Assembly: GCA_902805535.1 (NCBI GenBank) | Contig: CADCTN010000230.1 | Coordinates: 1-51,721 of the forward strand | Direction: 5' to 3' | Origin: an uncultured Blastococcus sp. | GTDB lineage: Bacteria; Actinomycetota; Actinomycetes; Mycobacteriales; Geodermatophilaceae | Length of the DNA: 51,721 bases | In this document: positions 1 to 51,721 of the stretch, in pieces | Numbering within the stretch: the first letter of the stretch is position 1 | Layout: each line of letters opens with the position of its first letter | Program-made: the position numbers and the translations under genes | The notes under the pieces: model-generated | What the model was told of the DNA's origin: nothing | What the model saw: only the letters and a program-made list of their open reading frames with translations | Databases searched by the model: none

Positions 1-1169
1 ACCTGGGCCTGCCCGCCGAGCTTGCCCTCGGTGCCGACCTCGCGGGCGACCCGGGTCACCTCGTCGGCGAAGGAGGACAACTGGTCGACCATCGTGTTCA
101 CCGTCGACTTCAGTTCCAGGATCTCCCCGCGCGCGTCCACGGTGATCTTCTGGCTCAGGTCACCCCGGGCCACCGCGGTGGCCACCTGGGCGATGCCGCG
201 CACCTGCCCGGTGAGGTTGGCGGCCATGAGGTTCACCGCGTCGGTGAGGTTCTTCCAGGTGCCGGCCACGTCCGGGACCACGGCCTGCCCGCCGAGCCGG
301 CCCTCGGTGCCCACCTCGCGTGCCACCCGGGTGACCTCGTCGGCGAACAGCCGCAGGGTGTCGGTCAGGGAGTTGATCGTCTCGGCCAGTTCGGCGACCT
401 CGCCGCGGGCCGACACGGTGATCTTGCGCGAGAGGTCGCCCTCGGCGATGGCGGTGGCGGCCGACGAGATGGAGCGCACCTGGTTGGTGAGGTTGCTCGC
501 CATGGTGTTGACCGAGTCGGTGAGCGCCCGCCAGGTGCCCGCCACGCCGCGCACGTCGGCCTGGCCGCCGAGCTTGCCCTCGGTGCCGACCTCCCGGGCC
601 ACCCGGGTCACCTCGTCGGCGAACGAGGACAGCTGGTCGACCATCCTGTTCACCGTGCTGCCGATGCGGCGGAACTCGCCGCGGAGCCTGCGGCCCTCGA
701 TCTCCAGGGCCATGTGCTGGGACAGGTCGCCCTCCGCGACCGCGTCGAGCACCCGGGCGATCTCGGCGGTCGGCGCGGCGAGATCGTCGATGAGAGCGTT
801 CACGGCCTGCACCCCGGCCGCCCACGCGCCGTCGTAGGACTCCTCGTCGAGCCGCTCCGACATGCGCCCGTCGCGGCCCACGACCCGGCTGATCCGCAGC
901 AGGTCGCGGCTGTGCCGCTCCTGCAACGCCACCAGCTCGTTGAACTGCTCGACCACCTCGCTCGCCGGCCCCTCGCGGCGGGCCAGCCGGACGTCGAATC
1001 GGCCGCGCCGCACCAGCGCCAGGGCCTGGGCCAGCTCGACCAGCAGCGCCCCGTCCTCCACGGGAGCCCCCTCGACGGGAGCCTCGATGCCGGAACCGTC
1101 GTCGGGCACCACCGCCGGTGGTTCGGAATCGGCGGGGACCACCGCGCGTGTCTGCCGTGTCGCCGTCAT
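1..1169 (-). CDS. Multi-HAMP signalling protein, C-terminal part cut off by window edge
   Basis: The 389 visible residues are the N-terminal part of a soluble signalling protein. It is most likely a cytoplasmic hybrid histidine kinase of the tandem-HAMP (Nik1-like) type, but any kinase domain would lie beyond the left edge and is not seen. Residues 1-40 are Pro/Asp-rich and look disordered. Weak HAMP-like units begin near 54 and 97. Clear ones follow with GDLS cores at 147, 244 and 336, and the linker [14 protein letters not shown] recurs about every 92 residues. There is no membrane segment, so input would be cytosolic. The ATG at 1169 has GGAGG five bases upstream. The gene is divergent from the SpoIIE phosphatase gene, which suggests, without proving, a shared signalling role. 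A kinase-less scaffold is the alternative. Confidence 0.8.
9..630. repeat. 276-bp tandem coding repeat (HAMP units)
   Basis: Blocks beginning at 9, 285 and 561 are near-identical over about 65 bases and lie exactly 276 bases (92 codons) apart. They encode the conserved GTEGxLGGQA / EVTRVARE linker of successive HAMP units. The exact period and DNA-level similarity suggest duplication within the gene or ongoing gene conversion, and make this stretch prone to copy-number change or misassembly. Confidence 0.8.
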
Positions 1170-1284
1170 GAGTGCCTCCACCTGCCGGGAAATCGGAGCC
1201 GACGCCCGGAAGGACCGGCCTGCCTGGGCATCACCGAAACGACTCCAGCAGACTGCACCCGTGCCCCATCGACTCGAGCGGCGG

Positions 1285-3333
1285 ATGCGCTTTCCGTCCG
1301 ACATGCAGTCGATCAGTCGCGTCCGACGGATTATCCACGACCTGCTGGCCGAGACCGCGGACCACGGCACTGCCGGCGACGTGCCGGAGTTCGTCGACGA
1401 CGTGGTCCTGCTGGCCAGCGAGCTCTGCGAGAACGCCGTGCTGCACGCCGGCACCGCGTTCGACCTGGCGGTGGTGGCCGACGACGACGAGGTCACCGTC
1501 GCCGTCACCGACCGCGGCCCGGGCGCCCTGGAGCTGCAGCTGGCCGAGCCGCGCCGGCGCTACGGGAGGGCCGCCACCCACGGCCGCGGCCTGACCCTGA
1601 TCGCGCGTCTGGCGACGAGCTGGGGCACCCGGCACGAGGCCGACGGCCAGCACACGGTGTGGTTCAGCATCGCCCGGCGACAGGGAACCGTCGCGGAGCC
1701 GGCCGCAGCCCCGGCACCCGAGCACGAACGCGGCTGGTCCGCGGCCGAGGAAGCCCGCTGGCTGCTGCACGTGCCGGCGTCCCTGGCGCGCCGCCTCGAT
1801 CCCGTCGACCTGATCCGGGAGCTGGCCGCCCGCCTGCGCGACATGGCCGACGCCGCGGCCGTCGTCGTCGAGGTCGACCGCGGCGACGGCACCGGGGCCC
1901 AGGAGCTGGTGCGCGCCGGCGCCCTCCCGCCCGAAGGGGCCGCGGCGCCAGGGAGGGTCCTCGACGTCCCGCTGCCGACCACGACCGGCCTGCACGGCAC
2001 CATCCGGCTCGTCCTGCGCGATCAAGCCGACGCCGTCCGCGCCCGCGAGCTGACCGAGCTGATCGCCGGGCGTGTCGCCATCACCGCCGAGTCGCAGTGG
2101 CTGCGAGAGGTCGACCAGCGCCGCCGGGCGTGGACGGCCTACCTGGTGGAGGCCAGCGAACTGCTCGGCCAGTCCCTCGACCTGGACCTGACGGTCGCGC
2201 TCGTGCCGCAACTGGTGGTGCCGCGGCTGGGTGCGTGGTGCGCGGTGCTGCTGCCGGAGCCGTCGAGGCGACTGCGCCTGGCCGCGATTGCGCACGCCGA
2301 CGAGGACCGGCTGCCGGAGCTACGCGCGGTGCTCGACCCCGACGCCGTGCCGGGTCCCCCACCACAGCTGCGCGCCCGGCTCGCGTCGGCCCATCGAGGT
2401 GGCGCGCCGTCCTGGTTCTCCGACCCCGAGGACGGTGTCGCGGTCGCGCTGCGGGCCGCCGGGGCCTCGACGGGGGTGTTGCTGGTGGGGCGCCCGGCCG
2501 GGGGCCTGCACACCCCCGAGGACCTGCTGCTGATCGAGGACATCGCCCGTCGCGCCGCGCTGGCGATGCACAACGCCCGGACCGCCGGCGAGCACGTGCG
2601 GGTGTCGCAGGCGCTCCAGGCTGCGCTGCTGCCGCGCGCGCTGCCGCAGGTGCCGCAGATCGACTTCGCCGCGGAGTACCTGCCCGCGAGCAGCGGGGCA
2701 GACGTGGGCGGCGACTTCTACGACGTGGTCGAGGTCGGCCCCGAGCAGTGGCTGGTCACCATCGGCGACGTGTGCGGCAAGGGCGCAGGGGCCGCGGCCC
2801 GTACCGGTCTGGTCCGCGACGTGCTCCGGGCGCTCGTGCGGGAGGGCCGCCCGCTGGTGCAGGCGATCGAGATGCTCAACGACGTCATGGTGCAGGCGGG
2901 CGACCCGCAGCAGTTCTGCACCCTCGCGGCGGCGATGGTGAGCCGGGACGGGCACGACGGGCGATCGGCGCTCGCGGTGGAGCTGGTGCTGGCCGGGCAC
3001 GCCCAACCGGTCGTGGTCCGCGCCGACGGCACCGCCGAACTGATCGGCCGGTTCGGCACCGCACTCGGTCTGGTCGAGACCGTCGACCTGCACTGCACGC
3101 AGCACCTGCTGGCCGCAGGAGAGACGCTGCTGCTCTACACCGACGGCATCACCGAGTCCCGGCGCGGCCTCGATCAGTTCGACGAGAACCGCCTGCTCGA
3201 GGCGGCCGCCGCCGCGTCCGGCACGAGCGCCGCGCGGCTCGTGGCCACCGTGAGCGAGGCCGTCCAGCGCTTCGCCGACGGCCTCCCCGGCGACGACATC
3301 GCCCTGCTCGCGGTCCGTGCCGTGCCCGGCTAG
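1285..3333 (+). CDS. RsbW-type ATPase / GAF / SpoIIE (PP2C) phosphatase fusion
   Basis: A 682-residue partner-switching regulator. Residues 1-130 are a GHKL ATPase of the anti-sigma-factor (RsbW) type: N-box SELCENAVLHA near 45-55, G1-like DRGPG near 82, G2-like HGRGLTLI near 105. The middle (about 170-420) looks like GAF-type sensing plus a helical linker. Residues 430-680 are a PPM/SpoIIE phosphatase with GGDFYD, GDVCGKG, LYTDGITE and GDDIALLAV metal-site motifs. Family knowledge: such proteins phosphorylate and dephosphorylate STAS anti-anti-sigma factors. No STAS or sigma gene is in the window. The start chosen is the ATG at 1285; GTG 1261 is in frame and possible. The stop overlaps the convergent cobN stop by a few bases. 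Confidence 0.85.
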   Translation: MRFPSDMQSISRVRRIIHDLLAETADHGTAGDVPEFVDDVVLLASELCENAVLHAGTAFDLAVVADDDEVTVAVTDRGPGALELQLAEPRRRYGRAATHGRGLTLIARLATSWGTRHEADGQHTVWFSIARRQGTVAEPAAAPAPEHERGWSAAEEARWLLHVPASLARRLDPVDLIRELAARLRDMADAAAVVVEVDRGDGTGAQELVRAGALPPEGAAAPGRVLDVPLPTTTGLHGTIRLVLRDQADAVRARELTELIAGRVAITAESQWLREVDQRRRAWTAYLVEASELLGQSLDLDLTVALVPQLVVPRLGAWCAVLLPEPSRRLRLAAIAHADEDRLPELRAVLDPDAVPGPPPQLRARLASAHRGGAPSWFSDPEDGVAVALRAAGASTGVLLVGRPAGGLHTPEDLLLIEDIARRAALAMHNARTAGEHVRVSQALQAALLPRALPQVPQIDFAAEYLPASSGADVGGDFYDVVEVGPEQWLVTIGDVCGKGAGAAARTGLVRDVLRALVREGRPLVQAIEMLNDVMVQAGDPQQFCTLAAAMVSRDGHDGRSALAVELVLAGHAQPVVVRADGTAELIGRFGTALGLVETVDLHCTQHLLAAGETLLLYTDGITESRRGLDQFDENRLLEAAAAASGTSAARLVATVSEAVQRFADGLPGDDIALLAVRAVPG

Positions 3334-6300
3334 ACGGTCGTCCCGCTGCCTTCCAGCTCGCCCTCGGTATCCAGGTACGCCTGCTGGAGCTCGGCCAGCA
3401 GCGCCGGATCCGGCTCCGCCCACATCTTCCGGTCCACCGCCTCCAGCAGCCGCTCCGCGATGCCGTGGAGCGCCCACGGGTTGGACTTCTCCATGAACTC
3501 GCGGTTCTCCGCGTCCAGCACGTAGGTCTGCGCGAGCTTCTCGTACATCCAGTCGGCGACCACGCCGGTGGTGGCGTCGTAGCCGAACAGGTAGTCGACG
3601 GTCGCGGCGAGCTCGAAGGCGCCCTTGTAGCCGTGCCTGCGCATCGCCGCCAACCACTTGGGGTTGACCACTCGCGCGCGGAACACCCGAGCGGTCTCCT
3701 CGCTCAGCGAGCGGGTCCGCACGGACTCGGGCCGGGTCGAGTCGCCGATGTAGGCCGCCGGGGCGCGACCGGTCAGGGCGCGGACGCTCGCGACCATCCC
3801 GCCGTGGTACTGGAAGTAGTCGTCGGAGTCGGCGATGTCGTGCTCGCGGGTGTCGACGTTCTTGGCCGCGACGGCGATCCGCTTGTAGGCGGCTTCCATG
3901 TCCGGGCGGGCCTGCACTCCGTCCAGGTCGCGACCGTAGGCGTAGCCGCCCCAGACCGCGTACACCTCGGCGAGGTCGGCATCCCCACGCCAGTTCCGGG
4001 AGTCGATCAGCGACAGCAGACCGGCCCCGTAGGCGCCCGGCTTGGACCCGAAGACCCGCGTCGTGGCCCGTCGGCGGTCGCCGTGCGTGGCCTCGTCGGC
4101 GTCCACGTGGGCCTTCACGTAGTTCTGCTCGTCCGGCTCCGCCAGCCCGGCGACCATCGTCACGGCGTCGTCCAGCATCGTGACCACGTGCGGGAAGGCG
4201 TCCCGGAAGAAGCCGCTGATCCGCACGGTGACGTCGATCCGCGGCCGCCCGAGCTCGGCCGGTGGGATCGGCTCCAGGCCGGTGATCCGGCGCGAGGCGT
4301 CGTCCCACACGGGACGGACGCCCAGCAGCGCGAGCACCTCGGCGACGTCGTCGCCCGAGGTGCGCATCGCCGACGTCCCCCACACCGACAGGCCGACGGA
4401 ACGGGGGTACCCGCCGGTGTCGGCCCGGTAGCGGTCGAGCAGCGACTCGGCCATCGCCTGGCCGGTCTCCCACGCCAGCCGCGACGGCACTGCCCGCGGG
4501 TCGACGGAGTAGAAGTTGCGCCCGGTCGGCAGCACGTTGACCAGCCCGCGCAGCGGTGAGCCCGACGGTCCGGCGGGAACGTAGCCACCCTCGAGGGCGT
4601 GCAGCGTCGCGTCCAGCTCGTCGGTGGTGCGGTCGAGGCGCGGCACGACCTCGTCGACGGCGAACCGGAGGACCGCTTCCACCGCCTCGTCCGACCGGCC
4701 GAGCACCTCGGAGACGACCTCGGGCACCGCATCGGCGGTCCACCCCCGTGCCTCCATGCCCTCGACCAGCGTCTCGGCCCGGGCCTCGACGTCGTCCGTG
4801 GCCTGCCGCCCGGCGGTGCCGTCCTCGGTCAGGCCGAGTGCCTCGCGCAGGCCCGGCAGGGCGACCGAGCCGCCCCAGATCTGCCGGGCCCGCAGGATGG
4901 CGAGCACCAGGTCGACGCGGTTCCGGCCGCTCGGCGGGGACCCGAGGACGTGCAGCCCGTCGCGGATCTGGGAGTCCTTGATCTCGCAGAGCCAGCCGTC
5001 GACGTGCAGGATCATCTCGTCGAAGTGGTCGTCCTCGGGCCGGTCCGCGAGGCCTAGATCGTGGTCGAGCTTCGCGGCCTGCAGCAGCGTCCAGATCTGC
5101 GCGCGGACGGCGGGCAGCTTCGCCGGGTCCATCGCGGCGACGTTGGCGTGCTCGTCGAGCAGTTGCTCCAGCCGGGCGATGTCGCCGTAGGAGTCGGCGC
5201 GCGCCATCGGCGGCACCATGTGGTCGACCAGGGTGGCGTGCGCGCGGCGCTTGGCCTGGCTGCCCTCCCCCGGGTCGTTGACCAGGAACGGATAGACCAG
5301 CGGCAGGTCACCCAGCGCGGCGTCGGGTCCGCAGGACGCCGACATGCCGACGGTCTTGCCGGGCAGCCACTCCAGGTTGCCGTGCTTGCCGACGTGCACC
5401 ATGGCGTGGGCGCCGAACACCGACCGCAGCCACCAGTAGGCGGCCAGGTAGTGGTGGGACGGTGGCAGGTCGGGGTCGTGGTAGATCGCGATCGGGTTCT
5501 CCCCGAATCCGCGCGGCGGCTGCACCATCACGACGACGTTTCCCGCCCGCAGCGCCGCGAAGACGATCGCGCCGTCGCTCTCGTCGACGAACAACGAGCC
5601 CGGCGCCGGGCCCCAGTGCTCCTCCACCGCCTCGCGGAGGTCGGCGGGCAGCGTCGCGAAGAAGGCCCGGTACTCCGAGGGACCGATGCGGACCGGATTG
5701 CCCTCGAGCTGCTCGGAGGTCAGCCAGTCGGCGTCCTGTCCGCCGGCCGCGATCAGGGCGTGCACGAGCGCGTCCCCGTCGAGCCCGGCCACACCGGGCA
5801 GCGCGCCCGGCCCGTCGAACGGGCCGATGTCGTAGCCCTGGCCGGCCATCGCTGCCAGCAACCGGACGACGGAGGCCGGCGTGTCCAGGCCGACCGCGTT
5901 GCCGATGCGGGCGTGCTTGGTCGGGTACGCCGACAGCATCACCACGATCCGCCGCTGGGCAGGTGGCGTGTGCCGCAGCCGGGCGTGCGCCACCGCGGTG
6001 CCGGCCACGCGGGCGGCGCGCTCGGGATCGGCGACGTAGGAGGTGAGACCGTCGGCGTCGATCTCCTTGAAGGAGAACGGCACGCTGATCAGCCGGCCGT
6101 CGAACTCGGGAATCGCGACCTGGTTGCCGACGTCGAGCGGCGACAGCCCGTCGTCGTTCGCCGCCCACACCTCGCGGCTGCTGGTGAGGCACAGGCCCTG
6201 GATGACCGGGATGTCGAGGGCGGCCAGCTCGCCGACGTCCCAGGCCCCGTCGTCCCCACCTGCCTGGGCGGTGGCCGGACGGGAACCACCGGCCGCCAGC

Positions 6301-6947
6301 ACGGTGACGACCATGGCGTCGGCCGTGCGCAGCGTCTCCAGCAGACCCGGGTCCACGGTGCGCAGGCTGGCGGTGAACACCGGCAGCGCCTGCCCGCCGG
6401 CCTCCTCGATCGCGGTGCAGAGCGCCTCGACGAAGGCGGTGTTCCCGGCCAGGTGGTGCGCCCGGTAGTAGAGGACAGCGACCGTCGGGCCCTCCGTGGT
6501 GCGGGAACGGCGGGACAGCACTCCCCAGTCGGGGGCCACCGAGGGCGGCTGGAAACCCTCGCCGGTGAGCAGCGTCGTGTCGGACAGGAAACGGTGCAGC
6601 TGGACGGGGTTGTCGGGCCCACCCTGGGCGAGGTAGCCGTGCGCCTCGGTGGCGACGCCCATCGGGACCGTGGAGAGCTCCATCAGCTCGGCGTCGGGGA
6701 GCTGCTCTCCACCCAGGACCACGACCGGTGCAGGACCGGCCAGCAGCGGCGCGAGCAGCTCCTCGTACTGGCGACGCACGCCCAGGATCCGCACGACGAC
6801 CAACGCGCTGCCCTCGACGAGCGTCGCGACGCCGGCGTCGTCGAGACGGGCGGGGTTGCCGAGCCGCCAGGCCGCGCCGCTGGCGCGGGCCGACAGCAGG
6901 TCGGTGTCGCTGGTGGACAACAGGGAGAAGACGGGCTGGTCGCTCAC
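3330..6947 (-). CDS. cobN: Cobaltochelatase large subunit CobN
   Basis: A 1205-residue ChlH/BchH/CobN-family subunit, full length for the family. It binds hydrogenobyrinic acid a,c-diamide and inserts Co(II), using ATP hydrolysed by an AAA+ partner. The family motif HGNLEWLPGK lies near residue 520, and CobN-like sequence runs end to end. The partner is likely the ChlI/ChlD fusion at 17009, since no cobS/cobT pair is visible. The GTG start at 6947 has GAGTGAGG seven bases upstream and follows a cobalamin riboswitch, so expression should fall when adenosylcobalamin is high. It ends tail to tail with the SpoIIE gene, the two stop codons overlapping, with no room for a terminator. Confidence 0.95.
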   Translation of the reverse strand: MSDQPVFSLLSTSDTDLLSARASGAAWRLGNPARLDDAGVATLVEGSALVVVRILGVRRQYEELLAPLLAGPAPVVVLGGEQLPDAELMELSTVPMGVATEAHGYLAQGGPDNPVQLHRFLSDTTLLTGEGFQPPSVAPDWGVLSRRSRTTEGPTVAVLYYRAHHLAGNTAFVEALCTAIEEAGGQALPVFTASLRTVDPGLLETLRTADAMVVTVLAAGGSRPATAQAGGDDGAWDVGELAALDIPVIQGLCLTSSREVWAANDDGLSPLDVGNQVAIPEFDGRLISVPFSFKEIDADGLTSYVADPERAARVAGTAVAHARLRHTPPAQRRIVVMLSAYPTKHARIGNAVGLDTPASVVRLLAAMAGQGYDIGPFDGPGALPGVAGLDGDALVHALIAAGGQDADWLTSEQLEGNPVRIGPSEYRAFFATLPADLREAVEEHWGPAPGSLFVDESDGAIVFAALRAGNVVVMVQPPRGFGENPIAIYHDPDLPPSHHYLAAYWWLRSVFGAHAMVHVGKHGNLEWLPGKTVGMSASCGPDAALGDLPLVYPFLVNDPGEGSQAKRRAHATLVDHMVPPMARADSYGDIARLEQLLDEHANVAAMDPAKLPAVRAQIWTLLQAAKLDHDLGLADRPEDDHFDEMILHVDGWLCEIKDSQIRDGLHVLGSPPSGRNRVDLVLAILRARQIWGGSVALPGLREALGLTEDGTAGRQATDDVEARAETLVEGMEARGWTADAVPEVVSEVLGRSDEAVEAVLRFAVDEVVPRLDRTTDELDATLHALEGGYVPAGPSGSPLRGLVNVLPTGRNFYSVDPRAVPSRLAWETGQAMAESLLDRYRADTGGYPRSVGLSVWGTSAMRTSGDDVAEVLALLGVRPVWDDASRRITGLEPIPPAELGRPRIDVTVRISGFFRDAFPHVVTMLDDAVTMVAGLAEPDEQNYVKAHVDADEATHGDRRRATTRVFGSKPGAYGAGLLSLIDSRNWRGDADLAEVYAVWGGYAYGRDLDGVQARPDMEAAYKRIAVAAKNVDTREHDIADSDDYFQYHGGMVASVRALTGRAPAAYIGDSTRPESVRTRSLSEETARVFRARVVNPKWLAAMRRHGYKGAFELAATVDYLFGYDATTGVVADWMYEKLAQTYVLDAENREFMEKSNPWALHGIAERLLEAVDRKMWAEPDPALLAELQQAYLDTEGELEGSGTTV

Positions 6948-6979
6948 AGCGCTACCTCACTCGGGGTCCGCGCCCCGGG

Positions 6980-7082
6980 TCGACGGGCACGGCAGCCGGA
7001 GTGTCTGGCTCGCCCGGTCACCCGGGCTCACAGTGGCGGGACCGCGCCGGACTCGCACCGGCTTCCTCGCTGACTGACGTGA
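6980..7082 (-). promoter_or_regulatory. Cobalamin riboswitch in the cobN leader
   Basis: Read on the minus strand, the leader holds the conserved cobalamin riboswitch core in order: GGAAGCCGGTG (7066-7056), GCGGTCCCGCCACTGTG (7045-7029) and the B12-box-like GAGCCAGACAC (7011-7001). These features are diagnostic of the class. It sits 33 bases before the cobN start, so it most likely controls translation or elongation into cobN in response to adenosylcobalamin. The outer limits are approximate. Confidence 0.9.
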
Positions 7083-7089
7083 TGAGGGG

Positions 7090-7095
7090 ACCGTA
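7090..7095 (-). promoter_or_regulatory. Candidate -10 element for the cobN riboswitch transcript
   Basis: TACGGT on the minus strand fits the actinobacterial TANNNT -10 pattern and lies about 7 bases before the inferred riboswitch start. No good -35 is visible. Confidence 0.35.
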
Positions 7096-7150
7096 CCCGG
7101 CGAGCGGTGTCACGGGAGCCGGGGCCGCGGCGCCCCCGGCGGCGAGGCAG

Positions 7151-7156
7151 TAGCCT
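7151..7156 (+). promoter_or_regulatory. Candidate -10 element for cobG, leaderless start
   Basis: TAGCCT ends 10 bases before the ATG at 7167, where no Shine-Dalgarno sequence is seen. That spacing would put transcription initiation at or next to the start codon, so cobG may be leaderless, as is common in actinobacteria. No -35 box is evident. Confidence 0.3.
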
Positions 7157-7166
7157 CACCGGCGCG

Positions 7167-8336
7167 ATGACATCCGGACCGACCGAGGATCGCCGCCTCC
7201 ACGCTCGCGTCGACGCATGTCCCGGCGCGCTGCAGCTGCACCAGGCGGCCGACGGTGGCCTGGCGCGGGTCCGCATCCCGGGCGGCGCACTGACCGCGGC
7301 GCAGCTGCGGGTGCTCGGCGCCGCTGCCCGGGACCTCGGCGACGGCGCCCTGGAACTGACCAGCCGGGGAAATCTGCAGCTGCGCGGGCTGCCGCCAGGC
7401 GCGGACGGCGAGCTGGGTGCCCGGCTCGCCGACGCCGGCCTGCTTCCCAGCGAGACGCACGAGCGGGTGCGCAACGTGCTCGCCAGCGCCCTGAGCGGCC
7501 GCACCGGTGGCCTGCTCGACGTCCGCCCGTGGGTCCCGGAGTTCGATGCCGCGCTGTGCGCCGACGCCGGCCTCGCGGACCTGCCCGGCCGGTACCTGGC
7601 GGCCTTCGACGACGGCCGCGGGGACGTCGCCGGGCTCGGTGCCGACGTCGGCCTCCTGGCTCTGGACGACCGGACCGTGGCGCTGCTCCTGGCCGGCGCC
7701 GACAGCGGGGTGCGCACGACCCCGGACGGTGCCGTGGCGATCGCGCTGGCCGCCACCCGTGCCTTCCAGCGCGAACGCGCCGCCCAGGGCGGCACCGCCT
7801 GGCGCCTGGCCGAACTGGCCGCGGGACCGGCGCGGGTCGCGGCCGCCCTCGGCGGGTCGACGAGCGCTCCGGTGACGGTCCCGCCGGCGCCCCTGACCGG
7901 CCCGGCCGGCGCCGTTCCCCAGGTCGACGGGCGGACCGCGCTCGTCGCCGTCGTCCCGCTCGGCCGGTTGACCGCGGACCAGGCGGACCTGCTCGCCGAC
8001 ACGGCGGCCACGGACGTGCAGGTGACGCCGTGGCGCAGCGTCGTCCTCCCGGACCTGACCGATGCCACAGCGGCCGCCGCGCTGTCGGCCACCGGTCTGG
8101 TCCTCGACCCGGGAAGTCCGTGGCTCACGGTGACCGCGTGCGCCGGGCGACCCGGATGCGCGAAGTCGCTGGCCGACGTCCGCGGCGACGCGGCGCGGGC
8201 CGTCGCGACCGGCACGCTGCCACTGCAGGGGGCACGCCAGCACTGGTCGGGGTGCGAACGGCGCTGCGGGCGACCGCACGGGGACGTCGGGGACGTCGTC
8301 GCGACGCGTTCCGGGTACCGGATCGCCGCGACGTAG
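7167..8336 (+). CDS. cobG: Precorrin-3B synthase CobG (nitrite/sulfite reductase fold)
   Basis: A 389-residue ferredoxin-dependent nitrite/sulfite-reductase-like protein. In cobalamin synthesis CobG uses O2 to hydroxylate precorrin-3A before ring contraction, marking the aerobic route. The early motif [14 protein letters not shown] matches the family. The C-terminal cysteines for a [4Fe-4S] cluster are present as CxxxxxC near 325-331 and GCERRCGRP near 361-369. The ATG at 7167 begins at the family-typical position; a GTG-initiated extension upstream is Arg-rich and unlikely. The gene starts divergently from the cobN riboswitch and is followed after 59 bases by cobH. The neighbourhood separates it from sulfite reductase. 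Confidence 0.88.
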
Positions 8337-8395
8337 CCTCGCCCCGAACGGCGCTCCGCGGCGCCACCACCGACCCGACGGAGACCGCGCACCAG

Positions 8396-9016
8396 ATGTA
8401 CGAGTACGAGCGGGACGGCGCCACGATCTACCGGCAGTCGTTCGCCACCATCCGCGCCGAGGCCGACCTCGCGGGGCTGCCCGATGACGTCGCCCAGGTG
8501 GCGGTGCGGATGATCCACGCCTGCGGTCAGGTGGACCTGGTGCAGGACCTCGCCCACTCCCCCGCCGTCGTGGAACGGGCGCGGCAGGCACTGGACGCCG
8601 GAGCGCCGGTGTTCTGCGACGCGCAGATGGTCGCCTCCGGTATCACCCGCCGCCGGCTCCCGAGGGACAACGACGTGATCTGCACCTTGAACCACCCACG
8701 CACCCCCCGCCTGGCCGCCGAGCTCGGCACGACCCGCACGGCGGCGGCCCTGGAGCTGTGGGGTGAGCGGCTCGGGGGGGCGGTCGTCGCCATCGGCAAC
8801 GCGCCCACCGCGTTGTTCCACCTGCTGGAGATGGTGGCCGCGGGCGCGCCCCGGCCGGCCGCTGTCCTCGGCATCCCGGTCGGTTTCATCGGCGCCGCAG
8901 AGTCCAAGGACGCCCTCGCCGCCTCCGACCTGGACTTCCTCGTCGTCCGGGGCCGCCGCGGCGGCAGCGCCATGACCGCCGCCGCGGTGAACGCGATCGC
9001 GAGCACCGAGGAGTGA
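8396..9016 (+). CDS. cobH: Precorrin-8X methylmutase CobH
   Basis: A 206-residue enzyme that moves the C11 methyl group to C12, converting precorrin-8X to hydrogenobyrinic acid. The catalytic-histidine region [11 protein letters not shown] lies near residue 38, and IGNAPTALF and [13 protein letters not shown] are family hallmarks. The start is the ATG at 8396; SD pairing is weak (GGAG 13 bases upstream). Its TGA overlaps the GTG of cobIJ by four bases (GTGA), so the two are translationally coupled. Confidence 0.93.
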
Positions 9017-10509
9017 GCGGGCGCCTGTACGGGGTCGGGCTCGGCCCCGGCGACCCGGAACTGGTCACGGTCAAGGCCGCCCGGTTGATCGGCGCGGCCG
9101 ACGTGGTCGCGTTCCACGCCGCGCGGCACGGACGGTCGGTCGCGCGCGGAGTGGCCGAGCCCTACCTCCGCGAGGGCCAGATCGAGGAGCTGCTCGTCTA
9201 CCCGGTCACCACCGAGGCCACCGACCACCCGGGCGGCTACCAGGGCGCCATCGACGAGTTCTACGAATCCGCGGCCGCGCGGCTCGCCGCCCACCTGGAC
9301 GCCGGCCGCGACGTCGTCGTGCTGGCCGAGGGCGACCCGTTCTTCTACGGCTCCTACATGCACATGCACAAGCGGCTCGCGCACCGCTACCCCACCGAGG
9401 TCGTGCCCGGTGTGACCAGCGTGAGCGGCGCCGCGGCGGCGGTCGGCCGGCCACTGGTCGAGCGGGACGAGGTGCTCACGATCCTCCCCGGCACCCTCGG
9501 TGCCGACGCGCTGGCCCGGCGGCTGTCGGCCACCGACTCCGCCGCGGTGCTGAAGCTGGGCCGCACCTTCCCGGAGGTCCGCGACGCCTTCGACCGCGCA
9601 GGGGTGCTCGACCGCGCCCTCTACGTCGAGCGGGCCACGACCGACCGGCAGCGCACGATGCCGCTGGCCGACGTCGACCCGGCGAGCGTTCCGTACTTCT
9701 CCCTCGCGCTGCTGCCCAGCCCGCTGACCTCCCCCGCTGCGCCCGTCCACCGCCCGGCGGCCGGCGACGGCCACGGCGGCGAGGTCGCCGTCGTCGGGCT
9801 CGGCCCCGGCTCGCGCAGCTGGACCACGCCGGAGGCGGCCGACGCCCTCGCCGCGGCCGACGTGCTCGTCGGCTACGGGCCCTACCTGGACCGGGTGCCG
9901 CCGAACCCCCGGCAGGAGCGCCATCCCAGCGACAACCGGGTCGAGGCCGAGCGCGCCGCGCACGCCCTGCGGCTGGCGGGGTCCGGACGGCGCGTCGCGG
10001 TGGTCTCCAGCGGTGATCCGGGCGTCTTCGCGATGGCCGCCGCGGTGCTGGAGGTCGCCGCCCGGCCGGAGTTCGCCCACGTCCGCGTCCGCGTCGTACC
10101 GGGCCTGACCGCCGCCCAGGCCGTGGCCGCCCGCGTCGGGGCCCCCCTCGGCCACGACTTCTGCGTGCTGTCGCTGTCCGACGTCCTCAAGCCGTGGGAC
10201 GTCGTCGTCGACCGGCTCCGGCACGCCTGCGCCGCCGACCTGGTCATCGCGATCTACAACCCCCGCTCGAAGCACCGCCCGCACCAGCTGGGCGAGGCGC
10301 GGAAGGTGCTGCTCGAGAACCGCTCCCCGGACACGGTCGTCGTCGTCGGCCGGGACGTCGGGGGCCCCGAGGAGCGCCTCACGGTCACCACGCTGGGCGA
10401 GCTGGACCCGACGACCGTCGACATGCGCTGCCTGCTGCTCGTCGGCTCGTCGCAGACCCGGGTCGGCCCGGCCGGCGCGGTGTGGACCCCGCGCACCTAC
10501 CCCGGCTGA
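9013..10509 (+). CDS. cobIJ: Fused precorrin-2 C20- and precorrin-3B C17-methyltransferase CobIJ
   Basis: A 498-residue fusion of two SAM-dependent tetrapyrrole methylases. The N-terminal half (CobI) begins [18 protein letters not shown] and has the GDPFFYGSY loop. The second half (CobJ) begins near residue 258 with [17 protein letters not shown] and carries [11 protein letters not shown] and AIYNPRS. The halves act on either side of the CobG step, so the fusion may pass intermediates along. The fusion is usual in actinobacteria. The gene overlaps convergent cobK by 13 bases at the 3' ends. Confidence 0.95.
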
Positions 10510-11234
10510 GCCCGCACCCAGGCCAGCGCCTCGTCGACGGTGCCGACCACGGCCAGCCCGGCCGGCAGCGGAGGGCGTCGGACCAGCACGACCGGAAGGC
10601 CGAGCTCCCGGGCGGCGGTGAGCTTGGCGGCCGTCATGGCTCCGCCGCTGTCCTTGGTGACGAGGACCTCCACCCCGTGCTGCCGCATCACCGCCAGCTC
10701 CTCCTCTACGGTGAAAGGTCCGCGCGCCAGCACCACCGTGGTCCGCCCGGGCAGCGGCGGGGCCGGTGGGTCCACCGACCGGACCAGGCACCGGGCGGTC
10801 AGCCCGGCGAACGCCGCGAGCCCCTGCCGCCCGGTGGTCAGGAAGACCGAGCCGAAGCCGGCGACGGCGTCCGCGGCCCCGGCGAGGGAGTCGACCCAGC
10901 GCCAGTCGTCCCCCGGGCCGGGTGCCCACCCGGGCCGCTGGAGGCGAAGCAGCGGCGTGCCGGTGTGCTCGGCGGCGGCCGCCGCGGAAGCCGTCATCGT
11001 GGCCGCGAACGGATGGGTGGCGTCGACGGCGGCGGCGACCGGGGTCGCCCCGAGCCAGGCGGCCAGGCCCGCGGCGCCCCCGAAGCCGCCGACGCGCACC
11101 TCGCCCGGCGGCAGCACCGGATCGGCGATCCGGCCGGCCAGCGTGCTCAGCACCTCGACGTCCTCGGCCACCAGGGCCTCGGCCAGTCGCCGCGCCTCCC
11201 CCGTCCCACCGAGGATCAGCACCTTTCCGGTCAC
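10497..11234 (-). CDS. cobK: Precorrin-6A reductase CobK
   Basis: A 245-residue NAD(P)H-dependent reductase that reduces precorrin-6A to 6B. The N-terminal nucleotide-binding stretch VLILGGTGEARRLAEAL and the C-terminal VTKDSGGAMTAAKL are typical, and the length is normal. The GTG start at 11234 lies only 26 bases from the divergent cbiD start, so the two promoters must overlap. The 3' end overlaps cobIJ on the other strand. Confidence 0.93.
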   Translation of the reverse strand: MTGKVLILGGTGEARRLAEALVAEDVEVLSTLAGRIADPVLPPGEVRVGGFGGAAGLAAWLGATPVAAAVDATHPFAATMTASAAAAAEHTGTPLLRLQRPGWAPGPGDDWRWVDSLAGAADAVAGFGSVFLTTGRQGLAAFAGLTARCLVRSVDPPAPPLPGRTTVVLARGPFTVEEELAVMRQHGVEVLVTKDSGGAMTAAKLTAARELGLPVVLVRRPPLPAGLAVVGTVDEALAWVRAQPG

Positions 11235-11249
11235 CCGTCACCCCCAGGC

Positions 11250-11264
11250 ATGCTGAGGAGGTGA
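11250..11264 (+). CDS. Possible 4-codon leader ORF before cbiD
   Basis: ATG CTG AGG AGG TGA spans 11250-11264, and its TGA overlaps the cbiD GTG (11261-11263). The only SD-like sequence, AGGAGG, lies inside the mini-ORF and abuts the GTG, too close for normal use. Either cbiD initiates by termination-reinitiation or leaderless, or the overlap is chance. Confidence 0.2.
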   Translation: MLRR

Positions 11265-12352
11265 CCACAGCGAGCAGGGAGCGCGGCACCGGGCTGCGCT
11301 ACGGCTGGACGACGGGCGCCTGCGCGACCGCGGCCACCACCGCCGCCTACACCGCGCTGCTGACCGGCGAGTTCCCCGACCCGGTCGCGATCGACCTGCC
11401 GAACGACAAGCACCCGTCGTTCGCCCTGGCGACCGAGCTCCTCGAGGACGGCGCCGCGAGCGCGGGCCTGGTCAAGGACGCCGGCGACGATCCCGACGTC
11501 ACGCACGGCGCGCTGGTCTCGGCCCGTGTGACGCACGGCGAGCCCGGCAGCGGCGTCATGTTCCGAGCCGGCCCTGGGGTCGGCACGGTCACCAAGCCGG
11601 GCCTGCCCCTGCCGGTCGGCGAGCCCGCGATCAACCCGATGCCGCGGCAGTTCGTGCGGGAGCACGTCGCCGCCGTCGCCGCCCGGCACGGTGGAACCGG
11701 CGACGTCGTCGTCGAGATCTCGGTGGAGCACGGCGAGGAGCTCGCCCGGAAGACCTGGAACCCGCGGCTGGGCATCCTCGGCGGGCTGTCGATCCTCGGC
11801 ACGACGGGCGTCGTCGTCCCGTACTCGTGCTCGTCCTGGATCGACTCCATCCGCCGCGGGATCGACGTCGCGCGCGCGGCGGGTCACCGGCACGTCGCCG
11901 GATGCACCGGCTCGACCAGCGAGCGGGTGGCGGCCGAGCTGTACGGCCTGCCGGAGGATGCGCTGCTGGACATGGGCGATTTCGCCGGGGCGGTCCTCAA
12001 GTACCTCCGCCGCCACCCGGTGCCGCGACTGACGATCGCCGGCGGCATCGGGAAGCTGGCGAAGCTCGCCGACGGCCACCTGGATCTGCACTCGGCCCGC
12101 TCCCGGGTGTCCCCCGACGCCCTGGCCGCGCTGGTGCGCCAGGCCGGCGGTCCGCCGGAACTGGTCGAGGGGGTGCGCGCGGCCAACACCGCCCTCGATG
12201 CTCTCCAGCAGTGCCAGGCGGCCGGGCTCCCACTCGGTGACCTCGTCGCCACCGGCGCCCGGCACACCGCCCTGGGCGTGCTCCGTGACTCCCAGGTCGA
12301 GGTGGACGTCGTGGTGATCGACCGCGGGGGCACGATCGTGGGCCGCAGCTAG
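11261..12352 (+). CDS. cbiD: Cobalt-precorrin-5B (C1)-methyltransferase CbiD
   Basis: A 363-residue CbiD-family protein. LRYGWTTGACATAAT starts near residue 12, the family's usual beginning, and later GGLSILGTTGVVVPYS and GCTGSTSE regions fit. In the anaerobic pathway CbiD methylates C1 with loss of acetaldehyde; here, in an otherwise oxygen-dependent cluster, it presumably does the job of CobF on a metal-free intermediate. The GTG at 11261 is chosen because no other start lies before the conserved region. The SD AGGAGG touches the start codon, an odd spacing. The stop overlaps the cobM stop on the opposite strand. Confidence 0.92.
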   Translation: MTTASRERGTGLRYGWTTGACATAATTAAYTALLTGEFPDPVAIDLPNDKHPSFALATELLEDGAASAGLVKDAGDDPDVTHGALVSARVTHGEPGSGVMFRAGPGVGTVTKPGLPLPVGEPAINPMPRQFVREHVAAVAARHGGTGDVVVEISVEHGEELARKTWNPRLGILGGLSILGTTGVVVPYSCSSWIDSIRRGIDVARAAGHRHVAGCTGSTSERVAAELYGLPEDALLDMGDFAGAVLKYLRRHPVPRLTIAGGIGKLAKLADGHLDLHSARSRVSPDALAALVRQAGGPPELVEGVRAANTALDALQQCQAAGLPLGDLVATGARHTALGVLRDSQVEVDVVVIDRGGTIVGRS

Positions 12353-13092
12353 GAGCGGCATCGCGACGTCGAGTACAGGTGGCTGTCGGGGAACTGCCCG
12401 GCCGTCAGGACCGCGCCGACGATGACGATCGCCGTCCGCCGCACCCCGGCAGCTTCCACCTGCCCGGCGATGTCGGCCAGCGTGCCGCGCAGGACCAGTT
12501 CGTCCTCCCGGCTGGCACGGGCGACGACGGCCACCGGGCAGTCCGCGCCGTAGTTCGGCACCAGCTCGGGCACGAGCTCGGCGATCCGCTGCACGGCCAG
12601 GTGCAGCACGAGCGTCGCCTTCGACGCTCCGAGGGTGGCCAGGTCCTCCCCCGGCGGCATCGGTGTGGACCGGGCCGAGGTGCGGGTCAGGATCACCGTC
12701 TGCCCCACCCCGGGAACGGTCAGCTCGCGCTTGAGCGAGGCTGCGGCCGCGGCGAACGCGGGCACGCCCGGGACGACCTCGTAGGGCACGTCGAGGGCGT
12801 CCAGCCGGCGCATCTGCTCGGCCATCGCGCTGTAGACCGACGGGTCACCGGAGTGCAGCCGGGCGACGTCGAGCCCCGCCCGGTGGGCACCGACGAGTTC
12901 GGCGGTGATCTGGTCGAGGTCGAGGTCGGCGGTGTCGACCAGCCGGGCACCCGCCGGCGCGGTCTCCAGCAGCTCGCGAGGCACCAGGGCGCCGGCGTAG
13001 AGGCAGACCGGCGCGGTGGCGATGATGCGGGCAGCCCGGATGGTGACGAGATCCGGGGCGCCGGGGCCGGCTCCGATGAAGTGCACGGTCAT
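12349..13092 (-). CDS. cobM: Precorrin-4 C11-methyltransferase CobM
   Basis: A 247-residue SAM-dependent methylase that methylates C11 of precorrin-4. VHFIGAGPGAPDLVTIRAAR at the N-terminus and LHSGDPSVYSAM near 80 are the SAM and substrate loops. The start is the ATG at 13092, four bases after the cobL stop; an open extension further upstream overlaps cobL and is discarded. It is cotranscribed with cobL and convergent with cbiD. Confidence 0.94.
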   Translation of the reverse strand: MTVHFIGAGPGAPDLVTIRAARIIATAPVCLYAGALVPRELLETAPAGARLVDTADLDLDQITAELVGAHRAGLDVARLHSGDPSVYSAMAEQMRRLDALDVPYEVVPGVPAFAAAAASLKRELTVPGVGQTVILTRTSARSTPMPPGEDLATLGASKATLVLHLAVQRIAELVPELVPNYGADCPVAVVARASREDELVLRGTLADIAGQVEAAGVRRTAIVIVGAVLTAGQFPDSHLYSTSRCRS

Positions 13093-13096
13093 GGCG

Positions 13097-14326
13097 TCAC
13101 CGAACCACGGACCAGATCGTGACCGGCATCGACGGCTTCCAGCCGGTGAAGCCCCCCACGGGTTCCGCTCGCTGGACACCGAGACGCACGAGGTCGCCAC
13201 CGACCCGGGAGTGCCAGCCGGCGAGGACCGCCTCGCTCTCGACGGTGACCGCGTTGACCACGAGGCGACTCCCGACCGGTAGCGCCGCCCAGCAGACCTC
13301 GAGCAGCGACGGCGTGGTGGCCCCGCCCCCGACGAAGATCGCGTCGGGGGCGGGCAGGCCGGTCAGCGCGCCGGGGGCTCGTCCCTCGACGACCCGAAGG
13401 CCCGGCACCCCGAGACGGGCGGCGTTCTGCTCGATGCGGCGGGCGCGATCAGGCTGCGACTCGACCGCGATCGCCCGGCACGACGGGTGGGCCCGCATCC
13501 ATTCGATGCCGATCGAACCGGCGCCCGCGCCGACGTCCCACAGCAGCTGCCCGGGCAGGGGCACCAGACGGGCCAGCGTGACGGCACGGACCTCGCGCTT
13601 GGTCAGCTGGCCGTCGTCGTCGAACGCGGCGTCGGGCAGCCCCGGCACGGTCGGGAACGGCACGGTGCCGGGATCGGCCACGGCCTCCACGGCGGTCACG
13701 ACCAGCGGATCGACCACCCCGTGCGGCCAGTCCGCGGCCGGTCCGGTGACCGCCCGCTCCGCCGGTCCGCCCAGCTGGGCGAGTGCGGTCACCCTGCTCG
13801 AGCCGTAGCCGTGGCGGGTCAGCAGTTCCGCGACCTCGGCCGGCGCGGCGCCGTCGGAACCCAGCACGAGCAGCCTCCGCCCCGGTGTCACGTGCGGCGT
13901 GAGCAGGTCCAGCGACCGGCCGACGACGGAGACGACGGTGGTCTCCTCGACCGCCCAGCCCAGCCGCGCGCAGGCCAGGGAGACCGAGGAGGGATGCGGG
14001 ATGACGTCGACCGAGCCCGGTCCGTGCAGCCGCACCAGAGAGGACCCGACCCCGGACAGCATGGGGTCACCGCTGGCCAGCACCACGACCCGGCGACCGG
14101 GATGCGCGTCGCCCAGCATCGCCAGCGCGGGGCCCATGGGCGACGGCCAGGGAACCCGCTCGCCCCCGACGTCGTCGGGAACCAGGGCCAGTTGGCGGGC
14201 ACTTCCGCGCAGCACCTCCGACAGCCTGATCGCGCCCTGCGCGGCGGGTGACAGGCCGTTCCAGCCGTCGGCCCCGACGCCCACGACCGTCACGGGTGCC
14301 CGGTCGTCCCGCTCGTCTGCACGCAC
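13097..14326 (-). CDS. cobL: Precorrin-6Y C5,15-methyltransferase (decarboxylating) CobL
   Basis: A 409-residue CbiE-CbiT fusion. The N-terminal half ([19 protein letters not shown], then [12 protein letters not shown]) is the tetrapyrrole methylase that acts at C5. The C-terminal half from about 240 is a Rossmann methyltransferase ([18 protein letters not shown]) that methylates C15 and decarboxylates the C12 acetate. The start is GTG 14326; GTG 14293 is in frame and equally close to the family start. It is divergent from cobD with 54 bases between. Confidence 0.93.
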
Positions 14327-14380
14327 GTCGGGCGATCCTAGGCACCCGGCCCCGCGCACCGCTTGACACGATGAGCGGCG

Positions 14381-15325
14381 ATGGACACCCCTTTCGCGGC
14401 CGGCCTCGTCCTCGGCGCCGCCGCCGACCTGCTGCTGGCCGATCCGCGTCGCGGCCATCCCGTGGCCGGTTTCGGCGCCGTGGCCGCCGCAGTCGAGCGG
14501 CGGGTGTGGAGGGACTCACGGGCCGCCGGTGCCTCCTACGCGGCAGGGCTGGTCGGCGCCGCGTCGGGGCTGGGCGTGCTGCTGGACCGCGGTACCCGGC
14601 GACGCCCTGCTGTGCGACTGCTCACGACCGCGGCGACGACCTGGACGGTCATCGGCGGCACCTCCCTGGGCCGGGCCGCCGACCGCATGCACGCCGCGCT
14701 GGCCACCGGCGACGTCCCTGCCGGCCGGGCGGCCCTGCCGGCGCTGGCCGGTCGCGACCCCAGCACCCTCGGGCCGGAGGAGCTGGCAAGGGCCGCGGTC
14801 GAGTCGGTCGCGGAGAACACGTCCGACGCGGCCGTCGCACCGCTGTTCTGGGGGGCGGTCGCCGGACTGCCGGGGCTGCTGGGCTACCGCGCGGTGAACA
14901 CGCTGGACGCGATGGTCGGCCACCGCTCCCCCCGCTACGAGCGCTTCGGCTGGGCCGCGGCGCGGCTGGACGACCTCGCCAACTGGCTGCCCGCCCGGCT
15001 CACCGCCGCACTGACCGTCGCCTGCGCGCGACCCGTCGGCGGCTCCGCGGCCGGGGCGCTGCGGACCTGGCTGCGGGACGGCGCCGCCCACCCCAGTCCC
15101 AACGCGGGCAGGTGCGAAGCCGCCATGGCCGGTGCGCTCGGGATCCGGCTGGGCGGGCGCAACGTCTACGGCTCCCGCGTGGAGATCCGCCCGATCCTCG
15201 GCGACGGCCGGCCACCGGCGACCGCGGACATCCGTTCGGCCGTGCGCCTGTCGCGCGCGGTCTGGGGAGCCGCCGCGCTCCTGCTGGCGGCCACCCGGCT
15301 GGCCCGGCCCGGCGGGCGGTCATGA
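14381..15325 (+). CDS. cobD: Adenosylcobinamide-phosphate synthase CobD/CbiB
   Basis: A 314-residue integral membrane protein that attaches (R)-1-amino-2-propanol phosphate to adenosylcobyric acid. [12 protein letters not shown] near residue 20 and the [18 protein letters not shown] and [13 protein letters not shown] motifs are CbiB hallmarks; hydrophobic segments occur at both ends and in the middle. The ATG at 14381 lacks a clear SD. The stop overlaps cobQ (ATGA). In this nomenclature CobD is the synthase, not the Thr-P decarboxylase, which is CobC below. Confidence 0.93.
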
Positions 15326-16815
15326 GCGGGGCGCTGCTGGTCGCGGGCACCACCTCGGACGCCGGGAAGTCGATCGTCACCGCCGGCATCTGCCGGTGGC
15401 TGGCCCGGGAGGGCGTCTCGGTCGCCCCCTTCAAGGCGCAGAACATGAGCAACAACTCCATGGTCACCGTCGACGGCGCCGAGATCGGCCGGGCGCAGGT
15501 GATGCAGGCCGCCGCCGCGCGGGTCGAACCCGAGGCGGCGATGAACCCGGTCCTGCTCAAGCCCGGCGGGGAGAACTCCAGCCAGGTCGTCGTCCTGGGC
15601 CGGCCGGTGGCGGAGGTGACCGCGCTGTCCTACCGGCCCATGAAGGCCGCGCTGCTCGAGCAGGTCCTGGCCTGCCTGGCCGATCTGCGGTCCCGCTTCG
15701 ACGTCGTCATCTGCGAAGGCGCCGGCTCGCCCACCGAGATCAACCTGCGCGCCGACGACATCGCCAACATGGGGCTGGCGACGTCGGCGGACCTGCCCGT
15801 GCTGGTGGTCGGTGACATCGACCGGGGCGGGCTCTTCCCCGCGCTCTACGGCACGGTCGCGCTCATGCCGCCCGCCGACCAGCGGCTGGTCGCCGGCTTC
15901 CTGGTCAACAAGTTCCGCGGCGACGTGCGCCTGCTGGAGCCGGGCCTGGTCGAGCTGGCCCGGCTCACCGGCCGCCCGACGCTCGGCGTGCTGCCGTGGC
16001 TCGGCGGCCTCGCGCTGGACGTCGAGGACTCCCTCGGCGTTCCCGCGCGGGACGGCAGCGCGGCGGCACCGCACGGCGAGGACGTCCTGCGGGTCACGGT
16101 CGCACGGTTGCCCCGCCTGTCGAACTTCACCGACGTCGACGCGCTGGCCGCCGAGCCCGGTGTGCTCGTCCGGTACGCCACCCGCGCGGAGGAACTGGCC
16201 GACGCCGACCTGGTCGTCCTCCCCGGCACACGGGCCACGGTGGCGGACCTGGCCTGGCTCCGGGAGACCGGCCTCGCCGAGGCCGTCGGCCGGCACGCCG
16301 CGGCCGGCCGGCCGGTGCTCGGCGTCTGCGGCGGGCACCAGATGCTGGCTCGCACCATCACCGACGACGTGGAGTCGGGAGCCGGCACCGTCCCCGGGCT
16401 CGGCCTGCTGCCCACCGACGTCCGGTTCGCCCGCGAGAAGACCCTCGGCCGTCCGCTCGGCACCGCCCTGGGGCACCCGGTGCGCGGGTACGAGATCCAC
16501 CACGGCGTCGTCGCCGTCGACGACTCGGCCGAGCCGTTCCTCGACGGCGCCCGGGCCGGGTCGGTCTTCGGCACCACGTGGCACGGGGCCCTGGAGAACG
16601 ACGCGTTCCGCCGCGCCTTCCTCGCCGAGGTGGCCGGGCTCGCCGGACGCAGGTTCCTCGCCGCCCCGGACACCGACTTCGCCGCCGTCCGGGAGACACG
16701 GTTGGACCGCCTCGGCGACCTCGTCGCCGAGCACGCCGACACCGACGCGCTCTGGCGGCTGATCGAGGCGGGCCCGCCGGCGGGCCTGCCCCTGCTGCCA
16801 CCGGGGTCGGGGTGA
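15322..16815 (+). CDS. cobQ: Cobyric acid synthase CobQ
   Basis: A 497-residue ATP- and glutamine-dependent amidotransferase that amidates the b, d, e and g side chains. The N-terminal dethiobiotin-synthetase-like domain has GTTSDAGKS near 9-17 and [10 protein letters not shown]. The C-terminal class I glutaminase has its nucleophile in GVCGGHQM (about residue 335) and its histidine in YEIHHG (about 391). It is translationally coupled to cobD and is the last gene before the second riboswitch. Confidence 0.95.
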
Positions 16816-16844
16816 CGGCGGGCGGGCCGGCGTGATGTCATAGC

Positions 16845-16990
16845 CGCGCCACACGCGACGGCAGTGGAGGAAGCCCGGTGAGATTCCGGCGCGGTCCCGC
16901 CACTGTGAGCCGGCTCTGCCGGTGAGTCAGGAACTCCAGCCGTCGTCCCTGCCACCTCCGGGCGTGGACACCCGGGGAGAGGACGCGTGT
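16845..16990 (+). promoter_or_regulatory. Cobalamin riboswitch in the leader of the chelatase/transport operon
   Basis: The core is GGAAGCCCGGTG (16869-16880), GCGGTCCCGCCACTGTGA (16891-16908) and B12-box-like GTGAGTCAGGAACTCC (16922-16937). Downstream, CCGGG (16957-16961) and CCCGG (16970-16974) can pair across eight bases next to the purine-rich GGGGAGAGGA, which looks like an expression platform that can hide a ribosome site. It heads the ten-gene operon to 26306. Confidence 0.9.
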
Positions 16991-16991
16991 T

Positions 16992-17012
16992 ATGCACGGA
17001 TCCCCCGCGTGA
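16992..17012 (+). CDS. Candidate 6-codon upstream ORF in the riboswitch leader
   Basis: ATG at 16992 is preceded by GAGGA (16979-16983) with an ideal eight-base spacer and encodes MHGSPA, then TGA at 17010-17012. The TGA overlaps the GTG (17009-17011) of the chelatase gene as GTGA, the same junction used between many genes here. The chelatase GTG itself has no well-placed SD. Termination-reinitiation is inferred, not shown. Confidence 0.4.
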
Positions 17013-19060
17013 CCTATCCCTTCGGGGCCGTCGTCGGCATGGACGACATGCGACTGGCCCTGCTGCTCAATGCGGTCTCCCCCGCCGTCGGGGGCGTGCT
17101 GGTGCGCGGCGAGAAGGGCACGGCGAAATCGACCACGGTGCGGGCTCTGGCCGCGGTCCTGCCGGCGGTCGCCGTCGTACCCGGTTGCCGGTTCGCCTGC
17201 GACCCGGCGGCGCCGGACCCCGACTGCCCGGACGGACCACACGATGCCGACGCGGCGGGACGGACGCGTCCGGCCCGGTTGGTGGAGCTGCCGGTCGGGG
17301 CCACCGAGGACCGGGTCGTCGGGGCCCTCGACCTCGAACGGGCGCTCACGGAGGGCGTCAAGGCTTTCGAGCCCGGCCTGCTCGCCGCCGCCCACCGCGG
17401 CGTCCTCTACGTGGACGAGGTCAACCTGCTCCACGACCACCTGGTCGACCTCCTCCTGGACGCGGCCGCACTGGGCCGGGCCTACGTCGAGCGCGAGGGC
17501 GTCTCGGTGCGGCACGCTGCCCGGTTCCTGCTCGTCGGGACGATGAACCCCGAGGAGGGCGAGCTCCGTCCCCAGCTGCTGGACCGGTTCGGTCTCACGG
17601 TCGAGGTGAGCGCACCGCGGGATCCCGTACAGCGGGCCGAGGTCGTGCGCCGGCGGTTCGCCTACGACGCCGACCCCTCCGGGTTCGCGGACAGCTGGGC
17701 GATGCAGGAGGCGGAGCTGGCCGCGCGCATCGCCGACGCCCGCGCGCGCCTGCCGCACGTCGTGCTCTCCGACGGCGCGCTGCGCCAGGTGACGTCGGTC
17801 TGCGCAGCGTTCGACGTGGACGGCCTGCGCGCCGACATCGTCACCGCACGCGCGGCGATCGCGCACGCCGCGTGGAACGGCCGCGATGCCGTCACCGAGG
17901 ACGACGTCCGGGTCGCCGCCCGGCTGGCGCTGCCCCACCGCCGGCGCAGGAACCCCTTCGATGCACCGGGCCTTGACGAGGACACGCTCGAGCAGGCCCT
18001 GTCCGACGCGCGGCCGGACGGCGGCGACCCCGCTGACGGCGACCCCGGTGACGGCCCGGACGGCCCGGACGGCCCGGACGGCGGGGACCCACCTCCAGGC
18101 TCCGGCCCGTCGGCAGACGGCAGTACCCAGGAGACCCCGGGCGCCGACGCCGGTACCGAGGCGCCGTCTCCCTCGAGCGCGCCCCGCGGTGCGGGAGCCG
18201 GTTCCACCGAAGCCGGCGCCGCGCCCGAGCGGGCCGCGGTCGCGCCGTCGGATCCGTTCCGCACCCGGCGGCTGGAGGTACCCGGCATCGGTGGGGGCGC
18301 GGCGGGCCGCCGCTCGCGCGCCCGCTCCGAGCGCGGCCGGGTGGTGGGCTCGACCCGTCCCTCCGGCACCGTCACGAGACTGCACCTGACCGACACCGTG
18401 CTCGCCGCCGCACCGCACCAGCGGGCCCGCGGACGGACGGGGCCGCGGCTGCGGGTCCGGCGGGAGGACTTCCGCCAGGCCACGCTGGAGGGACGCGAGG
18501 GCAATCTCGTCCTCTTCGCCGTCGACGCCAGCGGCTCGATGGGCGCCCGGGCGCGGATGGGTGCGGTGAAGGGCGCCGTCCTCTCCCTGCTGCTCGACGC
18601 CTACCAGCGGCGGGACAAGGTCGGACTCGTGACCTTCCGCGGAGCGGGCGCCGACCTGGCACTGCCGCCCACCTGGTCCGTGGAGACAGCTGCCGCCCGG
18701 CTCACCGGGCTGACCACAGGCGGCCGCACCCCGCTGGCCGCCGGGCTGCTGCGCGCCCATGAGGTGCTGCGGGTGGAGCGCATACGCGACCCGCAGCGGC
18801 GGCCACTGCTCGTCGTCGTCACCGACGGCCGGGCCACCGGGACCAGGGGCGGCACCCCGCTGGCCGATGCCCACGCCGCCGCGGGCCTGGTGGCCTCGGC
18901 CGGGGTGGCGAGTGTCGTCGTCGACTGCGAGACCGGCCCCGTCCGGCTCGGACTCGCCGGCACGCTGGGCGCCCTCCTCGGCGGTCCGACGCTCGGCATG
19001 GCGGACCTGGCCGCCGAGAGCCTCGCCGCGACGGTCCGCAGCGCCCGGAAGGTGGCCTGA
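17009..19060 (+). CDS. ChlI/ChlD-type chelatase AAA+ / VWA fusion subunit (putative cobaltochelatase)
   Basis: A 683-residue fusion. Residues 1-320 are an AAA+ ATPase (Walker A GEKGTAKS near 34-41, Walker [11 protein letters not shown] near 131-140). About 330-470 is a low-complexity Asp/Gly/Pro- and Ala/Ser-rich linker, and from about 500 there is a VWA domain with MIDAS motif VDASGSM. It most likely energises cobalt insertion with CobN in place of CobS/CobT. A Mg-chelatase role is unlikely because no bacteriochlorophyll gene is near. The start GTG 17009 places [12 protein letters not shown] at the family N-terminus; longer in-frame starts run into the riboswitch. It is one base from cobO. 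Confidence 0.88.
18052..18087 (+). repeat. Nine-base tandem repeat in the chelatase linker
   Basis: CGGCCCGGA occurs three times in tandem (18052-18078), followed by the variant CGGCGGGGA. It encodes the repeated Gly-Pro-Asp linker segment. In-frame repeat units allow length change without frameshift. Confidence 0.8.
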
Positions 19061-19061
19061 C

Positions 19062-19676
19062 ATGCCGAAGGGGCAGGTCGACGCCGTTCCCGCCGACGGA
19101 CTGACCACGAGGCAGCGCCGCAACCGTCCCCTGCTGGTCGTGCACACCGGGGAGATGAAGGGGAAGTCCACCGCCGCCTTCGGCATGGCGATGCGGGCCT
19201 GGAACCAGGGCTGGTCGGTCGCGGTCTACCAGTTCGTCAAGAGCGCCAAGTGGAAGGTCGGCGAGGAGAGCGCGCTCACCGCACTGGGCCGGTGGCACGA
19301 GCAGACCGGCGAGGGCGGACCGGTGGTCTGGCACAAGATGGGCAGCGGCTGGAGCTGGTCGCGCCGCCAGGGCACCGAGACCGATCACGCCGCCGACGCC
19401 GCCGAGGGGTGGGCGCAGATCAAGCGCGACCTCGCCGCCGAGGCCCACCGCTTCTACGTGCTCGACGAGTTCACCTACCCGATGACGTGGGGCTGGGTCG
19501 ACGTGGACGACGTGGTGGCGACCCTGCGCGACCGTCCGGGGACCCAGCACGTGGTGATCACCGGCCGGAACGCGCACCCCGCACTGGCCGAGGCCGCGGA
19601 CCTGGTGGTCGAGATGACCAAGGTCAAGCACCCGATGGACGCCGGGCAGAAGGGCCAGCGGGGGATCGAATGGTGA
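19062..19676 (+). CDS. cobO: Cob(I)yrinic acid a,c-diamide adenosyltransferase CobO (BtuR/CobA family)
   Basis: A 204-residue P-loop enzyme that transfers the adenosyl group from ATP to Co(I). The nucleotide-binding HTGEMKGKSTAAFGMA lies near residue 27; VYQFVKSAKWKVGE, VLDEFTYPM and VVITGRNAHP are family motifs. The ATG at 19062 follows the chelatase stop after one base, and the 3' end overlaps cobB by seven bases. Confidence 0.95.
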   Translation: MPKGQVDAVPADGLTTRQRRNRPLLVVHTGEMKGKSTAAFGMAMRAWNQGWSVAVYQFVKSAKWKVGEESALTALGRWHEQTGEGGPVVWHKMGSGWSWSRRQGTETDHAADAAEGWAQIKRDLAAEAHRFYVLDEFTYPMTWGWVDVDDVVATLRDRPGTQHVVITGRNAHPALAEAADLVVEMTKVKHPMDAGQKGQRGIEW

Positions 19677-21076
19677 CCGGGGTCCGGCGGATCCCACGGA
19701 TCGTGCTCGCCGCACCCTCGAGCAACGCGGGGAAGACCTCGATCGCCACCGGACTGCTCGCGGCGCTCACGGCACGCGGGCTCGCGGTGTCCCCGCACAA
19801 GGTGGGGCCCGACTACATCGACCCGGGCTACCACGGGCTCGCAGCCGGCCGGCCCGGGCGCAACCTCGACCCGTGGCTGGTCGGCGAGGAGCGCATCGCC
19901 CCGCTGTTCCTGCACGGCGCCCGCGGGGCCGAGCTCGCCGTCGTCGAGGGGGTCATGGGCCTGTTCGACGGCGCCACGCACCCCTCGGTGGAGCCGGGGT
20001 TCGCCTCGACCGCACACGTGGCGCGGACCCTGCGGGCGCCGGTGGTCCTGGTGGTGGACGCCGCCGCCCAGGCCCGCAGCGTGGCCGCGCTGGTGCACGG
20101 CTTCAGCACCTTCGACCCGTCGGTGCGGATCGGCGGGGTCATCCTCAACCGGGTCGGCAGCGACCGGCACGAGGAGATCCTCCGGGAGGCGCTCGACGCC
20201 GCGGGCGTGCCGGTCCTCGGTGCGGTCCGCCGGCTCGACCGGCTGCACACGCCGTCCCGCCACCTCGGCCTCGTCCCGGCCGCCGAGCGCTCGACCGAGG
20301 CGCTGACCACGGTCCGCCGGCTGGGCGAGGTGGTCGCCGCGGGCGTCGACCTCGACGCCGTCCTCGCGCTGGCCCGGTCCGCGCCACCGCTCGAGGCCGC
20401 CCCCTGGGACCCGGTCGCCGAGGTGAGGACGGCGCCCGGCCGGCCGCGGATCGCCGTCGCCGCCGGTCCGGCCTTCACCTTCGGGTACGCCGAGAACGCC
20501 GAGCTGCTGGCCGCCGCGGGCGCCGAGGTCGTGCCCGTCGACCCGTTGCGCGACGAGGCGCTGCCCGAGGGCACGGCCGGGCTGGTGATCGGCGGTGGGT
20601 TCCCCGAGGTCTACGCGGCCGAGCTGTCGGCCAACGAGTCGCTGCGCGCCGACGTCGCCGCGCTGGCCGCCCGCGGCGCCCCGGTCGCCGCCGAGTGCGC
20701 CGGCCTGCTCTACCTGGCCCGCGAGCTGGACGGCGTCCCGATGTGCGGTGTCCTCGACGTGACCACGCGGATGACCCCGCGGCTGACCCTCGGCTACCGC
20801 GCCGCCGTCGCCCCCGTCGACTCGGTGCTGGCCCCGGCCGGCATGCGCGTGCGCGGGCACGAGTTCCACCGCACCTCCGCCGATCCCGCCGCCGGGCACC
20901 AGCCGGCGTGGCAGTGGACGGCCGGAGCGCCGGAGGGCTTCGTGCGCGGCGGCGTCCACGCGTCCTACCTGCACCTGAACTGGGCGGGCAACCCGGAGCT
21001 GGCAGAGCGCTTCGTCGGCTCGTGCGCGGCCGGGCTGCGGACCGAGCGATCGGAGCCCCTGCATGCACATCGCTGA
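19670..21076 (+). CDS. cobB: Hydrogenobyrinic acid a,c-diamide synthase CobB
   Basis: A 468-residue glutamine amidotransferase that amidates the a and c acetates, making the CobN substrate. The N-terminal P-loop [10 protein letters not shown] lies near 14-23, with [13 protein letters not shown] after it. The glutaminase half has its Cys in [10 protein letters not shown] (about 341) and its His in HEFHR (about 396). The start ATG 19670 overlaps cobO by seven bases; GTG 19673 would give the GTGA junction used elsewhere. The last 14 bases overlap cbiM. Confidence 0.95.
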
Positions 21077-21752
21077 GGGGTTCCTGCCGCCGGCGCACGC
21101 GATCGGCTGGACGCTCGCCGCCGCCCCCTTCGTCGTGCACGGCGCCCGGGCGGTGGTGAAGGAGGTCCGCGAGCACCCCGAGGCAACGCTGTTGCTCGGC
21201 GCGGCCGGCGCGTTCACGTTCGTGCTGAGCGCCATCAAACTGCCGTCGATCACCGGCAGCTCCAGCCACCCGACCGGCACCGGCGTCGGCGCGATCCTCT
21301 TCCGGCCACCGGTGATGGCGCTGCTCGGCACCGTCGTCCTGCTGTTCCAGGCCCTGCTCCTGGCCCACGGCGGGCTGACCACCCTGGGCGCCAACGCGTT
21401 CTCGCTGGCGATCGTCGGCCCCTGGGTCGGATACGGCGCCTACCGGCTCACCCGCGCGCTGGGCGGGGACCTGCTGCCCGGCGTCTTCGCCGGGATGGCG
21501 CTGGCCGACCTGGCGACCTATCTGACGACGTCCGTACAGCTGGCGCTGGCCTTCCCCGACGCCGGGAGCGGGTTCACCGGGGCGCTGGTCAAGTTCCTCG
21601 GCGTCTTCGCCGTCACCCAGATCCCGCTGGCGATCGGCGAGGGACTCCTCGGCGTGCTGCTGTTCCGCGTGCTGGTGACCAACGCCCGCCCCGACCTGGA
21701 GCGGCTCGGCGTACTCCCGGTCCGGCCGGCCGAGCCGGAGGAGGCCCGGTGA
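21063..21752 (+). CDS. cbiM: Cobalt ECF transporter substrate-specificity subunit CbiM
   Basis: A 229-residue polytopic membrane protein. The extreme N-terminus [13 protein letters not shown] carries the conserved His2 used for metal binding in CbiM/NikM, and [11 protein letters not shown] supplies a second conserved His. With CbiN, CbiQ and CbiO it forms the energy-coupling-factor cobalt importer. It overlaps cobB by 14 bases and cbiN by four. Nickel specificity cannot be excluded from sequence alone, but the cob context favours cobalt. Confidence 0.94.
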
Positions 21753-22072
21753 CCCGGCAGCGGCTGGTCACCGCGCTGCTGGCTCTCGGCGTCGTCCTGC
21801 TGTTCGCGCTGCCGCTGGCGGTCGACGGCGGACGGTCGGCGTACGTGGGCTCCGACACCCAGGCCGTGACGGCGATCCAGGAGAGCGACCCCGGTTACCG
21901 GCCGTGGTTCGAGTCGGTGTTCGCGCCGGCGTCGCCGGCGGTCGAGTCCGGACTCTTCGCCCTGCAGGCCGCCGTCGGTGGCGGCGTCCTCGGCTACGTG
22001 CTGGGCCGGCTGCGCGGGCGGCGGCTCGCGGCCCACGACGGCGCGGCGAGGACGCCGGACGACACCCCGTGA
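21749..22072 (+). CDS. cbiN: Cobalt transport accessory membrane protein CbiN
   Basis: A 107-residue protein with one hydrophobic segment near each end (about 8-25 and 70-90) and an extracytoplasmic loop between, the CbiN layout. [22 protein letters not shown] is partly conserved family sequence. It starts with GTG overlapping the cbiM stop and ends overlapping the cbiQ GTG, both four-base junctions. Confidence 0.88.
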
Positions 22073-22806
22073 CCGGTCTCGCCGTCGACGACGCGGCCTG
22101 GGCGAGCGCATGGCGCACCCGCTCCCCCGCCGACAAGCTCCTGCTCTGCGTCGGCCTGGTCGGCTGCGCGCTGGCCCTCCCCGCCTGGCCGGGCAGCGTG
22201 CTGGTCGGTCTCACGGCGGTGGTGCTCGCCGTGGGCCCCGCCCGGGTGCCCGCCCGCACCCTGGGCCGCGCGATCCGGTGGCCCCTGGCGTTCATCGCGG
22301 TGGGCGCGCTGACCGCCGTCGTCCAGCTGGGCGGCGACGGGATCGGCTGGGCGCCGGACGCCGCGGCGCGGGGCGGATCGCTGGTCGGCCACGCGCTCGC
22401 GGGCAGCGCGGCGGTGCTGCTGCTGGCCACCACCACCCCCTTGTCGGACCTGCTGCCGGCCCTGCAGCGACTCCGGGTGCCCGCCGCCGTGGTGGAGGTC
22501 GCCTCGGTCGTCTACCGGTTGCTGTTCGTGCTGCTCGAGAGCCTCCGCACGATCCGCGAGGCCCAGACCGCGCGGCTGGGCTACTCGACGTGGCGGCGGT
22601 CCTACCGGTCCTCCGGGGCGCTGGCCGCCGCCGTGCTGACCCGCTCGTGGGACCGCGCCCACCGCCTGCAGGAGGGCCTGGCCGGGCGCGGCATGGACAC
22701 CGGCCTGCGGGTGCTGCCCGAGGTGCTGCCGTCGTCCCGGGTGTTCCGCGCCGCGACCGTGCTGGGCCTGGCCGCTCTCGTCTCGGCGTCGCAGGTGATC
22801 GCATGA
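22069..22806 (+). CDS. cbiQ: Cobalt ECF transporter transmembrane subunit CbiQ
   Basis: A 245-residue T-component that couples the CbiO ATPase to CbiM. It has about five hydrophobic segments and the cytoplasmic coupling motif region EAQTARLGY and [11 protein letters not shown] (Ala-Arg-Gly pattern near 212). GTG 22069 is chosen for its four-base overlap with cbiN and for placing the first helix at the usual position. Confidence 0.92.
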
Positions 22807-23648
22807 GCCACCGGACGCTGACCGCCGAGCGGCTGGTCGTCGGCTTCGAGCGGGCGCGGCCGGTGCTCGACGGCGCCTCCCTCACGGTTCCCGCCGGTGG
22901 CCGGCTGGCGATCCTGGGTGCGAACGGCTCGGGCAAGACGACCCTGCTCCGTTGCCTGTCCGGGACGCTGCGGCCGGCGGCCGGCCGGGTCGCCGTGGAC
23001 GGCGTGCCGCTGGAGCACTCGCGGCGGGGGCTGCGCGCCCACCGGCAGGAGGTGCAGCTGGTCCTGCAGGACCCCGACGACCAGTTGTTCAGCGCGTCGG
23101 TCGCGCAGGACGTGTCGTTCGGGCCGCTCAACCTGGGGCTGCCCGAGGACGCCGTCCGGACGCGCGTGGCCGAGGCGCTGACCCTGCTGTCCGTCGACCA
23201 CCTGGCCGGCCGGCCCACCCACCAGCTCTCCTACGGCGAGCGCAAGCGGGTCGCGATCGCCGGCGCCGTCGCGATGCGCCCGTGCGTGCTGCTGCTCGAC
23301 GAGCCGACCGCCGGGCTCGACCCGTCCGCGGTCGCGGAGGCCATGGCGGCGCTGGCCCGGCTGCAGGAGAACGACTCCACCGTGGTCATGAGCACCCACG
23401 ACGTCGACCTGGCCCTGAGCTGGGCCGAGGAGGTCGCCGTCGTCGTGGACCGGCAGGTGGTGCAAGGAACGCCGGACGAGGTGCTCGGGGACGACGCGCT
23501 GCTGGTCCGGGCGCGGCTCGGTCGTCCGTGGGCGATGACCCTGGGCGCGCGCCTCCAGGAGCTCGGCCTGCTGCCCGGGGGCGCCCTCCCCCGCGACGCC
23601 GAGCGCCTGCTGGCGGCGCTGCCGCAGTCCCCGGCCGTGCGCACGTGA
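22803..23648 (+). CDS. cbiO: Cobalt ECF transporter ATPase CbiO
   Basis: A 281-residue ABC ATPase. Walker [10 protein letters not shown] lies near 39, Q-loop LQDPDDQLF near 90, signature LSYGERKR near 141, Walker [13 protein letters not shown] near 162 and the H-loop STHD near 195. The LQDPDDQLF form is typical of ECF ATPases. It is coupled to cbiQ (ATGA) and to cobE (GTGA). Confidence 0.94.
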
Positions 23649-24064
23649 TCACCGTCGGAGTCGGCACGTCGACCGGAGTGAGCGCGGAGGAGGTGCTCGC
23701 CGCCGTGGACGCGGTGCTACCGGACCCAGCGACCCGGGTCCGGCTGGCCACCCTCGACGTACGGGCGGGCGAGCCGGGGCTGCGCGCGGCGGCAGCCTCG
23801 CGGGGATGGTCGCTGATCGGCCATCCGGCCACCGCACTGGCCGGGGTCCGCGTGCCGACGCCGTCGGACCGGGTGGCCGCGGCCGTGGGCATCCCCTCCG
23901 TGGCGGAGGCCGCGGCTCTGCTGCACGGCGGCATCCTCGCCGTGCCCAAGACGGTGCGCGGCCGGGTGACCGTCGCGGTGGCCGTGAGCGGACAGGTGCA
24001 TGGGCATCGCGACCCCGGGGCGACGAGCGGAGCGCACCGCGGGAGCGAACCGTGGACGCCGTGA
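23645..24064 (+). CDS. cobE: CobE / CbiG C-terminal domain protein
   Basis: A 139-residue protein matching the C-terminal domain of CbiG (CobE), with the opening [19 protein letters not shown] and the [12 protein letters not shown] and LAVPKT motifs. Family knowledge: CobE is required in the aerobic pathway, but its exact function is not firmly known. The last 25 residues are Gly/His/Arg-rich, unlike the family end, and are encoded by a GC-rich stretch that resembles an intergenic repeat. Coupled to cbiO and to cobC. Confidence 0.82.
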
Positions 24065-25107
24065 CCGACCTCCACCACCACGGCGACGCGGAGCTGGCGC
24101 CGGGCCTGGTCGATCTCGCCGTCAACGTGCGCGCAGGTGCCCCTCCGGCCTGGCTGCGCGCCGAGCTGCACGCGGCCGTCGACGCCTCGGCCGCCTATCC
24201 GGACCCGGCGCCGGCCCGCGCCGCGGTCGCCGCCGCCCACGGTCGCTGCCCGGACGAGGTGCTGCTCACCGCGGGTGCGGCCGAGACGTTCGTCCTCGTC
24301 GCCCGCGCGCTGCGGCCGCGCCTCGCCGCCGTCGTGCACCCCTCCTTCACCGAGCCGGAGGCCGCACTGCGGGCCGCCGGGCACCCGGTCACCCGCGTCG
24401 TCCTCCAGGCCCGGGACGGCTGGCGGCTGCAGCCGTCCGCTGTGCCCGAGGAGGCCGACCTCGTCGTGCTCGGCAATCCGACCAACCCCACGTCGGTCCT
24501 TCACCGGGCGGCCGACGTCGCTGCCCTGGCCCGGCCCGGTCGAGTGCTCGTCGTCGACGAGGCCTTCGCCGACACGGTTCCCGGCGAGCCGGAGTCCCTC
24601 GCTGCCCGGCGGGACCTCCCGGGGCTGGTCGTCGTCCGCAGTCTCACGAAGACCTGGGGCCTGGCCGGCCTGCGGGTGGGCTACGCGCTCGGCCACGCAC
24701 CGCTGATGGCGCGGCTCGCGGCCCAGCAACCGCACTGGCCGGTGTCGACACCGGCGCTCGCGGCGCTGGTCGCGTGCACGACGCAGAGCGCTCGCGCCGA
24801 GGCCGGCGACGCTGCCCACCTCCTCGACCACTGGCGGGAAGCCCTGGTGGAGAGGCTGCCGTCCTCCGTGACCGTGGAGGGACGGCCGCGTTCGTCGTTC
24901 GTCCTGCTCCGGGTTCCCGACGGCACGCGGGTGCGGGCCGAGCTCCGGGAACGAGGCTGGGCGGTGCGCCGCGGGGACACGTTTCCCGGCCTGACGGGTG
25001 ACCACCTGCGCGTGGCCGTGCGTGAGCCCGCCGTCTCGCGGGCTTTCGCCGCCGCCCTCACCGACGTCCTGCACCCCGTCCCCACGTCGTCGGAGGAGAT
25101 CGCGTGA
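24052..25107 (+). CDS. cobC: PLP-dependent aminotransferase-like CobC (threonine-phosphate decarboxylase type)
   Basis: A 351-residue fold-type I PLP protein of the histidinol-phosphate aminotransferase family. The PLP lysine is in SLTKTWGLAGLRVGYALG near residue 200, and GNPTNPTS and VVDEAFADT are the usual cofactor motifs. In cob clusters it supplies aminopropanol phosphate from L-threonine phosphate for CobD. GTG 24052 has GGGAG seven bases upstream; GTG 24061 would give a GTGA junction with cobE. The stop overlaps cobA. Confidence 0.87.
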   Translation: MDAVTDLHHHGDAELAPGLVDLAVNVRAGAPPAWLRAELHAAVDASAAYPDPAPARAAVAAAHGRCPDEVLLTAGAAETFVLVARALRPRLAAVVHPSFTEPEAALRAAGHPVTRVVLQARDGWRLQPSAVPEEADLVVLGNPTNPTSVLHRAADVAALARPGRVLVVDEAFADTVPGEPESLAARRDLPGLVVVRSLTKTWGLAGLRVGYALGHAPLMARLAAQQPHWPVSTPALAALVACTTQSARAEAGDAAHLLDHWREALVERLPSSVTVEGRPRSSFVLLRVPDGTRVRAELRERGWAVRRGDTFPGLTGDHLRVAVREPAVSRAFAAALTDVLHPVPTSSEEIA

Positions 25108-26306
25108 GCACCGCTCCGCAGCCACGCAGCTCTCCGGCCGTGCACCCGGTGGGGCTCCGGCTGCTCGCCAGGCGCGTGGTCGTCGTGGGCGGCGGACCGA
25201 CTGCGCACCAGGAGATCACCGGACTCCTGGCGGTCGGCGCGGACGTCACCGTCGTGAGTCCCGCACTCACCCCCGCGTTGGACGCCCTGGCGACGTCCGG
25301 GGGCGTGTCGTGGATCCGTCGGGTCTTCGCCGAGGGGGACCTCGACGGCGCCTGGTACGCCGTAGCGGCCACCGGTGACGCCGACGTCGACGCGGCGGTC
25401 GCGGCAGAGGCGGACTCCGGTCGCATCTTCTGCACGCGCACCTCTTCCCCCGACCTGTCCAGCGCCCTCGTCCAGGCCGCCGAGCGGGACGGCTTCGGCG
25501 GGGAGCGGGCTCCAGCGGACGGCCGTACCGGCCGCGTCGTACTGGTCGGTGGTGGTCCGGGCGACCCCGGACTGATCACCGTGCGCGGGCAGCAGGCCCT
25601 GTCGCAGGCCGACGTGGTCGTCGTCGACCACCTGGCTCCGTGGCCGCTGCAGGGCGTTCTGCGGCCGGGCGCCGAGGTCGTGGACGCCTCCAAGCTGCCC
25701 CGCGGGCGCTCGATGGCCCAGGAGGAGATCAACGCTCTGCTGGTCTCCCACGCGCGCGCCGGCAAACGGGTCGTCCGGCTCAAGGGCGGTGACCCGTTCG
25801 TGTTCGGCCGCGGCATGGAGGAGCTGCTCGCGTGCGCGGCCGCCGACGTCCCGGTCGACGTGGTCCCCGGGGTCACCAGCGCGGTAGCGGTACCAGCGGT
25901 CGCCGGGATACCCGTCACCCACCGGGGGCTGACCCACGAGTTCGTCGTCGTCTCCGGGCACCTCCCGCCCGGGCATCCGCAGTCGCTCGTCGACTGGTCC
26001 GCGATCGGCCGGCTGCGCGGCACCGTCGTCGTCCTCATGGGGGTGGAGACGGCGCCGGCGATCGCGGCCGCGCTGATCGACCACGGCCGGCAGCCGGATA
26101 CACCGGTGGCGGTGGTGACCGAGGGAACGACGGGCAGGCAGCGCACCGTGCGGACGACGCTGGCCGACCTCGGAACGACGATGGCCGAGGAACACGTCCG
26201 CCCGCCCGCCGTGTGGGTCGTCGGCGACGTCGTCCGGCTGACCGAAGGGCTGCCGGCCCAGCCCGGGCCATGCGATCCGGCCTGCCACGGCGCACGAACC
26301 TCCTGA
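25104..26306 (+). CDS. cobA: Uroporphyrinogen-III C-methyltransferase with a shortened precorrin-2 dehydrogenase domain
   Basis: A 400-residue CysG-like protein, the entry enzyme of the pathway. The C-terminal SUMT begins near 146 (LVGGGPGDPGLITVRG) with RLKGGDPFVFGRG near 225 and VVPGVTSAVAVPA, and should methylate uroporphyrinogen III at C2 and C7. The N-terminal part has a Rossmann VVVVGGGP near 22-30 and AEADSGRIFC, but the sequence then jumps almost directly to the SUMT. Compared with mycobacterial homologues as I remember them, a stretch of about 30 residues seems missing, so NAD-dependent dehydrogenase activity is doubtful. Last gene of the riboswitch operon. Confidence 0.9.
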   Translation: MSTAPQPRSSPAVHPVGLRLLARRVVVVGGGPTAHQEITGLLAVGADVTVVSPALTPALDALATSGGVSWIRRVFAEGDLDGAWYAVAATGDADVDAAVAAEADSGRIFCTRTSSPDLSSALVQAAERDGFGGERAPADGRTGRVVLVGGGPGDPGLITVRGQQALSQADVVVVDHLAPWPLQGVLRPGAEVVDASKLPRGRSMAQEEINALLVSHARAGKRVVRLKGGDPFVFGRGMEELLACAAADVPVDVVPGVTSAVAVPAVAGIPVTHRGLTHEFVVVSGHLPPGHPQSLVDWSAIGRLRGTVVVLMGVETAPAIAAALIDHGRQPDTPVAVVTEGTTGRQRTVRTTLADLGTTMAEEHVRPPAVWVVGDVVRLTEGLPAQPGPCDPACHGARTS

Positions 26307-26334
26307 CGTCACCTCTTCCGGGGTATCAGGCGTC

Positions 26335-26352
26335 CGTCTCTCGTCGGAGACG
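26335..26352 (+). terminator. Hairpin after the cobalamin operon
   Basis: CGTCTC and GAGACG form six-base arms around a six-base loop, 29 bases after the cobA stop. There is no T-tract, so it is at best a weak or Rho-assisted terminator. Confidence 0.35.
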
Positions 26353-26376
26353 ACAGGCGCGAGAGAGACTGCCCCC

Positions 26377-26655
26377 ATGGAGTTGGTCATCTTGCTGCCG
26401 ATCTCCGTCGTGCCGCTGGCGGTGATGGCAGGTCGGCGCCGCTGGAGCGCCGGCGGGGTCGCGATGTGGCTGCTGAGCCTCGGATTCCTGGCGCTGTGGA
26501 TGGTCGCACTCTGGCGTGACATGGATCGAGCGGACGCCACCGGCGGGGGTGGCAGCATCTTGGCCGGCTTCGGCTGGGTCCTCGCCGCCTGTGCAGCCGC
26601 GGCGTGCTCCGTCTTCATCGCTCGGCGAACTGCTGAGCCAGCGACGAGGTCCTGA
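26377..26655 (+). CDS. Small membrane protein of unknown function
   Basis: A 92-residue protein with three hydrophobic segments (about 2-19, 28-46, 61-82) separated by basic (RRRWS) and Asp/Gly-rich loops. A purine-rich GCGAGAGAGA lies nine bases before the ATG. I recognise no family. It lies between the cob operon and an integrase scrap next to tRNA-Pro, so it could be native or a leftover of an integrated element. Confidence 0.55.
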   Translation: MELVILLPISVVPLAVMAGRRRWSAGGVAMWLLSLGFLALWMVALWRDMDRADATGGGGSILAGFGWVLAACAAAACSVFIARRTAEPATRS

Positions 26656-26853
26656 GCCGACGCACTGGCGCGGTCGCTGACCGGGAGTGGGGAGCGGCCC
26701 ACACGGTCCTGCGGGCAGTACTGGATACGGCCGTGCGCGACGGCGCGCCGGCGACCAACCCGGCGGCCGTCGTCCGGCGGCCCGGGGTGCCGGCCAAGGA
26801 GGCCGCACCTGACATCCACCCAGGTCGCCGACCTGCTTCGAGCTGACGGTGGT
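26637..26853 (+). pseudogene. Frameshifted remnant of a tyrosine recombinase/integrase
   Basis: The frame open from 26637 reads AAHTVLRAVLDTAVRDG, then NPAAVVRRPGVPAKEA, typical of the end of the core-binding domain of phage-type integrases. It hits TGA at 26844. A +1 shift near 26805 restores HLTSTQVADLLRAD, which is where the catalytic domain normally begins. No start and no catalytic R-H-R-Y are present. It points at the 3' end of tRNA-Pro 90 bases away, the classic placement for an integrase beside its attachment site. Confidence 0.6.
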
Positions 26854-26889
26854 CAGAACGGTGGTCGACGGCCCCCAGGAAGCGGCTCA

Positions 26890-26921
26890 GGGGCCGCTCC
26901 GAATCTCTCCGGAACGGCCCC
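26890..26921 (-). terminator. Strong hairpin downstream of tRNA-Pro
   Basis: Twelve-base arms (26890-26901 and 26910-26921) pair with one G-U wobble around an eight-base loop, 20 bases past the tRNA 3' end. The stem is nearly all G-C and lacks a T-run, as is usual for actinobacterial terminators. It could also act on transcripts from the other strand. Confidence 0.6.
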
Positions 26922-26941
26922 CGACCTGCGGTTTTGCTCTG

Positions 26942-27015
26942 TCGGGCTGACAGGATTTGAACCTGCGACCCCTTGACCCCCAGTAAAGTGCGCTACCAAG
27001 CTGCGCTACAGCCCG
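26942..27015 (-). tRNA. tRNA-Pro (anticodon GGG)
   Basis: A 74-base cloverleaf: seven-base acceptor stem CGGGCTG/CAGCCCG with discriminator A, D-arm GCGC/GCGC, anticodon loop CUGGGGG (U33, anticodon GGG) on a five-base stem with one mismatch, and a T-arm with loop UUCAAAU. CCA is not encoded. Same strand as, and 124 bases downstream of, the mannitol-type dehydrogenase gene. Confidence 0.95.
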
Positions 27016-27030
27016 CGCGCCGTCCGCCCG

Positions 27031-27045
27031 CCCGGAGCCTCCGGG
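27031..27045 (-). terminator. Short palindrome between the dehydrogenase gene and tRNA-Pro
   Basis: CCCGGAG and CTCCGGG flank a single base, giving a tight GC-rich hairpin 94 bases after the dehydrogenase stop. It is a possible terminator of the polyol operon; a TAACCT -10-like element for the tRNA lies just upstream on the minus strand (27072-27067). Confidence 0.3.
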
Positions 27046-27139
27046 ATGCGCGACGACCGCCTGAGCAGGTTACCGCACCGCCTGCCACCCGCCGGTGCCC
27101 CCCGGAGCCGCGCGGTCCGGCACAGCATGCGCCCCGCCG

Positions 27140-28657
27140 TCAGGGCCTGCCGGCGCCCAGCCCGGCGATCGGTTCCGGCGGGGAGGTTGCCACCAGCTCC
27201 TCCAACGTGGCCCGCGCACCCCGCTCGTGCAACGCCGCCAGCGACGCGAGGTAGGGCCCGGTGAACCGCTCGTCGTCGACGAGGTCCCCGAACAGGTCAC
27301 GATCGGCGATGAAGGCCAGCGGCTCCTCCCGCTGGCGTCGGGCGCCGGCCGTCAGCGCGTCGGCGCGCCGGTCCACCACCTCGATCGGCTTGCCGTCCTC
27401 GTCGACGCCCTCGCAGTACCGCGCCCAGCCGGCGACGACCGCAGCGGACCGGCGCACCTCGCCGCCGGCGGCAAGGTTCTCCCGGACGACCGGGAGGAGC
27501 CACTTCGGCAGCCGCTCGGAGCCGTCGAACGCCAGCCGCGCCAGGGTGTCGCGCACTGCCGGATTCGAGAAGCGGGCGATGAGCTCCCGCCGGTACTCGT
27601 CGAGGTCGATACCCGGGACAGGGAGCAGGGTCGGCGTCGCCTCCTCCTCCATGTAGCCGAGCACGAACGCCTGGAACAGCGGATCCTGTGCCGCGTCGTG
27701 CACGAGCCGGTACCCGGCGAGGGTTCCCAGGTAGGCCAGTGCCTGGTGGCCGGAGTTGAGCAGCCGCAGCTTCATGCGCTCGTAGGGCTCGACGTCGTCG
27801 ACCACCTGCACGCCGACATCCTCCAGCGGCGGGCGCCCGAGGCTGAACCGGTCCTCCAGGACCCACTGGGTGAAGGGCTCGCAGACCACCGGCCACCCGT
27901 CCTCCACACCGAACCGCCGGGCGATCTCGGCCCGGTCGTCGTCCGTGGTCGCGGGGGTGATCCGGTCGACCATGGAGTTCGGGAACCGCACCTCCCGCTC
28001 GACCCAGGCGCCCAGCTCGGGGTCGCGCAGGGTGGCGAAGGCGGCGAAACTGCGCCGGGCGACGTCCCCGTTGTGCTCGACGTTGTCGCAGGACACCACG
28101 GTGAACGGGGCGAGCCCGCGGTCCCGCCGGCGGACCAGCGCCTCCGTGACGAGCCCGAACGCCGTCCGGAGGGCCGCCCCCGGCTGCAGGTCGCTGACGA
28201 CGTCGAGGTTGTGCACGTCGAAGTCCCCCGTGACGGGCGAGAAGTTGTACCCGCCCTCGGTGACCGTCAGCGACACGATCCGCGTCTGCTCCGCGGCCAT
28301 CTTCTCCACGACGGCGTCGGGGTCGTCGGGCGCGAACAGGTACTCCACGATCGAGCCCACGACCCGGGCGTCGAGGCTGCCGTCCGCGTGCTTGGCCACC
28401 AGCGTGTAGAGGCAGTCCTGGGCGGCCATCACCTCCGCCATCCGGCGGTCCCCCGGCAGCACCCCGACGCCGCAGATCCCCCAGTCCTGCGCCTGCCCCT
28501 GCTGCAGGAGCCGGTCGACGTACATCGCCTGGTGCGACCGGTGGAAGGCCCCGACCCCCAGGTGGACGATGCCCGTCCGCACCTCGGAGCGGTCGTAGCC
28601 GGGAACCGGCACCGAGCCGGCCAGGCCTTCCAGATTCTTCGATCCCAGCGGTAGCAC
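27140..28657 (-). CDS. Mannitol dehydrogenase family oxidoreductase (polyol or fructuronate type)
   Basis: A 505-residue long-chain NAD-dependent dehydrogenase. GIVHLGVGAFHRSHQA at about 28 is the Rossmann entry, and MKLRLLNSGHQ near 294 holds the catalytic Lys with Asn and His of the family. Probable substrates are mannitol, arabinitol or sorbitol, giving ketoses; fructuronate reductase is the close alternative. GTG 28657 is chosen because GGAGAGGA precedes it at proper distance, and an open extension upstream falls inside the ATPase gene. Last gene of the transport operon, 23 bases after the ATPase, an order like smo/mtl polyol operons. Confidence 0.87.
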   Translation of the reverse strand: MLPLGSKNLEGLAGSVPVPGYDRSEVRTGIVHLGVGAFHRSHQAMYVDRLLQQGQAQDWGICGVGVLPGDRRMAEVMAAQDCLYTLVAKHADGSLDARVVGSIVEYLFAPDDPDAVVEKMAAEQTRIVSLTVTEGGYNFSPVTGDFDVHNLDVVSDLQPGAALRTAFGLVTEALVRRRDRGLAPFTVVSCDNVEHNGDVARRSFAAFATLRDPELGAWVEREVRFPNSMVDRITPATTDDDRAEIARRFGVEDGWPVVCEPFTQWVLEDRFSLGRPPLEDVGVQVVDDVEPYERMKLRLLNSGHQALAYLGTLAGYRLVHDAAQDPLFQAFVLGYMEEEATPTLLPVPGIDLDEYRRELIARFSNPAVRDTLARLAFDGSERLPKWLLPVVRENLAAGGEVRRSAAVVAGWARYCEGVDEDGKPIEVVDRRADALTAGARRQREEPLAFIADRDLFGDLVDDERFTGPYLASLAALHERGARATLEELVATSPPEPIAGLGAGRP

Positions 28658-28680
28658 GGCCGTCCTCTCCCCCCGGCCGT

Positions 28681-29793
<1,113 letters not shown>

Positions 29794-29846
29794 CGGTGTT
29801 CTCTCCTTGGTCTAGGAAGCGGGGGGCGGGTCGGGGTGACGAGGCG

Positions 29847-30920
29847 TCAGGTGCCGGGGCGGACGACGACCTTCACGGACGTCGGGTCGCGGCGGCCGGC
29901 CGTCAGCGCCTCCTCGGCCTGGTCCAAGGTGTAGGTGCCGGTGACCAGGCGGTCGAGGTCGACCCGTCCGGCGGCGACCAGCGCGATCGCGGTGGGCCAG
30001 GTGCCGGCGTAGCGGAAGGTGCCGGTCACCTCCAGCTCCCGCTCCTGGACGACCGACAGCGGCAGGAGCAGCTCGTCACCGCCCATGCCGACGAGCACCG
30101 CGCGGGCCGCGGGCGCCAGCGCGCGGATGGCCTCGGCGGTCGCCGCCGGGTGGCCGGAGCACTCCAGCAGCACATCGGGCGGGCGCGGGAGGTCCGCGAC
30201 GCGCGCCGTCCGGGCGTCGACGACGTCGGTGGCCCCGAGTTCGCGGGCCAGCTCGAGCCGCGCGGGATTCACGTCGGACACCACGACCTCGGTGGCGCCG
30301 AAGGCGAGCGCCGCCTGGACGCTGACCAGCCCGATCGGACCGGCCCCGGTGACGAGCACTCGTGAGCCCGGCCCGACCCTGCCCCGGCGACAGGCCCAGA
30401 TGCCGACCGACAGGGGTTCCAGCAGCGCGGCGGCGTCGTCGGAGATGGTGTCGGGCACCGGATGGGCGAACGCTTCGTGCACGGCGACGTACTCGGACAG
30501 GGCACCGTCGACGGGCGGGGTCGCGAAGAACCGCATGTTCGGGCAGAGGTTGTAGCGGCCGGCCAGGCACTGGGGGCAGGTGCGGTCCGGGATTCCCGGT
30601 TCGATCGACACCCGCTGGCCCACGGCCAGGGACGTGACGCCCGCTCCGAGGGCGGCCACCTCGCCCGCCGCCTCGTGGCCCAGCACGAGCGGGGAATCGA
30701 CGGTGAACCGCCCGATCCTCCCGTGCTCGTAGTAGTGGGTGTCGGACCCGCAGACGCCGACCGACGTGACCCGGACGACGACCTCGCCGGGGCCGGCCTG
30801 CGGCGCCGCCCGCTCCTCGACGACCACGTCGCCGACCCCGCGGAGCACGGCGGCCCGCATCGAGGACAGGCCCGGTGGGCCGTCCCGGACCGCCGGCGCG
30901 AGCGCTGCGGGAGGGCTCAC
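29847..30920 (-). CDS. Zinc-dependent polyol (sorbitol/xylitol-type) dehydrogenase
   Basis: A 357-residue medium-chain dehydrogenase. The catalytic zinc region is GVCGSDTHYYEHG with GHEAAGEV after it; the structural-zinc loop is CPQCLAGRYNLC followed by RFFATPPVDGALSEY, the polyol dehydrogenase form. The NAD fold is GAGPIGLVSVQAAL. It should oxidise a hexitol or pentitol to a ketose. GTG 30920 overlaps the permease stop (GTGA) and has GGGGCGG upstream; the family usually begins at the internal ATG 30860, so the true start could be there. Confidence 0.88.
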   Translation of the reverse strand: MSPPAALAPAVRDGPPGLSSMRAAVLRGVGDVVVEERAAPQAGPGEVVVRVTSVGVCGSDTHYYEHGRIGRFTVDSPLVLGHEAAGEVAALGAGVTSLAVGQRVSIEPGIPDRTCPQCLAGRYNLCPNMRFFATPPVDGALSEYVAVHEAFAHPVPDTISDDAAALLEPLSVGIWACRRGRVGPGSRVLVTGAGPIGLVSVQAALAFGATEVVVSDVNPARLELARELGATDVVDARTARVADLPRPPDVLLECSGHPAATAEAIRALAPAARAVLVGMGGDELLLPLSVVQERELEVTGTFRYAGTWPTAIALVAAGRVDLDRLVTGTYTLDQAEEALTAGRRDPTSVKVVVRPGT

Positions 30921-31810
30921 TTGACCGCCCCGAGCGACAGGCCCTGCACCAACTTGTCCTGGGCGGCGAACCCGGCCACGAGCACCGGGAGCGACACCAC
31001 GAAGGCGGCGGCGCAGACCTGGGCCAGGAACAGTCCCTGGCTGGTCACGAATCCGGTCAGGTAGACCGGCGCGGTCTGCGCGACCGTCCCGGTCAGCGTC
31101 CGGGCCAGCAGCAGCTCGTTCCAGCTGAAGATGAAGCAGATCAGCGAGGTCGCCGCGATGCCGGGCAGCACGATGGGCGCCACCACCCGGCGGAGGGTGA
31201 GCAGCAGCCCGGCGCCGTCCACCGACGCCGCCTCGAGGATCTCGACGGGCACCTCGGCCAGGAAGGAGCGCATCATCCACACGGCGATCGGCAGGTTCAT
31301 CGCGGTGTACAGGACGATGAGCAGCCAGATGTTGTCCAGCAGTCCGCTGAACTGGGCGAACAGGTAGATGGGCAGCAGTCCGGCCACGATCGGCAGCATC
31401 CGGGTGGACAGGAAGAAGAACATCACGTCGGTCCACTTGCGCACCGGCTTGATCGACAGCGCGTAGGCGGCCGGGATGGCCAGCAGCAGCACGATCACCG
31501 TGGACACCACGCTGGCGGTGAGCGAGTTGAGCAGCGACGGCCAGGGGTTGGCGCCCGTGCCGACGCCGAAGAACTCCCGGTACCCGTCGGTCGTCAGCGG
31601 GGCGAAGATCGACGGCGGGTTGGTCGCGGCGTCCTCCTCGCTGTGGAAGGACGTGAGCACCATCCACAGCACGGGGACGACGAACAGGATGCCGATCAGC
31701 CAGGCGGCCACGCCCAGCAGCGCGCCGCTGCGCGGCTTGCGGGGCGTGCGGGGCCGGCCCTCCGGCGTGCGGGTGGCGGCGACCGGTGCGACATCGGTGA
31801 CGGAGCTCAT
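30917..31810 (-). CDS. Carbohydrate ABC transporter permease (MalG-like)
   Basis: A 297-residue permease with six hydrophobic segments after a basic N-terminal tail. The EAA loop EAASVDGAG contacts the ATPase. The ATG at 31810 has GGAGGAG eight bases upstream and overlaps the partner permease stop (ATGA). It forms the channel with the gene upstream. Confidence 0.93.
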   Translation of the reverse strand: MSSVTDVAPVAATRTPEGRPRTPRKPRSGALLGVAAWLIGILFVVPVLWMVLTSFHSEEDAATNPPSIFAPLTTDGYREFFGVGTGANPWPSLLNSLTASVVSTVIVLLLAIPAAYALSIKPVRKWTDVMFFFLSTRMLPIVAGLLPIYLFAQFSGLLDNIWLLIVLYTAMNLPIAVWMMRSFLAEVPVEILEAASVDGAGLLLTLRRVVAPIVLPGIAATSLICFIFSWNELLLARTLTGTVAQTAPVYLTGFVTSQGLFLAQVCAAAFVVSLPVLVAGFAAQDKLVQGLSLGAVK

Positions 31811-32793
31811 CGTGCGTTCTCCTCCTGGAACAGGGTGGACACCGTACGCAGCGCCAGAGTGGCGATGAGGATCGTGCCGATGACGACGACGACGCCGGCC
31901 GCCGACGCCCGCCCGTAGTCGTGGGCCTGGTAGAAGGTCTGGTAGATCACGTACGGCAGGTTCGCCGTGCCCAGGCCGCCCGAGGTGATCGTGAAGACGG
32001 CGTCGAAGTTCTGCACGATGTAGATGGAGCCGAGCAGCGCGCCCAGCTCCAGGTAGCGGCGCAGGTGCGGGAAGGTCATGTAACGGAAGATCTGCCAGCT
32101 GCTGGCGCCGTCGATCCGCGCGGCCTCGATGACGTCCAGCGGCCGGCTCTGCAGGCCGGCGAGCAGGATCAGCATCATGAACGGCGTCCACTGCCAGATC
32201 AGGGCGACCTCGATGGACACCAGCGGCGCCGTCGTGATCCAGTCCGGCTGGGGCGGGTTGTCGGAGCCGAACAGTCCCCAGAGCCAGGTCAGCGAGCCGT
32301 TGAGCAGGCCGTACTCGGGGTTGAACAGGGCGTGCTTCCAGAGCAGCGCCGCCGCCACGGGAACGACGAGGAACGGCGTGATCATCATGGTCCGCACCGC
32401 GCCCCGGCCCAGGAACTTCCGGTCCAGGAGCAGCGCGATCACCATGCCCAGGAACAGGCTGATCACCACGACGACCGCGGTCAGGATGACCGTGGTGAGG
32501 ATGGCCTGCCGCATGTTGACGTCGGTCAGGACGCTGGCGTAGTTGCCCAGCCCGGCGAAGCCGCGCTCGTCGGGGTAGTAGGCGTTCCAGTCCATGAACG
32601 AGACGATCAGCGTGACCAGGAACGGCAGCTGGGTGACGATGATCGTGAAGATCAGCGCCGGCAGCAGCGGTGCCCGCCGGGCCCAGTCGGCGGACCGGCG
32701 GAGCGCTCCGCCCGGCGGCGGCGCGGGTGGCGGGGGCGGCGGTGGCGGCGGCTGCTGGCCGCGCCCGCGGCTGGTCTCGAGAGTGGTGCTCAT
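31807..32793 (-). CDS. Carbohydrate ABC transporter permease (MalF-like) with a polyproline N-terminus
   Basis: A 328-residue permease with six membrane segments and EAA loop EAARIDGAS near 230. Residues 15-28 are almost all proline (nine in a row, then APPPGG), a cytoplasmic tail not needed for the fold and likely dependent on EF-P for translation. The start has GGGGGAGG at good spacing. It is coupled to the second permease and lies 37 bases after the binding-protein gene. Confidence 0.93.
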   Translation of the reverse strand: MSTTLETSRGRGQQPPPPPPPPPAPPPGGALRRSADWARRAPLLPALIFTIIVTQLPFLVTLIVSFMDWNAYYPDERGFAGLGNYASVLTDVNMRQAILTTVILTAVVVVISLFLGMVIALLLDRKFLGRGAVRTMMITPFLVVPVAAALLWKHALFNPEYGLLNGSLTWLWGLFGSDNPPQPDWITTAPLVSIEVALIWQWTPFMMLILLAGLQSRPLDVIEAARIDGASSWQIFRYMTFPHLRRYLELGALLGSIYIVQNFDAVFTITSGGLGTANLPYVIYQTFYQAHDYGRASAAGVVVVIGTILIATLALRTVSTLFQEENAR

Positions 32794-32830
32794 CCCGTTG
32801 CCTCCCCCTGGTGTGGTCCTGCCGGCCCGA

Positions 32831-34198
32831 TCATCCGGACTCCCGTTCCCGATAGCGTTCGGCGACGTCCTCGGCCAGTTCCTGGCCCCGGTCGAGCGCT
32901 TCCTCCACGGTCATCCGGCCGGCGATCGCGGAGCTGACGTCCTGGGAGACCTGCGTGGCCAGGTCGGGGAACTCCGGGATGCCGATGAACTGGATGCCCG
33001 GCGCCGGGCGGGGCTGGGCGCCCGGATCGTTCGGGTCGGCGTTCTCGATGGCCGCGAGGGTGGGCGCGGCGAACGCCTCGGCCTCGGCGAGGTAGTCGGG
33101 GTTCGAGTAGGTCGACGCCCGCTTTCCGGCGGGCACCTTCGACCAGCCGAGCTCCTCGCCGACCAGTTCCTCGTACTCCCGGCCGGAGGCCCAGGAGATG
33201 AACTCCCACGCGGCGTCCTTCTTCGCGCTCGCCTGCTGGATGCTCCACGACCAGGCGTACAGCCAGCCGGAGCTGTCGGTCTCCACCACGGGTGCGGCGG
33301 CGTAACCCATCAGGCCGCGCACCGGTGAGTCCTCGGCCTCGAGCGATCCCGCGGCCGAGGTCGCGTCGTACCACATCGCCGCGTTGCCCTGGATCACGTT
33401 GTTCAGGCACTCGGTGAAGCCCGCCTGGGGGGCGCCGGTCTCGCCGTACTCCCGGACCAGGTCGACGTAGAAGCCGACCGCCTCGCGGAACTCCGGGCTG
33501 CTCACCTGGGGATCCCAGTCCTCGGTGAACCAGGTGCCCCCGAAGGTGTTGACCACCGTGGTGAGGGGCGCGAACACCTGGCCCCAGCCGGGCTGGCCGC
33601 GCAGGCAGATGCCGGCCATCCCCGGCTCGGCGCCGTCGACCTGCGCCGCGATGTCCGCGACCTCCTGCCAGGTCGGGTCCTCCGGCATCTCCACGCCGGC
33701 GGCCTCCAGGATGTCCCGGCGGTACATCAGGAACGACGACTCGCCGTAGAACGGCTCGCCGTAGAGCTTGCCGTCGTCGCCGGACAGCGACTCGGTCAGC
33801 GGGCCGAGGATGTCGTCCTGGTCGAACTCGGAGTCGGCCTCCACGTACTCGTCCAGCGGGGCCACCCACTCGCTGCGGGCGTAGATGGGGATCTCGAAAT
33901 TGCTCAGCGTCGCCACGTCGTACTGGCCCGCCTGGCTGGAGAACTCCTGGCTGATCTTGTCCCGGACGTCGTTCTCGGGCAGCACGGTGAAGTTGACGGA
34001 GATGCCCGTGTCGGCGGTGAAGTTCTCCTTCGTCAGCCGTTGCAGGTCGATCATCTGCGGGTTGTTGACCATCAGCACGTTGATGGTGTCCGGCCCGCCA
34101 CCGCTGGGTCCCCCGCCCCAGCCCGCGCACCCGGTGAGCCCGAGCGCCAGTGTGGTCGCCAGTGCGACGGTCGATGTGGGGCGTACGCGTCGGTGCAC
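32831..34198 (-). CDS. Sugar/polyol-binding lipoprotein of an ABC transporter
   Basis: A 455-residue family 1 extracellular solute-binding protein. Signal peptide: basic RRVR, then VALATTLALGLTGC with the lipobox Cys at residue 24, so it is anchored outside the membrane. Long INVLMVNNPQM and WYDATSAA regions fit sugar-binding proteins. GTG 34198 is preferred over the upstream ATG 34228 because GGAGAGG sits seven bases before it and gives a proper signal peptide. First gene of the polyol operon. Specificity is inferred only from the neighbouring dehydrogenases. Confidence 0.92.
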   Translation of the reverse strand: MHRRVRPTSTVALATTLALGLTGCAGWGGGPSGGGPDTINVLMVNNPQMIDLQRLTKENFTADTGISVNFTVLPENDVRDKISQEFSSQAGQYDVATLSNFEIPIYARSEWVAPLDEYVEADSEFDQDDILGPLTESLSGDDGKLYGEPFYGESSFLMYRRDILEAAGVEMPEDPTWQEVADIAAQVDGAEPGMAGICLRGQPGWGQVFAPLTTVVNTFGGTWFTEDWDPQVSSPEFREAVGFYVDLVREYGETGAPQAGFTECLNNVIQGNAAMWYDATSAAGSLEAEDSPVRGLMGYAAAPVVETDSSGWLYAWSWSIQQASAKKDAAWEFISWASGREYEELVGEELGWSKVPAGKRASTYSNPDYLAEAEAFAAPTLAAIENADPNDPGAQPRPAPGIQFIGIPEFPDLATQVSQDVSSAIAGRMTVEEALDRGQELAEDVAERYRERESG

Positions 34199-34230
34199 GG
34201 CCGATCCTCTCCCGGGCAACCTCGTCATGC

Positions 34231-34242
34231 GCTCATGTGAGC
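34231..34242. promoter_or_regulatory. Inverted repeat, candidate SorC-type operator 1
   Basis: GCTCA-TG-TGAGC, extendable to six-base arms (CGCTCA/TGAGCG), in the leader of the polyol operon. It shares its half-site with the repeat at 34327-34338. Confidence 0.5.
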
Positions 34243-34267
34243 GGAAGACCCCTCAGATGCGAGTGAC

Positions 34268-34278
34268 GTGAGTCTCAC
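34268..34278. promoter_or_regulatory. Inverted repeat overlapping the polyol promoter, candidate operator 2
   Basis: GTGAG-T-CTCAC, five-base perfect arms. It covers the putative minus-strand -10 hexamer (34276-34271), so binding here would block the promoter. Confidence 0.45.
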
Positions 34279-34299
34279 CTGGATGGGTGAACTCGTCAA
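34271..34299 (-). promoter_or_regulatory. Candidate promoter of the polyol operon
   Basis: TTGACG (34299-34294) and GAGACT (34276-34271) are separated by 17 bases on the minus strand. The -35 is good and the -10 is poor, as expected for a promoter needing an activator. The start would fall near 34264, giving a leader of about 65 bases that contains operator 1. Confidence 0.35.
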
Positions 34300-34326
34300 G
34301 GGGTGTGCCATAGTGGATCCCGGTGC

Positions 34327-34338
34327 GCTCAGATGAGC
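34327..34338. promoter_or_regulatory. Inverted repeat, candidate SorC-type operator 3
   Basis: GCTCA-GA-TGAGC just before the regulator's ribosome site (AGGGAG). It has the same half-site and two-base gap as operator 1, 96 bases away, and suggests autoregulation and perhaps looping. Confidence 0.5.
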
Positions 34339-34349
34339 AGGGAGACGCC

Positions 34350-35297
34350 ATGGCACTGGAGCAGAGCGGCCCGGCACAGGTCGTCCTCACCGCGTCCATC
34401 GCCCGCCGGTTCTACCTCGACGGCCGGTCCAAGCTGGAGATCGCCGACGAGTTCGGCCTGAGCCGGTTCAAGGTCGCCCGCCTGCTCGACGCCGCCCGCG
34501 AGAGCGGCATGGTGCGGATCGAGATCCGGCACCAGGGCGAGATCGACGTCGACCTCTCGGCCCGCTTCCGGGACCGGTTCGGGCTGCAGCACGCCATCGT
34601 CGTCGACACGCCGGAGGACGACACCGCCTCGCTGCGCGACCACCTGGGGCGGGCGGCGGCCCGGCTGCTCGCCGAGATCCTGACGCCGGAGGACGTGCTG
34701 GGTCTCGCGTGGGCACGGGCGGTCGGTGCGATGGCACGCGAGCTCCCGGCACTCCCCCGGACCCCGGTGATCCAGCTCTCCGGAGCGCTTTCCTTCCCCG
34801 GCGACCCCGACACGTCGGTGGACGTCGTCCGCGACGTGGCCGCCCGGTCCGGCGGGGCGGCCAACGTCTTCTACGCGCCGCTGGTCGTGCCCGACGCCGC
34901 GACGGCCAGCGCCCTCCGGCGTCAGCCGGAGATCGCCCGCGCCTTCTCCCAGCTGCCCTCGGTCACCAAGGCGGTGGGTGGCGTCGGCCTGTGGGAAGCG
35001 GGCCAGTCCACCCTGTACGACACGTCGTCCGAGCAGGACCGCAGGGCCCTGCGGAAGCAGGGGGTGTGCGCCGACATCTCCGGGGTCTTCCTCTCCGCCG
35101 ACGGCGACGTGGTCCAGACCCGGCTGGCCGAGCGGATGATCGCCATCAGCGCCGAGGAGATGCGGGGCATCCCGGAGGTGATCGTCATCCCGTACGGCAC
35201 GGCCAAGGAGCCCGCCGTGCGTGCCGCCCTCCGGAGCGGCCTCGTGGGTGGCATCGTGACCCACACGACGCTCGCCCGAGCCGTCCTCGAGGACTGA
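34350..35297 (+). CDS. SorC/DeoR-family transcriptional regulator with sugar-binding domain
   Basis: A 315-residue regulator. An N-terminal helix-turn-helix (about 14-50, YLDGRSKLEIADEFGLSRFK) is followed by a long SorC-type sugar-phosphate-binding domain (LGLAWARAVGAMA, PVIQLSGAL, GVCADISGVFLSADG). Members respond to phosphorylated sugars or polyols and act as activators or repressors. The ATG at 34350 has AGGGAG six bases upstream. It is divergent from the polyol operon across 151 bases holding three inverted repeats, so it almost certainly controls that operon. Confidence 0.9.
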   Translation: MALEQSGPAQVVLTASIARRFYLDGRSKLEIADEFGLSRFKVARLLDAARESGMVRIEIRHQGEIDVDLSARFRDRFGLQHAIVVDTPEDDTASLRDHLGRAAARLLAEILTPEDVLGLAWARAVGAMARELPALPRTPVIQLSGALSFPGDPDTSVDVVRDVAARSGGAANVFYAPLVVPDAATASALRRQPEIARAFSQLPSVTKAVGGVGLWEAGQSTLYDTSSEQDRRALRKQGVCADISGVFLSADGDVVQTRLAERMIAISAEEMRGIPEVIVIPYGTAKEPAVRAALRSGLVGGIVTHTTLARAVLED

Positions 35298-35335
35298 GCA
35301 GCCCCGTCGCCTGCGGCGGGACCGGGAGGAGGCCG

Positions 35336-36139
35336 ATGCCCCGGGAGACCGAGACCGAGCCTGAGGTCGTCCTCGTCGGGGGCACGACCAACCGGGGCCG
35401 CGTGGTGCGCCTGGGCGACACCGTCCGGCGGCCCCAGCGGGCATCGAGCGCGGCCACCCACGCCCTGCTGCGCCACCTGGACGACGTCGGGTTCACCGGC
35501 GCCCCCCGGTTCCTCGGCATCGACGACCAGGGCCGGGAGGTCCTCTCCTTCGTCCCCGGCACGGCCATCACACCGCCCTATCCCGCCTGGGCGCTCACCG
35601 ACGCCGCGCTCGTCAGCGTGGCTCACCTGCTGCGCGACTACCACCGGGCCGTCAGCACCTTCGACGCGACGCGGCACACCTGGCCGCACCCGCCCCCCGC
35701 GCCCTTCGCCGGCGAGATCGTCAGTCACAACGACGTCAACCTGGACAACGTGGTCTTCCGCGGGCACCGGGCCGTCGCCCTCATCGACTTCGACCTCGCC
35801 GGCCCCGGCTCCCGGATCTGGGACGTCGCCTCCGCCGCGCGCCTGTGGGCTCCGCTGCGGCCCGATCGCCACATCGACGACGTCCGGCACGGCCGGGCCC
35901 TCGAGCGGATGCGGCTGTTCGTCGACAGCTACGGGCTCGACCAGTCCGACCGGGAGGCGCTGGTCAGAGCGGTGCGGCTGAACCACGACTGGTCCTACGA
36001 CATCATCGGGGCCGCGCTCGAGCGCGGCCACGAGGGCTTCGCGGAGTACTGGGGCCGCGCGCGGCACCGGGTGGCCGACACCCGCACCTGGTACGCCGAC
36101 AACGCCCGGCGCCTCCACGCGGCCGTGTCGCGCCGCTGA
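35336..36139 (+). CDS. APH-fold phosphotransferase of unknown substrate
   Basis: A 267-residue protein kinase-like phosphotransferase. The catalytic loop HNDVNLDN lies near 131-138 (Asp base, Asn metal ligand) and the metal-binding IDFD near 150. An N-lobe VVRLGDTVRRPQ replaces the usual lysine strand. The ATG at 35336 has GGGAGGAGG just upstream. It lies 38 bases after the SorC regulator on the same strand, so likely cotranscribed. It could phosphorylate a product of the polyol route or be an unrelated small-molecule kinase; antibiotic resistance is not supported. Confidence 0.78.
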   Translation: MPRETETEPEVVLVGGTTNRGRVVRLGDTVRRPQRASSAATHALLRHLDDVGFTGAPRFLGIDDQGREVLSFVPGTAITPPYPAWALTDAALVSVAHLLRDYHRAVSTFDATRHTWPHPPPAPFAGEIVSHNDVNLDNVVFRGHRAVALIDFDLAGPGSRIWDVASAARLWAPLRPDRHIDDVRHGRALERMRLFVDSYGLDQSDREALVRAVRLNHDWSYDIIGAALERGHEGFAEYWGRARHRVADTRTWYADNARRLHAAVSRR

Positions 36140-36205
36140 GGAGGACCGTCGCGCCGGGATGGACCAGGGCTGCGAGGAGGCCTCGTCCGGCCGCACGCAA
36201 AGGCG

Positions 36206-36235
36206 GTGACAGCCGGCGGCGACCCTCGCTAGCGT
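36206..36235 (+). promoter_or_regulatory. Candidate promoter of the MMPL gene
   Basis: GTGACA (36206-36211) and TAGCGT (36230-36235) are 18 bases apart, a good actinobacterial housekeeping promoter. Transcription would start near 36242, giving a leader of about 54 bases. The rest of the 156-base gap shows nothing else. Confidence 0.45.
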
Positions 36236-36295
36236 CCCCCCGCACGCGTTCCGAGCAGTCGAGCCGGGGCACCGCAGGTGCCGGGGGTCTCCACC

Positions 36296-38452
36296 ATGGG
36301 CAGGTCGTTCGCATCCCGGGTCAGCCACCCGAAGCTGAAGTGGGTCGTCCTGGTCCTCTGGCTGGTTCTGGCGGCCGCTGCCGCTCCGCTGGCCGCGGGC
36401 CTCACCGATCAGCAGGACAACGAGATCTCGTCCTGGCTGCCCGGCGACGCGGAGTCCACGCTCGCCCTGGAACGGCAGATCACGCTCGGTTCGGACCCCG
36501 ACGTCGTCCCCGCCGTCGTGGTGTACGAGCGGGACGGCGGCCTCACCGCGGCTGATGAGGACGCCATCGCGCAGGACGCGGCGGCGTTCGGCCGGCTCGA
36601 CGGCCTCGACGGCGACGTCGTCGGGCCGATCCCGTCCGAGGACGGGCAGGCGGCCCAGCTCATCGTGCCGCTGAACGGCGGGCCCGACGGGTGGGAGGCC
36701 ATCGCGCCGCTCGCCGGGGACCTGCGCGCCGAGGCCGCGGACGCACCGGACGGGCTCGACGTCTACGTCGCCGGCCCGGCGGGCCAGGCGGCGGACTCGT
36801 CGGAGGCCTTCGAGGGCATCGACGGTGCGCTGCTGTTCGCGGCGCTCGGCGTCGTCATCGTGATCCTGCTGTTCACCTACCGCAGCCCGGTCCTCTGGAT
36901 CCTGCCGATCCTCTCCGCGGTGGTCGCGCTCTACTGCTCGCAGGCGCTCATCTACCTGCTCGCCCGCTACGCCGACCTCACCGTCAACGCCCAGAGCGCG
37001 AGCATCCTCACCGTCCTCGTCGTCGGCGCCGGCACCGACTACGCCCTGCTGCTGGTCGCCCGCTACCGCGAGGAACTGCGGCTGCACGCAGACCGGCACG
37101 AGGCCATGACCGAGGCGGTGCACCGCGCCGGCCCCGCGGTCCTGGCCAGCGGCGGCACCGTCATCCTCGGGATGCTGTGCCTGCTGGCGGCGGACATGAA
37201 CTCCACCCGTGGCCTGGGACCGGTGGCCGCCATCGGCGTCGCGGTCACCCTCGTGGTCCTCATGACCCTGCTGCCGGCCCTGCTGGTCATCTGCGGCCGC
37301 TGGGTGTTCTGGCCGGTGCGCCCGGTGCTGGGCACCCCCGAGCCGAGCGCCACCGGCGTGTGGTCCCGGGTCGGCACCCTGATCAGGCCGCGGCCCCGGG
37401 CGGTCTGGGTGGTCACCAGCGGGCTGCTGCTGGTGGCCTGCCTCGGCCTGTTCGGCCTGAACGCGAAGGGACTCACCCAGGCCGACTCCTTCCGCGGGAC
37501 CCCGGAGTCGGTGGCCGGCGAGCAGGTCGCGCTGGAGCACTTCCCGGCCGCCGCCGGCAACCCGGTGTACGTCCTCACCGGCGCCGGCACCGCCGAGGAG
37601 GTCGCGCGCGCCGTGGCCGCCGCCGACGGCGTCGGCGAGGTCGGGGAGCCCCGGGTGACCGGGGACGCCGCGCTGATCGAGGCGTCCCTCGCCGACGCCG
37701 GCGACAGCGACGCCGCCTACGACACGATCCGCTCGCTGCGCGCCGAGCTCGACGACGTGGGCGACGGCGAGGCGCTGGTGGGAGGCAACACCGCGATCAA
37801 CCTCGACGTGCAGACCGCCAGCCAGCGGGACAACCGGGTGATCATCCCGCTGGTCATGCTCGTGGTCCTGCTCGTGCTCGGCGTCCTGCTGCGGGCACTG
37901 GTCGCACCGCTGATCCTGGTCGCGACCGTGGTGCTGTCCTACGGGGCCGCCCTGGGCATCAGCGCGCTGATCTTCGACTGGGCGCTCGACGTGAGCACGA
38001 CCGACAGCGCGTTCCCGCTGTTCGTCTTCGTGTTCCTCGTCGCGCTGGGCATCGACTACAACATCTTCCTGATGACCCGGGTCCGGGAGGAGGCCCACGA
38101 CCACGGCACCCGGCGGGCCGCCCTGATCGCGCTGGCGGCGACCGGTGGGGTGATCACGTCGGCCGGACTGGTCCTCGCGGCGACGTTCGCGGTGCTCGGC
38201 ACCCTGCCGCTCACCTTCCTCACCCAGCTGGGCATCGCGGTCGCGCTCGGCGTCCTCCTGGACACCATCGTCGTCCGCTCGGTGCTCGTCACCGCGCTGA
38301 ACCTCGACGTCGGCGGGGGGATGTGGTGGCCGAGCACGCTCGCCCGGCGCGGCGACGAGCCGGAGCCCCCGGCGGGCGGGCAGGGCGCAGCCCGGGTGCC
38401 CGCTCCGCGCGGGACGACGGACCTCGGCCAGCAGGTGCGGCCGGGGACCTGA
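36296..38452 (+). CDS. MMPL-family RND-type transporter
   Basis: A 718-residue membrane protein of two similar halves, each with an extracytoplasmic loop and about five to six membrane helices. The paired GTDYALLLVARYREE and GIDYNIFLMTRVREE motifs end the helix-4 regions and hold the proton-relay Asp/Tyr of MMPL proteins. It probably exports lipids, siderophores or drugs; no biosynthesis genes nearby hint at a cargo. The ATG at 36296 has GGGGG eight bases upstream; GTG 36278 is an alternative. Convergent with der, stops 12 bases apart. Confidence 0.88.
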   Translation: MGRSFASRVSHPKLKWVVLVLWLVLAAAAAPLAAGLTDQQDNEISSWLPGDAESTLALERQITLGSDPDVVPAVVVYERDGGLTAADEDAIAQDAAAFGRLDGLDGDVVGPIPSEDGQAAQLIVPLNGGPDGWEAIAPLAGDLRAEAADAPDGLDVYVAGPAGQAADSSEAFEGIDGALLFAALGVVIVILLFTYRSPVLWILPILSAVVALYCSQALIYLLARYADLTVNAQSASILTVLVVGAGTDYALLLVARYREELRLHADRHEAMTEAVHRAGPAVLASGGTVILGMLCLLAADMNSTRGLGPVAAIGVAVTLVVLMTLLPALLVICGRWVFWPVRPVLGTPEPSATGVWSRVGTLIRPRPRAVWVVTSGLLLVACLGLFGLNAKGLTQADSFRGTPESVAGEQVALEHFPAAAGNPVYVLTGAGTAEEVARAVAAADGVGEVGEPRVTGDAALIEASLADAGDSDAAYDTIRSLRAELDDVGDGEALVGGNTAINLDVQTASQRDNRVIIPLVMLVVLLVLGVLLRALVAPLILVATVVLSYGAALGISALIFDWALDVSTTDSAFPLFVFVFLVALGIDYNIFLMTRVREEAHDHGTRRAALIALAATGGVITSAGLVLAATFAVLGTLPLTFLTQLGIAVALGVLLDTIVVRSVLVTALNLDVGGGMWWPSTLARRGDEPEPPAGGQGAARVPAPRGTTDLGQQVRPGT

Positions 38453-38464
38453 GGGCGGGCCGGA

Positions 38465-39811
38465 TCAGCCCTTGCCGCGCTCGCTCCCCCGGCCCTCGCG
38501 GACCTTGACCGACACCTCGATCGGCGTGCCTTCGAACCCCCAGCGCTCGCGCAGCTTGCGCTCGAGGAACCGGCGGTAGCCACCCTCGAGGAAGCCGGTG
38601 GAGAAGACGACGAAGCGTGGCGGGCGGATGTCGGCCTGGGTGACGTACTTGATCTTCGGGGCCCGGCCACCGCGGGCGGGCGGCGGGGTCTCCTGGACCA
38701 GGGCGCGGACGAAGGTGTTCAGCTCGGCCGTGGGCACCCGCGACTCCCACGACGCCAGCGCCGCGCGCAGGTGGTCGGCGAGCCGGTTGACGCCGCGGCC
38801 GGTGCTCGCCGAGATGTTGACCCGGGTCGCCCACTTCACGCGGGCCAGCTCCCGCTCGATCTCCTTCTCCAGCTGCAGGTGCCGGTCCTCGTCGAGGGTG
38901 TCCCACTTGTTGATGGCGATGACCAGGGCACGGCCGGCGTCGACGACCTGGCTGATCACCCGCTGGTCCTGCTCGCTGATCACCTCGTCGGCGGCCAGCA
39001 GCACGACGGCGACCTCGGCGGCCTGGATGGCGGCCTCGGTGCGCAGGCTCGCGTAGTACTCCATGCCGCTGGCGGTGTTCACCCGGCGGCGCAGGCCCGC
39101 CGTGTCGACGAACCGCCACTCCTCACCGCCCAGGGTGACGATCGAGTCGACCGGGTCCACGGTCGTGCCGGCGACGGAGTCGACGACCGAGCGCTCCTCC
39201 TTGGCCAGCCGGTTGATCAGGCTGGACTTGCCCACGTTCGGCCGGCCGACCAGCGCCACCCGTCGCGGGCCGCCCTGCTCCTCCTGCTCGCGGGGCGCGT
39301 CGGGCATCGCCTCCAGGACCAGGTCGAGCAGGTCACCGCTGGAACGGCCGTGCAGCGCGCTGACCGCCTGGGGCTCGCCCATCCCCAGCGACCACAGCTC
39401 CGCGGCGTTGGCCTCGCTGCGCTCGTCGTCGACCTTGTTGGCCACCAGGATCACCGGCCGGTCGCTGCGCCGCAGGATGCGGGCCGCGGCGAGGTCGGTG
39501 TCGGTGGCCCCCACCTGGCTGTCGACGACGAAGACGATGACGTCGGCGGTCTTCATGGCGTACTCGGCCTGGCGGCTGATCGCCCCGCCCAGCCCGGCCG
39601 CCTTCGGGTCCCAGCCGCCGGTGTCGACGACGGTGAAGCGCTTGCCGTTCCACAGCGCCTCGTAGCTGATCCGGTCGCGGGTGACCCCCGGGACGTCCTG
39701 CACGACGGCGGCGCGGCGCCCCAGGAACCGGTTGACCAGCGTGGACTTGCCGACGTTCGGCCGTCCGACGATCGCGACGACGGGCAGCGGCCCGCTCTGC
39801 TCCTCGGTCAT
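38465..39811 (-). CDS. der: Ribosome-assembly GTPase Der (EngA)
   Basis: A 448-residue double-GTPase required for 50S assembly. The first G domain has [12 protein letters not shown] near 16, the second [12 protein letters not shown] near 190, each with DTGG/DTAG and NKVD/NKWD, followed by the C-terminal KH-like domain. The ATG at 39811 overlaps the cmk stop by four bases, so the two are coupled. Confidence 0.96.
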
Positions 39812-40503
39812 GCCCGCTCCCCCGCTCCGACCGCCGACGCGGCGAGCGCGACGATCGCCTCGATCACGCCCTGCTGGTCCAGGTCCGTGCTGTCCACGAC
39901 GACGGCGTCGTCCGCCGGGCGCAGCGGGCTGTCGACCCGGCTGCTGTCGTACTCGTCGCGCCGTCGCAGGTCGTCGGCGAGCGCGGCGATCTCCGCCGGG
40001 TCGGTGATGCCGAGCTGGCCGGCCCGGCGCTGCGCCCGGACGCCCGGCGCCGCGGTCAGGTAGACCTTGAGCGTGGCATCGGGCAGGACGACGGTGCCGA
40101 TGTCGCGGCCCTCGACGACGACGACGTCCGCCGCGGAGACGAGGTCGCGCTGCTGGTCGACCAGCTGTCGCCGCACCGCGGGCACCGCGGAGACGGCGGA
40201 GACCGCGCGGGTCACCGCGGCGCCGCGGATGCGGTCGGCCACGTCCACGCCGTCGACGCGGACGACCTCGGCGGCGGACCCGGTGCCGACCTCGATGCGG
40301 GCTGCGGCGACCGTGCGCGCGACGGCGTCGGCGTCCTCCGGGTCGACGGCGGCGTCGAGGACGGCGACGGTGGCCGCGCGGTACATCGCGCCGGTGTCGA
40401 GGTAGGCGGCGCGCAGGCGGGCCGCGACCCCGCGGGCGACGGTGGACTTCCCGGTGCCCGACGGTCCGTCGAGGGTGATCTGCCCCCGGAACGCGGCGCT
40501 CAC
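39808..40503 (-). CDS. cmk: Cytidylate kinase Cmk
   Basis: A 231-residue kinase that phosphorylates CMP/dCMP. P-loop [15 protein letters not shown] lies near 11, then [10 protein letters not shown] and [13 protein letters not shown], all cmk hallmarks. The GTG at 40503 overlaps the aroH stop (GTGA). The cmk-der order is conserved in actinobacteria. Confidence 0.96.
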
Positions 40504-40862
40504 TGGGCGATGTCCTTGCGGAGCGCCACGGCACCGCGCAGGTACACGTGCTGGATGTCCGACCGCGGCGACGTCGTCTCCACGTGGGCCATCAGGCGCA
40601 GGACCCGCGGCAGGGCGTGGGCCACGTCGATCTCCGAGGCGCACATCAGCGGGACGTCGCCGAAGCCCAGCTCGCGCGCGGCCAGCGCCGGGAACTCCGA
40701 GACGAGGTCGGGGGTGGCGGTGAACAGGATGCTGATGACGTCGTCGTGCTCGAGCCGGTTGCGCTCCATCACCGTGCTGACCAGTTCCCGGGTCGCCTCG
40801 AGCACCTGCTCCCGGTCGTCGGCGTCGACCTGCGTCGCGCCCCGGATGGCTCGGACGGCCAT
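40500..40862 (-). CDS. aroH: Chorismate mutase, AroH class
   Basis: A 120-residue trimeric-type chorismate mutase that makes prephenate for Phe and Tyr. The opening [14 protein letters not shown] has the catalytic Arg, MCASEIDV the Cys/Glu pair, and [11 protein letters not shown] the Tyr/Arg of the AroH active site. The ATG at 40862 has GAGGAG seven bases upstream. Coupled to cmk by a four-base overlap. Confidence 0.94.
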
Positions 40863-40912
40863 GTACCACTCCTCGTTCGATTGCCGCACCCGGATCGCCG
40901 GATGCCCCGTCG

Positions 40913-40918
40913 AGTCTA
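40913..40918 (-). promoter_or_regulatory. Candidate -10 element for aroH-cmk-der
   Basis: CTAGACT on the minus strand contains TAGACT, a good -10, 51 bases before the aroH ATG. No -35 is clear; a perfect 16-base palindrome lies at the -35 position (40936-40951). Confidence 0.35.
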
Positions 40919-40935
40919 GGGAGGCCGCGCCACCG

Positions 40936-40951
40936 GGCTCCGGCCGGAGCC
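40936..40951 (-). terminator. Perfect palindrome between the pseudouridine synthase gene and aroH
   Basis: GGCTCC-GGCC-GGAGCC is a perfect 16-base palindrome 40 bases after the pseudouridine synthase stop and just upstream of the aroH -10 candidate. It could be a terminator for the upstream transcript or an operator. Confidence 0.35.
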
Positions 40952-40990
40952 GCACGGGGACCGTTCCGCTGCCGGCTCCGGCTCGGCGGG

Positions 40991-41860
40991 CTACAGGCCG
41001 ACGAGCTCCTGGAGGGCGCCGACCTCTTCACGGCTGAGCTTGCGGATCGTGCCGGAGCGCATGGCGCGCAGCTCGATCGGCCCGACCGCCGTGCGGGTCA
41101 GCCGGGACACCGGCAGCCCGACGTGGGCGAGCAGCCGGCGGACGATGTGCTTGCGACCCTCGTGGAGGACCACCTCGACGACCGACTGCCCGGCGTGGGT
41201 GTCCACGACGCGGAACGAGTCGGCCTTCACCGGGCCGTCGTCCAGCTCCACACCGCTGCGCAGCCGGCGGGCCATGTCGCGGGGCACCGAGCCCGACACC
41301 TGGGCCAGGTAGGTCTTGCGCACCTCGTAGGAGGGGTGGGCGAGGCGGTGGGCCAGCTCGCCGTCGGTGGTGAGGATCAGCAGCCCCTCGGTGTCCTGGT
41401 CCAGGCGCCCGACGTGGACCAGGCCCTTGGCCAGGTCACCCACCATGTCGCCCACGGTGGGCCGGTTGCGGTCGTCGCTCATGGCGGTGATGACGCCCGG
41501 GGGCTTGTTCATCGCGTAGCTGACCCGGTCCTCGCGGATCTCGATCCGCACGCCGTCGACGGCGATCTTGTCGCGGCCCGGGTGCACCCGCATGCCCTGC
41601 ACGGTGACCTGCGCGCCGTTCACGCTGATCCGGCCGGCCTCGATCATGTCCTCGGAGACACGCCGGGAGCCGACCCCGGCCCGGGCGAGCACCTTCTGCA
41701 GCCGCTCGCCCTCGCGGTCGTCGTCGGCGTCGCCCGCCGGCCGGTCGCCGGGGTGGACCGGGGCGAGCTCCATGTCCTCCGCCCAGCCGTCACCGGCTGC
41801 CGTCGCGGTGTCGTCGGCGGGGTCATCGGTGGGGTCCAGGTCGTCCGGTACGGCGTTCAT
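40991..41860 (-). CDS. rluB: 23S rRNA pseudouridine synthase, RsuA/RluB family
   Basis: A 289-residue enzyme. An acidic, disordered 55-residue N-terminal tail is followed by an S4 RNA-binding domain (RLQKVLARAGVGSRR) and the catalytic domain with GRLDQDTEGLLILT holding the nucleophilic Asp. It isomerises uridine in 23S rRNA, probably near position 2605. The ATG at 41860 is chosen; GTG 41878 is possible. Between scpB and aroH as in other actinobacteria. RluB rather than RsuA/RluE is judged from neighbourhood only. Confidence 0.87.
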   Translation of the reverse strand: MNAVPDDLDPTDDPADDTATAAGDGWAEDMELAPVHPGDRPAGDADDDREGERLQKVLARAGVGSRRVSEDMIEAGRISVNGAQVTVQGMRVHPGRDKIAVDGVRIEIREDRVSYAMNKPPGVITAMSDDRNRPTVGDMVGDLAKGLVHVGRLDQDTEGLLILTTDGELAHRLAHPSYEVRKTYLAQVSGSVPRDMARRLRSGVELDDGPVKADSFRVVDTHAGQSVVEVVLHEGRKHIVRRLLAHVGLPVSRLTRTAVGPIELRAMRSGTIRKLSREEVGALQELVGL

Positions 41861-41933
41861 CGCCGCCCAGTCTCCCACCCCGCCGCTGTCGACCCCGGCC
41901 CCGTCCGGGCACCGCCCCCAGCCGGCGCGGCGT

Positions 41934-41952
41934 GGGGACCGCGGAGGTCCCC
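41934..41952 (-). terminator. Hairpin directly after scpB
   Basis: GGGGACC and GGTCCCC form seven-base arms around GCGGA, two bases past the scpB stop. A stable GC hairpin without a T-run; it probably separates the segregation genes from rluB at least in part. Confidence 0.5.
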
Positions 41953-41954
41953 GC

Positions 41955-42833
41955 TCAGCTGTCGGGGTGCTCGTCGAGCATCGCGGCGGTCTCCGGGAGG
42001 AAGGGGGCCAGCTCGGGCAGGTCCGCGAGGCTCGCCAGGCCGAGCCGTTCCAGGAACAGCGGCGTCGTCGCGTACAGCCCGCCGCCGCTGTCGGGATCGG
42101 CGCCGACCTCGTGCACCAGGCCCCGCGTCAGCAGGGTGCGCATCACGCCGTCCACGCCGACCCCGCGGATCGCCGAGACCCGCGCCCGGGTGACCGGCTG
42201 GCGGTAGGCGATGACGGCGAGGGTCTCCAGGGCGGCCTGGGTCAGCCGGCTGCGCTGCCCGTCGACCAGGTAGCGCTGCACGACCGGGGCGTGCTCCTCG
42301 CGGGTGTAGAGCCGCCAGCCCTCCCCCACCTTGCGCAGCGTGAGGCCGGACCGCCGCTGGTCGTAGCCGTCGGCCAGCCCGGCCAGGCCGGACCGCACCT
42401 GCTCGACCGGGCATCCCAGCGCGGCGGCCAGCGTCTCCTCGTCGACCGGGTCGTCCATGACGAACAGCAGCGCCTCGAGGCCGCCGTGCAGCTCCTCCGG
42501 GGCGATCGGCTCCGGCTGCCCGCCGGCCGGCTCCCCGGGCACCGGGTCCCCAGGCAGAGGGTCCCCGGCGGCGACGTCGGCCGGGGACGGGTCCTGCGGT
42601 GGCGCCGGCCGGTGATCCGGATCCGGCTCCCGCGGGACCGGCGCCGGCTCGGGCAGGGCCTCGACCGGCTGGTCGGCGACGCGCGCGGCGAGCGCCGCCG
42701 CGACGGCGTCCCAGGTGCCGGGCGACTCCTGCCCGCGGTGCTCGGCCAGCTCCCGGGTGGCGGCCAGCTCGGCGGCGAGCGCCTCCCAGGAGATGGGGAC
42801 CTGCTCGTCGGGACCTGCCTGCTCGTCGGTCAC
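41955..42833 (-). CDS. scpB: Segregation and condensation protein ScpB
   Basis: A 292-residue winged-helix partner of the SMC-ScpA complex. The first 110 residues are a Pro/Glu/Asp-rich extension absent from short ScpBs. The conserved part runs from ELHGGLEALLFVMDDPVDEETLA through LTQAALETLAVIAYRQP to GLYATTPLFLERLGL. GTG 42833 overlaps the scpA stop (GTGA), so the two complex partners are made together. Confidence 0.94.
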   Translation of the reverse strand: MTDEQAGPDEQVPISWEALAAELAATRELAEHRGQESPGTWDAVAAALAARVADQPVEALPEPAPVPREPDPDHRPAPPQDPSPADVAAGDPLPGDPVPGEPAGGQPEPIAPEELHGGLEALLFVMDDPVDEETLAAALGCPVEQVRSGLAGLADGYDQRRSGLTLRKVGEGWRLYTREEHAPVVQRYLVDGQRSRLTQAALETLAVIAYRQPVTRARVSAIRGVGVDGVMRTLLTRGLVHEVGADPDSGGGLYATTPLFLERLGLASLADLPELAPFLPETAAMLDEHPDS

Positions 42834-43708
42834 CCGTACTCCTCGTCCACGGCTGGTTCTCCCCCGGCAGCATCCTCGACCGCGCCGTCGACGTCGTCGC
42901 CGTACCCGCCGTCCGGCGCGGAGCCGCCGGTCCACCGGACGTGCAGCTCCCCCAGCGGCGTGAGCTGCTCGAACACCACCCGCTGCTGCCGGTAGAGCTC
43001 CAGCAGCGCCAGGAAGCGGGCCACCACCTCCATGGTGTGCCCGCAGTCGGCGGTCAGGGCCCGGAAGGTCGCCGTTCCGGAGCGCAGCAGGTGGTTGCGG
43101 ACGGCGAGCAGCTGCTCGGAGACGCTCACCGACGCGGCGTGCAGGTGCGACACGCTCACCACCTCCGGCGCCCTGGGCGCCAGCACCCGGGCGGCCAGCC
43201 GGGCGAACTGCTCGGGGCTCAGGTCCAGGACGACCTCGGGGACCAGGTCGGCGAAGCGCGGCTCGAGGGCCGCCGACCGCGGAAAGCGAGAGGCGGCCTG
43301 CGCCTCGCGTTCCCTCAGGAACCTCGCCGCCTGCTTGTAGGCCTTGTACTGGAGCAGCCGCGCGAACAGCAGGTCACGCGCCTCGAGGACCTCGAGGTCG
43401 TCCTCGTCCTCGACGTCGGCGGCGGGGAGCAGCCGGGCGGCCTTGAGGTCGAGCAGGGTGGAGGCGACGACCAGGAACTCGCTGGCCTGGTCGAGGTCGA
43501 GCTGGTCGCCCAGGGCACGCAGGTGCGCGATGAACTCGTCGGTGACCGTGGACAGGGCGATCTCGGTGATGTCGAGCTTGTGCTTGCCGATCAGCTGGAG
43601 GAGCAGGTCGAACGGGCCCTCGAAGTTGGTCAGCTTCACCGTGAAACGCGACGGCGCGGCCTCGGAGGCACGAGGTGCCTCCGCTGCCGCGCCGGTCTCG
43701 CTGCTCAC
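42830..43708 (-). CDS. scpA: Segregation and condensation protein ScpA (kleisin)
   Basis: A 292-residue kleisin that bridges the SMC heads. The N-terminal motif LTNFEGPFDLLLQLIGKHKLDI near residue 27 is partly shown here (FEGPFDLLLQLI) and diagnostic; the C-terminal winged helix VVARFLALLELYRQQRV follows the family pattern, then an acidic tail. GTG 43708 is chosen because a strong hairpin lies between it and the upstream stop; an in-frame GTG at 43759 would run through the hairpin. Confidence 0.94.
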   Translation of the reverse strand: MSSETGAAAEAPRASEAAPSRFTVKLTNFEGPFDLLLQLIGKHKLDITEIALSTVTDEFIAHLRALGDQLDLDQASEFLVVASTLLDLKAARLLPAADVEDEDDLEVLEARDLLFARLLQYKAYKQAARFLREREAQAASRFPRSAALEPRFADLVPEVVLDLSPEQFARLAARVLAPRAPEVVSVSHLHAASVSVSEQLLAVRNHLLRSGTATFRALTADCGHTMEVVARFLALLELYRQQRVVFEQLTPLGELHVRWTGGSAPDGGYGDDVDGAVEDAAGGEPAVDEEYG

Positions 43709-43729
43709 GGACGCCGAGCTTATGGCCCA

Positions 43730-43750
43730 CCTGCGGGGGGCCCCCGCAGG
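43730..43750 (-). terminator. Perfect GC hairpin between the RHH gene and scpA
   Basis: Ten-base perfect arms (CCTGCGGGGG/CCCCCGCAGG) around one base, nine bases past the stop of the upstream gene and 22 bases before the scpA GTG. No T-tract. It may attenuate read-through from parA into scpA or protect an mRNA end. Confidence 0.5.
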
Positions 43751-43758
43751 AAGACCCA

Positions 43759-44256
43759 CTACTTGCCGTGCAGGCGCCGGACCAGGATCGACTCGTCGCC
43801 GCGCTCGCCGAGGTCGGCCAGCAGCACCGAGATCGCCTCCCGGACGATGCGGCCGCGGTCGGCCGCGACGCCGTGCTGACCGCGCAGGGTCAGCCGCGCG
43901 CTCTCCAGGGCGAGCAGCTGGTCCGCCGAGATGTAGACGGTGATCTTCTCGTCGTGCTTGGCGCGGTCGGTCCGGCGCGCCGGCCGTCCCCGGGTGGGCA
44001 CGTGGGGCTGCAGCGTCGGCACCTGCGGCCCAGCGCCGCGGAACCCGGCGAGGTCGTCGTCGAGCGACGTCGCACCACCGGGGACCAGCGTGAGGGGCGT
44101 GGTCGTGACCTCCTCCGACTGCCGCGCACCCCGCAGCGCGGGCGAGCCGGTGGTCGCGCTCAGGCTGGGCAGCTCGGTCACCTCGGGGGTCGAGGGGGCC
44201 GAATCGGTGCGCCGGAAGAGCTCCGAGGCACCAGGCAGAACCGGCCGGCGGGTCAT
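43759..44256 (-). CDS. Ribbon-helix-helix-like protein paired with ParA
   Basis: A 165-residue protein. Residues 1-95 are low-complexity, Thr/Ser/Pro-rich. The C-terminal 65 residues (KITVYISADQLLALESARL, then GRIVREAISVLLADLGE) look like a ribbon-helix-helix DNA-binding domain. It lies directly downstream of the ParA gene and before scpA, where a ParB would be expected, so it may be the ParA partner or an autoregulator. The ATG at 44256 has GGGGA six bases upstream. Function is inferred from fold and position only. Confidence 0.72.
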   Translation of the reverse strand: MTRRPVLPGASELFRRTDSAPSTPEVTELPSLSATTGSPALRGARQSEEVTTTPLTLVPGGATSLDDDLAGFRGAGPQVPTLQPHVPTRGRPARRTDRAKHDEKITVYISADQLLALESARLTLRGQHGVAADRGRIVREAISVLLADLGERGDESILVRRLHGK

Positions 44257-44326
44257 GACGCGTCCCCGCCGGCGCTGGTCGGGGACATGGCGGTCGCTCT
44301 GCTGATGTGTGCCCTCGTACGCTCGG

Positions 44327-45229
44327 TCACAGTGCCAGCACCTCCTTGGCAAGGTCGCGGTACGCCGAGGCGCCCGACGAGGTGGGCGCCCACGTGGTGA
44401 TCGGCTGGCCGGCGACCGTGGTCTCCGGGAACCGCACGGTGCGCTGGATGACGGTCTGGAAGACGACGTCGTCGAAGGCCTCGACGACCCGGCTGAACAC
44501 CTCGCGGCAGTGCACCGTCCGCGAGTCGTACATCGTCGCGAGGATCCCGGAGATCTCCAGCGACGGGTTGAGCCGCTCCTTGACCTTGTCGATCGTGTCG
44601 ACGAGCAGGGCCACCCCGCGCAGCGAGAAGAACTCGCACTCCAGCGGGATGATGACGCCCTGCGCCGCCGTCAGCGCGTTCACCGTCAGCAGGCCCAGCG
44701 AGGGCTGGCAGTCGATGAGGATGTAGTCGTAGTCGTCGCGCACGTCGGCGAGCACCCGGAGCAGGGTCTGCTCGCGGGCGACCTCGCTGACCAGCTGCAC
44801 CTCGGCGGCCGAGAGGTCGATGTTGCTGGGGACGAGGTCCAGGCCCGGGATGTCGGTGGGCACGCGGACGTCGGCCAGCGTGGTCTTCCGCTCCATGAGG
44901 GCGTTGTAGATCGTCCGGTCCATGTTCTGGGCGGGGATGCCCAGGCCGACCGACAGCGCGCCCTGCGGGTCCAGGTCGATGAGCAGCACGCGCCGGCCGT
45001 ACTCGGTGAGTGCCGCACCCAGGTTGATGGTGGACGTCGTCTTGCCGACGCCGCCCTTCTGGTTGCACATCGCGATGATGCGAGCGGGCCCGTGCTGGGT
45101 CAGGGGCTTGGGGTCGGACAGGGGGCGCTGCCGTGCCTTCGCCGGGTCCTGACGTGAGATCGCCCCCATCTCGGGGCCGCTGTCGTGCGGGCGCGCGACG
45201 GCAGAGGCCGCGTCCGCTCGGGTAGCCAT
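44327..45229 (-). CDS. parA: ParA/Soj-family ATPase
   Basis: A 300-residue P-loop partition ATPase. The deviant Walker A CNQKGGVGKTTSTINLG lies near 55, then LLIDLDPQGALSVGLG and YDYILIDCQPSLGLLT. Residues 1-45 are a basic, disordered tail. It resembles the second chromosomal ParA that accompanies scpAB in actinobacteria rather than the origin-linked ParA, since no parB or parS is visible. The ATG at 45229 has GGAGG 11 bases upstream. It lies 70 bases before the RHH gene. Confidence 0.92.
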   Translation of the reverse strand: MATRADAASAVARPHDSGPEMGAISRQDPAKARQRPLSDPKPLTQHGPARIIAMCNQKGGVGKTTSTINLGAALTEYGRRVLLIDLDPQGALSVGLGIPAQNMDRTIYNALMERKTTLADVRVPTDIPGLDLVPSNIDLSAAEVQLVSEVAREQTLLRVLADVRDDYDYILIDCQPSLGLLTVNALTAAQGVIIPLECEFFSLRGVALLVDTIDKVKERLNPSLEISGILATMYDSRTVHCREVFSRVVEAFDDVVFQTVIQRTVRFPETTVAGQPITTWAPTSSGASAYRDLAKEVLAL

Positions 45230-45308
45230 GAGTCTTGTTGCCTCCACCTCGTGCCCGATCCCGGTCGTCCGGGTGCGGTCAGCCGTCCTGCCCGCTCGGG
45301 TGATGAGG

Positions 45309-45314
45309 ACGCTA
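45309..45314 (-). promoter_or_regulatory. Candidate -10 element for parA
   Basis: TAGCGT on the minus strand, 80 bases before the parA ATG, in a 213-base gap after xerD that includes the most A+T-rich stretch nearby (45361-45400). No convincing -35. Confidence 0.3.
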
Positions 45315-45442
45315 CGAAGAGTGGTGGGCGTTGACTCGCAGGCACGCCGGACCACTTGTCGACATGGCGCTAATTGACAACGTCTGGGTTTGCTCAAGCC
45401 GAACGCCTTCCAGAACCTGCCAAGAAGCGCGGTGGGTAGGTG

Positions 45443-46360
45443 TCAGGTGAGTGCCCTCGGATGGCTGGTCGCGTACACCTCGCGCAGGCGGTCGACGGTC
45501 ACCAGCGTGTACACCTGCGTGGTGGTCACCGACGCGTGACCGAGCAGCTCCTGCACGACCCGGACGTCGGCCCCGCCGTCGAGCAGGTGGGTGGCGAAGG
45601 AGTGCCGCAGCGTGTGCGGGGACACCGCGGACGGGTCGATCCCGCCGGCGCGCTCGGCGGCGGACCGGAGGATGGCCCACGCGCTCTGCCGCGACAGCGG
45701 ACCGCCGCGCACGTTGAGGAACAGCGTGCCGCCCCGCACCCCGCCCCGGCCCGCCGCCGCCAGCTCCGGACGGGCACGGACCAGGTACTCCTCGACCGCC
45801 CGCAGGGCGTAGCTGCCCACCGGGACGACGCGCTCCTTGCCGCCCTTGCCGGCCAGCCGGACCACCGCCTGGCCCCGGTCCAGATCGTCCACGGCCAGCC
45901 CGACCGCCTCCGAGATCCGGGCCCCGGTGCCGTAGAGCACCTCCAGCAGCGCGCGGTCGCGCAGCCCGCGCGGGCCCTCCAGGGAGCCGGCCGCCTCGAT
46001 CAGGGCCACCACCGACTCCACCGGGACCGCCTTGGGCAGCCGGCGGGCCGGCGTGGGCGGGCGCACCTGGTGGGCGACGTCGTCGGGGACCAGCCCGTCG
46101 AGCAGCGCGAACCGGTGCAGACCACGGACGGCGACGACCGCGCGGGCCGCCGACGTGGCCGACAGCGGCGGGTGGTCGTCGTCCCCCTGGCGCAGGGCGG
46201 AGAGGAAGCCGGACACGTCGGACCCGGCCACCTCGCCCAGGCCGTCGACCCCGGCCGCGGTCAGGTACCGGGTGTACCGGCGCAGGTCACGGCGGTAGGA
46301 GGCGATCGTGTTGGCGGCCAGGCCGCGCTCGACGGTGAGATGGTCCAGGTAGCCGGTCAC
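45443..46360 (-). CDS. xerD: Tyrosine recombinase XerD
   Basis: A 305-residue Xer recombinase that resolves chromosome dimers at dif. The catalytic set is present: Arg in [11 protein letters not shown], Lys in [37 protein letters not shown] with the nucleophilic Tyr. The SAM-like N-terminal domain ([20 protein letters not shown]) is complete. The start is uncertain: GTG 46360 gives normal length but weak SD. The 213-base gap downstream holds the parA promoter. Chromosomal location next to pyrG/NUDIX matches other actinobacteria. Confidence 0.93.
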
Positions 46361-46404
46361 GACGCGCTCGAGCGCGGGACCGGCACCGACAGCGGTGGCC
46401 GGCG

Positions 46405-47520
46405 TCAGAGGAGGACCTCCCCGAGCGGCACGGCGGTCATCCCGTGGGCCTCGGCGACCTCGGGCAGCACGACGCTGCCCCCGACGACGTTGACCCCGTG
46501 CGCCAGTGCGCGGTTGCCCGCGACCGCCGCCGCGGTGCCCTCGTTGGCCAGCGCCATGACGTAGGGCAGCGTCACGTTGGTCAGCGCGTGGGTGGAGGTG
46601 TTCGGCACGGCGCCGGGCATGTTGGCCACGCAGTAGAAGACCGAGTCGTGCACGCGGAACGTCGGGTCGTCGTGCGTCGTGGGCCGGGTGTCCTCGAAGC
46701 AGCCGCCCTGGTCCACGGCGATGTCGACCAGCACCGAGCCGGACTTCATCCGCGACACCAGCTCGTTGCTGATCAGCGTGGGCGCCTTGGCGCCGGGCAC
46801 GAGCACCGCGCCGATGACCAGGTCGGCGTCGAGGACCGCCCGCTCGACCTCGTAGGAGTTGGAGGCCACCGTCTGCAGGTGCCCCTGGTAGATCCGGTCC
46901 GCGGCCCGCAGCTTGTCGATGTCGCGGTCCAGGACGACGACCTCGGCCTGCATCCCGAGCGCGATCGCGGCGGCGTTCATCCCCGAGACGCCGGCACCGA
47001 TGACGACGACCTTGGCGGCGTAGACGCCGGAGACCCCGCCGAGCAGCACACCGCGCCCGCCGTGCGCCCGCTCCAGGCTGTGGGCGCCGACCTGGGGCGC
47101 CATGCGGCCGGCGACCTCCGACATGGGGGCCAGCAGCGGCAGCGCGCCGTCGGCGGTCTGCACGGTCTCGTAGGCGATGGCGGTGATCCCGGAGGCCACG
47201 AGCGCGTCGGTGCACTCCTTGGACGCGGCCAGGTGCAGGTAGGTGAACAGCGTCTGGTCCGCGCGCAGCCGGTCGTACTCCTCGGCGATGGGCTCCTTGA
47301 CCTTGAGCACCAGGTCGGCGGCGCCCCAGACGTCGTCGGCGCCGGCGATGATCCGCGCTCCCGCGGCGGCGTAGTCGCCGTCGGGGATCGAGGAGCCCTC
47401 CCCCGCCGCCTGCTCGACGAGCACCTCGTGCCCGGCCCGGACCAGCTCTGTCACGCCGGCCGGCGTGAGCGCCACCCGGTACTCGCGGTTCTTGACCTCT
47501 CGGGGGACCCCGACGCGCAT
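46405..47520 (-). CDS. ald: Alanine dehydrogenase Ald
   Basis: A 371-residue NAD-dependent enzyme interconverting alanine and pyruvate plus ammonia. [20 protein letters not shown] at the N-terminus has the substrate Arg, [13 protein letters not shown] and YLHLAA follow, and the Rossmann [14 protein letters not shown] lies near 171. The ATG at 47520 has AGGGAG six bases upstream. It probably works in nitrogen balance and low-oxygen redox, and may be controlled by the palindromes at 47684-47749. Confidence 0.96.
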
Positions 47521-47614
47521 CTTCGACTCCCTGGCGTGTGGCGGTCCGCTCCCGAGGATGACCGGGGTTGCGTCCCGCGTCGACAGCGGCCCGGTCGGGG
47601 CGCGCTCCGGCCGG

Positions 47615-47620
47615 AGTCTA
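47615..47620 (-). promoter_or_regulatory. Candidate -10 element for ald
   Basis: TAGACT in the minus-strand context TTGCCTAGACT, 94 bases before the ATG; same hexamer as the aroH candidate. The palindromes at 47684-47749 would lie about 75-140 bases upstream of the start, an activator position. Confidence 0.35.
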
Positions 47621-47683
47621 GGCAACCGCGCTCCCCGGGCCGCTGCACCTGCCGGTCGTGCGGGGCACCGCTGCGGCCGCGCC

Positions 47684-47749
47684 GACTGCGCAGTTGGGGT
47701 TCCCGGCCACGGCGTGGCCTGCCGCGTCGGCGACAACAACTGCGCAGTC
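47684..47749. repeat. Nested inverted repeats between ald and a divergent membrane gene
   Basis: GACTGCGCAGTTG (47684-47696) and its perfect inverse CAACTGCGCAGTC (47737-47749) are 40 bases apart. Each contains the ten-base palindrome ACTGCGCAGT. Between them GGCCACG-G-CGTGGCC (47705-47719) is a third palindrome. Candidate operators, or a cruciform-forming element. Confidence 0.75.
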
Positions 47750-47774
47750 GGGCCGCTGAACGGAGGATGCAGCG

Positions 47775-48380
47775 ATGCAGCTCTACGCCCACTCCCCGAC
47801 CCAGCGCACCCGCCAGCTGGCCGCCGACGCCGGCATGCTCGCCTGGCTGGTCCTCTGGGTCCTGGTGGCCCGGATTGTGCACGGGGCGGTCCTCGTGCTC
47901 GCCGAGCCCGGCCGGGCGGTCGAGGACCTGGGCCGGTCGGTGGCCGGGAGCATGGAGTCGGCGGCCGGCGCCGCCGAGGACGTCCCCGTCGTGGGCGACG
48001 AGCTGGCGGCCCCGTTCGACGCGCTGTCCGACGCGGGCGGCTCGGTCTCCGGCGCCGGCCAGGCCACCCAGGACGCCGTGGGCACCCTGGCCACGGTGCT
48101 CGCCGTCGTCCTGGTGGTGCTGCCGGTCGGCTGGCTGCTGCTGCGCTGGCTGCCGTGGCGGCTGCGCTGGGCCCGCGAGGCGAGCGCGGCGCGCAGCCTG
48201 CTGAGCGGCACGCCAGACCTGCACGTGCTCGCCGCCCGGGCCCTCGCCACCGCGCCGCTGCCCAGGCTGGCCGCGCTGCCACCGGGTACGGGAGCCGCCT
48301 GGCAGGCCGGCGACCCCGCCGCCGTGCGCGCGCTCGCCGGCCTGGAACTCGCCAGGCTGGGGCTGCGGCTGCCCGACTGA
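47775..48380 (+). CDS. Conserved-looking membrane protein, function unknown
   Basis: A 201-residue protein with two membrane helices (about 20-45 and 103-126). Between them is an Ala/Gly/Asp/Ser-rich segment predicted to lie outside the cell with few bulky residues. The C-terminal 70 residues form a basic, leucine-rich cytoplasmic tail (WREASAARSLL-like spacing, LPRLAALPPGTGAAW). The ATG at 47775 has CGGAGG eight bases upstream. I recognise no named family. Divergent from ald across the palindromes and convergent with the VOC gene. Confidence 0.75.
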   Translation: MQLYAHSPTQRTRQLAADAGMLAWLVLWVLVARIVHGAVLVLAEPGRAVEDLGRSVAGSMESAAGAAEDVPVVGDELAAPFDALSDAGGSVSGAGQATQDAVGTLATVLAVVLVVLPVGWLLLRWLPWRLRWAREASAARSLLSGTPDLHVLAARALATAPLPRLAALPPGTGAAWQAGDPAAVRALAGLELARLGLRLPD

Positions 48381-48408
48381 GCCGGCCACGGCCGGCCGCA
48401 CGCCCCGG

Positions 48409-48825
48409 TCAGTCCGTCCGGCGGCCCTCGACCATGTCGACGTAGTGCTGGTTGGCCATCACGCCGAGCACGTTGCCGAAGGGGTCGACGACGGATGCGG
48501 TGACGTACCCGGGGCCGCGCTCGATCGGCTCCTGGTGCACGGTCGCGCCCAGGGACAGCAGCCGGTCGAAGCTCGCCCGGCTGTCGTCCACCGCCCAGTA
48601 GGTGACGACGCCGGAGCCGGCCGGGCCCGGCGCCGACGGCGCGTACCGCCGGTCCAGGATCCCGAGCTCAGCCTGCAGGTCCCCGAGCCGGAACTCGACG
48701 TAGGCCGGTGGGCCCTCCGCCGGGCTGACGAAGTAGGGCTCGGCGCCGGCGACCTCGGCGTACCACCGGACGGCGGCCGGGACGTCGTCGGCGAAGTAGG
48801 TGACGGTGGTGAGGCCTCGCAGCAT
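48409..48825 (-). CDS. VOC-family (glyoxalase/bleomycin-resistance-fold) protein
   Basis: A 138-residue protein of two beta-alpha-beta-beta-beta modules: LTTVTYFADDVPAAVRWYAE opens the first, and VDPFGNVLGVM closes the second with the usual DPFGN. Such proteins bind metal or small ligands; substrate unknown. The ATG at 48825 is preferred (AAAGGA eight bases upstream); ATG 48852 is in frame. Divergent from a WYL regulator with a palindrome between, so likely its regulatory target. Confidence 0.85.
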   Translation of the reverse strand: MLRGLTTVTYFADDVPAAVRWYAEVAGAEPYFVSPAEGPPAYVEFRLGDLQAELGILDRRYAPSAPGPAGSGVVTYWAVDDSRASFDRLLSLGATVHQEPIERGPGYVTASVVDPFGNVLGVMANQHYVDMVEGRRTD

Positions 48826-48870
48826 CGGGCTGTCCTTTCGAGAAGTGGTCATGGGTCCATGCTCGGCTCT

Positions 48871-48895
48871 AAAGTGCTCACCTACTGAGCGCTTT
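48871..48895. promoter_or_regulatory. Palindromic operator of the WYL/VOC divergent pair
   Basis: AAAGTGCTCA-CCTAC-TGAGCGCTTT has ten-base arms with one mismatch. TAAAGT (48870-48875) is a good plus-strand -10 for the WYL gene and lies inside the left arm, so occupancy would block it. The site is centred 35 bases before the WYL ATG and 58 bases before the VOC ATG. Confidence 0.65.
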
Positions 48896-48917
48896 GCCGA
48901 CCGGTTCGGAGCCGCCG

Positions 48918-49868
48918 ATGCGTGCCGATCGCCTGGTCGCCGCGATGCTGTTGCTGCAGGCCCGGGGACGGATGACCGCGGCAGAGCTCGCCCGGGAGCT
49001 CGAGATCTCCGTCGCGACCGCGCGTCGGGACCTGGCGGCGCTGTCCGCCGCCGGTGTGCCGGTGTACCCGCAGATCGGGCGCGGCGGGGGGTGGTCCCTG
49101 GTGGGCGGGGCGCGGACCGATCTCACCGGGCTGTCGGCGCGGGAGGCACAGGCCCTGTTCCTGCTCGTCGGTCCGGCCGCGTCGGTCTCCGCCGAGGTCG
49201 CGACGGCGCTGCGCAAGCTGGTCCGGGCGCTGCCGCAGACCTTCCGGGCCGACGCGGAGGCCGCCGCGCGGGCGACCATGACCGACCCCACGCGGTGGGG
49301 CGATCGGGATCGCGACCGCCCCGTCGTCGTCGACCTGCTGCAGACGGCCGTCGTCCGGCGGCGGAAGGTCCGGCTCACCTACCTGAACGGCGCCCGGCAG
49401 CGCTCCGAACGGTTGGTGGACCCGTGGGGTCTCGTGGACAAGGACGAGATCTGGTACCTGGTCGCGGGCACCGACCGGGGGCAGCGCACCTTCCGCGTCG
49501 ACCGCATCCAGCGCGCCGAGCCGACCGACGAGCCGGCCGGGCGACCCGACGACTTCGCCCTCGCGGCAGCCTGGCGCGAGGTGGTCGGCGCGGTCGAGCA
49601 GCGGCGCTCACGCACCTGGGCGACCGTGCTCGTCGACGCCCGCTACGTCGGCGTCCTGCGGGACCAGTTCGGCCGGCACTGCGAGCCCGACGGCGAGCAC
49701 GAGGACGGCCGGGCCCGCGTGCGGCTGGCCGCCCCGACGCCCCTCGACATCGCCCGGACGCTCGCCGGCTGGGGCTCCGGCGTCGAGGTGGTCGGGCCGG
49801 AGCCGGTGCGGGCGGAGCTGGCGCGGATCGGCGCCGAGCTCGCCGGGCGCTACCCGGCGTGCGGCTGA
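48918..49868 (+). CDS. WYL-domain transcriptional regulator (YafY/PafC-like)
   Basis: A 316-residue regulator. The N-terminal DeoR-type winged helix-turn-helix (RMTAAELARELEISVATARR, near 21) is followed by a WYL ligand-sensing domain (VRLTYLNGARQRSERLVDP, DEIWYLVAGTDRGQRTFRV) and a C-terminal WCX domain. The ATG at 48918 has GGAG seven bases upstream. It probably represses itself and the divergent VOC gene through the palindrome at 48871-48895. Overlaps the NUDIX gene tail to tail by 19 bases. Confidence 0.9.
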   Translation: MRADRLVAAMLLLQARGRMTAAELARELEISVATARRDLAALSAAGVPVYPQIGRGGGWSLVGGARTDLTGLSAREAQALFLLVGPAASVSAEVATALRKLVRALPQTFRADAEAAARATMTDPTRWGDRDRDRPVVVDLLQTAVVRRRKVRLTYLNGARQRSERLVDPWGLVDKDEIWYLVAGTDRGQRTFRVDRIQRAEPTDEPAGRPDDFALAAAWREVVGAVEQRRSRTWATVLVDARYVGVLRDQFGRHCEPDGEHEDGRARVRLAAPTPLDIARTLAGWGSGVEVVGPEPVRAELARIGAELAGRYPACG

Positions 49869-50481
49869 CCGGCCGCAGAGGCGTCGGCCGCCCGCAGCCG
49901 CGGAGAACCGCTGCGGACCTGGGCGGCGGCGAGCACGCCGGCCACCGCCGAGGAGTTGCGGATCTCGCCGTCGAACACCCGCTGCACGGCGTCGGCCAGC
50001 GGCACCCGCTCGACGGTCATGTCCGCCTCCTCGTGCTCGACGACGAAGCCGTCGGGCCGGGCGACGTCCGAGAGCCCCTCCGCGAGGTAGACCTCCACCA
50101 GTTCGTCGCTGAAGCCCGGCGAGTTGTAGACGCTGACCAGCGGGGACCAGCGGGCCGCCGCCAGCTGCACCTCCTCGGCGAGTTCCCGCTGGGCCGTCCG
50201 CAGCGGCGCCTCCCCGTCGGCGTCGCGCAGCCCGGCCGGCAGCTCCCAGAGCCGGCGGCCCACCGGGTGGCGGTACTGGCGCAGCAGGACGACGCGGTCC
50301 TGGTCGTCGAGCGCGACCACCGCGACGGCGCCCGGGTGGGTCACGACCTCCCGGACGCTGTCCCCGCCGCCGGGCATCGCCACGGTGTCCCGGCGCAGCG
50401 AGATGACGTGGCCCTCGAAGAGGGTCTCGCTGTCGAGCACCCGGAACTCGTGCGGCGCCCCGGCGCCCGTCGGGGACGACA

Positions 50482-50482
<1 letters not shown>
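49850..50482 (-). CDS. NUDIX hydrolase, ADP-ribose pyrophosphatase type
   Basis: A 210-residue enzyme likely hydrolysing ADP-ribose or related nucleotide sugars. The Nudix box is GLRDADGEAPLRTAQREL followed by AEEV, with one residue more than the textbook spacing between Gly and the first Glu, as I recall from mycobacterial homologues. LLRQYRHPVGRRLWELPAG precedes it. The ATG at 50482 overlaps the pyrG TGA by one base (TGATG), the order known from other actinobacteria. Confidence 0.9.

Positions 50483-51721
<1,239 letters not shown>

Follow-up and report, generated by a model that had tools for sequence, protein, structure and literature searches.

An open reading frame of only six codons (mini-ORF), translated as MHGSPA, lies between a cobalamin riboswitch and a chelatase gene in a 51,721-nucleotide stretch of DNA from an uncultured Blastococcus sp. 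(hereafter the window; contig CADCTN010000230.1, forward strand). We consider it probable, at roughly 85%, that this mini-ORF serves as an adapter cistron that is indifferent to its own sequence and passes ribosomes from the Shine-Dalgarno sequence (SD) of the riboswitch to the chelatase gene by termination-reinitiation. Four observations are established: the sequence arrangement itself, the match to known riboswitch models, a reading frame and an overlap that are conserved although the peptide is not, and the lack of a gene-proximal SD. A B12 riboswitch of Mycobacterium tuberculosis is already known to be arranged in this general way, and the present case would be a shorter, recurrent form of it.

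The riboswitch, the mini-ORF and the chelatase gene in the window

The aptamer of the adenosylcobalamin (AdoCbl) type occupies positions 16842-16958 of the plus strand. Covariance model searches returned a match to RF01482 at 16856-16945 with 56.1 bits, above the gathering score of 50, and a match to RF00174 over 16842-16958 with 41 bits. The L5 loop GUCC was located at 16894-16897 and the B12 box at 16925-16932. An expression-platform hairpin carrying the SD in its 3' arm was assigned to 16950-16985 (plus strand) from its fold, its loop complementarity and the platform motif. This segment is predicted to fold at -15.0 kcal/mol, pairing GGGG together with a portion of AGAGG, and its loop GGAC (16966-16969) is complementary to the L5 GUCC, forming the proposed L5-L13 kissing loop. 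Neither the whole-leader folds nor the platform folds were more stable than those of shuffled sequences (z = -0.41 and -0.49, respectively). An automatic search for the P13 stem chose other stems in many loci, and only the letters of L5 and of the hairpin loop were used for comparison. In one other leader (L236), inspection by eye showed L5 as GUCGG together with a loop CCGAC; the two partners differ in step here, and the kissing loop would be preserved.

The SD reads GGGGAGAGGA at 16974-16983 (plus strand), with the core GAGGA at 16979-16983. It is followed after an 8-nt spacer by ATG 16992-16994, which opens the mini-ORF at 16992-17012 of the plus strand (ATG CAC GGA TCC CCC GCG TGA). The stop codon TGA at 17010-17012 shares the tetranucleotide GTGA (17009-17012) with the chelatase start codon GTG at 17009-17011. 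The mini-ORF, the SD, the 8-base spacer and the overlap had all been described in an earlier note on this DNA and were confirmed in the sequence, as was its statement that the same junction recurs between downstream ORFs (GTGA at 21749-21752 and 25104-25107 among the listed ORFs). Another GTG, at 16987, lies 3 nt past GAGGA and 7 nt past GGAG; it begins an ORF of 329 aa that runs in the third frame.

The chelatase gene (17009-19060, plus strand) is the first large gene after the riboswitch and encodes a subunit with AAA and VWA domains of the ChlI/ChlD type, identified by the Pfam families AAA_lid_2, VWA_2 and Mg_chelatase. A CobB/CobQ-type amidotransferase is encoded upstream of the riboswitch. 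The downstream ORFs that were tested encode a further protein of the CobB/CobQ type, CbiM, an ABC ATPase, an aminotransferase and a tetrapyrrole methylase.

Frame and overlap are kept while the peptide varies

A chelatase match was found in 94 of the 112 family genomes searched, and all 94 leaders were read. By inference, the family of the window (f1) is Geodermatophilaceae, in which both Blastococcus and Modestobacter are placed. The B12-box motif and the GAGGA SD were present in every one of the 94 leaders, and all 20 loci submitted to an Rfam search matched RF00174 or RF01482. The aligned first codon of the chelatase was ATG, GTG or TTG in 94/94 members, a count that includes L176 after its gene start had been shifted one base by hand where the alignment crosses an indel. 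In that locus (genome G076), the chelatase match begins at residue 40-44 and the extrapolated start was one base off, as would arise from an indel near the N-terminus or from an assembly fault.

The distance from the end of the SD to the gene start was bimodal: 6-15 nt in 48 leaders (short class) and 23-33 nt in 46 leaders (long class), with none at 16-22 nt; the class border of 20 nt was chosen after this distribution was known. All 46 long leaders contain a mini-ORF that starts 6-11 nt past the SD and stops in an NTGA overlap with the chelatase start codon, as compared with 3.46 of 46 expected from shuffled spacers, an expectation that is optimistic, as is the independence it assumes, given the kinship of the 46 leaders. 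Judged by this excess, the arrangement is more than chance. In none of the 48 short leaders was such a mini-ORF found starting 5-11 nt after the SD. NTGA by itself is common, being present in 39/48 short leaders too. The platform motif ACACCCGGGGAGAGGA was found in 44/46 long and 48/48 short leaders, and the anti-SD duplex at the platform SD had about -10 kcal/mol (~-10.3) in both classes alike. This likeness of the platform motif in the two classes indicates that the switch itself has hardly changed.

What is conserved in the long leaders is the register and not the peptide. The mini-ORF has six codons in 41 leaders, seven in one and nine in four, and it begins with GTG in 28 and with ATG in 18; the first base of its start codon is only A or G, and the TG and the terminal TGA are invariant. 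All distances between 6 and 11 nt occur from the SD to the mini-ORF, and the length from its start to the gene always keeps the NTGA register. Free spacing at the front combined with a length fixed modulo three is predicted by selection on the reading frame and not by selection on spacing alone. Across the 46 loci there were 36 DNA versions and 32 peptides. The comparison of leaders that the earlier note had proposed as a check thus showed start, frame and overlap to be conserved and the peptide to be variable. Its term 'leader peptide' is misleading in that the peptide sequence is not conserved.

This variability bears on the notion of a peptide-sensing attenuator, in which the operon would be regulated through ribosomes stalled by the encoded peptide or its codons. 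Its appeal comes from the second codon, which is CNC in 41/41 six-codon mini-ORFs, and from the two or three arginines present in many of the peptides. Thirty-two peptides over 46 loci, with yet others in other families, speak against it, as does the fact that sensing is already supplied by the riboswitch, and we regard this explanation as highly improbable. As an observation in its own right, C occupies bases one and three of that codon in all 41 six-codon mini-ORFs (16995-16997 in the window), while the amino acid varies.

The same register was used to assess an error in the base count. If one C of the CCCCC run were missing from the assembly, ATG 16992 would truly lie in the chelatase frame; one extra C in the run would indeed fuse the two frames, and the source is a draft of 242 contigs with 84.94% completeness. 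The distance from mini-ORF start to gene start is nevertheless 17 nt in 41/46 long leaders and 20 or 26 nt in the others, never a multiple of three. A near relative (L003), 97% identical over the first 230 aa, carries MRGYPA in the same register. A frameshift or assembly error was rejected because the offset is conserved in relatives, including L003, which leaves this explanation a nearly negligible probability.

The chelatase gene of the long leaders lacks an SD of its own, and the platform SD is correctly spaced to the out-of-frame mini-ORF in 46/46. The mean anti-SD pairing energy between -20 and -5 relative to the gene start was -2.69 kcal/mol in long leaders versus -10.41 kcal/mol in short leaders, and gene-proximal pairing better than -4 kcal/mol was detected in 2/46 long leaders. 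A direct start of the chelatase at an in-frame codon near the SD, with the mini-ORF as an accident, was examined at two codons. The first is GTG 16964, named in the earlier note as a start that would speak against its proposal; it is open and in frame in the window and in only 20/46 long leaders, and likewise in 17/48 short leaders. In the other leaders of both classes (31/48 of the short ones) this codon is missing or stands in another frame, and its position is within the kissing loop, ahead of the SD. As a conserved start it was rejected on its varying frame. The second is a start codon 3 nt past GAGGA (7 nt past GGAG in the case of GTG), which is in the chelatase frame in 13 of the 46 long leaders, where an in-frame GTG could give a longer chelatase, in another frame in 17 and absent in 16. 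Against a direct start, 31/46 long leaders have no in-frame start codon between the SD and the gene, and an accidental mini-ORF would not hold its register in 46/46. Direct initiation in the long leaders is therefore considered very unlikely.

Accessibility of the start codons was compared by folding. In the window, GTG 17009 was predicted to be paired and ATG 16992 to be open; across the family, the mini-ORF start was more accessible than the gene start in only 22/46 long leaders. The idea that the mini-ORF must be translated in order to open up a hidden gene start was dropped on this result.

The separation of the two classes is not entirely sharp: in the short class, 16 of the 48 leaders contain an ORF of 3-4 codons that begins 3 nt past GAGGA and runs as far as the gene start. 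Fifteen of the 17 in genus g7 (L015, L016, L142-L146, L148, L149, L152, L154, L155, L157, L161 and L164) and one in g5 (L174) carry such an ORF, with the peptides VVYP, VVSS, VLS and VVC and with ends relative to the gene start at +1 in 13 and at -2 in 3. The gene lies 11-14 nt from the SD in these 16 leaders, and they were therefore kept in the direct class. Their tiny ORFs may be shrunken adapters or accidents, and direct initiation may also occur there. On the chelatase-gene tree, the long and short states need nine changes, of which well-supported branches force only one; one independent long/short pair is secure.

Proposed mechanism and related systems

Translation of the mini-ORF, termination-reinitiation and the OFF response are inferred from the arrangement described above. 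In the absence of B12, the platform SD would be free and a ribosome would initiate at ATG 16992, translate the six codons and terminate at TGA 17010-17012. The terminated ribosome would then reinitiate on the overlapping chelatase GTG 17009. When adenosylcobalamin is bound, the L5-L13 kissing contact would stabilise the hairpin that holds the SD, and the mini-ORF and the chelatase would be shut off together. The peptide would be irrelevant; what would count is the start codon, the NTGA junction and a length that is right modulo three. The mini-ORF is thus proposed both as an adapter and as the direct target of the riboswitch. As for termination-reinitiation under riboswitch control, which the earlier note had suggested, the ATG or GTG start, the frame and the NTGA kept in 46/46 long leaders without the peptide argue in its favour, while the steps themselves are predicted from sequence.

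Closely similar features have been reported for the B12 riboswitch of M. tuberculosis ppe2 and its upstream ORF (uORF) uPPE2 (Kipkorir et al, 2024, PMC11260477). There, reporters support termination-reinitiation: ppe2 lacks an obvious SD and shares AUGA with an out-of-frame uORF, destroying the SD or the start codon of the uORF abolishes ppe2 expression, and moving the stop reduces it. Most of the uORF product is a peptide of its own and a minor part is a frameshifted fusion; by analogy such a minor product may be formed here. The two systems share an SD that serves an out-of-frame uORF and not the gene, an NUGA overlap and a gene without an obvious SD. A compact OFF switch acting on translation (Class IIb) and a hairpin covering the SD, with a putative contact between L5 and L13, are predicted here as counterparts of those of ppe2. 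They differ in that the gene behind the ppe2 riboswitch is ppe2-cobQ(U), that the ppe2 uORF is longer (6.3 kDa with a FLAG tag, versus 6-9 codons in the chelatase family), and that it is termed partially conserved, whereas the register and overlap of the chelatase leaders are kept in 46/46 long leaders and alternate with direct starts. The ppe2 case was tested by reporters, while the chelatase case is known from comparison of genomes. The statement of the earlier note that no such arrangement was described for cobalamin riboswitches in this lineage consequently holds only in a narrow sense, the uORF with AUGA overlap at the M. tuberculosis ppe2 riboswitch being a described counterpart.

The same source describes the metE uORF of M. 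tuberculosis as a B12-riboswitch uORF that suppresses its gene. By this precedent, the mini-ORF could be inhibitory, capturing ribosomes and dampening the chelatase, and a strong SD for the mini-ORF with none for the gene would suit such a role. A decoy would have no need to place its stop right at the start codon, as all 46 mini-ORFs do, and the chelatase would be left without a good start site of its own; inhibition is thus very unlikely as the function of the mini-ORF, and an adapter cistron remains our preferred reading.

Another relative of the adapter arrangement is the Mg2+ riboswitch (Mbox) of M. tuberculosis, whose translational platform directly controls a small uORF, rv1805A, upstream of pe20 (PMC12810186). 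There the ligand is Mg2+ and rv1805A encodes a protein that is highly conserved and has a homologue elsewhere, unlike the chelatase mini-ORFs; the words 'overlap' and 'reinitiation' are absent from the portion of the account that was available. The 'delivering' of ribosomes to a coupled gene by a short ORF is among the functions proposed in a recent review, which also covers MIRU insertions with -4 nt coupling and bicistronic design and does not use the word riboswitch (PMC12548453). In open-licence papers, no literature joining Geodermatophilaceae with a riboswitch was found, and the work on B12-riboswitch uORFs recognised among the matches listed concerned M. tuberculosis only. Among the same matches, descriptions of ORFs of such extreme shortness, or of a frame conserved without its peptide, were not found.

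Direct starts and mini-ORFs behind other riboswitches

The window contains a second cobalamin riboswitch on the minus strand (6999-7068; RF00174, 43.2 bits), which precedes a CobN-type gene (Pfam CobN-Mg_chel, PF02514) starting directly at GTG 6945-6947 without a mini-ORF (whole feature, 6945-7068). As a control, cobN leaders were read in 30 of 89 matching genomes. The platform motif was present in 28 of the 30, all 28 of these start directly, and an NTGA uORF was found in 0/28; the two leaders without the motif belong to short-class genomes. Twenty-seven of the 28 direct cobN leaders came from genomes with a long chelatase leader, so the start was direct in 27/27 of such genomes. A third cobalamin riboswitch-like match was noticed on another contig of the genome of the window (L180, contig C1, 1501-1900); it scores 37.6 bits, below the RF01482 cut-off, and precedes a gene that reads like a lipoprotein substrate-binding protein.

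A wider survey covered 135 loci (55 of the order and 80 named), of which 46, including the family members L041 and L048, carried the B12-box motif between -135 and -45; the 89 loci without the motif were left uncounted. Among the 44 non-family leaders with a B12 box, 9 contained a uORF only, 26 had a direct start, 3 had a uORF and a GTG, 2 were ambiguous and 4 showed neither. An NTGA uORF was the sole SD-spaced ORF in L206, L207, L210, L218, L221 and L232 (f10), L215 (f13), L029 (f5) and L073 (Catenuloplanes japonicus, Micromonosporaceae). In L030, L217 and L225 (f13) it was accompanied by a GTG that lies in frame at 15 nt from the SD. The ambiguous leaders, L062 and L238, are uORF-like, with a second SD that gives a direct start, and in three of the four leaders with neither type (L193, L214, L224 and L230) no SD was found by the script. 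The non-family uORFs have 8 to 14 codons and encode peptides unlike those of the family of the window. Mini-ORFs are thus found in at least three other families. Shuffling of 11 non-family loci of the uORF-only and the uORF-and-GTG groups gave an expectation of 1.24, for loci that had been picked for having a uORF and with L073 left out. As only one change is forced inside the family of the window, the best argument for repeated origin comes from these other families.

On balance we favour, with some reserve, a broader view in which tiny, sequence-indifferent adapters recur, and can evolve, as components of B12 riboswitches in actinobacteria: the switch and its SD would stay fixed while the gene start drifts, an ORF of 6-14 codons would be gained or lost as a bridge, and lineages would toggle between direct and adapter control of the same chelatase gene. 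In the open-licence literature, neither an alternation with direct starts behind a nearly unchanged switch nor a recurrence in several families was found described among the matches listed. If the view is true, the direct target of the riboswitch would be a cistron whose product is irrelevant, and gene starts and riboswitch targets may be mis-annotated in these genomes. It would also suggest that ppe2 is one instance of a recurrent wiring of riboswitch to gene, with cistrons down to six codons, and not a curiosity of M. tuberculosis. The minimum length at which a natural ORF still hands on the ribosome by reinitiation would become testable, and the natural leaders with and without an adapter behind the same switch offer a ready comparison set.

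In family f16 (L208, L209 and L186), a repeated block, GTGAGCGCGAGGAGTGAGCC...CGCAGTCGCGAAC, was seen by eye, whole or in part, between the genes upstream of the chelatase. The block contains no B12 box, and it could itself form small coupled ORFs.
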